A DNA stretch of 41,060 bases from Xanthobacteraceae bacterium (lineage in GTDB: Bacteria; Pseudomonadota; Alphaproteobacteria; Rhizobiales; Xanthobacteraceae): NCBI GenBank assembly GCA_030037885.1, contig JASHPU010000232.1, positions 1 to 41,060 of the forward strand. Reading direction: 5' to 3'. The translations under genes and the position numbers were made by a program. The notes beneath the pieces were generated by a model, which was not told where the DNA came from, made no database searches, and saw only the letters and a list, made by a program, of their open reading frames with translations. How positions within the stretch are numbered: position 1 is the first letter of the stretch; each line of letters starts with the position of its first letter. Of this stretch, positions 1-41,060 are shown in pieces.

Positions 1-555
1 CGGCACCACGGTCACCAGCGTAAGGTCCCGCCCGGAGACCGAACGCACGCCTTCCGGCAAAGTGATGTCGCTCAAATGCTTCGAATAGTTGATCTCCAGT
101 CCGGTGACGTCGACTTCGATCGCGGCGGGGATGGCGTCGGCGCGGCAGCGCACCTCGACCGTATGGGTCACGATGCTCACAGTGCCGCCGCGTTTGACGC
201 CGGGCGACTGATCGGCGTTCTTGACCTGGACCGGGATGTTGACGCGGATCGTGGCGCCTTCGCCCAGCCGCATGAAGTCGACATGCAGCGGCCGGTCGCG
301 CACGGCATCGAGCTGGAAATCGCGGGGAATGACGCGGTGCCTGGTACCGTCGATCTCCACGTCGTGGATGGTGGTGAGGAAATGGCCGGCAAGGATGCGC
401 TTGTGCAAATCGACAAAGTCGACGGAGATCGGCAGCGGCGGCTTGCCGTCGCCGTAAATGATTCCGGGCACCCGGCCGGCCCGACGTTCGGCCCGGGCGG
501 CTCCCTTGCGGGCCAGCGGCCGCGCCGCGGCCTTGATCAGATTGACGGTCGCCAT
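1..555 (-). CDS. rplY: 50S ribosomal protein L25/general stress protein Ctc (3' end beyond window)
   Basis: Binds 5S rRNA in the large ribosomal subunit; the long Ctc form has an added C-terminal TL5-like domain. Reading the minus strand from ATG at 555 gives 185 uninterrupted codons to the window edge, beginning MATVNLIKAAARPLARKGAA, with the L25 features RVPGIIYG (about residues 29-36), HDVEIDG and PLHVDFMR. The second domain follows (VEVRCRADAIPAAIEVD, then the ISLPEGV-like ITLPEGV). The stop codon is not in the window. In alphaproteobacteria this gene usually precedes pth, which would lie to the left. A good promoter lies about 85-110 bases upstream. Identity is secure; only the C-terminus is missing. 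Confidence 0.95.
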   Translation of the reverse strand, partial: MATVNLIKAAARPLARKGAARAERRAGRVPGIIYGDGKPPLPISVDFVDLHKRILAGHFLTTIHDVEIDGTRHRVIPRDFQLDAVRDRPLHVDFMRLGEGATIRVNIPVQVKNADQSPGVKRGGTVSIVTHTVEVRCRADAIPAAIEVDVTGLEINYSKHLSDITLPEGVRSVSGRDLTLVTVVP

Positions 556-638
556 AACGTTATCCTGCCTTGCTCAACCCTATCGATGCAAAGGGGAATT
601 CCGCTCGCCCCGGTCACGGGAGGAGCGGCGTTGGCGCG

Positions 639-667
639 CTTATAGCGGCGCGGCGTGCGAAAAACAA
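639..667 (-). promoter_or_regulatory. Sigma-70-type promoter for rplY
   Basis: On the minus strand a -35 TTGTTT (667-662) and a -10 TATAAG (644-639) are separated by exactly 17 bases. This puts the transcript start near 632 and a leader of about 75 bases before the rplY ATG at 555. Direct reading of sequence; promoter activity is inferred. Confidence 0.55.
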
Positions 668-708
668 GAAAAGTCGTTAAAGTCGTTTATGTTGCTGTTT
701 CGACCGCT

Positions 709-993
709 TCAGGCCGTGCCCGGGTCCATGCCTCGATTGGCGGACCTGGCGACCGCCGCTTCGAGCACGGCGACGCGCGCCTTCAGCGCTTCGTTCTCCT
801 CGCGCGCGATGCGGGCCATGTCTTTCACCGCCTCGAAATCCTCGCGCCGTACCACGTCGAGCTCGCGCAGGACCCGTTCCGCCTGGCTGCGAAACAACGT
901 CTCGAATTCGCGCCGCACCCCCTGCGCCGCCCCGGCCGCATCGTTCATGAGCCGCGCGACGTCATCGAAGAACCGGTTGGTCGTCTGCACCAT
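709..993 (-). CDS. UbiK-like accessory factor (BMFP domain)
   Basis: A 94-residue helical protein of the UbiK/BMFP family, small coiled-coil proteins that assist ubiquinone biosynthesis or bind membranes. It starts MVQTTNRFFDDVARLMNDAA and carries the family's C-terminal coiled coil (REDFEAVKDMARIAREENEALKARV, positions about 50-74, split here for description). The reading frame stays open upstream to about 1131, but ATG at 993 has a strong GGAGG five bases ahead and matches the family length, so the longer version is rejected. It lies between rplY and divergent lgt, a common alphaproteobacterial order. Confidence 0.85.
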   Translation of the reverse strand: MVQTTNRFFDDVARLMNDAAGAAQGVRREFETLFRSQAERVLRELDVVRREDFEAVKDMARIAREENEALKARVAVLEAAVARSANRGMDPGTA

Positions 994-1134
994 GGTTGCC
1001 TCCGAAAGCGCGCCACTACGCCCGCTTGCCATACGGGCACACAATGGCGATGGTGCGCCGCCGTCGCAAGGGGCGGTTCCGCAGGGGCGATCAATTGAGG
1101 AGGGCGTCTCGCGCCCGCCAGGGAAATCCACCTG

Positions 1135-2001
1135 ATGCTCGTTTTACCGGTCTTGCCGTATCCCGCCATCAACCCGGTTTTGATCCACCTCGGCCCGCTG
1201 GCGGTGCGCTGGTACGCGCTCGCCTACATCGTCGGCATTCTGCTCGGCTGGATTTATGCGCGGGCGATCATCCGGTCGCCGCGCTTGTGGGGCGGCCCGG
1301 CGCCGTTCGGCACCCTTGATTTCGACGACTTCGTTATTTGGATCACGCTCGGCATCATCCTCGGCGGCCGCATCGGCTACGTGTTGTTCTACAATCTGCC
1401 GCTGTTTGCCGCGCATCCGTTGCAGATCCTGGAATTGTGGAACGGCGGCATGTCGTTTCACGGCGGCGTGCTGGGCTGCATCGTCGCCATCGTGTTGTTC
1501 GCGCTCAGTCGCGGCATTCCGATCCTGGCGCTGGGCGACGTGACCACGGCGGTGGCGCCGATCGGGCTGTTTCTCGGCCGCATCGCCAATTTCATCAACG
1601 GCGAATTGTGGGGCCGGCCGAGCAACGTGCCGTGGGCCATGGTGTTTCCGAACGGCGGTCCGGTGCCGCGCCACCCCAGCCAGCTCTATGAAGCCGCGCT
1701 CGAGGGCATCGTGCTGTTCGCGGTGCTCAACCTGTTGGTGCGGCTTGGCGTGCTCAAGCGGCCGGGCATCGTCACCGGCTGCTTTGCCCTTGGCTACGGC
1801 GTGGCGCGCATCACCTGCGAATTCTTTCGCGAGCCCGACGCACAGCTCGGATTCCTCTGGGGCGGCCTGACCATGGGAATGTTATTGTGTATTCCGCTGA
1901 TGCTGGCCGGCGTCGCGATCCTCGCCTATGCCGCGACCTGCGAGCCCAAGCCCAAACCCAAGCCAAAACCCGAGCCCAAACCCGAGCCAAAGAATGGCTG
2001 A
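1135..2001 (+). CDS. lgt: Prolipoprotein diacylglyceryl transferase
   Basis: An inner-membrane enzyme that moves diacylglycerol from phosphatidylglycerol to the lipobox cysteine of prolipoproteins, the first step of lipoprotein maturation. The 288-residue protein has about seven hydrophobic segments, the early RWYALAY motif, a GGMSFHGG segment and the Lgt signature [15 protein letters not shown] (around residues 148-162). [11 protein letters not shown] motif follows. The C-terminus is odd: after the last membrane helix it ends in an alternating Lys-Pro/Glu-Pro tail (residues 270-286). The gene overlaps the next one by 8 bases, so the two are probably translated together. Length and motifs are normal apart from the tail. 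Confidence 0.95.
1942..1992 (+). repeat. Low-complexity (K/E)-P codon repeat at the lgt 3' end
   Basis: Seventeen codons alternate Pro (CCC/CCA) with Lys (AAG/AAA) or Glu (GAG), giving the [15 protein letters not shown] tail of Lgt just before the overlapping start of the methyltransferase gene. The hexameric unit suggests expansion by slippage. In the frame of the downstream gene the same stretch is also open (Pro/Ser/Asn-rich), but that gene's own start lies after the repeat. Confidence 0.8.
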
Positions 2002-3097
2002 CGATATCGCACCGCTCGAAGGCGAAATCCGCCGGCTGATCGGCATCGCCGGGCCGATGCCGATCGCCCAGTACATGCGGTTGTGCCTCACCCATCCGCA
2101 ATACGGCTATTACATGAATCGCGATCCGCTCGGCAGCGGCGGCGATTTCATCACCGCACCCGAGATCAGCCAAATGTTCGGCGAGATCATCGGGCTGTGG
2201 CTTGCCTCGGTCTGGAAAGCGCTCGGCGCGCCGGAGAACATCAGATTGATCGAACTCGGCCCGGGCCGCGGCACCATGCTGATCGACGCGCTGCGCGCGG
2301 CCAAGGCGGTGGCGGGCTTTCACGCCGCCGTCGTGCTGCATCTGGTCGAGATCAGCCCGGCTTTGCAGAAAGTCCAGGAGCGCCGGCTCGAACCGCTGGG
2401 CCTGCCGGTGCTTTGGCACACCGCGCTGGAGCAAGTTCCGGCCGGGCCGTGCCTGATCGTCGCCAACGAATTCATCGACGCGCTGCCGATCCATCAGGCT
2501 GTCAAGCAAAGCGACGGCTGGCACGAGCGCGGCATCATCGTCGGCGCCGACGGCGCGCTGGCGATCGGCACGATGCGCGATCCGCTGCCGCATTTCGAGG
2601 CGACGTTGCCGCGCGGCCTGCGTCCGTCGCCCGAGGGCTCGATCTACGAATGGCGCTCCGATATCGCGGCGCTCGAGATCAGCCGGCGCGTCCGCGAAGA
2701 CGGCGCGGCGCTGATCATCGACTACGGCCACGCCTGGTATGGCTTGGGCGAAACCTTGCAGGCGGTTTCCGGGCACAGCTTCGCTGACCCGCTGCGCTCG
2801 CCCGGCGCGGTCGATTTGACCGCGCACGTCGACTTTCAGGCGCTGGCGCAGGCCGCCGAAAGCATCGGCGGCCGCAGCCACGGGCCGGTCGCGCAACGCG
2901 ATTGGCTGCGGCGGCTCGGCATCGATCAGCGCGCCGCGGCGCTCAAGGCGCATGCGCCGTACGGCAAGAGCACCGAAATCGACCAGGCGCTGTCGCGCCT
3001 CACCGCGAGCGGGCCGCGCGGCATGGGCGAACTGTGCAAGGTCATGGCCATCGCCGATCCGAAGCTGCGCGAGCTTTCCGGGTTCGAGACGTCATGA
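1994..3097 (+). CDS. Class I SAM-dependent methyltransferase (NDUFAF7/MidA family, DUF185)
   Basis: A 367-residue member of the MidA/NDUFAF7 family; the mitochondrial member dimethylates an arginine of complex I subunit NDUFS2 during assembly. Visible features are the N-terminal [19 protein letters not shown] and [11 protein letters not shown] motifs, and the SAM-binding [12 protein letters not shown] about residue 85. ANEFIDALP and DYGHAW follow. ATG at 1994 gives the usual N-terminus ([16 protein letters not shown]); the frame is open further upstream through the lgt repeat, but that extension is Pro/Ser-rich and not family-like. Overlaps lgt by 8 bases and pgeF by 4, so this is a three-gene coupled unit. 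The substrate in bacteria is inferred from the family. Confidence 0.9.
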
Positions 3098-3867
3098 TGA
3101 TGCTTACGGCGCCAACGCTCGCGCTTCCCGGCATCCGCCACGCCTTCTTCACCCGCCAGGGCGGCGTCTCGAGCGGGCTCTATGCCAGCCTCAACGGCGG
3201 CATCGGTTCGGCCGATACGGCCGCCAATGTCGGCGCCAATCGCGCCCGCATGGCGGCAGCGTTGGGCGTCGAGCCGCGCCGCCTCGTCAGCGCGTTTCAG
3301 ATTCATTCGCCGCAGGTGGTCGTCGCCACGGAGCCGTGGCCGGACGAGGCGCGGCCGCGGGTTGACGGCATCGTCACGCGCATTCGGGGGCTCGCCATCG
3401 GCGTGACCACGGCCGATTGCGGCCCGGTTCTGTTCGCCGAGCCGCAGGCCGGCGTGATCGGCGCGGCCCATGCCGGCTGGCGCGGCGCGCTCGCCGGGAT
3501 CATCGAGGCCACGGTCGCGGCCATGGCGGGCCTCGGCGCCGCCCGCGCCGAAATCCGCGCCGCGCTCGGGCCGATGATCCGCCAGCGCAGTTACGAAGTC
3601 GGGCCCGACCTGATCGAGCGCTTCGCCGCCGCGGACCCCGCGGCAAAGCCGTTCTTCGCGCCGGCGCCGCGCCCCGGTCACGCCCTGTTTGATCTCGCCG
3701 GTTACATCGCGGCGCGGCTGCGGCGCGCCGGATTGGACCGCGTCGAAGACCTCGATGCGTGCACCTATGCGGACCCGGAGCGGTTTTTCAGTTACCGCCG
3801 CGCCACGCACCGGGGCGAAGCCGATTACGGGCGGCACGTCAACGCCATTGCGTTAGCGGGCGAATAG
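3094..3867 (+). CDS. pgeF: Peptidoglycan editing factor PgeF (DUF152, laccase-like fold)
   Basis: The family removes wrongly incorporated L-serine from UDP-MurNAc peptides in E. coli; members were earlier called polyphenol oxidases. The 257-residue protein shows the whole signature: FFTRQGGVSSG at the N-terminus, Ile-His at residue 71, TTADCGPVLF with Cys109, AHAGWRG with His126, and a CTYADPERFFSYRR end. Those His/Cys residues form the family's metal-like active site. ATG at 3094 forms an ATGA overlap with the stop of the methyltransferase gene. The frame is open upstream, but those codons are an out-of-frame reading of the previous gene. Confidence 0.9.
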   Translation: MMMLTAPTLALPGIRHAFFTRQGGVSSGLYASLNGGIGSADTAANVGANRARMAAALGVEPRRLVSAFQIHSPQVVVATEPWPDEARPRVDGIVTRIRGLAIGVTTADCGPVLFAEPQAGVIGAAHAGWRGALAGIIEATVAAMAGLGAARAEIRAALGPMIRQRSYEVGPDLIERFAAADPAAKPFFAPAPRPGHALFDLAGYIAARLRRAGLDRVEDLDACTYADPERFFSYRRATHRGEADYGRHVNAIALAGE

Positions 3868-3988
3868 CGAGTGGAGCTTTGGCAAGGGGGCGAATGGCGA
3901 ATAGCGAATGGAGCTTTCACGAGTCAAATGGAGCTTTCACGAGTCATTTGTCTATTAGCCATTCGCTATTCGCCACTCGCCACTCGCC
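3861..3988. repeat. Palindromic mosaic repeat between pgeF and prs
   Basis: The stretch is built from variants of GCGAATAGCGAATGG. A perfect 17-base inverted repeat pairs 3895-3911 (TGGCGAATAGCGAATGG) with 3959-3975. With one mismatch the pairing extends outward by about six bases. Between the arms lie two exact tandem copies of a 20-base unit (3907-3926 and 3927-3946, AATGGAGCTTTCACGAGTCA). Further CACTCGCC copies follow on the right. The left edge overlaps the last codons of pgeF. Such modular GCGAATAGC elements resemble the dispersed intergenic repeats of rhizobial genomes (from memory). It could fold into a long hairpin in the pgeF transcript. Confidence 0.75.
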
Positions 3989-4133
3989 ACCTAGGGCTGC
4001 TCCGCAAGTCGCCAGCAATTGATTGAAAGCGTTAAGGAAAAAGGCGCGGGGACAAGCCCGGATTCATATTGCCAGCCCGGCGGGCGGCTTGTATCAGGGC
4101 CGCGTGAAGTCGAAGCGCGCGCGGGAGAAAGCC

Positions 4134-5126
4134 ATGGCCGGCAGCAGGCAGCTTCATGCCGGCAACAACGGGACGATGAAGCTCGTCGCCGGCAATTCCA
4201 ACCCGGCGCTCGCAGGAGCGATCGGCCAATATCTCGGCATCCCGCTGACCAAGGCGGTGGTGCGCCGCTTCGCCGACAAGGAAATCTTCGTCGAGATTCA
4301 GGAAAACGTCCGCGGCGCCGACGCCTTCGTGATCCAATCGACGTCGTTCCCGGCCAACGACCATCTGATGGAGTTGCTGATCATCATCGACACGCTGCGG
4401 CGCGCCTCGGCGCGGCGCATCACGGCGGTGATCCCCTACTACGGCTATGCCCGGCAGGATCGCAAAGTCGGGCCGCGCACGCCGATATCCGCCAAGCTCG
4501 TCGCCAACCTGATCGCCACCGCCGGCGCCGACCGCGTGCTCACGCTTGATCTGCACGCCGGACAAATTCAGGGCTTCTTCGACATTCCGACCGACAATTT
4601 GTTCGCCGCGCCGGTGATGATGCGCGACATCAAGGAGCGCTTCAAGCTCGGCAAGGTCATCGTCGTGTCCCCGGACGTGGGCGGCGTGGTGCGCGCCCGC
4701 GGCCTCGCCAAGCGCATCGACGCGCCGCTGGCCATCATCGACAAGAGGCGCGAACGGCCGGGCGAGTCCGAGGTCGCCAACGTCATCGGCAGAGTCGACG
4801 GCGGCATTTGCGTGCTGGTCGACGACATCGTCGATTCCGGCGGCACGCTGATCAATGCCGCCGAAGCGCTCCTGGAGAAGGGCGCGAGCGCGGTCTATGC
4901 CTATGCCAGCCACGGCGTGCTGTCCGGCAGGGCGGTGACGAGCGTCAGCGGCTCGCAGCTGAAGGAACTCGTCATCACCGATTCGATCCAGCCAACGCCG
5001 GCGGTCGCCGAGGCGAAAAATATCCGCGTCCTGTCGATTGCGCCTCTGATCGGCGAAGCGATCAGCCGCACCGCCGCCGAGGAATCGGTGTCGAGCCTGT
5101 TCGACTCACCATTAACTATTCCTTAA
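4134..5126 (+). CDS. prs: Ribose-phosphate pyrophosphokinase (PRPP synthetase)
   Basis: Makes PRPP from ribose 5-phosphate and ATP for nucleotide, His and Trp synthesis, and here also for the MptG step of H4MPT synthesis. Class I features are clear: [37 protein letters not shown], the divalent cation signature starting [18 protein letters not shown], and the PRPP loop [12 protein letters not shown]. The start is uncertain. ATG at 4134 has GGGAGA five bases ahead and gives 330 residues; ATG at 4176 (MKLVAGNSN) gives a more typical 316. I chose 4134 for its ribosome site. Preceded by the palindromic repeat and followed by a long gap. Confidence 0.93.
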
Positions 5127-5462
5127 CTCTTGATTTATGCGGACCGCAGGGGTGGGGGAACCGAGCCGTTCGCCCCTTCAGGGCCCGAGTCAACTTGTCG
5201 CAGGTTTGATTGTGGACGGCCGCACCGCGCGCATTGTGCCGTGCCGGCAAATCACTTCATGAAACAAACAACGGCTGCGCGGGGCGGACGCGGGAGCCGA
5301 ATTGGCGGGCGGAATCCGAACGACTATAGTCGGCGGGCCGGCTGATTCGCGGCATCCGGTCAAGCTTGCGGGCCGCACTTGTCCCTGCGTCAAATCGCAG
5401 CCCCGGGGTCGGCAAGGTTCAGTGGCGTGCGCATTTCCAGCCCTCAAAGCCGTGGAGGCGTC
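5127..5462 (+). promoter_or_regulatory. Intergenic stretch with a sigma-70-like promoter for the YbjN gene
   Basis: A 336-base gap with no believable gene. A -35 TTGGCG (5302-5307) and a -10 TATAGT (5325-5330) are spaced by exactly 17 bases, which predicts a start near 5337 and a leader of about 125 bases before the ATG at 5463. I see no clear terminator for prs in the left half. Confidence 0.5.
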
Positions 5463-5963
5463 ATGCCCGTCATCGAACTCGCGCGCGACGACAAAACCAG
5501 CCCCCTCGAAGTGGTCGAGCGCATGGCTGCGTCGAATGACTGGCCGTTCGAGCGCGCCGGCGAGGACGAGATCGCGCTCCACGTGACCGGGCGCTGGACC
5601 AATTACCAGATTTCCTTCACCTGGATGAGCGGCATCGAGGCGCTGCACGTGGCCTGCGCCTTCGACATGAAGGTGCCGGAGCCGCGGCTTGCCGAGGTGC
5701 AGGCGCTGATCGCCCTGATCAACGAGCAAATGTGGATCGGGCATTTTGACGTGTGGCTGCAGAACGGCGTGGTGATGTTCCGGCATGCGCTGGTGCTGGC
5801 GGGCGGCGTCGCCGCGTCGGACCGGCAATGCGAGGCGGTGCTCGGCAGCGCGCTCGATTCCTGCGAGCGCTACTATCCGGCCTTCCAGTTCGTCGTCTGG
5901 GCCGGAAAAGCCGCGCGTGAGGCCATGGATGCCGTGATGTTCGAGACCTCGGGCGAGGCTTGA
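5463..5963 (+). CDS. YbjN domain-containing protein
   Basis: A 166-residue soluble protein with a YbjN-like (type III chaperone-like) fold. Members occur next to proC in many alphaproteobacteria and have no settled biochemical role. Visible are the N-terminal helix (PLEVVERMAASNDWPFERAG), a beta-rich middle (WTNYQISFTWM, LHVACAFDMKVPE), the conserved LINEQMWIGHFDVWLQNGVV segment and a C-terminal helix. ATG at 5463 has GGAGG five bases upstream; the frame extends about 28 codons upstream without a ribosome site. It has its own likely promoter. Family assignment is confident; function is not known. Confidence 0.85.
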   Translation: MPVIELARDDKTSPLEVVERMAASNDWPFERAGEDEIALHVTGRWTNYQISFTWMSGIEALHVACAFDMKVPEPRLAEVQALIALINEQMWIGHFDVWLQNGVVMFRHALVLAGGVAASDRQCEAVLGSALDSCERYYPAFQFVVWAGKAAREAMDAVMFETSGEA

Positions 5964-5993
5964 ACTGTTCGTTGAGATAACGACCGCGCGGCG

Positions 5994-6029
5994 GGCTCCC
6001 TCTTCCCGGAGCGGGGGAAGGTGAAGGAG
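5994..6029. repeat. Degenerate CTCCCTC...hairpin repeat between ybjN-like gene and proC
   Basis: The segment reads like a decayed copy of the CCCTCTCC/GGAGAGGG intergenic palindromes common in rhizobial genomes. CTTCCC (6002-6007) pairs with GGGAAG (6015-6020) around a 7-base loop. It may also serve as a weak transcription stop for the YbjN gene; there is no clear T-run after it. Confidence 0.4.
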
Positions 6030-6101
6030 ACGCAACTCAGCCGCGTTCAATCTGAACTCATTTTGCTCTAGCATCCCGCATACGCGGTACTGACGGGATT
6101 G

Positions 6102-6959
6102 ATGGCGATGCGCCAAGCAAATGAGAGCAAAGACGATCCGGCCTTAAGCGATTTTTCCGGCACGCTGGTCCTGGTCGGCGCCGGCAAGATGGGGTCGGCG
6201 CTGCTCGAAGGCTGGCTGCGGCTCGGGCTTGCCGGACGCAACGTCGCGGTGATCGAGCCGGCGCCGGCGCCCGATCTCTCGGCTCTCAACGCCCCCGGCC
6301 TTCGGCTCAATCCGGATTTGCGCACGCTACGCGAGCCGGCGGTGGTCGTGCTGGCGATCAAGCCGCAGGTCGCTGCAGAGGCGATTGCACCGCTTCGCCC
6401 GGTCGTCGGCGCCGCGACGCTCGTCGTCTCGATCATGGCCGGCCGCACGCTGCAATTTCTCTCAACCGCGCTGCCTCGCGCCGGCGCTTTGGTGCGCGCC
6501 ATGCCCAATACGCCGGCTTCCATCGGGCGCGGCATCACGGTTGCGGTGCCGTTGCGGACAAGCAGCGCGCAGCGGCAGCTTGCCGAGCGTCTGCTTGCCG
6601 CCACCGGTGCGGTCGAGTGGACCGATGACGAAACTTTGATGGATGCAATCACGGCGGTGTCGGGTTCCGGGCCGGCTTATGTGTTCCTGCTGGCTGAAGC
6701 TTTGGCGCAGGCCGGTGTCGCGGCGGGATTGCCGAAATCGCTCGCGGAAAAGCTCGCCCGCGAAACCGTCGCCGGCTCGGGCGAATTGCTGCACCGGTCC
6801 GCCCTTGATGCCGCCGCATTGCGCGCGAACGTCACCTCGCCCGGCGGCACCACCGCGGCGGCGCTCGACGTCTTAATGGCGGAAAATGGACTCAAAACCC
6901 TGATGCAGAGAGCCGTGGCCGCCGCGACCGCGCGTTCGCGTCGGCTCGCTGGCGGATGA
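6102..6959 (+). CDS. proC: Pyrroline-5-carboxylate reductase
   Basis: Catalyses the last step of proline synthesis, NAD(P)H-dependent reduction of 1-pyrroline-5-carboxylate, in the cytoplasm. The 285-residue protein has the Rossmann motif LVGAGKMGSALLEGW, the middle segments VVVLAIKPQ and VRAMPNTPASIGRG, and the C-terminal P5CR signature ending in ANVTSPGGTTAAAL, followed by a helix with the usual LMQRAVAAA. A TTG at 6099 precedes ATG 6102; a further ATG lies at 6108. No strong ribosome site is visible. Only 100 bases separate its stop from the TetR gene downstream. Confidence 0.95.
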   Translation: MAMRQANESKDDPALSDFSGTLVLVGAGKMGSALLEGWLRLGLAGRNVAVIEPAPAPDLSALNAPGLRLNPDLRTLREPAVVVLAIKPQVAAEAIAPLRPVVGAATLVVSIMAGRTLQFLSTALPRAGALVRAMPNTPASIGRGITVAVPLRTSSAQRQLAERLLAATGAVEWTDDETLMDAITAVSGSGPAYVFLLAEALAQAGVAAGLPKSLAEKLARETVAGSGELLHRSALDAAALRANVTSPGGTTAAALDVLMAENGLKTLMQRAVAAATARSRRLAGG

Positions 6960-7059
6960 TCGCGGCTTGGAAGCATCGCGCCGTGCCCCTACATTGAGCT
7001 TTGCCGGTGCCGTATTGTTTGCGCGGCCTGGCGCTGACCTCGCGCGTAGGAGTCCGGTC

Positions 7060-7788
7060 ATGGCCCGCAAAGCGTTCCGCCCCGCACGATCCGCACGCCA
7101 GCCGCAACCGTCGTCGCCGCCCCCGGCCGGCGCCGCGCCGTCAAGCGACCGCGACAAAATCATCGCCGCGCTGTTTGCGCTGCTTGCCGAAAAGTCGATC
7201 GAGGGCATCGGTTTTGCCGAGATTGCCGAGCGCGCCGGCGTGTCGCTCGCCGGGCTGCGCGGCGCCTTCGGCTCGCCGCTCGCGATCGTGGCGGCTCATG
7301 TCAAGGACATCGACCGCGCCGTGCTCGCCTCCGACTTCAGCGACATGGCAGAGGAGCCGCCGCGGGAGCGGCTGTTCGACGTGCTGATGCGCCGGCTCGA
7401 ACTGTTGGCGCCGGACCGCCAGGCGATCCGCTCGCTCATGCGCTCGGCGCGGCGCAACGTGGCGCTGGCGCTGGCGCTCAATGCGCTCGCCGCGCGCTCG
7501 CAGAAATGGATGCTGGCGGCGGCCGGCATCACGGCTGCGGGGCCGCGTGGCGCGTTGCGCGCGCAAGGGCTGGCGCTGTTGTACAGTTCCGTGCTGCGCG
7601 CCTGGGTGCGCGACGACGATCCAGGCTTGGCGCGCACCATGGCGGCGCTCGACCGCGCGCTCGGCCGCGGCCAGCGCTTCGCCGGCATTCTCGACGATCT
7701 GTGCTTCATCCCCTCGCGGCTGTGCCGTCTGCGCTCGCGCTGGCGCCGCCGCGGCGAGGACGATGCGGACGAATCGGCGGCGGCGTGA
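7060..7788 (+). CDS. TetR/AcrR family transcriptional regulator
   Basis: A 242-residue likely DNA-binding repressor. After a Pro/Ala-rich N-terminal tail, residues about 32-80 form a TetR helix-turn-helix (DRDKIIAALFALLAEKSIEG, then FAEIAERAGVSLAGLRGAFG). The all-helical rest would bind a ligand. The C-terminus is unusually basic (RLCRLRSRWRRRGED). ATG at 7060 is chosen because AGGAG lies nine bases upstream; the frame is open back to 6967 without such support. A TetR gene next to proC recurs in Hyphomicrobiales. Target and ligand cannot be told from the sequence. Confidence 0.8.
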   Translation: MARKAFRPARSARQPQPSSPPPAGAAPSSDRDKIIAALFALLAEKSIEGIGFAEIAERAGVSLAGLRGAFGSPLAIVAAHVKDIDRAVLASDFSDMAEEPPRERLFDVLMRRLELLAPDRQAIRSLMRSARRNVALALALNALAARSQKWMLAAAGITAAGPRGALRAQGLALLYSSVLRAWVRDDDPGLARTMAALDRALGRGQRFAGILDDLCFIPSRLCRLRSRWRRRGEDDADESAAA

Positions 7789-8033
7789 TGCGGCGGCGCG
7801 CCCAGCAGCCGGCAGGCTGCGCAAAATTTAAGTATGAATTCCCGAAGTTGCAGCAGCCTTTCTTTGATTGGAATTTGGTGCAGCGAGGGACGACGCCAAC
7901 GGACCGCGCAGCCATCGGCGAGCTTCCGCCGCCTTCGCCGCGGACGAATGCGCCAACCGCTTGAAAAACTCGGGATACGCCAGCGGACATTGCGACGGCC
8001 TTGCCGAACGTCTGCTGAGTTCTTGGAAATTTG
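7789..8033. other. Convergent intergenic gap with small hairpin
   Basis: No gene is seen in these 245 bases between the converging TetR and EF-hand genes. A perfect 6-base stem with a GGCA loop (GCAGCC at 7805-7810, GGCTGC at 7815-7820), followed by GCAAAATTT, could be a weak terminator for the TetR gene. Confidence 0.4.
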
Positions 8034-8435
8034 CTAATGCAGGAGGCGCCGCAACGCCCGGCCGGCGGGTGTGTCGAACTCCGCCGCGCTTATCGTGCCG
8101 TCGTTATCCGGGTCGGCCGCCTTGAAGCGCCGCTCGACGAGCGCAAGGTACTCGTCCTTGCTCAGCGTCTTGTCGTGATCGGGATCGCTTGCGGCGAACG
8201 CCTTGCGGCTGAGCCGGCCGCGCAGCTCCTTGATCGTGACGGTGCCGTCCTTGTCGGTATCGAGCCTGTCGAACGTAGCGCTGGCGGCCTTCTTGGCTTC
8301 GGCAAGATCGACGGTGCCGTCATTGTCGGTGTCGAATTGGGCAACCGGCGATGTCCTGGCCTCGGCGATGGCAGGGGCAGCCGCCGCGCAAAGACCGGCA
8401 AAGGTCGCGAACATGGCATTGCGACGCGAAATCAT
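8034..8435 (-). CDS. Lanmodulin-like periplasmic protein with four EF-hands
   Basis: A 133-residue exported protein with four EF loops: D35-E46, D59-E70, D84-E95 and D108-E119. Loops are separated by only 12, 13 and 12 residues, the tight spacing known from lanmodulin and unlike calmodulin (about 25). Loops 3 and 4 have the lanmodulin Pro at position 2 (DPDHDKTLSKDE, DPDNDGTISAAE); loops 1 and 2 have Thr there. Asp at position 9 is kept only in loop 1, and loop 3 has Lys for Gly at position 6. Overall length and the C-terminal helix (TPAGRALRRLL) also fit lanmodulin. The signal peptide begins SRRNAMF, a twin-arginine-like motif. It sits near a TonB receptor, as lanM sits by lutH in Methylobacterium. 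Calcium rather than lanthanide binding remains possible. Confidence 0.85.
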   Translation of the reverse strand: MISRRNAMFATFAGLCAAAAPAIAEARTSPVAQFDTDNDGTVDLAEAKKAASATFDRLDTDKDGTVTIKELRGRLSRKAFAASDPDHDKTLSKDEYLALVERRFKAADPDNDGTISAAEFDTPAGRALRRLLH

Positions 8436-8531
8436 GGGGGATCTCCGGTAGGGGCGTTCGAGGGAGAGATCTATTTATGCTGCACCGCGCATGCAAGAGC
8501 CACGGCGGTTTCGCGCGCCGTCCATCGCCAT

Positions 8532-8885
8532 TCACGGCTTGCACGATGTAAGGTCTTTTTCCTCAATCGTAAAAATGCCGCCCGCCTCGACTTTCACATT
8601 GCGAACAATACACGCGCGGCCTTTGGCATCCACCAATTTGGCATCATAAATACCTGATGAGACGTCCGTTATTCGGAGCCGCTCGTCCGAATCGACGGCG
8701 CCGTCTTTGTCGTTTTTGCACTGGTTCGGCCCCCACTTCGTGGTGCCGGCCGGCGCCAGGTAGAATTCCGAAATGGTGTTGCGCGTCAGATTCCAGAACC
8801 GCGTCGGCTTGCCCTGGGCCACGGCTTGGCTCGTCATGACAGCCAAGCCGGCTATTGCGAGGATGATGCGGAACAAGGTTGTCAC
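8532..8885 (-). CDS. Small secreted protein with an EF-like acidic loop
   Basis: A 117-residue protein with a Sec signal peptide (TTLFRIILAIAGLAVMTSQA, cleavage near AVAQ-GK) and a mature beta-rich domain. It contains FWNLTRNTISEFYLAPAG, KWGPNQC and a C-terminal IEEKDLTSC; three Cys are present in the mature part. It resembles a family of short exported rhizobial proteins of unknown role. Residues 57-68 (KNDKDGAVDSDE) match an EF loop at positions 3, 5, 6, 8, 9 and 12 but have Lys at position 1. The start is uncertain: GTG at 8885 is the choice that makes a clean signal peptide; TTG at 8888 is next to it. The frame is open upstream but the codons there are not protein-like. Confidence 0.65.
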   Translation of the reverse strand: MTTLFRIILAIAGLAVMTSQAVAQGKPTRFWNLTRNTISEFYLAPAGTTKWGPNQCKNDKDGAVDSDERLRITDVSSGIYDAKLVDAKGRACIVRNVKVEAGGIFTIEEKDLTSCKP

Positions 8886-8905
8886 CAATCTTCTGCGCTG
8901 AGAGT

Positions 8906-8974
8906 CTACCGGCTGAATTTGTAATTCAAGCCGGCGCCCGCGGTCCAGCCTGTTCCGGAGGTCGTGGTCGGGGA
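8906..8974 (-). pseudogene. Relic of an outer-membrane barrel C-terminus
   Basis: Between the TonB receptor stop and the small secreted gene, one minus-strand frame reads PTTTSGTGWTAGAGLNYKFS, then Arg and a TAG stop at 8906-8908. It has no start and meets a stop on its upstream side (8975-8977). GWTAGAG also occurs in the free-standing barrel protein at 12310-13020, and a final NYKF/NYRF strand closes the TonB receptor fusion. I infer an internally deleted remnant of a third copy of that barrel family. Confidence 0.45.
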
Positions 8975-9071
8975 TCATCGGGAAACTGCTTGGGCGTCGC
9001 CAAGGGCGGCGCCAGCGTTTTTGTTGGAGCCTCCGTTTCATCGAAGCGGCACAAGCGGCCGTCACGCCGGG

Positions 9072-12000
9072 CTAGAAGGTAAATCGATAATTGACACCTG
9101 CGCGCACGATGCTCTCGTCGAATTTTACGGCAACGTCAGGGATCAATGACGGTCCGTTGGCGTTGGCGATGGCGCAAGCTGTGGTGCATGACCCGTTGCC
9201 GAGGTCGACGAACAGATATTCGGCCTTGGCGCTCCAATTGCGATTTAAAGCGACCTCGACGCCTGTACCTACGGTCCAACCCGCCTCAACCGCGTTGCTG
9301 ACCGGGTCATTCGAGAAGCTCGCCTGGACGTTGCCGAAAGCGGCGCCGCCGGTGCCGTAGACGAGAAAGCGGTCGAACGCATAGCCGGCGCGACCACGCA
9401 CGGTGGCGAGCCAGCTGTTCCCGGTCAGGCAACCTCCGGCGCAGAGGCTGGCGCTGGTGAAGGTGCCGAAACCGCTGGCGTCGGTCCAATCGCCATCGGC
9501 CTCGACGCCGAACACCAGCCAGCCGGTCTGGTAATTGGCGCCGAGCGTCCCGCCGAAAGCAAAACCGGAGGTGCCGAAGTTGCCGCTCGATGTGCCGGTC
9601 ACGCTATCCGACCAATCGCTGCCGCCGAAGCTATAGCCGGCGTTGACGCCAAGGTAGACCCCGGTCCAATCGACCGACGCAATGCCGGCAGGCGAGGCTT
9701 TCGTGATCGTCGGCCGCGACGTAAAGGCGGCGAATGCCGATCCGTCGGTGGGGAGCGTCCCCTTCACTCCCACATAGGCGGCAAACGGCATGCCGGGCAG
9801 GAAGGTACGGTCGTCGGCCAGATTCAGATAACCAAACTCGGTGACATCCGTTAATAGTCCGTAGGTGTAGTAGTGTTGATTGAATAAGTTGCGTATCAGC
9901 CCGAACACCTCGATGTTATCCGAAATCTTATACGACGAGTGCAAGTTCACCACCCAATAAGCCGGCACTTGGGGGAGCTGGTTCGACTCGTCGCCAACGA
10001 GCCACTGGCTGCCGACGACGTCAAGATCGGCGCCGAATTTCCATGGCGCGGTGATCTGGTATTCGCCGCCAAGCTTGAAGCGGAAGTCGGGAATGCCGGT
10101 CAGATGATCGCCGGGAACAATGTTCTGGGTGCCGCTCGCGTTCACCGTCGAGGGCAGAAGCAAGCTGCTCAAGAATGTGGCGTCGACGGTGGTGTAGTTG
10201 GCATAGATGTTGAAGCGATCCCACTTGTACGACGCGTTGGCTTCGATGCCCTGCCGCAGCGTATCGCCGGCGTTCTGAAAAAACTCGCGCCCTATGGCCA
10301 CCGATTGCGGGGTCAGTACGTCGATGATGTCGTTGGTATTGAGCGCGCGGTAAGCGCCCACGCTCCAATTCGCATGCCCGCCGGCGAGGTCGAATTGGCC
10401 GCGCAAGCCGCCCTCATAGGTATACGTCACCACCTGTTGCAGCGGGGGATCGCCGACAAGAGCGTTATCGATCAGGCATGGCCGCGACGGGTCGGAACAC
10501 TCCAATTCCAACGGCGTCGGCGCGCGATTTGAAATCGCATAATCGCCATAGAGCGTGAGGTTCGGCGTGATCTTATAGGTTGCGCCGATCATGGGATTGA
10601 AATGAGCGAAGGTGTCGTTGCCGTTGAGTTCGGAGTCATTGCCCAATTCGTCGGTCAAATTGATTTGGGCGATGTTGTACCGAGCCCCTGCGGTAAGCGA
10701 CAGACGCCGGGTGAGATCGAACGTGTCGGTCGCGTAGAGGCCGGTATAGAGCGTCGTTGCACCGAGGCCGACCGGCGCCACGCCGCCTATGCCGGCGGAC
10801 GAAGGCTGGTCGATGAACAGGCCGCTGCCGATGACGAACGGATACGTATTGGGGTTGACCGTTCCGAGTTCGCTCGTGGTCGAGAACTGCACCAGCCCGC
10901 GATCGACGCTCAGGCCCACCGTGAAATTGTTGTCGTGATCGAATACTCGCTCTGAAGACGCCGCCTGGACCGAGCCGCCGAAGCTGTCGGTCGTCGTCCA
11001 GGTTCGGTCGATTTCGCCCAAGACATTCGGAAAACCCAGAGCACCGGAGTTCGGGACATTCTGTCCCGTCGTTGTGACGAGGGGAGAAGTCGTGCCGTTG
11101 GGGTTATCAAAGCAGAGCGGATCCGACGGGCTTCCGGTCAGGCATCCTGGCGTGTTGTCCGCGTTCGTGCCATTGCCGTCGACGTGGGCTTGATCGAAAT
11201 GGCGATAGTAGGTGACGGCCTGATAGGTCCAGGTGTCGGTCGGCTTCCAGCTTGCGCTGGCAGTCAGAAACGCCAATTGATTATGCGTTGTCTGCGGAAC
11301 GGTATAGATGCTCGACCAATTCTGGTCGAGCAACTGCACTGGAGTGGCGGCGGCAGCGCCGAAGGTGTTATCGGCGCCGGTGAAGGTGATGTGGAATTCG
11401 GTATTGTTGTCACCCTGGGCGCCGAGATCGGTGTAAACGCGGCGCACCGAGGATGCCGAGTCAAGACGCCAGCCGGCATCGTCGATGGCGTCGGCCGCGA
11501 TGTAGCCGGAGAAGTTTCCGACTTGGCCGCCGGCCTGTACCGACGTGCCAACCCGCCCAAATGATCCACCGTTTAATTCGGTTTCCACACCATGATAGGT
11601 GAAGCCGTTTTTCATGTCGAACGACAGCGCGCCGCCAATCGCGTTGAGTCCGAAGACCGGATTGCTCGGGTAGAGGGTAAGATTATTAATGGCGTTCTGC
11701 GGGATGAAGTCCCAATTGACGATGTCGCCGAAAACCTCGTTGATGCGCACCCCGTTCTGATAGACGGCCAGCCCCTGCGGCGTGCCAATGACCGGGGAAG
11801 CGATAAAGCCGCGATAATTGAGATCGAGCTGGAATTGATTGCCGGTCTGGTCGCTCAACGCCACGCCAGGCAGGGCTTGGGACATTGATTGCAAGAGGTC
11901 GGGCGACCTGGTGGAATCAAAGGCAGGGGATTCAACGACCTGGACATTGGATGGGATTTTGTCCTGGTCCACGGCCCCCGGTATGGATACCGTGGCGGGC

Positions 12001-12302
12001 GCCGCCGCGGGCGCAGGAGCCGCAGCCGCAGGCGCCGCAGCCGCGGGAGCCCTGGACGCAGCACCGGCAGGTCGGGCAGCGCGCCGCGGTCGGACCGTCT
12101 GCGGAACCGGGGTGGTCGCGATCACGTGGATCTCGGGAAGCGTTACCCCGCTTGAGCTTCCAGTCGAACTTGAAGCTTCCTGCGCCGCAACGGTTCTTGG
12201 TGCAATTGCCAGCACCACCGGGAGCGCCCGGAGCAATCCGCGAAGCGCCGCCTCCCTGACCGACGTCCTTGTTCGGCCAGCCAGACCTGCAACGTTGCCC
12301 AT
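9072..12302 (-). CDS. TonB-dependent receptor with a C-terminal fused outer-membrane barrel; LutH-like candidate
   Basis: A 1076-residue outer-membrane protein. Residues 1-40 are a signal peptide; LPEIHVIATTP at 55-65 is TonB-box-like. An Ala/Pro-rich spacer (about 71-104) precedes the plug (about 110-235: SPDLLQSMSQALPGVAL, YRGFIASPVIGTPQGLAVYQ, VRINEVFGD, VFGLNAIGGALSF). The 22-strand barrel runs to about 849 and ends in the usual terminal strand FLPGMPFAAYVGVKGTL. Instead of stopping there, the protein continues with a 25-residue linker and a second small barrel (about 876-1076) of the Omp25/RopB type, ending in the terminal strand AGVNYRFTF. ATG at 12302 has GAGGGG ahead and lies 7 bases after the upstream barrel gene, so the two form one operon. 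The nearby lanmodulin-like gene suggests lanthanide(-chelate) uptake; the substrate is inferred. Confidence 0.85.
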   Translation of the reverse strand: MGNVAGLAGRTRTSVREAALRGLLRALPVVLAIAPRTVAAQEASSSTGSSSGVTLPEIHVIATTPVPQTVRPRRAARPAGAASRAPAAAAPAAAAPAPAAAPATVSIPGAVDQDKIPSNVQVVESPAFDSTRSPDLLQSMSQALPGVALSDQTGNQFQLDLNYRGFIASPVIGTPQGLAVYQNGVRINEVFGDIVNWDFIPQNAINNLTLYPSNPVFGLNAIGGALSFDMKNGFTYHGVETELNGGSFGRVGTSVQAGGQVGNFSGYIAADAIDDAGWRLDSASSVRRVYTDLGAQGDNNTEFHITFTGADNTFGAAAATPVQLLDQNWSSIYTVPQTTHNQLAFLTASASWKPTDTWTYQAVTYYRHFDQAHVDGNGTNADNTPGCLTGSPSDPLCFDNPNGTTSPLVTTTGQNVPNSGALGFPNVLGEIDRTWTTTDSFGGSVQAASSERVFDHDNNFTVGLSVDRGLVQFSTTSELGTVNPNTYPFVIGSGLFIDQPSSAGIGGVAPVGLGATTLYTGLYATDTFDLTRRLSLTAGARYNIAQINLTDELGNDSELNGNDTFAHFNPMIGATYKITPNLTLYGDYAISNRAPTPLELECSDPSRPCLIDNALVGDPPLQQVVTYTYEGGLRGQFDLAGGHANWSVGAYRALNTNDIIDVLTPQSVAIGREFFQNAGDTLRQGIEANASYKWDRFNIYANYTTVDATFLSSLLLPSTVNASGTQNIVPGDHLTGIPDFRFKLGGEYQITAPWKFGADLDVVGSQWLVGDESNQLPQVPAYWVVNLHSSYKISDNIEVFGLIRNLFNQHYYTYGLLTDVTEFGYLNLADDRTFLPGMPFAAYVGVKGTLPTDGSAFAAFTSRPTITKASPAGIASVDWTGVYLGVNAGYSFGGSDWSDSVTGTSSGNFGTSGFAFGGTLGANYQTGWLVFGVEADGDWTDASGFGTFTSASLCAGGCLTGNSWLATVRGRAGYAFDRFLVYGTGGAAFGNVQASFSNDPVSNAVEAGWTVGTGVEVALNRNWSAKAEYLFVDLGNGSCTTACAIANANGPSLIPDVAVKFDESIVRAGVNYRFTF

Positions 12303-12309
12303 GTGCCCC

Positions 12310-13020
12310 TCACCACGAGCCGAATTTGAAATTGACGCCGGCGCGTATGACGCTTTCGTCGAAGCTCGCAACAGAGCCCACGGCGCCTTGGCAGTTCGCC
12401 ACAGTCGTACATGGCGCATTCGGCAGATCAACGAAGAGATATTCGAATTTGGCGGTCCAATTTCGCGTGAGGGCAAATTCGATTCCGGCGCCGGCTGTCC
12501 AGCCCACCCCGACGCTGTTGTCGAAAGTCGCAGGAGGATTCAGGCCGGTTTGGATATTGCCTAAAGCTGCGCCGGCGGTGCCGTAAAACAGGATACGGTC
12601 GAAGGCATAACCGACGCGGCCGCGCAACGTGGCGAGCCATTCGCTCTGGGTCTGACAAGCATCGGGGGGCGGCACCACCGCAGAAATGGCGCCACAGGTG
12701 GGGCCGGTATTACCCGAAAGATTGGTCCAGTCGCCGTCACCCTCGAGACCAAATACGTACTGTCCTATTTGGTAGTTGGCGCCGACCGTACCACCAATGA
12801 GAAAGCCTGACGTGGGGAAGTTGCCGCTCGTTCCCACGGAACTGTCCGACCAATTGCTGTTGCCGGTCCCATAGCCGCCATTGATGCCGATGTAGAAGCC
12901 GGTCCAATTGTAAGCAGGCGATGGGACTGGAGGACTTGGCGTCGAAAGGTCGGCGGCACGTGCATCTGCGGTGCCAGCCAGCACCACCATTGCGGCTGCG
13001 ACGATAGATGGCCTCCTCAT
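12310..13020 (-). CDS. Outer-membrane beta-barrel protein (Omp25/RopB-like)
   Basis: A 236-residue protein with a signal peptide (about 1-22, cleavage ARA-AD), a short Pro/Ser-rich linker and an eight-strand barrel. The family's NWTGFYIGINGGYG start, GYAFDRILFYGTAGAALG middle, NWTAKFEYLFVDL and a C-terminal RAGVNFKFGSW are visible. It is clearly similar by eye to the C-terminal module of the next gene: both contain WSDS, NF.TSGF, GGT.GANYQ, DGDWT and LATLRGR or LATVRGR. ATG at 13020 has GGAGAG six bases upstream. First gene of an operon with the TonB receptor. Such proteins are usually abundant structural porin-like proteins; a role beside this receptor is inferred. Confidence 0.88.
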   Translation of the reverse strand: MRRPSIVAAAMVVLAGTADARAADLSTPSPPVPSPAYNWTGFYIGINGGYGTGNSNWSDSSVGTSGNFPTSGFLIGGTVGANYQIGQYVFGLEGDGDWTNLSGNTGPTCGAISAVVPPPDACQTQSEWLATLRGRVGYAFDRILFYGTAGAALGNIQTGLNPPATFDNSVGVGWTAGAGIEFALTRNWTAKFEYLFVDLPNAPCTTVANCQGAVGSVASFDESVIRAGVNFKFGSW

Positions 13021-13520
13021 GTGACTCTCCCCCTACGCCACATGCACGCGATTGCTTCGTATTGGCCTACATCATCTCGGCCACGCTACTCACTTCGCGC
13101 GCGACAGCGGCGTTCTACGGTTCAACCCGCTTCGCATGCGGTCGGGGATTGCGGGGGAACGAGAGCCGCGACGAAAGCTGCGGTTGGCGCAATCAGGGAA
13201 TGGCCGCGAGGAGGCTGCGAGCCCCCACCAGCCGATTTGCTTCCGTCGTTGGATTTCATGCCCCCGCATGTGATTCATCCCCGACCGGGCGAAATCCTGG
13301 CATAATCGGGCCGCAGGAGTAAGCTGGATGTTTTTCCAATTTTGCCCGGGAACTTTAGGCAATCGAGCGATGATCGTTGCTGCCGGATCCGGGAATAAAT
13401 CCGGTGCCGCGGTGAGTCCGTCGGGTCAGGTCCACTCCCAGAACAATGCCGCAAGTCGGGATTGGAGCGGTTCGAAGGGATTGCCGGGCTTTATCGACAT
13501 GGGCTTTATCGACATGGGCG
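13021..13520. other. 500-base intergenic region upstream of the barrel/receptor operon
   Basis: No convincing gene is present. It should contain the promoter of the barrel-receptor operon on its left side (minus strand), but I found no well-spaced -35/-10 pair. Minor structure: an inverted pair CCGGAT/ATCCGG around 13382-13403, and a 15-base tandem repeat at its right end, listed separately. Confidence 0.4.
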
Positions 13521-13528
13521 TTATCGAT
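13486..13528. repeat. 15-base tandem repeat at the end of the pentapeptide gene
   Basis: GGGCTTTATCGACAT occurs twice in tandem (13486-13500 and 13501-13515) and a third partial copy (GGGCGTTATCGAT) runs into the stop codon of the pentapeptide-repeat gene at 13521-13523. A 15-base period equals five codons, the period of that protein's repeats, but the repeated units lie after its stop. Confidence 0.7.
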
Positions 13529-14291
13529 TCGGCGTCATCGCCAGCCCTTTTGCGCCATTAAGGGTTGCGCCGGCAAAACTGGCGCCGGTCGCCGTCGCGC
13601 CGGTGAAATTCGCGCCGGTCAAATCAGCTCCGGCGAAATCGACGTCTTTCAGATCTGCTTTCGAGAAATCGGCATTTGAAAGCTTGGCAAACTCGAAGTT
13701 GGCGTGTTCGAGCGAGGCTCCTTCGAAGTTGGCATCCACTAGGTTCGCCTGCGAGAAATCGGCGCGTATCAAACCCATGGACTGGTTGCGCATGTCCGCC
13801 GACGCATGCAGATGGGAAAGATCCGCTCCGCGCATATTGTCGAGACTGAATCGCGCCATGACCTTGGCGCCGGAGAGATCGGCGGCGACGAAGTTCGCTG
13901 CCTCTTGCGGCTGTGTTTCCATTCCTGCCGAGACGACGAGTGTTTCCAGATCCGCATTCGAGAGATCGGCGTGCGAAAAGTCGGCGCGTATGATCCATGC
14001 GAGATTGAGCTTCGCCCGCGTCAGCTTGGCGGCGACAAGCTTGGCCGCAACCAGCTTGGCGCCGCGCAGATCGGCGTCCGTGAGATTCGCACCCGACAGA
14101 TCGGCGTTGGTGAAATCCAGGTCGTGAAGATCGAGCCCGACGAGGGACCGCCCGGAGAAATTTGCCCGCTGGCCGGCTGGTGCGGACGCCAGCGCCGACT
14201 GCACGTCGGCGCGTGTGAGTTCGGCGGCGCAGGCGCTGGATGCGGTCAATATCAGGCAGGCCATCCACGCCACGCGTGACGACAGATGCAT
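13521..14291 (-). CDS. Exported pentapeptide-repeat protein
   Basis: A 256-residue protein with a signal peptide (MHLSSRVAWMACLILTASSA, then CAAE) and then a right-handed beta-helix built from A(D/N)LXX units: NADLSGANLTDADLRGAKL, several AKL/ADF units, and a second block near the end (ADFSKADLKDVDFAGADL, then GANF units). A linker about residues 125-150 interrupts the helix. ATG at 14291 has GGAGGAG ahead; a start at 14306 would lie in the ribosome site. Function of exported pentapeptide proteins is generally unknown. It stands between the metal block and the C1 genes and is not obviously in an operon with either. Confidence 0.85.
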   Translation of the reverse strand: MHLSSRVAWMACLILTASSACAAELTRADVQSALASAPAGQRANFSGRSLVGLDLHDLDFTNADLSGANLTDADLRGAKLVAAKLVAAKLTRAKLNLAWIIRADFSHADLSNADLETLVVSAGMETQPQEAANFVAADLSGAKVMARFSLDNMRGADLSHLHASADMRNQSMGLIRADFSQANLVDANFEGASLEHANFEFAKLSNADFSKADLKDVDFAGADLTGANFTGATATGASFAGATLNGAKGLAMTPNR

Positions 14292-14321
14292 TGCGGCTCC
14301 TCCCACAATCAGTGTCTCGAA

Positions 14322-14362
14322 AATTGATCAGTGGTAACGCCGTCTGCGATCAAAGATCAATT
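14322..14362. promoter_or_regulatory. Inverted repeat AATTGATC/GATCAATT upstream of the pentapeptide gene
   Basis: A perfect 8-base inverted repeat (14322-14329 and 14355-14362, 25 bases between the arms) lies 30-70 bases upstream of the pentapeptide gene start. It could be an operator for that gene or a weak hairpin behind the C1 gene that ends at 14425. No regulator is assigned. Confidence 0.3.
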
Positions 14363-14424
14363 GGCAAGGATGGCGAAGTTCGGACCAGGGGCTTTTCCGT
14401 TGGCGCGCGGCCGGCGCGCGCCGA

Positions 14425-15438
14425 TCACGACGCGAGGCCGGCAAGTGCGGCTGCGGGGGCGCAGTGGCAGACCCCAATTCTTGCCTCAGGTGCAACGTCA
14501 AAAAGCTCGTCGAAGCTGGTGCAGGCGCAGCGCAGGCGCCGCGCCACCTCGGCGATGACGGTAAGCCCGATTCCGGCAGCGACAACAGGCGCTGGCGCCG
14601 TCGTGCCAGCCGACATGACAAGCATGGCGGCGTCCGTGACGGCGCGCGTCTGCGCTTCGGCGAACCAGGCCGCCAGCCGGCGCCAAGTCGTATGGTCCGC
14701 ATCGCCGGCGTCACAACCCACCATGCGTGCGAGACGCGCGCACGACGCGTCTGTGGTCTTTTCGCGTCCGTCGGCGGTCACCATCAGGTCGACGCCCGCG
14801 GGCAGCGTGCCGAGAATGCGGTGGACATCGGCCATCGTGGCGAAATTCTCGTTGATCAACGGGGTCCACGAACCGCGCAACGGGGCACGCGCCGCCGTTG
14901 CCATGACGAAGCCGCGAACCAGCCCGGTATAGACCAGTTCTCCGGCAGCCAGCCGCTCCGCGTCGGTATAGCCGCGCGCCGCCACCGCGCCCCGCGCGAT
15001 GGGGATGATATCGGTCGTCGTCGATCCAAGATCTATAAGGAGCGCATCGCTGAAGCGTTTGCCGACCAGCGTGGCGGCGGCGTGCCAGTTGGCCGACGCG
15101 ATTTCCGTGCAATGCGAACGCGCATCTTCGGGGCGCACGTAGCCTCGTGGTCCCGCATAGATCGACGCGCCGCCGAGCACGCGCGCCGCAAGCATGGCGA
15201 GCTGCTCGACGCCGTCGGCTCGCGATCGGAAAGTGTCGGCCAGCTCGCCCGTCATGGTGATGACGTTGCGGTCGGCGCCGCCCATCTCGTCGCGGGCTTG
15301 GGCGAAGGCCTCCAAGAGCCGCCCGGTCCCGCCGCGCAGCGGCGCGGCGTATTGCGCCGCCTTGACGATGCGACCGTTTTCAGCCCGCACCGCTTTGAGG
15401 TGAACGCCGCCAATATCCCAGCCGATGACAACGCTCAT
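14425..15438 (-). CDS. H4MPT-linked C1 transfer pathway protein (hydantoinase/oxoprolinase-like ATPase fold)
   Basis: A 337-residue protein matching in character the TIGR03123 family found only with H4MPT C1 genes. It has an actin/hydantoinase-like ATPase fold: WDIGGVHLKA at residues 8-17 (phosphate 1), LLIDLGSTTTDIIPI about residue 135 (phosphate 2), and the C-terminal ASFDELF-like CTSFDELFDVAPEARIG. Cys at the C-terminal GVCHCAPA could bind metal. Role unknown, probably in methanopterin or methylofuran biosynthesis. GAGG stands five bases before ATG 15438. The gene is divergent from the HisA-like gene, 66 bases away. Confidence 0.85.
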   Translation of the reverse strand: MSVVIGWDIGGVHLKAVRAENGRIVKAAQYAAPLRGGTGRLLEAFAQARDEMGGADRNVITMTGELADTFRSRADGVEQLAMLAARVLGGASIYAGPRGYVRPEDARSHCTEIASANWHAAATLVGKRFSDALLIDLGSTTTDIIPIARGAVAARGYTDAERLAAGELVYTGLVRGFVMATAARAPLRGSWTPLINENFATMADVHRILGTLPAGVDLMVTADGREKTTDASCARLARMVGCDAGDADHTTWRRLAAWFAEAQTRAVTDAAMLVMSAGTTAPAPVVAAGIGLTVIAEVARRLRCACTSFDELFDVAPEARIGVCHCAPAAALAGLAS

Positions 15439-15504
15439 ATCGCCTCGCGATAAATATTGCAGCAGTGTATAGAGCGGCTTCCGGGTCGCTCATGCCGTAT
15501 CACC

Positions 15505-16197
15505 ATGGAAGTCATACCCGTTCTCGATCTCAAAGGCGGTGTTGTCGTGCATGCGCGCATGGGCATGCGCAGCGAATATCGCCCGATCGACACGCCGCTT
15601 TCGCCGAGCAGCAGACCGATAGACGTCGCTCGCGGACTGTTGTCGATCCATCCGTTCACATCGTTTTACATCGCCGATCTTGACGCCATCGAGCGCCGCG
15701 GCGACAACGACGCGGCGCTGCTGGAATTGAAGAAAGCCTTCCCCAATCTGGTATTTTGGGTGGACAACGGCGTAGCCGATCGCGGCGGCGCCATGCGATG
15801 GCTCGACGCCGGGATCGGATGTTTGGTTATCGGCAGCGAGACGCAGAGCAATGGCGAATTGATTCGTCATGTCCGCCACGACGAACGCGTCGTCCTTTCA
15901 CTGGATTTTCGCGGCGATGCGTTCATGGGCCCCGCAGCGTTGCTCGGCGACGCCGATGCGTGGCCGGCGAACGTTATCGTCATGACGTTGGCGCGTGTCG
16001 GCAGCGCCGCCGGGCCCGATATGGCGCGGCTCGCCGCCATCAAGGCTAAAGGCCCCGGCAAGCGGGTCTATGCAGCCGGAGGCGTTCGCGGCGCGCATGA
16101 TCTCGTCGCGCTGGCCGAGGCCGGAATTTCCGGCGCGCTGGTCGCGACCTGTCTGCACAACGGCGCACTCACAGGCGCGCAGATCGCCCGCCTGTGA
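15505..16197 (+). CDS. HisA/HisF-like TIM-barrel protein of the C1 cluster
   Basis: A 230-residue protein beginning MEVIPVLDLKGGVVVHA, the opening strand of HisA-type phosphoribosyl isomerases. It keeps SFYIADLDAIERRGDN, VWVDNGV-like WVDNGVADRGG, LSLDFRG and VYAAGGVRG. It is shorter than HisA (about 245) and lies in a C1 gene group rather than a his operon. A HisA-like gene accompanies H4MPT genes in methylotrophs and methanogens, with no proven reaction; a step in methylofuran or methanopterin synthesis is likely. The start at 15505 is set by homology; no ribosome site is clear and the frame is open to 15457. Converges on fae with a 31-base gap. Confidence 0.82.
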   Translation: MEVIPVLDLKGGVVVHARMGMRSEYRPIDTPLSPSSRPIDVARGLLSIHPFTSFYIADLDAIERRGDNDAALLELKKAFPNLVFWVDNGVADRGGAMRWLDAGIGCLVIGSETQSNGELIRHVRHDERVVLSLDFRGDAFMGPAALLGDADAWPANVIVMTLARVGSAAGPDMARLAAIKAKGPGKRVYAAGGVRGAHDLVALAEAGISGALVATCLHNGALTGAQIARL

Positions 16198-16228
16198 GCT
16201 CGCGTCAACCGTACTGAATCGATGCGCG

Positions 16229-16738
16229 CTACGCCGCGGCGAACGGATGTTTGACCGTGTTGCGCTTTGCCACGACCTCGGCAGCCTTCGGCTCGCCGCT
16301 CACGGCGCGGGCGATGGATTCCTTGACCGCGCGATAATTGAACTCCTGAATCTTTTTATCGTCGGCCGCGTCCCAGTGGATGAAGACCCCGACGCAGATA
16401 AAGAGATTGTCGGCCTCGTCCTGGGGGATGACGCCTTCGGCGACGCTGTCGGCAACCGCCTTGGCAACGGCGTGCTGGGCCGGCCCGAACATTTGTACGG
16501 CTTGCTTGGCGCCCTTGATCGTCACCTTGTTGAACATCACGGTGGCGGGCTTGGCCAACAGGTTCGGTCCCACCACCGCAAGCAACGACGTAAAGCCGTC
16601 CTTATTGTTGGTCAGGCAGTTCGCGAACGCCATTTCGGCCGCACTGCCGCGCGGCCCCATGATCAGATCGATATGGGCAACTTCGTTGCCGTCGCCGACG
16701 AGCGATTCACCGACACAGAGTCCATTGATCTTTGCCAT
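16229..16738 (-). CDS. fae: Formaldehyde-activating enzyme (5,6,7,8-tetrahydromethanopterin hydro-lyase)
   Basis: Condenses formaldehyde with H4MPT to methylene-H4MPT, the entry step of cytoplasmic formaldehyde oxidation. The 169-residue protein has the whole Fae pattern: [18 protein letters not shown] with the catalytic His22, [46 protein letters not shown] and a KHPFAA end. ATG at 16738 is preferred: GGGAGGAG lies seven bases upstream and the protein then begins MAKINGL as in Methylobacterium Fae; ATG at 16744 would sit directly on the ribosome site. A hairpin separates it from the operon upstream, so it may have its own promoter, as expected for a very abundant enzyme. Confidence 0.95.
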
Positions 16739-16763
16739 CGCCATCTCCTCCCAAGGAAACTGT

Positions 16764-16787
16764 AAAACGCGCAGGCGATTTGCCTGC
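16764..16787 (-). terminator. Hairpin plus T-run between CitG-like gene and fae
   Basis: On the minus strand GCAGGC (16787-16782), a five-base loop and GCCTGC (16776-16771) are followed by GCG and TTTT (16767-16764). This resembles a short intrinsic terminator or attenuator in the 141-base gap ahead of fae. It may end the mptG-to-CitG transcript or tune read-through into fae. Confidence 0.5.
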
Positions 16788-16879
16788 CTGATACCACCTA
16801 TCCTTGTTGTCAGCGCCCGGCATGGGTAAACCGGACCGGTTAGCCAGATAGCGGCGGAACGAAGCCCCGCAGGCCAAAG

Positions 16880-17749
16880 TCAACCACTGTTCGACAGCGG
16901 CGGCAAGACGGTCCGTAGCCGATAGGCAAAGAGGGTCGCGACGGTAAGGTCGGCGCTTGTGCCGGGATTGATCGCCTCCGCCTTGAGGGCAGTGTCCCAA
17001 GCGAGCAATGTGGGCACCATCTCGGCCGGCTGTTCCTCGGCGCACAACCTCGTCCGGAATTGCGTTGCTTCGCGCTGCACTTCGGCGGCCTTTTTAGCGC
17101 CGAGCTTGCGCTCGATATGACTGTCCGGGAAGGCCGCCAGAAAGCCCAGGAACACGGCCAGCGTCGCCCATTTTTGCTCCGGCTGAGCGTTTCGCGCCGC
17201 ATCGAACAACGATAACCCCAGCCCGAATATGTCGGCGAAATCCGTCGCGTACTGCCGCGCCACGCGATCGCGGTCCGCCGCCTCCGCCATCGCCTGCAAC
17301 AGGCTGACCGTTGCCGGCGCCGAGACGTCGTGACGGGCGCTGTGGCCAAGCCCGGCGGGCGCTGCCTTGACGATCGCGCGAAACGCGAGCCTCGCGTCTT
17401 CGATGTCGAGACCGCGCAGAACCCGGCCAAGCGCGGCGCGCAATTGCAGTCCTTCGGCGGCCATCTCCGCCGCCGCCGCCAGCGGCGCGCACAGCAGAAC
17501 GATGCCGAGATTGGTGTTGGCGCCAACCGCGGCAAAGGTTGCCTCGACCGCGCCCAGGATGCGCGCCCCGACGCGGGCGCCCGCAGCCGACAACGGCGCC
17601 GCGGCGGCATCGGCGCTGCGGACGAAATCGTCGATCGTCATGCGATGGCCGCCGGCAAAGGCATGCACATTGCCCGGCTTCGGCGCGTCAAGCTCGGCAA
17701 GACAGGCCCACACGAACGCCGCCGCGACACATTGCGCCCGCGAGCTCAC
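16880..17749 (-). CDS. Triphosphoribosyl-dephospho-CoA synthase (CitG)-like protein of the C1 cluster
   Basis: A 289-residue helical protein of the CitG family, which in citrate lyase systems joins dephospho-CoA to ATP ribose. It shows the family motifs LDAPKPGNVHAF (about residues 20-31), GANTNLGIVLLCAPL and GLGHSARHDVS. No citrate lyase gene is near; the H4MPT context suggests a pterin- or furan-cofactor reaction, as for the CitG homologue next to fae in other methylotrophs. GTG at 17749 overlaps the stop of the RimK-like gene (GTGA) and gives the family N-terminus, so upstream codons of the open frame are rejected. Exact reaction unknown. Confidence 0.83.
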   Translation of the reverse strand: MSSRAQCVAAAFVWACLAELDAPKPGNVHAFAGGHRMTIDDFVRSADAAAAPLSAAGARVGARILGAVEATFAAVGANTNLGIVLLCAPLAAAAEMAAEGLQLRAALGRVLRGLDIEDARLAFRAIVKAAPAGLGHSARHDVSAPATVSLLQAMAEAADRDRVARQYATDFADIFGLGLSLFDAARNAQPEQKWATLAVFLGFLAAFPDSHIERKLGAKKAAEVQREATQFRTRLCAEEQPAEMVPTLLAWDTALKAEAINPGTSADLTVATLFAYRLRTVLPPLSNSG

Positions 17750-18699
17750 GCGGTGGCGCCCTGCGCGTTGCGGATGCCGACACCTTCCAGGAAACAATCG
17801 GCGAACACGGCAGCGATGTTGACGGCGGTGACTTTTTGCAAGCCGGACCATGCCGGCATGCTGTTGACTTCGAGCACGGCCGGCTGCATGTCCGCGCCGT
17901 AAATGATGTCGACGCCAACGAATGCGGCGCCGACGACCTTCGCCGCGCGCAACGCCAGCGTCTTCAGCTCATCGTTGAAGGCGACCGCAACCGGCCGCCC
18001 GCCCCGCTTGATATTGGTGATCCAGTGCGAGGAGTGCCGCTGCATCGCCGCGACGATGCGGCCCTGCACCACGAGCACGCGAAAATCGTGATAGCCGCCG
18101 CGTTCGACGCCGACGAAGCGCTGCAGATAAAACACCCGGCCGGCGGTCTGCTCGGTCTGCGGCAGGTCTTCCGGCGTGCGGATCAGCATGAGGCCGCGTC
18201 CCTGCGATCCGAACAAAGGCTTGAGCACCAGCGGCCCGTTCGCGGCCTCGCGCTGCACGATGGCGCGGGCTTCTTCATGCGATTCCGTCGCCCAGGTCGC
18301 AGGCGTCGCAATGCCTGCGCGCGACAAAAGAAAGCTCGTCATCGATTTGTCGACGCAACGCTCGATGGCGCGTGCATCGTTCCATACCGGGACGCCGAGT
18401 TCGCGCAATGCATGCAGAACGCCGAGCCGCAGCGTGACCGCCTCGAACGTGCCGCCCGACATGGTGCGGACAATGACGGCGTCCGGAAGGCTGCCGTCGA
18501 AGCCATCGATGTGCAGACCGCTGGCGGTTTGCGTCGCAAACCCGCATCTGGGCAACCGGATCGCAACGGTCTCGATGCCGCGCAGCCGAAGCGCGGCAAT
18601 CAGTTCCCGGGCATGCCAATCAATGCGGTCGACGACCAGGCCGACGAGCGGGTGGTCGCCATGCGTGCCGCGGCCGACGCGTTCAAGCAAAGGAGGCAT
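17746..18699 (-). CDS. RimK-family ATP-grasp ligase, candidate H4MPT glutamate ligase (MptN-like)
   Basis: A 317-residue ATP-grasp enzyme with the RimK order: N-terminal domain (about 1-110), ATP-grasp domain with SHEEARAIV, LVLKPLFGSQGRGLMLI about residue 155, FYLQRFV, HDFRVLVV, and the metal-binding end AVLEVNSMPAWSGLQ. RimK relatives include MptN and CofF, which add glutamate to methanopterin and F420. A RimK homologue (called orf7 from memory) sits by mch and fae in Methylobacterium. It may form tetrahydrosarcinapterin-like or polyglutamyl tails; methylofuran is known to be polyglutamylated in Methylorubrum. Overlaps mch by 17 bases and the CitG-like gene by 4. Confidence 0.83.
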   Translation of the reverse strand: MPPLLERVGRGTHGDHPLVGLVVDRIDWHARELIAALRLRGIETVAIRLPRCGFATQTASGLHIDGFDGSLPDAVIVRTMSGGTFEAVTLRLGVLHALRELGVPVWNDARAIERCVDKSMTSFLLSRAGIATPATWATESHEEARAIVQREAANGPLVLKPLFGSQGRGLMLIRTPEDLPQTEQTAGRVFYLQRFVGVERGGYHDFRVLVVQGRIVAAMQRHSSHWITNIKRGGRPVAVAFNDELKTLALRAAKVVGAAFVGVDIIYGADMQPAVLEVNSMPAWSGLQKVTAVNIAAVFADCFLEGVGIRNAQGATA

Positions 18700-19654
18700 C
18701 GAGCAGGTCCAAATCCATCTCGCCGGCGTGAAAGCTGTCGCCGGTTTCGAGCGCCGTCACAATGACTTTCGCCGGACTGAACAGCATCGGGTCGATCGCG
18801 TAAAAGTCCCCTTTGACCTCCTTGAAAATCTGCGCAAACGGCCGGCCATAGTCGCGCGACGCTTTGCTGGGCAGCTTGCTGGCCAGCGCGCGCGCGTCAT
18901 CGGCCGGCCCGGTCACATAGAGCTGGACGCGCCCGGCAAAGATGATGGCATCGTTGGTGCGTCCCATGGCGGTGACGAAGTCGGGGTGCGGCGGACACAG
19001 CGGCGCCGCGCCGACGCCGTCGACAACGCGCTCGAGCGGGTATCCCAGTTCGTGGGTCTTGTGCAACGCGACTTCGAGCGCGCGGGCGACGATCTGCGTG
19101 CTGCCGACCAGGCTTTGGGTCGGCGCAAAGATGATCGTCAAATCGTTCGGGCTGACGCGGCAATCTGCGGCGACCTTGGCGACGACGCTTGCCGGCGGAG
19201 GGCCGCCGCTCTCGATCACCAAAGTGGCGTGAGCGGCACTGTCGGCGTAGTTCAAATGCTCGAACAGCGGTTCGCGCCGCGCCAGCGCGCGCGCCGGTCC
19301 CGAGCCCAGTGCAAAGAACGGTTTGCCGGCGCGCTCGCCGGTGAGGCGCCAGCCGGCGTATTGGCTTGCCAGGCAGGCAATCACGGGATTTGAGGAGCGC
19401 ACGACCAGCGTCCATGGCCAGCGCGGCGTCGCGGAGGAGGGCGCCAACGTCACATCGCCAAGTCCGCCCATGCAGATGGCCGCGATGCGCAGACCCGCAG
19501 CGATGCCGCCAAGGCTTCGGCTGCCGGAATCGATCAGCGTTTCACCGCGTTCGCCGCGTGAAATGCCGAGCCGCAGTTGCGCCGCGTCCGCCACGAGTTG
19601 CGCAACCAGTTTGGCCGCGCGTTCATTGACGCTGACTGCCGGCACATTTGTCAT
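18683..19654 (-). CDS. mch: Methenyl-H4MPT cyclohydrolase
   Basis: Hydrolyses 5,10-methenyl-H4MPT to 5-formyl-H4MPT in the cytoplasm. The 323-residue protein begins MTNVPAVSVNERAAKLVAQL and has the Mch features DSGSRSLGGIAAG, ICMGGLGDV, VVRSSNPVIACLASQYAGW, FALGSGPARAL and PFAQIFKEVKGDFYAIDP. ATG at 19654 is chosen from family N-termini; the frame is open to 19750. The gene starts within the last 32 bases of the ATP-grasp gene upstream and runs 17 bases into the RimK-like gene, so translation is probably coupled. Identity is secure. Confidence 0.95.
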   Translation of the reverse strand: MTNVPAVSVNERAAKLVAQLVADAAQLRLGISRGERGETLIDSGSRSLGGIAAGLRIAAICMGGLGDVTLAPSSATPRWPWTLVVRSSNPVIACLASQYAGWRLTGERAGKPFFALGSGPARALARREPLFEHLNYADSAAHATLVIESGGPPPASVVAKVAADCRVSPNDLTIIFAPTQSLVGSTQIVARALEVALHKTHELGYPLERVVDGVGAAPLCPPHPDFVTAMGRTNDAIIFAGRVQLYVTGPADDARALASKLPSKASRDYGRPFAQIFKEVKGDFYAIDPMLFSPAKVIVTALETGDSFHAGEMDLDLLDASFA

Positions 19655-20774
19655 GATTGCCCTGATTGCCCTGCGTGGCCCAAGCGAGAACCTGCCTGCG
19701 CCGTTCCTCGGTTCGAACTCTCGCCCGCGTCGCGTCCGCGCCGCAAGCATAGACAGTGCACAGCGGCTCGCCAGCCTTTATCGCAACTCCCTGCTGCGGG
19801 CGGTCGGCGGCCCAGTGCGGCCAATTCAGCGCTGGAAATGACGGAATATCGCTCTCGGCATAGACGATTGCGGCCGCTCTTACTCGGCCAGTATAGCACG
19901 GAGCCGGCGGCAGCCGTCCGGCGCACGCCGCCAGATGCAGGGCAAAGAGCGAGCCTTGCGCCGGTTCGAAAATGTCCAACGTCGCGCCTGGGCGCGGGTT
20001 GATTTCCAAGAGCCAAAACCGCTCGTCGTCGACGATGAAATCCGCGCTGTTGAGGCCGACAAGCGCCGCCGCGCCGCTGAGCCGGTGGACCGCGGCAGTG
20101 AGCGAGGCGGCGATGTGGGCCGGCAGGGTCGCGGGCTGTGCGGCGCCGCCGTACCGATAGGGCTTATCGGCTGCGGGCAAATGCCATTGGCTGCTGAAAC
20201 CGAGCACGGTGGCGCTCACCCCGTCGGCCAGAAAAAGCGCCGATATCGGAACGCCCGGCATTTTGCGCTGATAATAGACGCCGCCGTGGATCGCTTGCTC
20301 CGCCGGCTTGATGTGGCCGCCGCCCGCCCCGCCTCGCCGCTTGGCGAGCCAGTCGGCGGTCCGCTGCGGCTTCTCCAAACAGAAGTCCGGCACCGGAATT
20401 GCGGCTTCCAAGCAGATGACCGAAAGCGCCGCGGGATCCTTGACCTTGGCGACAATAGCGGGGCCATTACCAAACAGCCGCCAGCTTTTGGCGATACGCT
20501 CGAGCAATTGGGGCCTGTCTTCAAATCCGCTGCCGCAGACTATTCCCAGCGGCGGGTGGCGCGCGCCGAGCGCGTTCAAGGCATCGAACAGCGCATCCTC
20601 CTCGATGCCGCGCGCTAGCGCGCCGCGAAACCGCACGTGATCCTTGGCTGCCTGGAGTGTGTCCTGATCGCCAAAAAAATCGGCGACAAGGATTTGATAG
20701 CCGCCGCGCCGTGCCGATTGTGCCAGGGCGCGGCCGGAAATCGCCGCGATAAGGATGGGTTTGCCTTCAGCCAT
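19623..20774 (-). CDS. ATP-grasp domain protein of the H4MPT cluster (Orf5-like)
   Basis: A 383-residue protein with an ATP-grasp fold: N-terminal ILIAAISGRALAQSARRGGY, a middle KPAEQAIHGGVYYQRKMPG segment, and the catalytic end LVGLNSADFIVDDERFWLLE then INPRPGATLD. A homologue (orf5, from memory) adjoins mch in Methylobacterium and is required for growth on C1 compounds in published mutant work, presumably for cofactor synthesis. A second ligase next to a RimK-like one suggests two amide- or ester-forming steps. Overlaps mtdB by 8 bases and mch by 32. Substrate unknown. Confidence 0.83.
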   Translation of the reverse strand: MAEGKPILIAAISGRALAQSARRGGYQILVADFFGDQDTLQAAKDHVRFRGALARGIEEDALFDALNALGARHPPLGIVCGSGFEDRPQLLERIAKSWRLFGNGPAIVAKVKDPAALSVICLEAAIPVPDFCLEKPQRTADWLAKRRGGAGGGHIKPAEQAIHGGVYYQRKMPGVPISALFLADGVSATVLGFSSQWHLPAADKPYRYGGAAQPATLPAHIAASLTAAVHRLSGAAALVGLNSADFIVDDERFWLLEINPRPGATLDIFEPAQGSLFALHLAACAGRLPPAPCYTGRVRAAAIVYAESDIPSFPALNWPHWAADRPQQGVAIKAGEPLCTVYACGADATRARVRTEERRRQVLAWATQGNQGNHDKCAGSQRQ

Positions 20775-21663
20775 TGATCTCGCGGCTCAGCGCGAAGGCG
20801 TCGCGAAAATCGAGTTGCACTGGTTTTGTCGCCACGATCATTTTCTGAAACAGGCCGAATTCCGATCGATACTTGACGTTGCCGATCGTCAACGGCCCCA
20901 ATCCCAACGTGCCGTGGGACGTGATCTCCTGGCCGTTCGCCTGCATGTCCAATCCCTCGACGCCGGACGGCGGAACCGCGTTGACGTCGGTGGCGATCAG
21001 CAGCCGCTTCGCCGCGGCAAGCTGGGCTTTCGAGAGGATCGCGACGCCGGCGCGGCCGGCGCAGAACGCCGCTTCGGATTCGGCGAGAATGGCCGCCTTC
21101 TTGGCGTCGTCGCTGCCGTCCGCAGGACGCACGTCCGCGCTGAAGCGGCGCTTGATCTCCTGGGCGGCGTCGCTTACGCGTTTGATGCCGTCGTAGCCGA
21201 CGAGCGTGACGGCGCTGCCCTGCAGCGCGGCTATCACTGCCGATGCAAATCCGACAACGCCGGTGGCGCCGAATACGGCGACCTTGAGACCGTCGAGATT
21301 GCGCTGTTTCCTGTCCTTCAGAATCTTCTCGACGCACGCGACCATTGCCGCCGCCGTGGTAAACGAGCCGGCGGGATCGGCAAACAGTGAAATGGCGAAC
21401 GGCGGCACCAGCGCCTTTTTGGCCTGCGCCAGCATGTCGAGCGCAAGGCTCGCGTTCTTGCCGCCGAAGAACATGGCCGTGCGGACGCCAAGCTTCGGCG
21501 GCCGCGAGAAGATAGCGTCCTGAACCAGCCCCGTTACCTCCTCGAGAGTCACGTTCGTATAGGTCAGAGCCGCGTCGTAGCCGGCGTCGAGCGCCATGTT
21601 CACATCGAATGGACTGACGTGCCTGGTCGGCGTGACCATGTGAATGATGTTCTTGTCCGCCAA
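20767..21663 (-). CDS. mtdB: NAD(P)-dependent methylene-H4MPT dehydrogenase
   Basis: Oxidises methylene-H4MPT to methenyl-H4MPT with NAD+ or NADP+, between Fae and Mch. The 298-residue protein begins (TTG as Met) MADKNIIHMVTPTRHVSPFD, typical of MtdB, and contains FFGGKNASLALDML, the nucleotide-binding VAVFGATGVVGFASAVIAA (about residues 128-146) and DVNAVPPSGVEGLD. TTG at 21663 has GGGAGGAG directly upstream and fits the family length; the frame is open to 21777 but in the end of mptG. Gap to mptG is 14 bases and overlap with the next gene 8 bases. Confidence 0.95.
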   Translation of the reverse strand: MADKNIIHMVTPTRHVSPFDVNMALDAGYDAALTYTNVTLEEVTGLVQDAIFSRPPKLGVRTAMFFGGKNASLALDMLAQAKKALVPPFAISLFADPAGSFTTAAAMVACVEKILKDRKQRNLDGLKVAVFGATGVVGFASAVIAALQGSAVTLVGYDGIKRVSDAAQEIKRRFSADVRPADGSDDAKKAAILAESEAAFCAGRAGVAILSKAQLAAAKRLLIATDVNAVPPSGVEGLDMQANGQEITSHGTLGLGPLTIGNVKYRSEFGLFQKMIVATKPVQLDFRDAFALSREING

Positions 21664-21677
21664 GGTCTCCTCCCGAT

Positions 21678-22739
21678 CTATTTGTTCTGGACGGAGCACC
21701 GTGGCTGCGCCACGATCTCCGCGCCACGATTGAGTCCGCTGCAGACGCGGACGTCCAAGCCTGCGCTGTGCGGGCACTGGCGCGCCAGCACCACGAGGCG
21801 GTCGGCTTCTTGCGCCGACGCGGCAAACGCAAAACCGGTCGGTCCCCAGGAGCTTTGACCGACGCCGTGGGCGCCGGCGGCATCGAGCGTCGCCAGCACT
21901 GCGGCAACGGCCCGGCTGGTGAAGGGCGAGCCGCCCTGCGCCGGAGCGAAATAGCAGCCGAGCCGCTGCTGCAATTGCCGGATCGCCGCGCCGAAGCTCG
22001 GCAGGTCCCGTTCCGCCAGCGCCGGCAGCGCCTTGATGAGAACCAGCCGGCAGAGATGGGCAGCCTCGGCGTCCGACATCGGCGCCAGCCGGGCAAAAGC
22101 CGCCAGCTCTTCGGCTCCATGCAGGCCGCGCCGGGCCGGGTCAAGGACGATCAGAATTCGCCAATCATCCGGAAACGTCATGTGGCTGACGATCGGCGCC
22201 GCCGCTGCTGCGGCGCCATGACCGCCGTCGACAACAAAGCCGCCGCGGCGGAACAGTCCGATGCCAACTCCCGAGCGCGCGCCGCGCCCGAGTTTCAATG
22301 CGTCGGTTTCAATATCCAGCGGCAGATCGTGCAGGCGGCGCAGGCCGACCGCGATGGCAAGCGCGAGCTGAGTGCCGGAACCAAGGCCGACATGCGCCGG
22401 AACGGTCTGCGCAACACTCACCGCATGGGCCTCGTCAAGAGCGAGCGAGCGCTGCATGACCTCCAGATATTGCCGCACCCGATCGTTTTCCGGTCCCGAA
22501 ACTTCGGCGGCCTTCGCTCGCCGGATTGTGAGGCTGGTTTTCAGATCACCGACCGCAAGCCCGACGCTGCCGAACCGCCGGCCTAGTCCGCCGTTGAGAT
22601 CGAGAAAACCCAGATGCAGCCGCGCTGGAACGGTGACGGTAATCCCATCTGTCTGGGGCAGGCCGGTGTGCAAGCTCAGCTCCCAAAATCGGCATTCGCG
22701 GGGTTTTGCCAACGGGAATACAGGACTAAAGTGCGTCAT
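21678..22739 (-). CDS. mptG: Beta-ribofuranosylaminobenzene 5'-phosphate synthase
   Basis: Catalyses the first committed step of methanopterin synthesis: an aminobenzoate (or hydroxybenzoate in archaea) plus PRPP gives the ribofuranosyl arene, CO2 and PPi. The protein is GHMP-kinase-like: VPARLHLGFLDLNGGLGRRF near residue 38, the phosphate-binding AHVGLGSGTQLALAIAVG, GRGARSGVGIGLFRRGGFVV and VGQSSWGPTGFAF. From ATG 22739 it has 353 residues, somewhat long; a later start nearer TDGITVTVPARL (about residue 30) is possible since no ribosome site is clear. Heads the minus-strand operon mptG-mtdB-ATP-grasp-mch-RimK-CitG, divergent from the dehydratase gene 52 bases away. Confidence 0.92.
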   Translation of the reverse strand: MTHFSPVFPLAKPRECRFWELSLHTGLPQTDGITVTVPARLHLGFLDLNGGLGRRFGSVGLAVGDLKTSLTIRRAKAAEVSGPENDRVRQYLEVMQRSLALDEAHAVSVAQTVPAHVGLGSGTQLALAIAVGLRRLHDLPLDIETDALKLGRGARSGVGIGLFRRGGFVVDGGHGAAAAAAPIVSHMTFPDDWRILIVLDPARRGLHGAEELAAFARLAPMSDAEAAHLCRLVLIKALPALAERDLPSFGAAIRQLQQRLGCYFAPAQGGSPFTSRAVAAVLATLDAAGAHGVGQSSWGPTGFAFAASAQEADRLVVLARQCPHSAGLDVRVCSGLNRGAEIVAQPRCSVQNK

Positions 22740-22791
22740 CCCGTTTCGGTTTGCAATCTGGACCAAACCCAACACCTGGAAGGGCGAGACC

Positions 22792-23172
22792 ATGGCCGAA
22801 GGTCCCAAAGAGCGAACTTATACTGATGAAGAAATCCAGGAGCGTCTCAAGCGCGACCTGCCGCATTGGTATCTTGAAAACGGATGGATACGCCGCCGAT
22901 ATCGCACCCACAGTTGGAAGGGCACGCTGATGGTCATCAACGCGGTCGGCCACCTCGCCGAGGCAGCGTGGCATCATCCGGACCTCACCGCGTCCTATGC
23001 CTGGGTCGAGGTGCGGTTGCAAAATCATGCCGCCAAAGGCATCACCGACAAGGATTTCGAGCTGGCCAAGAAAATCGAGGACACCGTGCACTGGCAGCCT
23101 GCCAAAGAGGGCGGCGCGCTGGAAGGCACTCCGGAAAAGGATCAGCGTTTCTCATACATCAAATACGATTGA
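22792..23172 (+). CDS. Pterin-4a-carbinolamine dehydratase-like protein (PhhB/DCoH family)
   Basis: A 126-residue protein with the family motif: AEAAWHHPDLTASYAWVEV (His-His-Pro), then NHAAKGITDKDFELAKKIE. Classical members dehydrate 4a-hydroxytetrahydrobiopterin after aromatic amino acid hydroxylation. Here it is the first gene of the fhc operon, and no hydroxylase is near. A role on H4MPT, perhaps repairing a hydroxylated pterin or forming a pterin intermediate, is inferred. Its N-terminus (ERTYTDEEIQERLKRDLPHWYLENGWIRRRY) is longer than in E. coli-like members. The stop overlaps a TTG that could open fhcB. Confidence 0.88.
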   Translation: MAEGPKERTYTDEEIQERLKRDLPHWYLENGWIRRRYRTHSWKGTLMVINAVGHLAEAAWHHPDLTASYAWVEVRLQNHAAKGITDKDFELAKKIEDTVHWQPAKEGGALEGTPEKDQRFSYIKYD

Positions 23173-23213
23173 GCCGCGGACTTTTCGATCCGCTTGAGGT
23201 GCCGGGGGTGGGG

Positions 23214-24317
23214 ATGGAGCGCGCGTGGATTGCAGGTGAGCCGGTGGCGCTCGATGCCGCGATTGGCGAGGCGGCCAAGCTCATTGCGGCAAGTATGCAG
23301 CCGCTGATCGCGGGGCTGGGCACTGACGTTGCCGGCGTGCGCGCCGCCATATCGCTGGCGCAACGCGTCGGCGGCGTCATCGACCATATGCACGCCGAAA
23401 GCCTGCTGCGGAATCTCGACGTCGTGCGTTCCTCCGGCGTCATGCTGACGACGCCGACCGAGGCCGAGATGCGCGCCGACACGTTGCTCGTGGCGGGTCC
23501 CGTTCCGCAGACCGGACTATTTCAGCAACTCGTTTCGGGATCTTCCGGGCGCTCCGCAGGCGGCAAGGCGCGTCGCATTTTCTGGCTCTGCCCGGGGCGC
23601 GACGCCGCAACAGCCGCGGCCGGCCGTAACGACGTCAAGGTTGTCGGCGGAGCGCTGCGCGACCTGCCGGCGCTGCTCGCCGCGCTGCGCGCGCGCCTCG
23701 CCGGCCGCGCCGTCGCCAAGACGGCAACATCAATCAGGAGCCTGGAGCAGCTTTCGCGCGACCTCAAAGCGTCGCGATTTGGCGTGGCGACCTGGGCCGT
23801 CGCTCACATCGATCCGCTGGCAATCGAAATGCTGTGCGGTCTGGTGGATGACCTCAATGCAACGACCCGCTTCTCCACATTGCCGCTGCTGCCCGCCGAC
23901 AACGCAGTCGGCGCTCTGCACGCCTGCGGCTGGATGACCGGCCTGCCCATGCGCACCGGCTTTGGCCGCGGCCATGCGCACCACGACCCATGGCTGTTCG
24001 ACAGCCGGCGCCTGATCGGCGGCGACGAAACCGATTGCGTCATCTGGATCTCGGCCTATCACGCCGAAGCGCCATCGTGGCCGGGAGCGCCGCCGACCGT
24101 CGCCCTGACAGCTGATGGCGCCGCCTTCCGGGTGCCGCCGCGCGTTCATATTACGGTCGGCGTCCCGGCCATCGATCATGCCGCCATCCACTATTTGCCC
24201 TCGACCGGCACCCTGGCGGCGGCCGCCGCGTCACAGCCGAGCACACGGATTGCCGTCGCCGACGCCATCTCGCGCATTGCCGCCGCGTTGCCGGACGATG
24301 GAGCGCGCCGATGCTGA
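23214..24317 (+). CDS. fhcB: Formyltransferase/hydrolase complex subunit B (FwdB/FmdB-like)
   Basis: Subunit of the bacterial Fhc complex, which moves the formyl group from H4MPT to methylofuran and hydrolyses it to formate. FhcB is related to the catalytic Mo/W subunit of archaeal formylmethanofuran dehydrogenase but has lost the metal and Fe-S chemistry. The 367-residue sequence (MERAWIAGEPVALDAAIGEA at the start, RRLIGGDETDCVIWISAYHAE near the end) has no CxxC cluster motifs and no active-site (Se)Cys context, consistent with that. ATG 23214 is chosen. TTG at 23169 (TTGA overlap with the dehydratase) and GTG at 23208 are alternatives. Overlaps fhcA by 7 bases. Confidence 0.9.
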   Translation: MERAWIAGEPVALDAAIGEAAKLIAASMQPLIAGLGTDVAGVRAAISLAQRVGGVIDHMHAESLLRNLDVVRSSGVMLTTPTEAEMRADTLLVAGPVPQTGLFQQLVSGSSGRSAGGKARRIFWLCPGRDAATAAAGRNDVKVVGGALRDLPALLAALRARLAGRAVAKTATSIRSLEQLSRDLKASRFGVATWAVAHIDPLAIEMLCGLVDDLNATTRFSTLPLLPADNAVGALHACGWMTGLPMRTGFGRGHAHHDPWLFDSRRLIGGDETDCVIWISAYHAEAPSWPGAPPTVALTADGAAFRVPPRVHITVGVPAIDHAAIHYLPSTGTLAAAAASQPSTRIAVADAISRIAAALPDDGARRC

Positions 24318-25948
24318 CGCGTCTTGCCGGCGGCCGCGTCATTGATCCGGCCAATGGCCGTGATGCGATGGGCGACGTGTGGATGCGCGACGGACGCATC
24401 GTCGACGCGCCGCTGCAGATGGAGCCCGACGCGACCTACGACGCGACCGGCAAGATCGTGCTGGCGGGCGCCATCGACATTCATTCGCATATCGCCGGTT
24501 GGAACGTAAACACCGCGCGTCTTTTGCTGCCGGAATATCATCGCGCCGCCATGGCGCGTCCGGCCACGACGCCGCTGTCATACGCCGGATGGTCGACCTT
24601 CGAGATCGGATGCCGCTACGCCACGATGGGCTTTACCACCGTCGTCGAGCCTGCGGTATCACCGCTTTATGCGCTGCACGCCCACCTTGAACTGGCCGAC
24701 ACCCCGATCATCGACAAGGCGACGCTCGCCGTGCTCGGCAACGATGATTATCTGCTCGGCCTGCTGCGCGGCAACGAGAGCGAAGCGGCGATCCAGGATT
24801 ACGTCGCTTGGGTGCTCGAAATGTCCCGCTCGATCGGCATCAAGGTCGTCAATGCCGGCGGCGCCGCGGCATTCAAGGAAAACCTGCGCGCGTTCTCGCT
24901 CGACGACGTCGTCCCGGATTACGGAATCTCGTCGCGGCAAATCGTCAACGCCTTGCAGCGCGCCGTAAACAAGCTCGGCGTGCCGCATCCACTGCACGTG
25001 CATTGCAATAATCTCGGGCTTGCCGGAAATGTCGAGACTGCGCTCGCAACCATAGAAGCAGCCGAGGGCTTGCCGTTGCACCTCGCCCATTTGCAATTCT
25101 ACAGCTATGGCAGCGAAGGAGAGCGCGGCTTTTCCTCCGCCGCGGCGCGGCTCGCGGCAGCCGTGAACGCAGCGGCGGCGGGGGTGACAATCGATGTCGG
25201 CCAGGTCATGTTCGGGCCCACGGTAACGGCTTCGTCGGACGTGCTGCGCCAGTTCAACGCGCGCCACCGCGCGCGGCCGAAAAAGTGGTTGATCCTTGAC
25301 GGCGATGCCGACGGCGCCGGCATCGTGCCCTACGATTATCGTCGCGGCGATTTCTACAATGCCGTCCAGTGGGCCGTCGGCCTCGAATTGTTTTTGCTGG
25401 TCGACAATCCCGAACGCGTTTTCTTCACCACCGATCATCCGAACGGTGCGCCGTTTACCAGTTATCCGGAGATTTTCGCGCTGCTCATGAGCCGCGATCT
25501 GCGCGCGAAATGGATCGCCGACCTGCCGAGCGCAGCGATGGCGGTGACGACGCTGCCGTCAATCGCGCGCGAATATACGCTGCCGGAGATCGCGGTCATG
25601 ACCCGCGCGGCGCCGGCGCGTCTTTTCGGCCTGGCCGACCGCGGTCATCTCGGTGCCGGGGCGGTGGCGGACGTGGCCGTGTACCAGGACGATGCCGACC
25701 GCGCCAAAATGTTTCGGGCCGCTGCGCTCGTGTTCAAAGACGGCGAACTCGTGGTGCGCGACGGCGAGATTACGCGGCGCACTTGGGGCCGCGCTCTCAC
25801 CGTCGCCCCGCAGCGCGATCGCGCGATCGACCGGCGGATGAAGGAGTATTATGAAACGCGCTATGGACTGCCGGACGAGTTGTTCAAGGTTCCGGACTAC
25901 GCGCTGGGCCGGCCAGAACCATTTGAATTCGTGCCATGCCGGGTTTGA
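24311..25948 (+). CDS. fhcA: Formyltransferase/hydrolase complex subunit A
   Basis: The amidohydrolase-fold subunit that cleaves formylmethylofuran to formate. The 545-residue protein has AGAIDIHSHIAGWN (metal ligands His58 and His60), GIKVVNAGG (candidate metal-bridging Lys), HPLHVHCNNLGL, LHLAHLQFYSYG and FFTTDHPNGAPF, together the metal-site set of the FwdA family. Length fits bacterial FhcA. Start overlaps the end of fhcB and its end overlaps fhcD by 13 bases, so the four subunits are translated from one message. Identity is secure. Confidence 0.95.
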   Translation: MLTRLAGGRVIDPANGRDAMGDVWMRDGRIVDAPLQMEPDATYDATGKIVLAGAIDIHSHIAGWNVNTARLLLPEYHRAAMARPATTPLSYAGWSTFEIGCRYATMGFTTVVEPAVSPLYALHAHLELADTPIIDKATLAVLGNDDYLLGLLRGNESEAAIQDYVAWVLEMSRSIGIKVVNAGGAAAFKENLRAFSLDDVVPDYGISSRQIVNALQRAVNKLGVPHPLHVHCNNLGLAGNVETALATIEAAEGLPLHLAHLQFYSYGSEGERGFSSAAARLAAAVNAAAAGVTIDVGQVMFGPTVTASSDVLRQFNARHRARPKKWLILDGDADGAGIVPYDYRRGDFYNAVQWAVGLELFLLVDNPERVFFTTDHPNGAPFTSYPEIFALLMSRDLRAKWIADLPSAAMAVTTLPSIAREYTLPEIAVMTRAAPARLFGLADRGHLGAGAVADVAVYQDDADRAKMFRAAALVFKDGELVVRDGEITRRTWGRALTVAPQRDRAIDRRMKEYYETRYGLPDELFKVPDYALGRPEPFEFVPCRV

Positions 25949-26844
25949 CCGTCAAAGGGGTACGCATCGACGATACGTTCGCCGAAGCCTTCGGCATGCG
26001 GGCAACGGCGCTTGTCATCACCGCCGACAGCGCCAGGTGGGCGCGACAGGCCGCGGTCACCATGACCGGCATGGCCACGTCGGTGATCGGTTGCGGCTGC
26101 GAGGCCGGCATTGATCGCGAACTGACCAGCAAACAGACCCCGGACGGCCGGCCGGGGGTTCGGGTATTGCTGTTTGCCGTGTCGACCGCCGCGTTGCAGC
26201 AACATGTGCAGACCCGCGTCGGACAATGCGTGCTGACAAGTCCGGGTTCGGCCTGCTATTCCGGCCTCGAAGGCGAAGAATCGCTGCGGCTCGGCGATGG
26301 GCTGCGTTATTTCGGCGACGGTTGGCAGATTTCCAAGCGTGTCGGCGCCAAGCATTTCTGGCGCATCCCGGTCATGGATGGAGAGTTTGTGTGCGAGGCG
26401 GCTGCCGGTTTGACCAAAAAAGCGGTCGGCGGCGGCAATCTTCTTATTATCGGCGTTACGACGCAGACCACGCGGGCTGCGGCCGAGGCGGCTGCCGCGG
26501 CAATCGCCAAGGTGCCGGATGTGATCGCGCCATTTCCGGGCGGAATCGTCCGATCCGGCTCGAAGGTCGGTTCGAAATACAAGGGCGTTTCCGCCTCCAC
26601 CAACGACGCCTATTGTCCGACGCTGCGCGGCGCCGTGAAGACGGCGCTCGACAATGACGCCGGCTCGGTGCTTGAGATCGTCATCGACGGGCTGACGTCC
26701 GATGCCGTCGCTTCCGCCATGCGCGCCGGCATCGCCGCGATCGTCAAGCTTGGTCCCAAACGCGGCGCCACGCGGATCGGTGCCGGCAATTACGGCGGCA
26801 AGCTCGGCCCGCATCACTATTACTTGCGGACGTTGCTGCCGTGA
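25936..26844 (+). CDS. fhcD: Formylmethanofuran-H4MPT N-formyltransferase
   Basis: Transfers the formyl group between formyl-H4MPT and methylofuran within the Fhc complex. The 302-residue protein has the Ftr features: RIDDTFAEAFGMRATALVIT at the N-terminus, MATSVIGCGCEAGID, DGRPGVRVLLFAVS, RVGQCVLTSPGSACYSGLEG and the end GAGNYGGKLGPHHYYLR. Length agrees with archaeal and bacterial Ftr. Overlaps fhcA by 13 bases and fhcC by 4. Confidence 0.95.
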   Translation: MPGLTVKGVRIDDTFAEAFGMRATALVITADSARWARQAAVTMTGMATSVIGCGCEAGIDRELTSKQTPDGRPGVRVLLFAVSTAALQQHVQTRVGQCVLTSPGSACYSGLEGEESLRLGDGLRYFGDGWQISKRVGAKHFWRIPVMDGEFVCEAAAGLTKKAVGGGNLLIIGVTTQTTRAAAEAAAAAIAKVPDVIAPFPGGIVRSGSKVGSKYKGVSASTNDAYCPTLRGAVKTALDNDAGSVLEIVIDGLTSDAVASAMRAGIAAIVKLGPKRGATRIGAGNYGGKLGPHHYYLRTLLP

Positions 26845-27662
26845 CGCGGCTGACCCTCACGCTCCGCCAACGTCCCGGCCAGCGGCTCGATCTGTCGCCA
26901 TTGGTGCCGCATCTCTTGGCCGGCAAGTCAGCCCACGAGATCGAACGTATCGAATTGCAGACGACGCGCCGTCGCGTCGCGGTCGGCGAGCTGTTTCGGC
27001 TCCGCATGGGCGACGCCGGGCAAATCTGCATCGAGGGGAGTTGCGAGCGTTTGGATTACGTCGGCCGGGAGATGACGGGCGGCGAGCTTCTGGTCGAGGG
27101 CGACGTCGGCATCCAAGCCGGTCGGCTCATGACCGGCGGCCGGCTCACGGTGCGAGGCAATGCCGGACCCTGGGCGGCGTCCGGGATGAAATCCGGCATG
27201 CTTGAGATTGCGGGCGCCGCGGGCGACCGGCTCGCCGGCCCGCTGCCGGGAGAGATCGGCGGCATGCGCGGCGGTATCGTCGTCGTTCGCGGCAACGCGG
27301 GTGAACGCGCCGGCGACCGCATGCGGCGCGGCACCGTCATCGTCGAAGGCGAGGTCGGGCCGTATGCCGGCGCCAGAATGATTGCCGGCACCCTGATCGC
27401 CTTGGGCGCGGCCGGGCCGCTGCCCGGGTTTCTCCTCAAGCGCGGCACCATCGTTCTCGGCTGCGGCTGCGGCGCGCTATCGCCGACATTCGTCGATTGC
27501 GGCGTACACCAGCTCCTCGCCAATCGATACGTGGCCGCGATGATCGAGCACTACAGCAAGTCTGCAGCCAAGCTCATGCGCCGGCCGCTCAGGCGGCTTG
27601 CCGGCGATATGGCGGTGCTGGGCAAAGGCGAGATCTTTCTCGGCAACGGCACGAAAGTTTAG
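26841..27662 (+). CDS. fhcC: Formyltransferase/hydrolase complex subunit C
   Basis: A 273-residue structural subunit related to FwdC and the glutamate synthase GXGXG domain. The middle is a right-handed beta-helix of Gly-rich turns (MTGGELLVEGDVGIQAGRLM, GGIVVVRGNAGERAGDRMRR, GTVIVEGEVGPYAGARM), each about 19-20 residues. GTG at 26841 overlaps the fhcD stop as GTGA, giving a start MTRLTLTLRQRP. Last gene of the tight fhc run; 68 bases follow before a small gene. Confidence 0.93.
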   Translation: MTRLTLTLRQRPGQRLDLSPLVPHLLAGKSAHEIERIELQTTRRRVAVGELFRLRMGDAGQICIEGSCERLDYVGREMTGGELLVEGDVGIQAGRLMTGGRLTVRGNAGPWAASGMKSGMLEIAGAAGDRLAGPLPGEIGGMRGGIVVVRGNAGERAGDRMRRGTVIVEGEVGPYAGARMIAGTLIALGAAGPLPGFLLKRGTIVLGCGCGALSPTFVDCGVHQLLANRYVAAMIEHYSKSAAKLMRRPLRRLAGDMAVLGKGEIFLGNGTKV

Positions 27663-27730
27663 CGACGAGTATTCGTAATCGCATGAAAGTTGCGTAAGAT
27701 GACTTATTGCTAACGCGGCGGAGCCACGTC

Positions 27731-27967
27731 ATGGACATCATAGCTATCGTGTTCACCGTTTGCGCGCTGGCGCACCCCGACCAGTGCGAGGAGCAGCGGA
27801 TCGAATATTTCTGGCACGGTTCGCTGCGGTACTGTGTCCAGAGTGCTCAGCCTTATCTCGCGCAGTGGATCGGCGAGCACCCGAATTGGACCATCAAACA
27901 ATACCACTGCGAATTGCCCAGGAAGAAAGATCGAGCCGATGCGCGTGGAGCAGCGCGCCCGGCGTGA
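27731..27967 (+). CDS. Small conserved Cys-containing protein upstream of folP
   Basis: A 78-residue protein of unknown function beginning MDIIAIVFTVCALAHPDQCE, with four Cys and a conserved-looking centre (QSAQPYLAQWIGEHPNWTI). The short hydrophobic start is too weak for a sure signal peptide. It resembles a family of small proteins frequent in rhizobial genomes (from memory). ATG at 27731 has GGCGGAG upstream. The last 29 bases overlap folP in another frame, an unusually long overlap suggesting coupling. Its reality is supported by the Cys pattern and position, not by a known domain. Confidence 0.6.
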   Translation: MDIIAIVFTVCALAHPDQCEEQRIEYFWHGSLRYCVQSAQPYLAQWIGEHPNWTIKQYHCELPRKKDRADARGAARPA

Positions 27968-28796
27968 CGCGTTCCTTGAAAAAATCGGAAGCCGGCCGCT
28001 GGTCATGGGAATTCTCAACGTGACGCCGGATTCATTTTCCGACGGCGGACGCTTCGTTGCCCCGGAAGCTGCGTTGGCGCACGCCGCCGCCATGGCGGAC
28101 GCGGGCTGCGACATCATCGATGTCGGCGGCGAGTCGACGCGGCCCGGGGCGGTCGCGATCAGTGAGGCCGAAGAGCTGTCGCGCGTCGAAGCGACACTGG
28201 CCGAGCTGGCCGCCAGCCTCGACGTTCCGCTGTCGATCGATACTTACAAGGCCGCCGTCGCCGCGCGTGCCATCGCAGCGGGCGCCGTCGTGGTGAACGA
28301 CGTGTGGGGCTTGCAGAAAGATCCGATGATGGCCGACACGGTCGCCTCGGGCGAGGCCGCGATCGTGATCATGCACAATCGCGCCGACAAGGACGCCGCG
28401 CTCGACATCCTTGCCGAGATCAGACGATTTTTTGCCCGGTCGCTCGAACTGGCGGACCTTGCCGGCATCCCGCGTTCGCGCATCATCATCGATCCCGGAA
28501 TTGCCTTCGGCAAGACCGCTCGTCAGAACGTTGACGTGATCGCCCGGCTCGGCGAACTGACTGACTTCGGCTGTCCGATCATGGTCGGGCTCTCGCGCAA
28601 GACCTTTCTGGGATCGCTGGTCGAGGACGGAATCGAGGGACAACTCGTCGGTACCGTCGCGGCCAATCTCGTGGCAGCGATGCGCGGCGCGTCGATCTTC
28701 AGAGTCCATGACGTCGCCGAACATGTCAGCGCGTTCAAAGTGCTGGACACGATCTGCGGCGGCGGCAGCCCAGCATCGATTCGCCGACAGCCGTGA
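27939..28796 (+). CDS. folP: Dihydropteroate synthase (candidate methanopterin-specific)
   Basis: Joins hydroxymethyl-dihydropterin diphosphate to an aminobenzoate partner. The 285-residue protein has both DHPS signatures: VMGILNVTPDSFSDGG near residue 22 and DIIDVGGESTRPGAV, plus SIDTYKA, VVNDVWGL, IIIDPGIAFGKT and GLSRKTFLGSL. It lies behind fhcC rather than with folB/folK or glmM, so its partner may be the MptG product for methanopterin rather than p-aminobenzoate. That is inference; ordinary folate synthesis cannot be excluded. ATG at 27939 is set by homology; the frame is open to 27834. Confidence 0.9.
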   Translation: MRVEQRARRDAFLEKIGSRPLVMGILNVTPDSFSDGGRFVAPEAALAHAAAMADAGCDIIDVGGESTRPGAVAISEAEELSRVEATLAELAASLDVPLSIDTYKAAVAARAIAAGAVVVNDVWGLQKDPMMADTVASGEAAIVIMHNRADKDAALDILAEIRRFFARSLELADLAGIPRSRIIIDPGIAFGKTARQNVDVIARLGELTDFGCPIMVGLSRKTFLGSLVEDGIEGQLVGTVAANLVAAMRGASIFRVHDVAEHVSAFKVLDTICGGGSPASIRRQP

Positions 28797-28857
28797 ACGA
28801 GGAGCTGCAGAACGGACAGGCCGCTCCACGACAGGAGCTACAACAAGGAAGGTGATC

Positions 28858-29217
28858 ATGACTCGCGTTATCGTATCGGTCGGGCTCGGCGCTATGCTGC
28901 TGTTCGCTTGCGGCGCAAATTCAGGGGTGAAGGCGGTCGAGCTCAACGATTATCCGACGTCGGCGCGCGTCGACTACGTCTTTGGCTGCATGAAAGCCAA
29001 TGGCGAAACGCAGGTTTCGCTGCAGAAATGCTCCTGTTCGATCGACGTCATCGCCTCGCTATTGCCTTACGACCGCTATGTCGAGGCGGAGACCGTGCTG
29101 AGCATGGCTCAGGTCCCCGGAAACCTCGGCGGCGAATTCCGTTCGACGGCGATCGCCCGCACGGCGGTCGAGGATTTGCGCCGGGCGCAGGCGGAGGCGG
29201 AAGTCCGCTGCTTCTGA
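28858..29217 (+). CDS. Small exported Cys-rich protein of quinoprotein clusters
   Basis: A 119-residue protein with an N-terminal signal (MTRVIVSVGLGAMLLFACGA) and a mature part with paired Cys: YVFGCMKANG, LQKCSCSIDVIASLLPYD and a C-terminal EVRCF. LFAC-G could be a weak lipobox, otherwise cleavage follows. I recall similar proteins next to xoxF and its accessory genes in other alphaproteobacteria; function is unknown. Cys spacing suggests disulfides or a redox role. ATG 28858 has AAGGAAGG upstream. It converges with the SoxYZ-like gene, ten bases apart. Confidence 0.72.
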   Translation: MTRVIVSVGLGAMLLFACGANSGVKAVELNDYPTSARVDYVFGCMKANGETQVSLQKCSCSIDVIASLLPYDRYVEAETVLSMAQVPGNLGGEFRSTAIARTAVEDLRRAQAEAEVRCF

Positions 29218-29227
29218 CCGGCGCCGT

Positions 29228-30046
29228 TCACGTCGCTTCGGCGGGCCACTCGGCTTTGAAGACGTGGCCCGCGGTGTCCTCCGCTTCAGCGCGAAATGTG
29301 CTCGCGCCGTTGGGCACATAGGAAAACCGGATGTTGGGATTTTCCGAAATCGATATGCCGCCGTCCATCTCCAGGAGCAGCTGGTCGCCTTGCCATACGC
29401 GCAATTTCCGGACGATGAACAACGGGATGTAGAGCAGCGAAACCTGATCGCGTTGCAGGCCGGAATTGTTGGGGTGGCGAATCATGATCTGGGCCTCGTG
29501 CGATGCGGTCGCCGGACCCGCCGACGGCATGACGAATTGCCGAAGACGCATCTGCCCCAAAGCGGTTTTATCGTCCGCGCTGTTTGCCATCGGCGCCGAA
29601 CAGCCACCCGAGGCTTTCACATAAGTCTTGACGACGTAAAGCTTGCCGTCGCTGAGTTCGGCCACCGCATGGACGTTGGAGTAGGAATTCACGCGCACGC
29701 GCGTCGCGATCATCGTCACGCCGGCACCGACTTTGAACGTGGCGGCGACCGGCGAAGGGTTCTGATCGATAACGAGCGTAAACGATCGAAGCGTGCGGGT
29801 GTCGCCCTGCGGCAGGGTCGTGCGCAGGGTGACGGGAACGATCGCGGCGTCCTCGGCGCGCGCCGGCATTTCGACGCTCAGCAGTCCGGAGCCATCGGCA
29901 AGCGTCCGCCCATTGAACGCGGCGGCCGCAATCTCCGGCCATGGATCGTCGTCGTCAGCCGCCGCCGGCGCCGCTGGCACGGCGCCCCAGGCCATCGCGC
30001 CCGCCAGCACAGCGAGCCCCAACCACTGCAATCTTCTGCCCATCAT
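29228..30046 (-). CDS. Quinoprotein dehydrogenase-associated SoxYZ-like carrier
   Basis: A 272-residue exported protein in which a SoxY-like part (about 35-165) is joined to a SoxZ-like part (about 170-272). SoxY carries sulfur intermediates on a Cys near its C-terminus. Here KASGGCSAPM keeps one Cys, about residue 149, at the end of the SoxY part. The SoxZ part shows IMIRHPNNSG and GGISISENPNIRFSY. This fused form is a known companion of PQQ dehydrogenases with the neighbouring zinc metallohydrolase; its substrate there is unknown. Signal peptide about 1-30. ATG 30046 chosen with AGGTAGG upstream; 37 bases after the hydrolase gene, so the two form an operon. Confidence 0.88.
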   Translation of the reverse strand: MMGRRLQWLGLAVLAGAMAWGAVPAAPAAADDDDPWPEIAAAAFNGRTLADGSGLLSVEMPARAEDAAIVPVTLRTTLPQGDTRTLRSFTLVIDQNPSPVAATFKVGAGVTMIATRVRVNSYSNVHAVAELSDGKLYVVKTYVKASGGCSAPMANSADDKTALGQMRLRQFVMPSAGPATASHEAQIMIRHPNNSGLQRDQVSLLYIPLFIVRKLRVWQGDQLLLEMDGGISISENPNIRFSYVPNGASTFRAEAEDTAGHVFKAEWPAEAT

Positions 30047-30083
30047 CGATCCTACCTCGTGCTTTTGCGTGGCCGGCATACGT

Positions 30084-31040
30084 TCATTCCCATTCCAGCT
30101 CGGAATACGCGGCCGTGGCGTTGCGCGCATTATAGGCCTCGAACAGCTCCCAGCGGGATTTTTCGGAAGCTCCGGCAATCTGCGCCGCGGCTGACAGCGG
30201 CACGCCGCGCTTGATCAGGTCGCGGCAATCGCTCGCCAGCCGCTGCAGGTAGGCTTTTTCATCGGCGAGCGCGCCGGGCCACGGCGCCGGGGCCGGGCCA
30301 TGGCCCGGAATCACTCTTTGCGCCGGCATCTTTGCCAGGTCGTCGATGGTCTTGAGCCAGCCGCGGATGCTGCCGTCGAGGACCGGGATGTGACGCACGA
30401 AGACCAGATCTCCGGCGAACAGCGTGCCGCTCGCTTCATCGAGCACGGTGAGATCGCTGTCGCTGTGCGACGGGCGCCACGCTCGCAGCATGAGCGGGCG
30501 ACGGCCGAGGTCGAGCTGCATCTGATCGGCGACGGTCAGCGTCGGCGGCACGATCCTTACGTCATCGAGCAGCCCGCCCATGCTGGCGCGAAAGGATTTG
30601 AGATAATACGAGCCGCGCTCAGCCAATGCGCGCGGCAGATTATGGTGGCCGACGACGATGGCCGGCGGTGGAAACGCCGCATTGCCGAACACATGATCGG
30701 GATGACCGTGCGTGTTGATGACGTACCGGATCGGCTTGCCCGTGATGCGACGGACGGCGGCGAGCAGCCGCCGCCCCTCCAGCACGCTGCCTCCGGTGTC
30801 CACGACCGCCACGCCGTCGTCGCCGACGATAAAGCCGACATTGGCGATCGCCCCTTCGTTGGCGGCGTTCATCAGGGCGATGGCGCCAATATGCACGTAG
30901 ACGCCAGGCGCTGCTTCATTGACTGCAAGCGCCGCTATCCGATCCTGCGAATAGGTCAGCGTCATTGACCTGCCGAGGAGAACTGCAAGCAAGACCGTGG
31001 CGAGGCCAATCCGGACGACGCTGTCGCGCGCCGCAATCAT
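30084..31040 (-). CDS. Quinoprotein relay system zinc metallohydrolase
   Basis: A 318-residue exported metallo-beta-lactamase-fold protein with the zinc motif [13 protein letters not shown] (His111, His113, Asp115, His116), [31 protein letters not shown] with the bridging Asp, LFAGDLVF and [12 protein letters not shown]. Members accompany SoxYZ-like carriers and PQQ dehydrogenases (TIGR04559-type); the reaction is unproven, possibly thiol-ester or persulfide hydrolysis on the carrier. The N-terminus is a signal anchor ([14 protein letters not shown]). ATG 31040 is preferred over GTG 31067. Divergent from xoxF by 363 bases. Confidence 0.88.
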
Positions 31041-31403
31041 GAGGGAATCTTGCCTCTGCGTCTTCACTGCGTCTTTTCGAGCTTCTGCCCACTTCGCATT
31101 GTGACCAAATTTCGGCTCATGTTGGGCGGTCTCCTGGAGCAGGAATTTCTATTGCGCGCCAACCGATACGGGCATAGTATCGCATGAGTTTCCGGCTTCA
31201 AGGACGCCGACTTGTCAGGGAGGGTTGGCGTTTCTTCGAAGGCATACGCAGACTCCGAGGGAAGACGATTCCCGAGCCGAGCCGATGCCGTGACACGCTG
31301 CCGGAGATGCTTCCCGAGGCACGGGGTTGCGCCGCGAGGCCAAGCTTGCTTGGGCTTGTTCGCGCCGGTGCGCCCCCCGTGAAACACGCAGGGAGGACGC
31401 ACG
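31041..31403 (+). promoter_or_regulatory. Divergent region with xoxF promoter and long leader
   Basis: No gene is assigned here. A -35 TTGCGC (31152-31157) and a -10 TAGTAT (31175-31180), spaced 17 bases, could drive xoxF and leave a leader of about 215 bases. The leader can form small hairpins: GGGAA/TTCCC around 31260-31274 and CCAAG/CTTGG around 31342-31355. A good ribosome site (GGGAGG) lies nine bases before the xoxF ATG. No known riboswitch class was recognised. Confidence 0.5.
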
Positions 31404-33206
31404 ATGCGTTGTTTCTCACTTACGGTCGGTATCTGCATGGGACTGGTCGCAACGCTTACCGCGGCCAGTGTCTATGCCGATAGCGATGAGGAAAAAGCAG
31501 CGGCAAACCCAGCCAATTGGGCAATGCCGCGGCTGAACAACAGCCTAACCGCCTATTCAACGCTGAAGCAGATCAACACCGGCAATGTCGGCAAGCTGCA
31601 GGTCGCATGGACGTTCTCCACCGGCGTGCTTCGCGGCCACGAAGGTGCACCGCTCGTCATCGGCGATGTGATGTACTTAGTCACCCCGTTTCCGAACATC
31701 GTGTATGCGCTTGATCTCAATCACGATGGGAAGATTATTTGGAAGTACGAGCCAAAGCAGGATCCCAATGTCATCCCGGTGATGTGCTGCGATACCGTCA
31801 ATCGTGGCTTGTCGTTTGGTGACGGGAAGATTTTCCTGCACCAAGCCGACACGACGCTGGTTGCGCTCGACGCCAAGACCGGGAAGGTAGTGTGGTCGGT
31901 GAAGGATGGCGACCCGACGAAAGGCGAAACCGGCACGTCGGCGCCGTTCGTTTACAAGGACAAGGTCCTGGTCGGAGATTCCGGCGGAGAATTCGGCGTT
32001 CAGTGTCATATGACCGCCTACGACATCAAGGACGGCAAGCGGGTGTGGCGAGGCTACTCTGAGGGCCCCGACGATCAAACTCTCATCGATCCCGAAAAGA
32101 CAACTTCGCTCGGCAAGCCGGTCGGAAAGGATTCCAGCCTAAAAACCTGGCAGGGCGATCAGTGGAAGATCGGCGGCGGCTGCACTTGGGGCTGGCCGTC
32201 CTACGATCCGCAGCTCAATCTGATCTACTGGGGTTCAGGCAATCCGTCGACGTGGAACCCGAGCCAACGCCCGGGCGACAATAAATGGTCGATGACCATC
32301 TGGGCCCGCGACCTGGATACCGGCGTTCCCAAGTGGGTCTATCAGATGACGCCCCACGACCAGTGGGACTATGACGGCGTCAACGAGATGATCCTGACCG
32401 ATCAGCGCATCAATGGCCGCGAGCGCAAGCTCGTGAGCCACTTCGATCGCAACGGTCTCGGCTACACGCTTGACCGCGTGACCGGCGAGCTCCTCGTCGC
32501 CCAGAAGTACGATCCGGCGGTGAACTGGACCAGCGGAGTCGACATGAACAAAAACTCCGCGAACTATGGCCGGCCCACGGTCGTTGAGAGATATTCGACC
32601 GAGACGCCGGATGTAAACCATACCGGCATCTGTCCGGCGGCACTTGGAACCAAGGACGAGCAGCCGGCCGCCTATTCGCCGGAAACGCAGCTGTTCTACG
32701 TGCCGACGAACCACGTCTGCATGGACTACGAGCCGTTCAAGGTCAGCTACACGGCGGGTCAGCCTTATGTCGGGGCGACGCTCTCGATGTACCCGGCCCC
32801 TGGCGGCAACAACATGGGCAACTTCATCGCCTGGGACGGCAAGACGGGAAAGATCGTCTGGTCCGACCCCGAGCTGTTCTCGGTGTGGTCTGGCGCGCTG
32901 GCGACTGCCGGAGGCGTGGTGTTCTACGGCACGCTGGAAGGTTATCTGAAGGCGGTCGACGCCAAGACGGGTAAGCTGCTTTACAAGTTCAAGACCCCGT
33001 CCGGCATCATCGGCAACGTCATGACCTACGAGCACGGCGGCAAGCAATATGTGGCAGTGCTGTCTGGCGTCGGCGGCTGGGCGGGAATCGGCCTTGCGGC
33101 CGGCCTGACCGATCCGCACGCCGGCTTGGGCGCAGTGGGCGGCTACGCCGCACTGAGCAACTACACGGCGCTCGGCGGCCAGCTCACGGTCTTTACGCTG
33201 CCTTGA
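31404..33206 (+). CDS. xoxF: Lanthanide-type PQQ methanol dehydrogenase XoxF (XoxF5-like)
   Basis: Periplasmic quinoprotein that oxidises methanol (and often formaldehyde), passing electrons to XoxG. The 600-residue protein has a signal peptide (cleaved near residue 25), eight tryptophan-docking beta-propeller blades and the PQQ-site vicinal disulfide Cys128-Cys129 ([10 protein letters not shown]). Metal ligands are Glu196, Asn280 and Asp322. Asp324, two residues after the catalytic Asp in [11 protein letters not shown], marks a lanthanide enzyme; calcium MxaF has Ala there. [17 protein letters not shown] closes the last blades. Cys201, where relatives usually have Gly, is unusual. A strong terminator follows, then xoxG and xoxJ. 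No mxaF is in the window. Confidence 0.97.
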
Positions 33207-33231
33207 GGGATCGCGAAGCGAACCTGAAATT

Positions 33232-33271
33232 TCTCCGGCGCGTCGTCATGGGCGCGCCGGAGATAGTTTTT
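33232..33271 (+). terminator. Intrinsic terminator between xoxF and xoxG
   Basis: A perfect 11-base stem, TCTCCGGCGCG (33232-33242) with CGCGCCGGAGA (33253-33263), a 10-base loop, then TAGTTTTT (T-run 33267-33271). It begins 25 bases after the xoxF stop and lies 32 bases before xoxG. It should stop most xoxF transcripts, letting only part continue to xoxG-xoxJ unless these have their own promoter. Confidence 0.88.
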
Positions 33272-33302
33272 GCTTCTCCGCCATCTTCGTAAGGACTCTG
33301 TC

Positions 33303-33827
33303 GTGAAATTACGCGCTGGTGCAGCGGGCGTGTGCGCGCTTACCCTCACAGCATTATGGACTGGCGTCGTGATGGCAGATGGGTCGGGAGACCCTGCCGC
33401 CGTCAAGAACCAGGACGGCAAATACTACGACAAGCAAGGCAATCCGACCTACAGCATCAAAGCGGACGGCACCGTCGATTGGTACACTTATTCCGGCTTC
33501 ATCCGCTACAGTTCCGAGTGTTTGCGCTGCCATGGACCCGACGGCCTTGGTTCATCCTACGCGCCGGCGCTGGTGGATTCTCTAAAGACCTTAAGTTACT
33601 CCGATTTCCTCGGAGTGGTCGCCGGCGGCAAAAAGGCCGTAAATACCGCACAGGATCTTGTGATGCCTTCGTTCGGCACGGACAAGAACGTGATGTGCGT
33701 GGCCGACGATATCTATGTCTATCTGCGCGCACGTTCCAACGGGGCGATAGGGCGCGGTCGTCCGGACAAGCACGAAGCCATACCGGCCGCCGCCAAGAAA
33801 TGGCAGGACACCTGCTTCGGTCCGTAG
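33303..33827 (+). CDS. xoxG: XoxG cytochrome c, electron acceptor of XoxF
   Basis: A 174-residue periplasmic class I cytochrome c that takes electrons from XoxF. The signal peptide is about residues 1-26. The single haem site is CLRCH (Cys73, Cys76, His77) and the likely distal ligand Met121 lies in LVMPSFG. NPTYSIKADGTVDWYTYSGF before the haem and the conserved C-terminal KKWQDTCFG are as in XoxG/MxaG relatives. GTG at 33303 has AAGGA eight bases upstream and gives the clean signal peptide; the frame is open from 33270. Confidence 0.92.
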   Translation: MKLRAGAAGVCALTLTALWTGVVMADGSGDPAAVKNQDGKYYDKQGNPTYSIKADGTVDWYTYSGFIRYSSECLRCHGPDGLGSSYAPALVDSLKTLSYSDFLGVVAGGKKAVNTAQDLVMPSFGTDKNVMCVADDIYVYLRARSNGAIGRGRPDKHEAIPAAAKKWQDTCFGP

Positions 33828-33864
33828 CGGTGCGGCGCTGCGTTCCCGCCAGAAAGGCGGTATC

Positions 33865-34773
33865 ATGAGGAACTTAGCCGGTTGTTGGTTGCTGTCCTGC
33901 GCGGTCGCCTGTTGCACGCTGGGCGTCGTGTCCGTGCCGTCCGCTTCGCTTGGGCAGGGTGCGGCCGCGCCTGCCGGGTCAGCCAGTGTGTTGCAGGGCG
34001 GATTGGAACTGATCGATCCCAAGGTCCTGCGGGTCTGCGCCGACCCCAACAGTCTGCCGCTGTCGAACGACAAGGGCGAAGGCTTCGAAAACAAGCTTGC
34101 CGAACTCTTCGCCGCCAAGCTCGGCAAGAGACTCTCTTACACCTATTATCCTGAAGCCACCGGATTCGTGCGGAACACGCTCGGATCGTACCGTTGCGAC
34201 GTCATCATGGGGTTTCCCCAAGGCGATGATCTCGTGCTGAGCACCAACCCTTATTTTCGGAGCGGATACGCGTTCGTAGCCAAATCCGACAGCCCGCTCG
34301 CCGGCGTGGATACGCTCGGCGACGCGCGGCTGAAGGACAAGCGACTCGGCATCGTGGCCGGCACGCCTCCGGCAACGTACCTGGTCATGGACGGATTGAT
34401 GCAGAAGGCGAAGTCCTATCCGCTCGTGGTCGACACGCGCTACGATTCGTCACCCCTGGCAATGATCAATGACATCAAGTCAGGGGTGATCGACGCCGGT
34501 ATCTTGTGGGGGCCGCTCGCCGGATACTACGCCTCCCGCGCCAACCCGCCGATGCATACGACGCTGCTCCTGAAGGAGAAAGGCGGGCCGGGTCTTGTTT
34601 ACCGGATCGTCATGGGCGTTCGTCCTTCCGATGCCAATTGGCGACGGCAGCTGAACCAGTTGATTGCCGACAACCAGCCGGCAATAAACAAGCTGCTGCT
34701 CGATTACGGCGTGCCAATTCTCAACGAGCAAGATCAGCGCATCACCGCGGACGCTCTGACAGAAAAGCCGTGA
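33865..34773 (+). CDS. xoxJ: XoxJ/MxaJ-type periplasmic binding protein
   Basis: A 302-residue exported protein of the solute-binding fold, required with XoxF/XoxG in methylotrophs and thought to help activate or mature the dehydrogenase rather than transport a solute. After the signal peptide (about 1-30) it shows LRVCADPNSLPLSNDKGEGF, YYPEATGFVRNTL, CDVIMGFPQGDDL and GILWGPLAGYYA. No permease or ATPase gene is adjacent. ATG 33865 has AAAGGCGG upstream, 37 bases after xoxG. The stop overlaps the rhodanese-like gene as GTGA. Confidence 0.92.
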   Translation: MRNLAGCWLLSCAVACCTLGVVSVPSASLGQGAAAPAGSASVLQGGLELIDPKVLRVCADPNSLPLSNDKGEGFENKLAELFAAKLGKRLSYTYYPEATGFVRNTLGSYRCDVIMGFPQGDDLVLSTNPYFRSGYAFVAKSDSPLAGVDTLGDARLKDKRLGIVAGTPPATYLVMDGLMQKAKSYPLVVDTRYDSSPLAMINDIKSGVIDAGILWGPLAGYYASRANPPMHTTLLLKEKGGPGLVYRIVMGVRPSDANWRRQLNQLIADNQPAINKLLLDYGVPILNEQDQRITADALTEKP

Positions 34774-35336
34774 GGCGCGCCGCTGTCGGGGCCTTGGTTG
34801 GGACCTTGGCTCTCGTCGTCTTTGCCGCAGCTGCTGCGTGGGGTGGACAGACGCCGCCGGAACCGGCCGGCTATCGTATGAGCGATTACCGCGGGCCGAC
34901 GCCGGCGACGCTTGCCGGGGCCCGCATCCTTACCACAGCGCAAGCTGCCGCCTTGTGGAAGGCCGGCGCTGCGTTCGTCGACGTGCTGCCTCACGCGCCC
35001 CGCCCAGCCAATTTGCCGCCGGACACGATCTGGCGCGAAAAAGCAAGGATGGACATTCCCGGCAGCATCTGGCTGCCCGATACCGGCTATGGCGCGCTTG
35101 CCGCCGTCACCGAAAAATACTTGCGTGACGGTCTCGCCAGCGCCAGCGGCGGCGATCGGACGCGCCCGCTGGTCTTCTACTGCATGAAGGACTGCTGGAT
35201 GTCCTGGAACGCGGCCAAACGCGCACTCAGTATTGGTTACAAGAATGTGGCCTGGTACCCGGACGGCACCGATGGCTGGCAGGCAGCCAAGCTGCCGCTC
35301 CGGGAGGCGAGGCCCGCAGCGGCGGAGCCGAAATAG
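34770..35336 (+). CDS. Rhodanese-like PQQ-associated protein with CxxxCW motif
   Basis: A 188-residue exported protein of the rhodanese fold, from a family found with PQQ-dependent catabolism genes (TIGR03865-type). The signal peptide is about 1-26 and the domain about 45-175. The active loop reads VFYCMKDCWMSWNAAKRA, with Cys138 and Cys142 before Trp143. WYPDGTDGW is also typical. The second Cys suggests dithiol redox or sulfur transfer, perhaps linked to the SoxYZ-like carrier nearby; this is inference. GTG at 34770 overlaps the xoxJ stop. It ends 6 bases from the converging gene. Confidence 0.87.
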   Translation: MRRAAVGALVGTLALVVFAAAAAWGGQTPPEPAGYRMSDYRGPTPATLAGARILTTAQAAALWKAGAAFVDVLPHAPRPANLPPDTIWREKARMDIPGSIWLPDTGYGALAAVTEKYLRDGLASASGGDRTRPLVFYCMKDCWMSWNAAKRALSIGYKNVAWYPDGTDGWQAAKLPLREARPAAAEPK

Positions 35337-35342
35337 CGCCGC

Positions 35343-35960
35343 TCAGTTGAGCGCCTGCTCGATCGCCCGCGCCAGCCCGAAAATGCGCTGCTCGATCGTG
35401 GTCGGCACATCGCAAACGTACCGGATCGTCTTGCGGCGATCCTCGAAGATGCGCGTGCTCCACTCGATTTCACTGCCGAGCGTCTTGATCTTTGCTTGAT
35501 CCGCGCCCGTCTTGTCCTCGATCGCGTGCAGATCGTTGACGTCGGCCTCGATCTTGGTGGCCAAATCCATCTCTTTCCGCGACACGCGCTCGAGGCCGCC
35601 CATGACTTCGCTGCGCTGCGCGCTCAGCGTATCGAACACTCCGGCGAAGACCTCCTTCGCCTTCTGCTGCTTTTCGTCGGCGGTGCCGGTGATGAACGCG
35701 GCAATCGCCTTTTGCGCGGCGTCCATGGGCGTGCGCCGCGCCGCGATCAGCGCGACGAGATCCTTGACCTTGGGATCGTTCTGCCAGCTGCCGCCGACGT
35801 CGGCGATCGACGGGCCGTCCCACATCGACGCGGTCGACAATTCCGGCACTTTCGGCTGAACGCATGGCCAGTCCGGATAGCGCGGGTCGGCGGCACGCGC
35901 CGGCGCGACGAGCGCGCTCACGATCACCAACAGGACGAAGAAAAATCCAGCGTGCTTCAT
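35343..35960 (-). CDS. Periplasmic helical protein of the quinoprotein cluster
   Basis: A 205-residue protein of unknown function with a signal peptide (MKHAGFFFVLLVIVSALVAP) and a start of the mature part (DPRYPDWPCVQPKVPELS) that I recall from other PQQ gene clusters. The rest is largely helical with heptad-like charged stretches (VSRKEMDLATKIEADVNDLH) and ends near YVCDVPTTIEQRIFGLARAI. Two Cys may pair. ATG 35960 has GGAGG eight bases upstream; the frame is open to 36059. It follows the beta-propeller gene by 25 bases, in one operon. Confidence 0.75.
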   Translation of the reverse strand: MKHAGFFFVLLVIVSALVAPARAADPRYPDWPCVQPKVPELSTASMWDGPSIADVGGSWQNDPKVKDLVALIAARRTPMDAAQKAIAAFITGTADEKQQKAKEVFAGVFDTLSAQRSEVMGGLERVSRKEMDLATKIEADVNDLHAIEDKTGADQAKIKTLGSEIEWSTRIFEDRRKTIRYVCDVPTTIEQRIFGLARAIEQALN

Positions 35961-35985
35961 CCGAGTTCCTCCGCCGTTTCCGTGT

Positions 35986-36954
35986 TCAATGGTCGGACAT
36001 TGCGATGCCCCACGGCAGCTCGCCGACCTGAACCGTATTGACGACCTTGAGCGCAGCAACGTCGATTACCGATACGTCGTTCGATACGCCGTTGGCCGTC
36101 AGCAAATATTTGCCGTCCGGGGTAAACGCCATGTGCCAAACCCGCTCGCCGACCAAAAGATATTTGATGACTTTATGGGTCTTCACGTCGACCACGGCGA
36201 CGTGATTGGCCGGCCCAAGCGCGATAAAGGCCAATTTACCATCGCTCGTGATATTGATCCCGACCGGCTGAATCGGGTCCGGGCGCATGCCGGCAATCGC
36301 AAATTCGATTTTCTGTTTGACGACGCGCTTGACCGGATCGATGACGCTGACCGTGCCGCCGACCTCCGAAGACACCCACAGTTCCGATCCATCGGGAGTG
36401 AACGCCGCGAAGCGCGGCCGCTGGTCGACCAGAACGCTGGCCACGACTTCGCGCTTCGCCGGATCGATGAAATGGGCCATGTTGGTGGTTTCCGACGTGT
36501 TGATGAGAATCTTGCCGTCGGGGCTCATGGCCATGCCCTCGGGCTCGACGCCGACCTGCACCGCACCGTTTTGCGCCCGGCGCGCAATGTCGATGATCGT
36601 CACCGTGTTGTCGTTCTCGTTGGCGACGTAGAGAAACTTGCCATCGGGGCTGGCGGTGAAAAACTCCGGATCCGGGCCGGAAGGCAGCGTGCCGGAGACC
36701 GTGTTCGTACTGGTGTCGATCATCTGGATCGTGTCGTCGTCGCCGCAGGCGACCAGAACGTACTTTTGATCTTTGGTATAAGCGATGCCGCGCGGCCGCT
36801 GCCCGACCTCGATCGTTTTCACCACCTTCCAGGAGTCGGTATCGATGAGAGAAACCGTGTTGCTCCTCTCGTTGGCAACATACGCGCGATAGGCGCTGGC
36901 CTGGCCGCCAAGCAACAGCGCAAGCGCGATGCCGAGAATGAACCGAAGCCACAT
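35986..36954 (-). CDS. YVTN beta-propeller protein, PQQ-associated
   Basis: A 322-residue exported protein with about seven YVTN repeats (RAYVANERSNTVSLID, FLYVANENDNTVTIID and others), each near 42 residues, building a propeller. The family accompanies PQQ-dependent dehydrogenases (TIGR03866-type); its role is unproven, possibly scaffolding or cofactor handling. Signal peptide about 1-21 (GGQASA-YR). The end WGIAMSDH closes the propeller. It lies 15 bases after the binding-protein gene and 25 before the helical protein gene. Confidence 0.88.
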   Translation of the reverse strand: MWLRFILGIALALLLGGQASAYRAYVANERSNTVSLIDTDSWKVVKTIEVGQRPRGIAYTKDQKYVLVACGDDDTIQMIDTSTNTVSGTLPSGPDPEFFTASPDGKFLYVANENDNTVTIIDIARRAQNGAVQVGVEPEGMAMSPDGKILINTSETTNMAHFIDPAKREVVASVLVDQRPRFAAFTPDGSELWVSSEVGGTVSVIDPVKRVVKQKIEFAIAGMRPDPIQPVGINITSDGKLAFIALGPANHVAVVDVKTHKVIKYLLVGERVWHMAFTPDGKYLLTANGVSNDVSVIDVAALKVVNTVQVGELPWGIAMSDH

Positions 36955-36969
36955 TCGTCTGATCTCCGA

Positions 36970-38154
36970 CTACTTGAGCTTACACTTCGTCTCCGGACGA
37001 TCGATGCCCAACGTGTCGAGCTCCGAATATTGATGCAAAAAGCCCTGTTGCGGCGATACCGATACCACCGTGCGGCCGTCGGCAAGAAGAATGGGCTGGC
37101 GCAGCTGAAGGTCCCAATCGCGCACCGTAAGCTTACGTCCCTTGAACGCCGCCAAGGCGAAGTCCGGCCCCTCCATATACTTGAGGACGGCCTTGGCGTC
37201 GTCGGAATTGACATGCGAAACCGCCTCGCCAACCATCCGTACCGCCATCCACGCCTGCATGTCGAGCGCCGTCATCCATCGCGAAAATTTCTTTTCGAAT
37301 CGGCTTTGCAGCTGGATCGCGCCCCACTGGTCGAACGCGGGATCCCAGGTCGTCGGTTCGAGGCCCGCCGATCCGGCGACCGGCCGCGGCTGGCTGGTGC
37401 GGTATGGCATATAATCGGCGAACACTTGGCTCTCGTCGGCCGCCACCAGCACGTCGTAGTCCGGCGCCGATTGAGTGAACAGCGGAATCTGACTTTGGAT
37501 CTGAACCAGGCCGCTGTCGGTGCGCCGGGCACCGCCGGTGTCCTTGAATTCGCGCTCCTGCACGATCTGGGCGCCGAAACGTTTCGCCGACCGCCGCAGC
37601 GCATCCGCGAACAGCTTGTCCGGCGCATGAGAGCCGACCACGAGCAGCCAATGTGTCCAATGTTTCCAGACCAGATATTGCGCCAGCCCGTCGGCCAGCA
37701 TGGCGCGGCTCGGCGCGGTATGAATGACGTTGGCCCGGCAATCCTCCTGGCGCAGCCGATCGTCGGTCGCTCCGGCATTGAAGAAGAAAACCCCGTGCTG
37801 GCGACCGGCGTCGGCAGCCTTGAGCAGCATGGCCGCCGGCAGGTCGGTGACGATCAGCGAGATGCCGTTGCCGGCGAGTTTCTGCACCGCGGCCGCGGGA
37901 TCGTCCTGGTCTTTCAGCAAAAGTTCTTGCAGCGAGAACGATTGATTGAGGAACTTGCCGGTCGTGTCGTTGTCGTCGATGGCGAGTTCCGCGCCGGCGG
38001 CGCCGTCATTTGCGGCCGGCATCTCGATGAGCGAAATCGTTTCCGTCTTGTCCGCGCGGCCGAGATAGCCGATCTTGACGTTGAGCCCATTGGCCGCCGG
38101 CGCTGCCGACATTGCTATCAGCAGAAAGGCGGCAATACAGAATCCACGCAGCAC
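36970..38154 (-). CDS. ABC-type substrate-binding protein, PQQ-associated
   Basis: A 394-residue periplasmic protein of the type I (Leu/Ile/Val-like) binding fold, of the sort tied to PQQ dehydrogenase clusters (TIGR03863-type). It has a signal peptide (about 1-21), a sugar- or amine-free consensus such as KIGYLGRADKTETIS, and GVFFFNAGATDDRLRQEDC then NVIHTAPSRAMLADGLAQYL. No permease is adjacent. GTG at 38154 has GAGGAGG upstream. It heads the three-gene minus-strand operon and has a promoter candidate at 38208-38237. Ligand unknown. Confidence 0.86.
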   Translation of the reverse strand: MLRGFCIAAFLLIAMSAAPAANGLNVKIGYLGRADKTETISLIEMPAANDGAAGAELAIDDNDTTGKFLNQSFSLQELLLKDQDDPAAAVQKLAGNGISLIVTDLPAAMLLKAADAGRQHGVFFFNAGATDDRLRQEDCRANVIHTAPSRAMLADGLAQYLVWKHWTHWLLVVGSHAPDKLFADALRRSAKRFGAQIVQEREFKDTGGARRTDSGLVQIQSQIPLFTQSAPDYDVLVAADESQVFADYMPYRTSQPRPVAGSAGLEPTTWDPAFDQWGAIQLQSRFEKKFSRWMTALDMQAWMAVRMVGEAVSHVNSDDAKAVLKYMEGPDFALAAFKGRKLTVRDWDLQLRQPILLADGRTVVSVSPQQGFLHQYSELDTLGIDRPETKCKLK

Positions 38155-38207
38155 GCGTTTGCCTCCTCGGCTCCGTTCGCCCCCGCTAACCCATTACGAT
38201 ACTTGGA

Positions 38208-38237
38208 ATTATCGCCTCTTTTATGTACTCTTCGCAA
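38208..38237 (-). promoter_or_regulatory. Sigma-70-like promoter for the binding-protein operon
   Basis: On the minus strand, -35 TTGCGA (38237-38232) and -10 GATAAT (38213-38208) are spaced 18 bases, giving a start near 38200 and a leader of about 46 bases to the GTG at 38154. Good match by eye; activity is not shown. Confidence 0.5.
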
Positions 38238-38278
38238 GCCGCTAAACGGCTCCCCGACGCGCAACAGACGAGAGTGCC

Positions 38279-38781
38279 ATGCATGGCTGTTGGAAAATTG
38301 CGACCGCTCTGCCGCTTTGCTCGCCGACGGCGCCGCCGGGGCATCGGGGCCGAAAGTTGCAGTCTTCAACTTCGAACGCGTCGATACAAGCTTTGAAGGG
38401 GTAACGTACGGGCCACGGCCCAACCAACCGGAACGCCTTGGGCGCGGCGGAAATCAATTGCGCGATCGTTTGGCGAAATCGGGGCGAGTCGAAGTGGTCG
38501 ATATTGCCGCAGCCACCGCGCACGCCGCCGCAGCCGACTTCGGGAGCTGCGACGCGAAGTTTGCGCGCGAACCGGGTGCGGATTATTCAATCATCGGCCG
38601 GGTCCGGAAAGTTTCAAATCTGATCCTCAACATGACTATCACCATACGCAATGCCATGAGCGGCCGGATCGTTGCGATCAAAAGTGTGGATAGGCGCGGC
38701 AACGCCGATGCGACTTGGTCGCGCGCCCTCGATTGGCGGGTTCGCTATGAGCTCTCGGCGCCAAAGGGAGTCTTCCGATGA
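38279..38781 (+). CDS. DUF3280/DUF2380-type PQQ-cluster protein with an apparent frameshift in its signal peptide
   Basis: From about 38311 the frame ending at 38781 encodes a typical member of this exported family: PKVAVFNFERVDTSFEG, QLRDRLAKSGRVEVVDI, YSIIGRVRKVSNLILNMTIT and WSRALDWRVRYEL. That frame has no ATG and no signal peptide. ATG at 38279 (GAGAG six bases upstream) reads MHGCWKIATALPL in another frame, a good signal start, and would join the domain if the T-run at 38316-38318 were four instead of three T, giving ...ALPLLLADGAAGASGPK. A sequencing error or a real inactivating frameshift are both possible; a TTG start at 38290 would make an unexported form. Overlaps the next gene by 4 bases. 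Confidence 0.7.
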
Positions 38782-39956
38782 CGCTCTTGCTGGCCAGCGT
38801 CACAGATGCGCAGGAGGCTGAAATCGCGTTGCGTCACGGCGCCGATATCATCGACGTCAAGGATGTCCGCAGCGGATTTGGCGCGGCCGACCCCACTGTG
38901 GTTGCCGCGACCGTTGATGCAGTGTCCCGACGGCGGCCGGTCAGTGCGGTGACTGGGATCGGCAATATGGAACCCGAAGCCGTGCTGCGTGCGGCGGGTG
39001 CACTCGCCAATGCGGGCCCCCACTATATCAAGGTCGGCCTGTATCCCAACCCAAAGCGCCGCGACTGCATACGCGCGCTCGCCGCCTTGGCCGCTAGCGC
39101 GCGGCTCATCGGGGTGATGTTTGCCGACCACGGGCTCGACGAAGCTCTCGTCGGTCTCATGGCGGAGTGCGGTTTTTGCGGGGTCATGATCGACACGTTC
39201 GATAAAGACCGCGGACGCTTGCTCGATCATATGGACATTGCGGCAGTCGGACATTTCACCGATGCGGTACACGGCTGCGGCCTGATGGCCGGACTGGCCG
39301 GTTCGCTGGAAGTGCCGGACATCCCGCGACTGCTGCTGGCGACGCCTGACGTTCTCGGCTTCCGGCGGGCGCTGTGTGCGGGCGAAGACAGAAACCGGCC
39401 GCTGAGCGCCGAGGCGATCGACGTCGTGCGCGGATTGATTCCCATGGACGTACGCCGGACCGATGCCGGCAGTCCGCCGCCGTCGTCCAAGCTCGATTAT
39501 CGGTTGCTGGCCGCGCGCGGTTATTCGCTCGAGCCCAAGGAAGACGGCGACGGCGACCGCATATTTTTGCGGGATTTCGTGTTGCCCGTGCGCGTCGGCG
39601 CCTACGCGCATGAGCGCGGCAAAACGCAAAACGTTCGGTTCAACGTCGAGGCCAGGCCGCGTCGCGCCGACCGCTTGGCGGAGGATATGCGCGACGTCGT
39701 CTCCTACGACCTGATCGCCGACTCGATTCGCATCATCGCCGCGCAGGAACATATTGCGTTGGTCGAGACCCTGGCGGAACGTATTGCCGCGCTCATCTTG
39801 ACTCATCCGCGGGTATCAAGCGTCACGGTTCGTGTCGAGAAGCTCGAAGTGGGATCGGGCGCTGCCGGCGTCGAGATCGTGCGCCATCGTCCCAGCGACG
39901 TTGCCAAGGTGCATCAGCTCTATCCAACCGCGACCGATCCGAAAGCCGCGACCTGA
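38778..39956 (+). CDS. Fused MfnB (furan phosphate synthase) and FolB-like dihydroneopterin aldolase
   Basis: A 392-residue two-domain enzyme. Residues about 1-225 are MfnB (DUF556), which makes 4-(hydroxymethyl)-2-furancarboxaldehyde phosphate from two glyceraldehyde 3-phosphates for methylofuran: LLASVTDAQEAEIALRHGAD, the likely Schiff-base Lys28 in IIDVKDV, and Lys86 in YIKVGLYPNP. After a linker (about 226-258), residues 259-372 are a FolB dihydroneopterin aldolase: IFLRDFVLPVRVGAYAHERG with the conserved Glu279, VVSYDLIAD, and VRVEKLEV with the catalytic Lys355. FolB yields the pterin precursor of H4MPT. The fusion thus joins the two cofactor routes. ATGA overlap upstream and TGATG overlap with mfnE. 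Confidence 0.9.
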   Translation: MTLLLASVTDAQEAEIALRHGADIIDVKDVRSGFGAADPTVVAATVDAVSRRRPVSAVTGIGNMEPEAVLRAAGALANAGPHYIKVGLYPNPKRRDCIRALAALAASARLIGVMFADHGLDEALVGLMAECGFCGVMIDTFDKDRGRLLDHMDIAAVGHFTDAVHGCGLMAGLAGSLEVPDIPRLLLATPDVLGFRRALCAGEDRNRPLSAEAIDVVRGLIPMDVRRTDAGSPPPSSKLDYRLLAARGYSLEPKEDGDGDRIFLRDFVLPVRVGAYAHERGKTQNVRFNVEARPRRADRLAEDMRDVVSYDLIADSIRIIAAQEHIALVETLAERIAALILTHPRVSSVTVRVEKLEVGSGAAGVEIVRHRPSDVAKVHQLYPTATDPKAAT

Positions 39957-40579
39957 TGGGTGAAACCGAAGCGCCCGTTGTCATCAAGCTCGGCGGCAGC
40001 TTGGCGTTCTCGCACAATTTGCCACAATGGGTCGGGGCCTGCGCGATCTGCGCGGGTCGCGTCGTCGTCGTACCCGGCGGCGGGCCTTTCGCCGACACCG
40101 TGCGATCCGCACAACCGCGAATGCAATTCGACGATGAGGCGGCGCACCGGATGGCGGTGCTGGCGATGGAGCAATACGGCCACGCGCTCGCCAGCCGCAA
40201 TGACGTATTGGCGCTTGCCGATACCGCCGACGCGATCCGGCATTGTCTCGCCACGCTGCGTGTTCCGGTGTGGTTGCCGGCACGCATGGTATTTGATGCC
40301 GGCGACATTGCTCAGTCGTGGGACGTGACCTCGGACAGCATGGCGGCGTGGCTGAGCGGCCGAATCGGCGCCGCGCGGCTGTTTCTCGTCAAAAGCGTCG
40401 CGCTGGCGTCGCGCCGCGAGCGCTGCGAAACCCTTGCCGAAGCCGGCATCGTCGACAAGGCCTTTCCACGATATTTCCGCAACGGCGCGGTTCGTTGCTC
40501 GATCCTGGGGCCGGCCGATCATACCACGGCAATCACCGCCATCCGCGACGGCGCGCCCGCCGGCGTTTGCATCGAATAG
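39956..40579 (+). CDS. mfnE: Amino acid kinase family protein, MfnE-like
   Basis: A 207-residue amino-acid-kinase-fold enzyme. MfnE phosphorylates (5-(aminomethyl)furan-3-yl)methyl phosphate to the diphosphate in methanofuran synthesis. Visible: VVIKLGGSLAF at the N-terminus, VVVPGGGPFADTVR, HRMAVLAMEQYG and SDSMAAWLSGRIGAARLFLVKS for nucleotide binding. The position right after MfnB supports the assignment. It starts on the last base of the fusion gene stop (TGATG), so translation is likely coupled. A general uridylate-kinase-like role is a less likely alternative. Confidence 0.87.
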   Translation: MGETEAPVVIKLGGSLAFSHNLPQWVGACAICAGRVVVVPGGGPFADTVRSAQPRMQFDDEAAHRMAVLAMEQYGHALASRNDVLALADTADAIRHCLATLRVPVWLPARMVFDAGDIAQSWDVTSDSMAAWLSGRIGAARLFLVKSVALASRRERCETLAEAGIVDKAFPRYFRNGAVRCSILGPADHTTAITAIRDGAPAGVCIE

Positions 40580-40611
40580 TGCGTTGCAAGGCCGATGGAG
40601 TAGAATGCGCC

Positions 40612-41060
40612 ATGGCCAAGATCAAGACGCCGCGCTGGGGTTGGGCCCTCACGGGATCGGGGCATTTCTTCAAGGAATGCCTGCGCATGGTCGGCGGCCT
40701 CGGCGAGGTCGATCTATTTGTCAGCAGGGCCGCAGGCGAAGTCGTGCGCATGTATCGGCAGGAATTCAAGTTGCCGAAGACCGCGCGCGTATTTCGCGAC
40801 ACGACCGCCAGTTCGGCTCCCGTCGGCCTGTTCTACTATGGCACCTATCACACGTTGATCCTGGCGCCGGCAACGTCCAATACCGTTGCCAAGTGCGTAT
40901 TCGGGATTTCCGATACGCTTGTTACCAATGTTTTCGCGCAGGCAGGAAAGTGCCGGGTGCCGACCATCGTGTTTGCTTGCGATACCGCGCCTGAGCTCGA
41001 GACCGAAGCCCCTAAAGGCATGGTCAAAGTCTATCCGCGCGCCATTGATCTGAAAAACAC
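40612..41060 (+). CDS. Flavoprotein, candidate dihydromethanopterin reductase (runs off window end)
   Basis: The first 149 codons of a flavoprotein-family (HFCD-like) protein starting MAKIKTPRWGWALTGSGHFF. It has the flavin-binding pattern WALTGSGHFFKE, VDLFVSRAAGEVVRMY and LILAPATSNTVAKCVFGISD with the Asn after PATS, then VPTIVFACDT. Relatives in archaea and methylotrophs include AfpA and DmrB, an FMN protein that reduces dihydromethanopterin to H4MPT. The context behind mfnB-folB and mfnE supports this; phosphopantothenoylcysteine decarboxylase-like enzymes share the fold. The C-terminal part, where AfpA-type proteins have Cys clusters, is outside the window. Confidence 0.8.
   Translation, partial: MAKIKTPRWGWALTGSGHFFKECLRMVGGLGEVDLFVSRAAGEVVRMYRQEFKLPKTARVFRDTTASSAPVGLFYYGTYHTLILAPATSNTVAKCVFGISDTLVTNVFAQAGKCRVPTIVFACDTAPELETEAPKGMVKVYPRAIDLKN

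Follow-up and report, generated by a model that had tools for sequence, protein, structure and literature searches.

Introduction

Does a TonB-dependent receptor really run on into a second outer-membrane barrel in the same chain and, if so, what does it carry and what does the second barrel do? The question is raised by a single frame, open over 1076 codons, at 12302-9072 on the minus strand of a 41,060-nucleotide stretch of Xanthobacteraceae DNA (the window), the translation of which comprises a receptor, a linker and a second barrel.

Domain architecture and structure prediction

Pfam places three domains on the protein, all above the curated cut-offs: Plug at residues 113-225 (PF07715; 35.7 bits against a cut-off of 23.9), TonB_dep_Rec_b-barrel at 300-806 (PF00593; 135 bits against 27) and OMP_b-brl at 875-1074 (PF13505; 71.2 bits against 28.7), and the small barrel, called Omp25/RopB-type in the original prediction, is assigned to the level of PF13505. 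With at least two barrel domains in one open frame, the protein is a multi-barrel outer-membrane protein; the mature chain has a computed mass of 109 kDa, assuming that it starts at Q41, a guessed cut site. TonB-driven transport is putative; the stretch LPEIHVIATTP, picked out by eye, is taken to be TonB-box-like. The features of the gene are as follows.

9072..12302, minus strand: fused gene, TonB-dependent receptor, linker and predicted eight-stranded barrel, 1076 residues (open frame, Pfam, orthologues L016, L018 and L017)
12108..12140, minus strand: TonB-box-like stretch, residues 55-65, past the signal peptide (by eye, from translation and alignment)
11628..11966, minus strand: plug domain, residues 113-225 (PF07715, 35.7 bits)
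9753..11627, minus strand: receptor barrel, residues 226-850, with the final strand ending YVGVKGTL at 850 (PF00593 at 300-806)
9675..9752, minus strand: linker, residues 851-876 (low model confidence, mostly looser selection)
9075..9674, minus strand: fused OMP_b-brl barrel, predicted to be eight-stranded, residues 877-1076 (PF13505 and model)

AlphaFold2 modelling of the small barrel region by itself gave an eight-stranded barrel (pLDDT of 75.5), the closest structural matches of which were OmpA, OprG and OmpW. The pLDDT fell below 50 across nearly all of linker residues 851-875, and a whole-chain prediction from 14 sequences (pLDDT of 33.8) was too poor for use. The original prediction, made from the letters alone, had the receptor reach a normal terminal strand near residue 849 and continue through a linker into a complete eight-strand barrel in one chain. 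The Pfam domains and the model agree with this layout and its residue numbers, and the C-termini of relatives match residue 850. The prediction would have been undone had residues 876-1076 proved not to be an independent barrel; residues 877-1076 are predicted to form one, with eight strands. Searches of the PDB by sequence, with the fused protein singly and with a small-barrel profile, returned no match. The fused barrel has its family, strand number and fold in common with the eight-stranded OMP_b-brl barrels (PF13505; the OmpA, OmpW and OprG fold), but unlike the free members it forms the C-terminal part of a receptor and has no hydrophobic signal peptide of its own.

Genomic context and likely substrate

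The fused gene lies in a methylotrophy island containing xoxF, a MoxJ/XoxJ-like gene and genes for tetrahydromethanopterin-linked C1 transfer, and lanM is two genes downstream of it. The neighbouring features are listed below; the WDYD of the XoxF protein is presumably the lanthanide-Asp motif.

12310..13020, minus strand: upstream free barrel gene, 236 residues (PF13505, 65 bits)
8532..9065, minus strand: small protein with an uncertain start codon, encoded between receptor and lanM (conserved in G063, G068 and G075)
8034..8435, minus strand: lanmodulin LanM, 133 residues, with EF-hand loops (NF053806, 157.2 bits, cut-off 135; EF-hand Pfam families)
31404..33206, plus strand: XoxF-type PQQ methanol dehydrogenase with WDYD (TIGR03075, 746 bits; WDYD by eye)
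33865..34773, plus strand: MoxJ/XoxJ-like periplasmic protein (TIGR03871, 284.8 bits, cut-off 212.15)

The stop codon of the upstream barrel gene lies 7 nt ahead of the receptor ATG and is overlapped by a GAGGGG stretch, which makes coupled translation of the pair probable; they adjoin in the window and in G063, G068 and G072. Downstream, the small protein (no Pfam match for 8532-8930) and lanmodulin follow the receptor in G063 and G075 also; in G068 the small protein is present, with no lanM within the 19.9 kb examined. The small protein also occurs near lanM in G024, G187 and G218.

This lanmodulin/XoxF context, which the original prediction did not include, gives the receptor a likely substrate. 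Among 41 genomes of the family (G000-G040), a receptor homologue was found in all seven with lanM over the cut-off and in two of the 34 others (G005 and G010, which have no lanM match), a co-occurrence with a Fisher p of 1.6e-6 (7e-6 when the genome of the window itself is excluded). The 12 remaining lanM-over-cut-off genomes of the whole lanM-positive set all have a homologue at an E value of 2.2e-145 or better, bringing the total to 19 of 19; genomes with lanM below the cut-off (G041, the five weakest of the first search, six of genus g81, and G087) were left out of this second search, which covered lanM-positive genomes only. The receptor stands immediately before lanM in G002 (66 bp apart) and G249 (about 260 bp), is followed by a response regulator and then LanM on pMNOD02 of Methylobacterium nodulans, and lies within about 20 kb of lanM in G024 and G187. 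Direct adjacency is not general, since most of the lanM stretches examined from other genera are without a receptor: none was found within L048-L053, L055-L057, L124, L126-L132 and L134, or inside L047 and L133, which end before the receptors of G024 and G187 are reached.

In Methylorubrum extorquens, the lut cluster is described as containing the TonB-dependent receptor LutH (p1785) together with lanmodulin (p1786) (PMC7391723). According to the same account, a strain without mxaF and lutH did not grow on methanol plus La3+ before a late acclimation, about 60% of 24 cultures growing after 90-120 h (PMC7391723). For M. aquaticum, La-dependent growth in the absence of mxaF is described as requiring the receptor with the closest homology to the one in strain AM1 (PMC9260416). 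The window receptor resembles LutH in that its homologues co-occur with lanM, and a homologue beside lanM or in a lut cluster was found in the window, G002, G249 and M. nodulans. The lanM-adjacent receptor of G249 matches the window receptor at an E value of 8.0e-164 (42% identity). Given the co-occurrence with lanM, the lanM neighbours and the described phenotypes in M. extorquens and M. aquaticum, the receptor is most likely LutH-like and would serve in lanthanide uptake.

PQQ, the cofactor of XoxF, is the main rival substrate because the best solved matches in a PDB search with the receptor profile were YncD and an entry named pyrroloquinoline quinone transporter. The PqqU model NF041535 also matches the fused receptor, yet at 75.5 bits against a cut-off of 1200, and all matches to the NCBIfam receptor models were below their cut-offs. 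Import of PQQ, or of an iron chelate, in place of a lanthanide complex is moreover opposed by the way in which the receptor tracks lanM across genomes and stands directly before it in G002 and G249, with one gene between them in M. nodulans, and we regard it as unlikely.

Conservation of the fusion

A scan of genome contigs gave 31 pattern-matching stretches, of which 12 were relatives, with 11 distinct loci encoding one. The complete fused gene with an intact junction is present in two separately assembled genomes (L016 and L018). In a third (L017, from G075) it runs to the end of the contig, 41 residues beyond the junction, and a second G075 contig, which starts with an exact 83-base overlap to that end, encodes the remainder of the fused barrel. 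Receptor identity to the window copy is approximately 96% for L016, 94% for L018 and 79% for L017 (79-97% overall). Other homologues with the same two-domain layout, which the original prediction had suggested looking for, thus exist in three further species (G063, G068 and G075).

When 20 genomes of the genus were searched at an E value of 1e-30, four proved to have the fused gene (G000, G063, G068 and G075), an unfused receptor is present in five (G002, G064, G065, G069 and G076), G072 shows the 5' part of the receptor only, and ten have small-barrel matches with no receptor match; these absences are weak evidence because 11 of the 20 are listed at below 90% completeness. C-termini were surveyed in receptor frames of at least 300 residues (blastp, E value of 1e-60, identical C-terminal stretches merged), and the 33 rows obtained, less L002, L078 and L080 (truncated slices of the genes from the window, G063 and G068), left 30 distinct receptors with a visible C-terminus. 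Four are fused and 26 are not. Of these 26, which unlike the fused receptor have no second barrel, 23 end 0-3 residues from the position of window residue 850: the genus homologues L019, L020, L021 and L024 end at the position itself (L024 having an internal gap, with matches at residues 38-292 and 729-850 only) and L022 and L063 within three residues of it. The other three (L125, L156 and L158, from genus g128) extend 15-18 residues past it, or 15 when counted from the final aromatic residue in the strand. As unfused relatives end at position 850, the fusion point corresponds to the ancestral C-terminus.

Values of dN/dS were calculated by the Nei-Gojobori method, taking the G075 fused barrel from the second contig. 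For the window copy against G063, G068 and G075, they were 0.12, 0.13 and 0.14 in the receptor barrel, 0.18, 0.15 and 0.19 in the fused barrel and 0.09, 0.52 and 0.48 in the linker, the last over 25-26 codons only; between G063 and G068, they were 0.18, 0.25 and 0.39, respectively. The free upstream barrel gave 0.16 and 0.23 (window against G063 and G068). Both the receptor and the fused barrel are constrained by purifying selection, and the linker is mostly less so, apart from its low value against G063.

These values bear on whether the fused barrel has any role of its own. It may be a neutral passenger of a chance stop-loss fusion: the small barrel has no known function, the fusion was found here in one group of the genus only, and selection against misfolding alone could likewise lower dN/dS. 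A passenger would not, however, be expected to show values (0.15-0.19 for the window, 0.25 for G063 against G068) near the 0.12-0.18 of the receptor barrel, nor to persist in G075, where the last 37 codons of the free upstream barrel are recognisable and no more. On this evidence a passenger is improbable.

The linker raises a further alternative, in which the gene would encode one precursor that is cut between the modules to deliver two separate barrels in equal amounts. The linker follows the pattern P(T/S/A)xGxAFA...TKA(S/P)PAG, is predicted to be disordered and is mostly loosely constrained, and the four fused species all retain G(S/P)AFA in it, a sequence reminiscent of how signal peptides end. 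It nevertheless has no hydrophobic stretch (19-residue mean hydropathy of at most 0.70 nearby, against 1.44 for the signal peptide of the upstream gene), and no protease is known here. Hydropathy makes a cut signal peptide within the linker unlikely, and we give the precursor little credence.

That the frame is an artefact of sequencing or assembly, a stop having been lost between two separate genes, is negligibly probable and was discarded: all three of the named relatives with the fusion come from metagenome assemblies of one project, the G075 gene is split across two contigs and the window's own genome is a draft in 309 contigs, yet the identical in-frame junction recurs in four species, the others being 79-97% identical to the window, with low dN/dS in both modules. 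The intact junction in relatives, the 83-base overlap and the low dN/dS values show that the sequence near 9700-9760 has not lost a stop or frameshift, a region for which the original prediction had asked for a check by read mapping. At the level of sequence comparison, the fusion is confirmed as real and selectively maintained. No independent fused receptor was found beyond the genus in the 41 family genomes (searched with the receptor part), 12 chosen genomes or the 31 stretches, and in a plasmid search none of the 249 records with a match to the fused protein reached 80% coverage in one place.

Origin of the second barrel

The resemblance between the fused barrel and the product of the gene directly upstream had led to the proposal that one arose from the other by duplication. 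The resemblance itself holds: the motifs DGDWT, GANYQ, YAFDR and EYLFVDL are all present in both, and the two are 57.2% identical (57-58%). The duplication does not follow from it, because L067, an unlinked paralogue from G066, is at least as close to the fused barrel (58.5%) as the upstream one is; L025 and L026 are 56-57% identical to the fused barrel. Trees were built from OMP rows of at least 100 bits. An earlier tree of 28 rows gave no resolution of the origin; one of 26 rows, without the long-branched L006 and L071, gave a single clade (99/96) that takes in L067 together with the fused and the upstream barrels, L067 grouping most closely with the fused ones (89/80), and a clade of fused and upstream barrels alone was not rejected (AU p of 0.141). 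Local duplication therefore stays unproven, being neither shown nor excluded by these sequences.

Compared with the paralogues by eye, the linker looks like the end of a signal peptide followed by the proline-rich mature start of the free barrels. This likeness suggests that the fusion ran from the receptor stop into the beginning of a barrel gene.

Comparison with other multi-barrel proteins

Two barrels in one chain were originally seen as posing a folding problem for the BAM machinery. The two barrels are there, but the arrangement is not unique: it belongs to a described class, and three more candidates exist in this genome. Among 18 PF13505 matches in the genome, five fall in four longer multi-barrel frames. 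Besides the fused receptor, contig C226 encodes a TonB receptor of 1284 residues that carries two PF13505 barrels, and C146 and C242 encode one PF13505-OprB protein each. The C226 protein, like the fused receptor, consists of a TonB receptor followed by PF13505 barrels in a single frame, but the receptor is a different one and the small barrels number two. Its top plasmid relative, from Afipia OM5, is annotated at 777 residues and lies beside nikR; when it was read beyond its stop no barrel followed, and none of the 176 plasmid records with a match to the C226 protein reached 80% coverage in one place. Because of the three other multi-barrel frames and the Afipia relative with no barrel following, small barrels have probably been joined to larger ones more than once in this genome.

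In the abstract of Solan and co-workers, combinations with eight-stranded barrels are said to prevail and fusions are reportedly lineage-specific. The fusion in the window would fit this pattern.

Multi-barrel outer-membrane proteins with more than one barrel domain per polypeptide, as in the fused receptor, constitute the class of Solan et al. (2021), as cited in PMC11494523 and PMC9603273, which includes GfcD and YjbH. GfcD and its homologues are described as its largest cluster (PMC11494523). As described there, GfcD joins 12- and 13-stranded barrels and has a periplasmic middle domain, whereas the present gene encodes a TonB receptor, a short linker and a predicted eight-stranded barrel. 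Judged by title and the start of the abstract, no publication among the matches listed dealt with the fusion of a second barrel to a TonB receptor. The class is known; measured against the descriptions in the citing papers, the apparent novelty lies in the tethering of a small barrel to a receptor that is probably LutH-like.

Functional implications

On balance, we consider it likely that the protein is a LutH-like receptor for a lanthanide or lanthanide chelate that acquired an eight-stranded barrel by gene fusion in one group of a Xanthobacteraceae genus. The two barrels would sit next to each other in the outer membrane with the ends of each in the periplasm, so that the linker of about 26 residues would remain periplasmic. 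TonB would power the plug of the large barrel, while the small barrel would be a tethered partner at a 1:1 ratio, its likeliest role being the positioning, stabilisation or oligomerisation of the receptor, in which the free barrel from the gene 7 nt upstream may also take part. The BAM machinery would then need to fold one barrel after the other, guided by one strand signal within the chain and another at its end.

A bolder proposal, which we put forward tentatively and think rather doubtful, is that the small barrel is a dedicated covalent subunit of the lanthanide receptor that pairs with the upstream barrel or captures lanthanide chelates at the cell surface, giving a fixed multi-barrel complex of a kind that this lineage would build repeatedly through fusion of OMP_b-brl barrels to receptors and porins. 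If this were true, rare-earth uptake in the group would run through such a complex.

The case also suggests that, in this lineage, small barrels have repeatedly been joined onto larger ones. Close relatives with and without the second barrel on one receptor form a natural before-and-after pair with a known junction residue, through which both the assembly by BAM of two barrels per chain and the help that a partner barrel may give in rare-earth uptake become testable.

The genome from which the window derives encodes further proteins containing PF13505 barrels. Contig C226 carries a 1284-residue reading frame (L142:996-4847) in which a plug and a TonB receptor barrel are followed by two consecutive PF13505 barrels, and on the basis of this domain order its product is a candidate three-barrel protein. 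An unfused relative of the C226 receptor in Afipia OM5 is adjoined by nikR. On two other contigs a PF13505 barrel is N-terminal to an OprB-family porin domain:

L143:2125-4185 (contig C146), PF13505 barrel, then OprB-family porin domain
L144:8616-10688 (contig C242), PF13505 barrel, then OprB-family porin domain

In G075, one of the three other species with the fused receptor, the stretch preceding the receptor (L087:2640-3900) matches the free barrel gene over that gene's last 37 codons only; the fused barrel, in contrast, is intact. Sequence resembling a two-component regulator was read by eye farther upstream of this remnant.

Among the unfused LutH-like receptors, those of genus g128 (L125, L156 and L158) have a tail of 15 residues that follows the final strand's last aromatic residue and ends in RKY. 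The receptor frame of G064 (L024:761-1948) lacks residues 293-728 (window receptor numbering) with the reading frame kept, reflecting either a genuine deletion within the gene or an assembly error.

Two further genes of the window have relatives in other genomes:

8532-9065, small protein
13521-14306, pentapeptide-repeat protein, flanked by the barrel operon on one side and the C1 genes on the other

For the small protein, a Pfam search run on 8532-8930 gave no match. In G063, G068 and G075 it likewise adjoins the fused receptor. Its relatives lie close to the lanmodulin gene lanM in further genomes (L047, L133 and L134), and the L047 stretch additionally contains a relative of the pentapeptide-repeat protein.
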